Origin: Propionibacteriaceae bacterium
Lineage (GTDB): Bacteria > Actinomycetota > Actinomycetes > Propionibacteriales > Propionibacteriaceae
Assembly: GCA_020438595.1 (NCBI GenBank)
Contig: JAGQUI010000168.1
Span: 1-6,181 of the forward strand
DNA length: 6,181 nt
Reading direction: 5' to 3'
A model generated the notes under the pieces. That model did no database searches. It was not told where the DNA came from and worked only from the letters and a program-made list of their open reading frames with translations. This document shows positions 1 to 6,181 of this stretch, piece after piece. Every line of letters begins with the position of its first letter. Position 1 is the stretch's first letter. Position numbers and translations under genes: made by a program.

Positions 1-342
1 TCCACCGACCAGGCGCAGGAGGCGATCGCCGCCGAGGCCGTAAGGATCGTGCGGGTGTTCGCCGAGACCGGCGCAGTGCCCAACGTGGTGAACCTCGCCA
101 CGGCGACGCCCGCGACGTCGTCGATCGTGGTGCGCCACCTCGACCGGCCGGGCACGCTCGCGCACACGCTGGACGCGATCAGCGCGGCCGGGATCAACGT
201 CCAGGAGATGGAGAACGTCATCTTCGACGGCGCCCTCGCCGCGGTCGCGCGGATCAACGTCGAGGGCGTGGTCGACGCGGCGCTGGTCGAGGCGATCCGG
301 GCGCACGCGGCCGTGATCGACGTCACCGTGATCGCCCTGTGA
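1..342 (+). CDS. serA: SerA-like D-3-phosphoglycerate dehydrogenase, C-terminal end (ACT domain), partial
   Basis: The frame is open from the first base and ends at TGA 340-342, giving the last 113 residues; the start and the NAD-binding catalytic domain lie outside the window. The first ~30 residues (STDQAQEAIAAE, then ETGAVPNVVNLA) match the end of the D-2-hydroxyacid dehydrogenase domain and its linker as in short SerA enzymes. Residues ~40-113 form an ACT domain, with the typical HLDRPGTLAHTL turn followed by AGINVQEMENVIF. SerA oxidises 3-phosphoglycerate to 3-phosphohydroxypyruvate, the first step of serine synthesis in the cytosol; the ACT domain usually binds serine for feedback inhibition (family knowledge). 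Another ACT-bearing 2-hydroxyacid dehydrogenase cannot be excluded without the catalytic half. An internal GTG at 49 is not a real start, because similarity continues upstream of it. Confidence 0.8.
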   Translation, partial: STDQAQEAIAAEAVRIVRVFAETGAVPNVVNLATATPATSSIVVRHLDRPGTLAHTLDAISAAGINVQEMENVIFDGALAAVARINVEGVVDAALVEAIRAHAAVIDVTVIAL

Positions 343-375
343 CGTCCGGCTGACCCGAACCAGAGCCCCGGCGGG

Positions 376-428
376 CCCGGCCGATCCGCTGCGACGGCCG
401 GGTCGCGCGGGGTCAGGATCACCCGCGC
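376..428 (+). terminator. two adjacent GC-rich hairpins after the serA-like gene, candidate terminator
   Basis: CCCGGCCG (376-383) and CGGCCGGG (395-402) form a perfect 8-bp stem with an 11-base loop. Immediately after, GCGCGGG (405-411) and CCCGCGC (422-428) form a 7-bp stem with a 10-base loop. They begin 34 bases after the serA-like stop and lie before the SulP gene. There is no clear T-run, which is common for actinobacterial terminators, so termination is inferred from position and stem strength only. The second stem ends about 24 bases before the GAGGGAG that precedes the GTG at 463, so a role in the leader of the next gene is also possible. Confidence 0.4.
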
Positions 429-522
429 AGGGTGTGGTCGAAGCCACCCCTGAGGGAGCACCGTGTACGGGGAACACCCGGCGGGGCCGCAACCTCCGCC
501 GTTCCCGCCTGCTCCACGACTG

Positions 523-530
523 GGAAGGGA
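523..530 (+). promoter_or_regulatory. ribosome binding site that decides the SulP start
   Basis: GGAAGGGA ends 7 bases before ATG 538. An alternative site, GAGGGAG (452-458), sits 4 bases before an in-frame GTG at 463. The 25 codons between the two starts encode a proline-rich stretch, and about 8 of 25 end in A or T, against about 2 of the first 30 codons after ATG 538. That change in codon use at 538 favours the ATG. Confidence 0.55.
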
Positions 531-537
531 CGGCAAC

Positions 538-2217
538 ATGGCCACCTCGGTTCCGAAGCCGACCTGGCGGGACGTGTCCTCGGGCCTGGTGACCGGGCTG
601 TTCTCGATCCCGGAGGGAATGGCGTACGCGTCGATCGGCGGCTTCGCCGCGCCGCTGGGACTGTGGTCCGGGGTGGTCCCGACCATCCTCGGGTCGGTGT
701 TCGCGCGGACGGTGCTGATGGTGACCACGCTGACCTCCGCGATCGCGCTGACCTCGCAGAGCGTGCTCGCGTCGGCGGGGCTCGACAGCGGCGACGTCGG
801 CGCGATCGCGACCCTCACCGTGCTGACCGGTGTGGTGATGCTGGCGATGGGGCTGCTCCGGCTGGGCTCGGTGATGGCCTACGTGTCGGCCGCGGTGATG
901 ACGGGCTTCACCACGGGGATCGCCGTGCAGATCGTGGCCGGGGTGGTGAAGGACGCCACCGCCTACTCGCCGGCGTCCTCGAACACGGTGGGCAAGCTGG
1001 TCGGCGCGGTGCTGCACATCGGCGAGTGGGACCTCACCACCACCCTGGTGGCGGTCGCCACGGTGGCGGTGTGGTTCGTGGTGCGCCTGGTCCGCGCGCT
1101 GCGTCCGTTCGCGACCCTGATCGCGCTGCTCGCCGTCACCGTCGTGGCCGCGGCCGCAGCCCTGCAGGTCGAACTCGTCGGCGACATCGCGCCGATCCCC
1201 CGTTCGCTGCCGCCGCTCACCCTGCCGGACCTCTCCGCCCTGCCGGCACTGGCCACCGGGGCCGTCGCGGTGGCGCTGGTCGCCCTCGCCCAGGCGGCCG
1301 GGATCAGCTCGGCGGTGGCGAATCCGGACGGCTCACGCAGCGACGCGTCGGTCGACTTCAGCGCGCAGGGTGCGGCGAACATCGTCGGCGGCTTCTTCGG
1401 CGCCCTGCCGACCGGCGGCTCGATGTCCCGCACGGGCGTCGCGACCAGCGCGGGTTCGCAGACCCGGTGGGCGGGCATCTTCGCCGGGCTCTGGCTGATG
1501 GTGATCGTCCTGGCCGTGGGCCCGCTGGCCGGCCTGATCCCGATGCCGGTGATCGGCGGGCTGATGATCGTGATCGGTGGGGAGCTCGTCGTCGGACGCC
1601 TGGCCGACATCCGGCTGGTGCTGCGGACGTCGCCTGCCTCGAGCGCCGCCATGGTCGTCACCTTCGTCGCCACCACGGCACTGCCGCTGCAGCAGGCGAT
1701 CTTCATCGGCGCCGCGCTGTCGATCCTGCTCGCCGCGGTGCAGGGCACCGGGGCCGGACGCCTCGTGGAGCTGGTCCGGCGCGGGGAGGCCGCCTGGAGC
1801 CTCGCCGACGCCCCCACAACGCTGCCGTCGCACGCCACGACGGTGCTGCACTACGCCGGCATCGGGTTCTTCTCGGAGGTGAACCACCTCGACCAGGAGT
1901 GGCCGGACACGGCCGGGGCGACCGACGCCGCGCTGGTGATCTCCACGCGCGGCTCGCTGGCGATCCCGTCCGCGACCTTCCTGCGGATGCTCGACCGCAA
2001 GGCCGACGAGATGCGCCAGCAGGGCCTCGCGCTGGTCGTCTGCGGGGTGCCCACCCGGCTGCACGACCTGCTCCGGCGCACCGGCTCCCTGCAGCGCTTC
2101 GGGGAGGACAACGTGATCCCGGAGACCGACCAGTTGATGGAGTCGGTCGAACGGGCCTGGGAACGTGCGGAGGCACTCCGCGCGCAACAGCGAGAGGACG
2201 GAGCCGGAGATGTCTGA
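538..2217 (+). CDS. SulP-family anion permease with C-terminal STAS-like domain
   Basis: This 559-residue protein is of usual SulP (SLC26-like) length. It is an inner-membrane transporter; family substrates include sulfate, bicarbonate and other anions, and the sequence does not tell which. The N-terminus carries the SulP signature SIPEGMAYASIGG (about residues 23-35), followed by many hydrophobic helices to about residue 410. The motif GALPTGGSMSRT at 288-299 corresponds to the conserved G-(M/L)-P-x-x-G-x-x-S-R-T segment of the transport core. Residues ~433-545 form a STAS-like cytoplasmic domain, with LAIPSATFLRML and ALVVCGVPTRLHDLLRRTG resembling the helix and strand order of STAS. ATG 538 was chosen over GTG 463 (adds 25 residues) because of its better ribosome binding site and codon use. 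The stop overlaps the MFS start by 8 bases, so the two probably form an operon. The serA-like gene upstream would fit a cysteine-synthesis link if the substrate were sulfate, but this is inference. Confidence 0.88.
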   Translation: MATSVPKPTWRDVSSGLVTGLFSIPEGMAYASIGGFAAPLGLWSGVVPTILGSVFARTVLMVTTLTSAIALTSQSVLASAGLDSGDVGAIATLTVLTGVVMLAMGLLRLGSVMAYVSAAVMTGFTTGIAVQIVAGVVKDATAYSPASSNTVGKLVGAVLHIGEWDLTTTLVAVATVAVWFVVRLVRALRPFATLIALLAVTVVAAAAALQVELVGDIAPIPRSLPPLTLPDLSALPALATGAVAVALVALAQAAGISSAVANPDGSRSDASVDFSAQGAANIVGGFFGALPTGGSMSRTGVATSAGSQTRWAGIFAGLWLMVIVLAVGPLAGLIPMPVIGGLMIVIGGELVVGRLADIRLVLRTSPASSAAMVVTFVATTALPLQQAIFIGAALSILLAAVQGTGAGRLVELVRRGEAAWSLADAPTTLPSHATTVLHYAGIGFFSEVNHLDQEWPDTAGATDAALVISTRGSLAIPSATFLRMLDRKADEMRQQGLALVVCGVPTRLHDLLRRTGSLQRFGEDNVIPETDQLMESVERAWERAEALRAQQREDGAGDV

Positions 2218-3784
2218 CGCCCCAGCGAAGGGGGGTACCGCGAGCCGGGCACCGGAGCACGCCGGGGTGGTGCTCGGCACCCTGATCCTGGTCGCGGGCG
2301 TGGCGAACCTGAACCTGACCGTGGCGAACGTCGCCCTGCCCGCCATCGGCTCGGCGCTGTCGGCGTCCCAGCTGAACCTGAACCTGATAGCCGTGGGCTA
2401 CTCGCTCGGCCTGGCCGCTTCGGTGCTGTGGTTCGGGGCGCTCGGCGACCGGTACGGCCGCAAGCGGATGATCGTGATCGGGATGTCCCTGGCCATGCCC
2501 GCCTCGCTGGTGGCAGGCATCGCGCCCTCGACTGAGGTGCTGATCGCGGCCCGGGTCGTCGGTGGCCTCGGGGCCGGCCTTACCTTCCCGACCACGCTCG
2601 CCCTGATCACGGTGTTGTGGGCGGGGCCGGCGCGGACCCGGGCCATCGCGCTGTGGTCGGCGCTGGGCACCGGCTCGGCGGTGCTCGGCCCGCTGGTGTC
2701 CGGGGCGCTGCTCCAGGTCTTCGCGTGGGGCTCGGTGTTCCTGGTCACCATCCCGCTGGCGTTGCTGGGCCTGGTCCTGGCCGTGCGGTTCGTGCCCTCG
2801 GGCCTGGCCGAGAGCGAGACGCCGGTGGACAACTACGGCGGGCTGCTGTCCGCCCTCATGGTCGGCGCCCTCGTGGTCGCGCTGAACATCGTGGCGGCAC
2901 CCAACCTGCAGGTGCTCGCGCTGGTCCTGATCGGGGTCGCGGTCGTGATCGCGGTGCTGTTCGTGCTCCGGCAGCGCCGGGCCCCGAACCCGCTGTACGA
3001 CCTGGACGTCGCGCGGCGGCCCACGTTCTGGGTGGCCGCGGTCGCCGGGATCATCATCTTCGGCGCGCTGATGGGCGTGCTGTTCATCAACCAGCAGTAC
3101 CTGCAGAACGTGCTCGGGTACAGCTCGCTCGCCGCGGGGGCGGCGATCCTGCCCGCGGTGGTCCTGATGGTGCTGGTCGCCCCGATGTCGGCCCGCCTCG
3201 TGGCCGCGTGGGGATCACGGCGGACGCTGCTCACCGGCCAGTCGATCCTCGGCCTGTCGTTCGTGGCGATGCTGCTGCTGTGGGGCGAGGACACCCCGTA
3301 CGTGGTCGTCGTCATCCCGCTGCTGCTGATGGGGCTCGGGATCGGCCTGGCCCAGACCCCGTCCGCCAACTCGCTGACCAGTTCGGTGCCGCTGCGCCGG
3401 GCGGGCATGGCGTCCGGGACGGCCGACCTCCAGCGTGACCTCGGCGGGGCCGTGATGACCTCGATCTTCGGCGCGTTGCTCACCGCCGGCTACGCCTCGG
3501 CGATGGCGGCCGCGGGCGCCGCGTCCGGGCAGGACATCACCGCCGAGACCCAGAACCAGCTGCAGATGTCGTACGCGGGCGCCGCCCAGATCGCGGCGGC
3601 GCACCCCCAGTACGCCGACCAGATCATCGCCGCCGCGCGCGACTCGTTCCTGCACGGCGATCGCCTCGCCTACGCCGCCGGCCTCGTGGCCGTGCTCCTC
3701 GGCCTCACGCTGGTCCGGTTCTTCTACCCGGACAAGGAGACCGAGCAGAGGCTGCACGCGGACTGGGCCGCCGCGGAGGAGTGA
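2210..3784 (+). CDS. MFS transporter, DHA2 (14-helix drug:H+ antiporter) family
   Basis: This 524-residue inner-membrane protein has the length and helix pattern of DHA2 exporters, which use the proton gradient to expel drugs, dyes or metabolites; its own substrate cannot be predicted. Visible motifs are motif A, LGDRYGRKRM (78-87), in the loop between helices 2 and 3; RVVGGLGAGLTFPTTLALI starting at R115 in helix 4; and the antiporter motif C, GTGSAVLGPLVSG (153-165), in helix 5. A long polar loop (roughly 445-485, rich in Ala and Gln) precedes the last helix, as is usual in this family. ATG 2210 is preceded by GGAG (2200-2203) at 6 bases; the frame is open further upstream, but that part lies over SulP coding sequence and has no good start. 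The ATG lies inside the last codons of the SulP gene, implying translational coupling. There is no recognisable regulator next to it, so control by a local TetR/MarR-type repressor is not seen here. Confidence 0.9.
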   Translation: MSDAPAKGGTASRAPEHAGVVLGTLILVAGVANLNLTVANVALPAIGSALSASQLNLNLIAVGYSLGLAASVLWFGALGDRYGRKRMIVIGMSLAMPASLVAGIAPSTEVLIAARVVGGLGAGLTFPTTLALITVLWAGPARTRAIALWSALGTGSAVLGPLVSGALLQVFAWGSVFLVTIPLALLGLVLAVRFVPSGLAESETPVDNYGGLLSALMVGALVVALNIVAAPNLQVLALVLIGVAVVIAVLFVLRQRRAPNPLYDLDVARRPTFWVAAVAGIIIFGALMGVLFINQQYLQNVLGYSSLAAGAAILPAVVLMVLVAPMSARLVAAWGSRRTLLTGQSILGLSFVAMLLLWGEDTPYVVVVIPLLLMGLGIGLAQTPSANSLTSSVPLRRAGMASGTADLQRDLGGAVMTSIFGALLTAGYASAMAAAGAASGQDITAETQNQLQMSYAGAAQIAAAHPQYADQIIAAARDSFLHGDRLAYAAGLVAVLLGLTLVRFFYPDKETEQRLHADWAAAEE

Positions 3785-3937
3785 CCGCGCCCGCGCGACG
3801 GCGTGGCAACGTCACCGGCGACGCGCCCATTCCGTCGATCCCGCAGCCCGCAGCCCGAGAACAACCTCGGCGAAGTCAGCGAAGCCTCCCCACCCGAGGC
3901 CACATGGTCACGCCGGTCGTACACCCCGACGGAGTCG
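3785..3937. other. non-coding stretch between the MFS gene and the Rhs remnant
   Basis: No convincing gene is seen here. Apart from the hairpin right after the MFS stop, it holds a short GCAGCCC tandem (two copies, within 3842-3856) and a 5-bp stem CCGAG/CTCGG (3855-3859 with 3866-3870). Short open frames on both strands show no recognisable protein and mixed codon use. It may be decayed sequence from the same event that destroyed the Rhs gene. Confidence 0.5.
3793..3826 (+). terminator. imperfect GC hairpin just after the MFS gene, possible terminator
   Basis: GCGCGACGGCG (3793-3803) can pair with CGGCGACGCGC (3816-3826), giving an 11-bp stem with two mismatches, eight bases after the MFS stop. 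There is no T-run. It is the best candidate end for the SulP-MFS transcript, but in DNA this GC-rich such stems also occur by chance. Confidence 0.3.
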
Positions 3938-4378
3938 TCACTGCCCGAACTTGGCGAGGTTCGACGCCCTGGCCTGGCCGCCAACCTCAATGAGGGTGCC
4001 GTCGCGCAGGACCACATCAATGTCGGTAGGGCCGAAGGAGGTCGTCACGAGCGCCGCGTTTCCCCTACGTCGCCGCCGAACCGGGCAACCACGCGTCCGG
4101 CGAGGACGCCCTTGATGGGAGGCGGCTTGGGCGTGGCCCACCAGCAGGAGAAGCTGTGGGTGTCCAGGCCGCACCCGTCTCGAAGGCGCCACCGGCCGCG
4201 GGCACCACCCCGACACCACTCACGGCGAGCACTTGAGGAACCTCACCCGTGGTGTCATACCCATACGTGGTGTCACCGACCCGGTCCGCGACCCCGCCGA
4301 GGTCTGGTTCCCGCCCGCGTCCCAGCCGTAACTGGTGCCGTCGGGGGAACTCACCAGCCGGTTCGCCGCGTCAGAGCC
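3938..4378 (-). pseudogene. decayed C-terminal part of an Rhs/YD-repeat (polymorphic toxin-like) protein, frameshifted
   Basis: Pieces of one protein read in order on the minus strand but in different frames. Frame 1 (4378-4292) gives DAANRLVSSPDGTSY, then GWDAGGNQTSAG, a good YD-repeat of the Rhs type. Frame 2 (4277 to ~4150) resumes with TTYGYDTTGEV, another YD-like motif, then AVSGVGVVPAAGGAFETG. Frame 3 gives HSFS (4158-4147) and IKGVLAGRVVARFGG (4116-4072), faintly like the start of a HINT autoprotease domain. Back in frame 1, 4060-3941 gives NAALVTTSFGPTD and TDIDVVLRDGTLIEVGG, then NLAKFGQ and a stop at 3940-3938; this resembles the C-terminal toxin tails of actinobacterial Rhs proteins. 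At least three frame changes, no start and no room for a full HINT domain show it is broken. Rhs proteins are large secreted or surface toxins with variable C-terminal effectors; no immunity gene is seen. The YD-repeat part is well supported; the HINT and toxin assignments are tentative. Confidence 0.62.
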
Positions 4379-4487
4379 GCACCGCACCGTCGAACAGCTC
4401 TGTGGGCCCCTTCGCGGACCACAACTGAGACCAGAGGCAGGAAATCGCTCCTGCGCTGGCTGATTGGCGTTTCCCCTTGTCAACTCG
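4379..4487. other. spacer between Rhs remnant and tRNA fragment
   Basis: No gene is recognised here. The minus-strand frame of the YD-repeat stays open through it but shows no further Rhs motif. The stretch contains the inverted repeat annotated at 4437-4454 and the sequence directly downstream of the tRNA 3' end, where the bases after the discriminator are CGA, not CCA. Confidence 0.45.
4437..4454. repeat. perfect 6-bp inverted repeat 34 bases beyond the tRNA-Ser 3' end
   Basis: GCAGGA (4437-4442) and TCCTGC (4449-4454) flank the 6-base loop AATCGC. It lies downstream of the minus-strand tRNA fragment, where it could be the old tRNA terminator. No strong T-run follows on either strand. A recombinase arm site is another possibility that the sequence does not settle. 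Confidence 0.35.
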
Positions 4488-4539
4488 CGGAGGATACGAG
4501 ACTCGAACTCATGAGGGCGTGTCCCAACCCGCTTTCCAA
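4488..4539 (-). tRNA. 3' half of tRNA-Ser(GGA), 5' half missing; candidate att site
   Basis: Read on the minus strand, 4539-4533 is an anticodon loop TTGGAAA with anticodon GGA (4537-4535), followed by the 3' anticodon stem GCGGG (4532-4528). A long class II variable arm follows, with stem GGG (4525-4523)/CCC (4517-4515), then a complete T arm ATGAG-TTCGAGT-CTCGT (4512-4496), the acceptor 3' strand ATCCTCC (4495-4489) and discriminator G (4488). The long variable arm and GGA anticodon identify serine. The 5' side fails: the bases before the loop (CCCAG) restore only three of five anticodon-stem pairs, and no D arm or GGAGGAT acceptor strand is present in the next 60 bases. The gene is therefore not functional. 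A fragment that starts at the anticodon loop and runs to the 3' end is what tyrosine-recombinase elements leave at the far end after integrating into a tRNA gene. Confidence 0.8.
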
Positions 4540-4546
4540 CTGGGCG

Positions 4547-4556
4547 GACGATCGTC
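4547..4556. promoter_or_regulatory. 10-bp palindrome upstream of the P-type ATPase gene
   Basis: GACGATCGTC is a perfect 10-bp palindrome located 18-27 bases before a TAGACT hexamer (4574-4579) that could act as a -10 element. It therefore lies over the expected -35 region and could be an operator. The -35 match itself is poor. Evidence is positional only. Confidence 0.25.
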
Positions 4557-4573
4557 GTCGGGGGCTGCGGCCC

Positions 4574-4592
4574 TAGACTCGGATCACCCGAG
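4574..4592 (+). promoter_or_regulatory. possible -10 hexamer and small inverted repeat in the ATPase leader
   Basis: TAGACT (4574-4579) fits the TANNNT actinobacterial -10 pattern and would place transcription start near 4586, giving a leader of about 20 bases. CTCGG (4578-4582) and CCGAG (4588-4592) form a 15-base inverted repeat with loop ATCAC overlapping that start point, a place where a metal-responsive repressor could bind. Both are inferred from sequence pattern only. Confidence 0.3.
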
Positions 4593-4596
4593 ACCT

Positions 4597-4601
4597 GGGA
4601 G
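4597..4601 (+). promoter_or_regulatory. ribosome binding site for the TTG-started ATPase
   Basis: GGGAG ends 5 bases before TTG 4607. The reading frame has a stop (TAG 4574-4576) just upstream. There is no ATG or GTG between that stop and the conserved N-terminal domain, so TTG is the only common start codon that keeps the domain whole. Confidence 0.7.
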
Positions 4602-4606
4602 CGACC

Positions 4607-6181
4607 TTGAGCGTCGACACAAACGAAGCCCCTGCTACACGCCCCACGACGCCGTGGTGGACGCTTTCGCCTGAGGACGCTGCGGCACAGCTCGACGCTG
4701 GGCTCGACGGCCTCACAGCCTCGGACGCCGCGCAACGGCTCGAGACGTATGGCCCCAACCAGCTCACCGCGACGAAGTCGGCCACCTTCGCCCAGCTCGC
4801 GATCAAGCAGGTGCTGGACCCGATGAACCTCATGCTCATCGCCGTAGCGGTCATCTCGGCCGTCATCGGTCAGGTCTCGACCGCGATTCTCGTGGCGCTG
4901 CTCGTGGTCTTCAATGTGTGGTCCGGAGCGGCGCAGGAGAAGAAGGCGCAGGCGAGCGTCGACGCGCTGGCGACGATGCAGGTGCCGAACGTGAGGGTGC
5001 GGCGCGACGGAGCCATCGTGCAGGTGCCGGCTCCCGAGGTCGTGCCAGGAGACATCATCGAGCTGGAGGCCGGCGACATCGTGCCGGCCGACGCCCGCAT
5101 CGTTCGTGCCACCAACCTCGAGACTCAGGAGGCCGCACTGACGGGGGAGAGCGCGCCCATCGAGAAGACGGCCGACGCCTTGCCCGACGCCGACACGGGA
5201 CTCGGCGACCGGCGCTCGATGCTCTACCAGAACACGTCAGTGACGCGAGGCACGACGACTGCCCTGGTGGTGGCGACCGGCATGACGACCGAGATGGGCG
5301 CCATCGCGACGATGCTCGCGGACGTGGAGCGCGTCAAGTCGCCGCTTCAGAAGGAGCTGGGGTCTCTCACGAACATCATCGGCGCCGTCGCGTGGGGCGC
5401 GGTGGTCGTCATCATCGGTATCGGCCTGACGCGCGGTCAGTCCTTCGCCGACCTCATGTTCCTGGGTACGGCTGTCGCGATCTCGGCGATCCCGACGGGC
5501 CTGCCGACGTTCGTCCAGCAGATGCTGTCCTGGGGCGCCAACCAGTTGACCGCCGCGAAGGCGGTGATCGCGTCGCTCAACGACGTGGAGACTCTCGGCG
5601 CGACCAGCGCGATCTGCTCGGACAAGACGGGCACGCTCACGATGAACGAGATGACAGTGCGCTCCATCTGGGTGGGTGGTCGCACGTTCACCGTCGACGG
5701 CGCCGGGTATTCGTTCGAGGGCGTGGTGCGCACGTCCGACGGCGAGCCGATCGATCCGCCACCCGCGCTCGCCTACGCTCTCGCGCTGCCCAACGATGCG
5801 ACCGTGAGCGCCGACGGCGTGGTCGTCGGGGATCCCACGGAGGCGGCCTTCGTGGTGCTGGCGCAGAAGCTCGGCGCCGATGTTGACGAGACGAAGCGGC
5901 GCTTCCCGCGCGCCGCCGAGGTGCCGTTCGACTCGGACTACAAGTTCATGGCGACGTTCCACTACGTGGAGTGGCAGGGAGCGACGCGCCTCGCCGCCGT
6001 CGTCAAGGGGGCGCCCGACGTGCTGCTGAAGCGCTCGTCGCAGGCCGTGGTGCGTCGACAGGAGTTCGCGCCGATCGCCGAGTACGTCGACGGTATCGCT
6101 GAGGAGATCGACTACCGCTCGTCCCAGGGACTGCGCACGCTCGCGCTCGCGCTGCGGCTGTTCGAGCCCGCCGACGAGGAG
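4607..6181 (+). CDS. P-type cation-transporting ATPase (P2-like), N-terminal 525 residues, partial
   Basis: The frame runs from TTG 4607 off the window end; full family members are near 900 residues, so the hinge, the rest of the P domain and helices M5-M10 lie outside. Order seen: cation-ATPase N-terminal domain (about 17-60, with WWTLSPEDAAAQL and YGPNQL); M1 (~75-88) and M2 (~91-107); actuator domain with dephosphorylation motif TGES (179-182); M3 (~257-275); M4 (~285-305); phosphorylation motif DKTGTLT (339-345, aspartyl-phosphate at D339); then the nucleotide-binding domain with DPTEAA (409-414), FDSDYKFM (441-448, K446 likely contacting ATP) and KGAPD (467-471). Such pumps use ATP to move Ca2+, Mg2+, Na+ or other cations across the inner membrane. 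The M4 ion site reads I-P-T-G-L-P (295-300), with Thr297 where SERCA-like Ca2+ pumps have Glu, so the ion is uncertain. No CPC/CPH motif is present in M4, which argues against a P1B heavy-metal pump. About 9 of its first 30 codons end in A or T, more than in the MFS (4) or SulP (2) genes, a hint of separate origin. Confidence 0.9.
   Translation, partial: MSVDTNEAPATRPTTPWWTLSPEDAAAQLDAGLDGLTASDAAQRLETYGPNQLTATKSATFAQLAIKQVLDPMNLMLIAVAVISAVIGQVSTAILVALLVVFNVWSGAAQEKKAQASVDALATMQVPNVRVRRDGAIVQVPAPEVVPGDIIELEAGDIVPADARIVRATNLETQEAALTGESAPIEKTADALPDADTGLGDRRSMLYQNTSVTRGTTTALVVATGMTTEMGAIATMLADVERVKSPLQKELGSLTNIIGAVAWGAVVVIIGIGLTRGQSFADLMFLGTAVAISAIPTGLPTFVQQMLSWGANQLTAAKAVIASLNDVETLGATSAICSDKTGTLTMNEMTVRSIWVGGRTFTVDGAGYSFEGVVRTSDGEPIDPPPALAYALALPNDATVSADGVVVGDPTEAAFVVLAQKLGADVDETKRRFPRAAEVPFDSDYKFMATFHYVEWQGATRLAAVVKGAPDVLLKRSSQAVVRRQEFAPIAEYVDGIAEEIDYRSSQGLRTLALALRLFEPADEE

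Follow-up and report, generated by a model that had tools for sequence, protein, structure and literature searches.

The half tRNA gene and its surroundings

Why does the 3' half of a tRNA gene lie on its own beside a truncated gene for a cation-transporting ATPase? The DNA that we analysed, here called the window, is 6,181 bases long, apparently makes up a whole contig of 6181 bases, and ends inside the ATPase gene (Table 1). The original prediction held that 52 bases of it are an orphan 3' half of tRNA-Ser(GGA), a likely attachment site at the edge of an integrated element that would extend to the right and include the ATPase. We conclude, with a probability of about two in three, that they represent half of a tRNA-Ser(GGA) attachment site, probably an old one. 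The most likely reading is that an element was at one time integrated into this actinobacterial genome and that the half lies at one of its ends; the place of the ATPase is a separate question, to which we return below.

The minus strand at 4539-4488 reads TTGGAAAGCGGGTTGGGACACGCCCTCATGAGTTCGAGTCTCGTATCCTCCG. These 52 bases run from the start of the anticodon loop, at its first base, to the discriminator base, and align at 92.7% identity over 55 columns with the intact tRNA-Ser(GGA) gene of locus L059 (genome G887), the best intact match in our searches. The differences lie in the variable arm (TT to A), at one T-stem base and at one T-loop base. The half had a local-alignment score of 86, whereas the rest of the window scored 21 and 60 triplet-shuffled versions of the window reached at most 30. 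Both the alignment and the score bear out the call of an orphan 3' half of tRNA-Ser(GGA) at this position; the list of parts present (anticodon loop to acceptor 3' strand) and absent (D arm, 5' acceptor strand) was correct, and the two irregularities noted, a T-G pair in the T stem and a G as the sixth base of the T loop, were confirmed. The 5' half is absent, by eye, from the bases on the anticodon side. The piece is an end fragment of a tRNA gene, from anticodon loop to discriminator, and not an internal piece. CCA is not encoded, GCGAG standing in its place, and L059 likewise has GCGGA there. No Pfam match lies over 4488-4539 in the two frames scanned (3785-4576 on the plus strand and 4220-4735 on the minus strand).

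As expected of a half gene, ARAGORN predicted no tRNA in the window, and hence no intact tRNA-Ser(GGA), and an Rfam scan of the window up to E = 1 gave no tRNA match. Folding of the half gene was no better than that of shuffles (z = 0.58), as expected of half a cloverleaf. An Rfam v-snoRNA match in the window (22 bits against a cut-off of 75) was set aside as chance. Exact searches with the fragment DNA gave no match in a genome-contig collection or a viral-contig collection, and matches in phage records, which covered only 26 bases of tRNA-Ala genes, were rejected as shared T-arm sequence.

Table 1. Features of the window, in order of position.
Feature	Position	Strand	Basis or remark
SulP-family anion transporter	463..2217	+	overlaps MFS gene start
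DHA2/EmrB-type MFS efflux transporter	2210..3784	+	protein family match
Weak RHS-repeat piece, apparent broken-gene remains	4223..4420	-	RHS_repeat E 0.00094, 20 bits against a cut-off of 22; on the 3' (acceptor) side of the tRNA half
Orphan 3' half of tRNA-Ser(GGA)	4488..4539	-	anticodon loop from base 1, anticodon-stem 3' strand, variable arm, T arm, 3' acceptor strand, discriminator; no D arm, no 5' acceptor strand
CAG directly 5' of the tRNA part, not tRNA sequence	4540..4542	-	flank listing of 16 orphans and 10 intact genes
Spacer, tRNA half to promoter-like motif	4543..4570	.	reading of sequence
Promoter-like CCCTAGACTCGG	4571..4582	+	contains 10-mer CCTAGACTCG, starting 35 bases before ATPase start
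Calcium-type P-type cation ATPase, N-terminal 525 aa, cut by contig end	4607..6181	+	best named relatives Demequina

Orphan tRNA-Ser halves across the class

With the fragment as blastn query, 109 of 345 genomes gave a match; the genomes searched belong to the class of G004 (Tersicoccus), which we take to be the Actinomycetia. No more than two candidates were scored per genome, so that copy numbers in this survey are minimum values. We examined each of the 13 two-match genomes, and also those one-match genomes whose locus was among the 30 best. Orphan 3' halves were found in at least 12 of the 109 matching genomes (345 searched), which makes tRNA-Ser(GGA) a recurrent anticodon-loop target in this class. 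Twelve of the 13 two-match genomes carry them, the thirteenth (G693) having two intact genes instead.

Within the fetched stretches, ARAGORN found an intact tRNA-Ser(GGA) gene in 10 of the 12 orphan-bearing genomes and none in G920 and G823. Wherever both copies were present, the intact gene was on the same strand as the orphan and upstream of it (10/10). A PF00589 match above cut-off lay between them in six of the ten (G731, G838, G945, G679, G845 and G942), in five of these roughly 0.16-0.83 kb from the intact gene, and G815 had a match below cut-off between its copies. The Pfam scan listed no integrase between the copies of G752, G780 and G696, which are 1.8-3.5 kb apart. Shorter orphans of 31-47 bases, starting further in, occur in three of the 12 genomes (G815, G780, G696), and the third copy in G920 is also of this type.

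Orphans can also stand in series. The G920 stretch (L101) has three tRNA-Ser halves in a row and G942 (L110, L111) has two downstream of its intact gene; these series suggest that insertions occurred in tandem or one after another at a single site.

The six genomes with an integrase match above cut-off share the break and the orientation rule with the window, and in them both ends and the integrase are visible. In five of them (G731, G838, G945, G679, G942) the two copies are identical or nearly so, unlike the window's half and L059. The sixth, G845, has an orphan that differs from its own intact gene by four bases, a divergence about equal to that between the window's half and L059, while its integrase stretch is still present; wear of the kind seen in the window's half is thus compatible with a resident element. 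As a kind, the reading as an integration scar is well supported by these homologous loci.

An event of this kind would begin with an element whose attP carries the 3' half of tRNA-Ser(GGA). Through a crossover in the anticodon loop, a tyrosine integrase would recombine this attP with the host tRNA-Ser(GGA) gene. At the end nearest the integrase, the half brought in by the element would make the gene whole again, and the 3' half that originally belonged to the host would be displaced to the far end, where, now functionless, it would have gathered changes in the variable arm and T arm. By this rule the order in the sense of the tRNA would be intact gene, element, displaced 3' half and host, an order obeyed in all ten genomes with both copies in view. 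In the window the tRNA sense runs from right to left, which would put the element on the right and the host on the left. We infer that such an integration took place here long ago and that the ATPase side holds, or once held, the body of the element. The fragment then predicts where an intact tRNA-Ser(GGA) gene and an integrase gene should be located in the parent genome.

Where the tRNA sequence breaks off

One anticodon-side pattern, run over 18 fetched stretches, gave 26 places. Ten are intact genes; the other 16 count as orphans, defined by the absence of GGAGGATTCGC within the 45 bases before the place. Thirteen of the 16 orphans start at TTGGA, the base at which the window's half starts, and three start one base later, at TGGA; given that the pattern requires TGGA, it lists no shorter orphans, which do exist. 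The break in the window lies in the anticodon loop, which is a known crossover subsite, and at the base common to those 13 listed orphans.

The bases directly before the start also recur. AG stands there in 8/16 orphans and in none of the 10 intact genes, and CAG in 5/16 orphans, among them those of G731 and G845, and in the window. All 10 intact genes have CGC at this place, which belongs to the anticodon stem. Several of the orphans come from related genomes and two plasmids have an identical flank, so that these counts are not counts of independent events. The frequent AG or CAG flank may help to find attP sites.

Is the ATPase gene part of the element?

The supposed element side begins, about 30 bases from the fragment, with the promoter-like motif of a gene that looks chromosomal. 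Among the 120 best matches listed, the ATPase relatives P0122-P0158 are 68-80% identical and all 11 rows that name an organism are Demequina, with the next row at 59%. We fetched 13 ATPase loci from what we call the Demequina group (G258, G032, G107, G353, G335, G079, G135 and the like) and displayed eight, with ORFs called mechanically. In five of the eight, the ATPase lies between one set of gene families, and in the remaining three the gene order differs or extra genes are present. In this group, the ATPase is a chromosomal gene. Searching a viral-contig collection with the ATPase query gave no relative.

The promoter-like motif points the same way. Its 10-mer CCTAGACTCG stands 22-33 bases before the expected ATPase start in 5/13 Demequina-group loci and is absent there in 8/13; seven occurrences were found in these loci in all, the other two lying about 2.8 kb downstream. 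Alignment of the ATPase upstream regions exceeded the shuffle maximum in just 2/13 loci, so that the promoter case rests on the positioned 10-mer. The likeness of the window's promoter region to the Demequina-group ATPase loci is suggestive. The spacer before the motif contains a perfect palindrome, GACGATCGTC, at 4547-4556.

The fragment itself does not derive from the Demequina-group type of tRNA-Ser(GGA): in 12 of 14 Demequina-group genomes the gene could be read, and its T stem is different from that of the window's half. A blastn search of these 14 genomes with 4440-4606 gave no match, a result obtained without a positive control and uninformative by itself. That the T arm is unlike the 12 genes read fits the suggestion that the half is old or foreign. 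One might imagine that an integrase family targeting tRNA-Ser(GGA) at the anticodon loop moved a Demequina-group chromosomal calcium-type P-type ATPase with its promoter, as end cargo, into another actinobacterial lineage, a scenario that we consider quite improbable.

Given a chromosomal ATPase and a similar promoter motif so near the fragment, a later rearrangement or a chimeric contig is possible, and the ATPase is not established as part of the element. The geometry proposed by the original prediction, with the element to the right of the half, agrees with our own. As for the attachment site and element edge, the half gene, its break, the integrase-bearing relatives and the plasmid pCM32 (see below) speak for them, and the chromosomal look of the ATPase-side gene speaks against.

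The rearrangement would leave the half as a true old attachment half whose element has gone or moved, a deletion or recombination having brought a chromosomal ATPase that was never cargo to within about 30 bases. The shared gene families around the ATPase in five of the eight displayed Demequina-group loci and the similar promoter motif favour this course of events, as do the orphan halves with little element and no integrase listed in G752, G780 and G696. However, the flank on the anticodon side is still CAG, as in 5/16 other orphans, and given this retained flank at least the last bases of the element side seem to have been kept. We regard such a history as unlikely, though it fares better than the alternatives that follow.

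The left side and the integrity of the contig

To the left of the half gene, the SulP and DHA2-type efflux genes (463-3784) overlap by 8 bases and may form one operon. The best named relatives of the SulP protein are Demequina (73%); among 249 genomes searched in the class of G001, none had a match to it at E <= 1e-100. The MFS protein has close relatives at 94, 90 and 85% identity, followed, among others, by a Thermoleophilia MAG at 71%. It was tried as a host marker and dropped, with matches at E <= 1e-60 in 53/394 genomes of the class of G004 (best 60-61%); its identity in L001 and L002, 67%, is above the best of that class.

Positions 1-342 encode the C-terminal end of a phosphoglycerate-dehydrogenase-like ACT (serA-like) protein that has no close relative in the actinobacterial samples searched. 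Relatives were found in 1/47 genomes of the family of G258, in 17/296 genomes of the class of G004 (best-scoring 33% identity) and in 10/119 genomes of a phylum sample (best 45%, with 38-45% in four genomes). Identifying the host by serA and tRNA together was also given up: in the class of the best serA genome (G1033), 0/27 genomes matched the tRNA half, in a search that had no positive control. Between the MFS gene and the tRNA half, 3938-4420 on the minus strand holds the apparent remains of a broken RHS-repeat protein; the pieces 4068-4370 and 3941-4219 had no Pfam match, and their RHS likeness is by eye only.

Could the assembler have joined two genomes near 4540-4570, with the half gene on the left piece and Demequina-group chromosome on the right? 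GC content falls at about 4200, from 0.70-0.76 on the left to 0.64-0.71 on the right, though the fall thus sets in about 250 bases before the fragment is reached. The family sample around G258 almost lacks the serA-like gene, which is also weak in the class of G004. Moreover, SulP and MFS each have a 100% relative, presumably on one contig of 7801 bases, and no second near-identical ATPase is among the matches listed. Against a misjoin, the left-hand SulP is also Demequina-related by its best named relatives, and a join within shared tRNA sequence should break inside conserved sequence rather than in the anticodon loop. The codon-usage distance between left and right is within the normal spread as well, with 21-24% of 575 within-locus gene pairs differing as much under a coding filter; codon usage had been considered as a sign of two origins and was dropped, the left-right difference being unremarkable after that filter. 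We think a chimeric contig very unlikely.

Finally, a tRNA-Ser gene that had lost its 5' half by plain deletion, with no integrase involved, would leave a lone half of identical appearance, but the break at the base of 13/16 listed orphans and the AG flank of 8/16 make such a pseudogene highly improbable.

Comparison with known elements

Having weighed these alternatives, we keep to the fragment as most likely one half of a probably old tRNA-Ser(GGA) attachment site, and compare it with described systems. In the Islander scheme, a tDNA island consists of a tDNA and a displaced fragment, and 2083 islands with anticodon-centred sites are counted (PMC4383910). The criteria of Islander include an end fragment (3' or 5') that does not overlap a conserved protein domain and breaks at a known crossover subsite, a cognate intact tRNA on the same replicon, in the same orientation, on the correct side and at 2-200 kb, and an integrase in the interval (PMC4383910). 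The window resembles the Islander islands in its 3' tDNA fragment and anticodon-centred site (PMC4383910), with just one of the two ends visible. It holds an ordinary scar of a known kind, without a new mechanism.

An actinomycete integrative and conjugative element (AICE) carries an FtsK/SpoIIIE-type transfer protein, a replication protein and an integrase (PMC3218068). Our scan of six proteins encoded in the window found none of these, but very little of the supposed element is in view: its part in the window is 1.6 kb and nearly all ATPase.

Five plasmid records match the half at E <= 0.001. Three Streptomyces plasmids carry orphan halves, and a decayed half is present on a plasmid of Streptomyces sp. 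NBC_01717. The fifth record is pCM32 of Saccharopolyspora endophytica (NZ_KM260754.1), presumably an actinomycete integrative and conjugative element, a circle of 14.6 kb whose half lies 103 bp from the end of a site-specific integrase gene. Like the window, pCM32 has a tRNA-Ser 3' half that runs from TTGGA on and lacks an encoded CCA; the two halves are 80% identical over 53 bases, with differences in the stems of the anticodon and T arms. While the window offers one end of a supposed element, the pCM32 record is circular and complete, carries genes for an integrase and a primase/polymerase among others, and places such a half beside an integrase gene.
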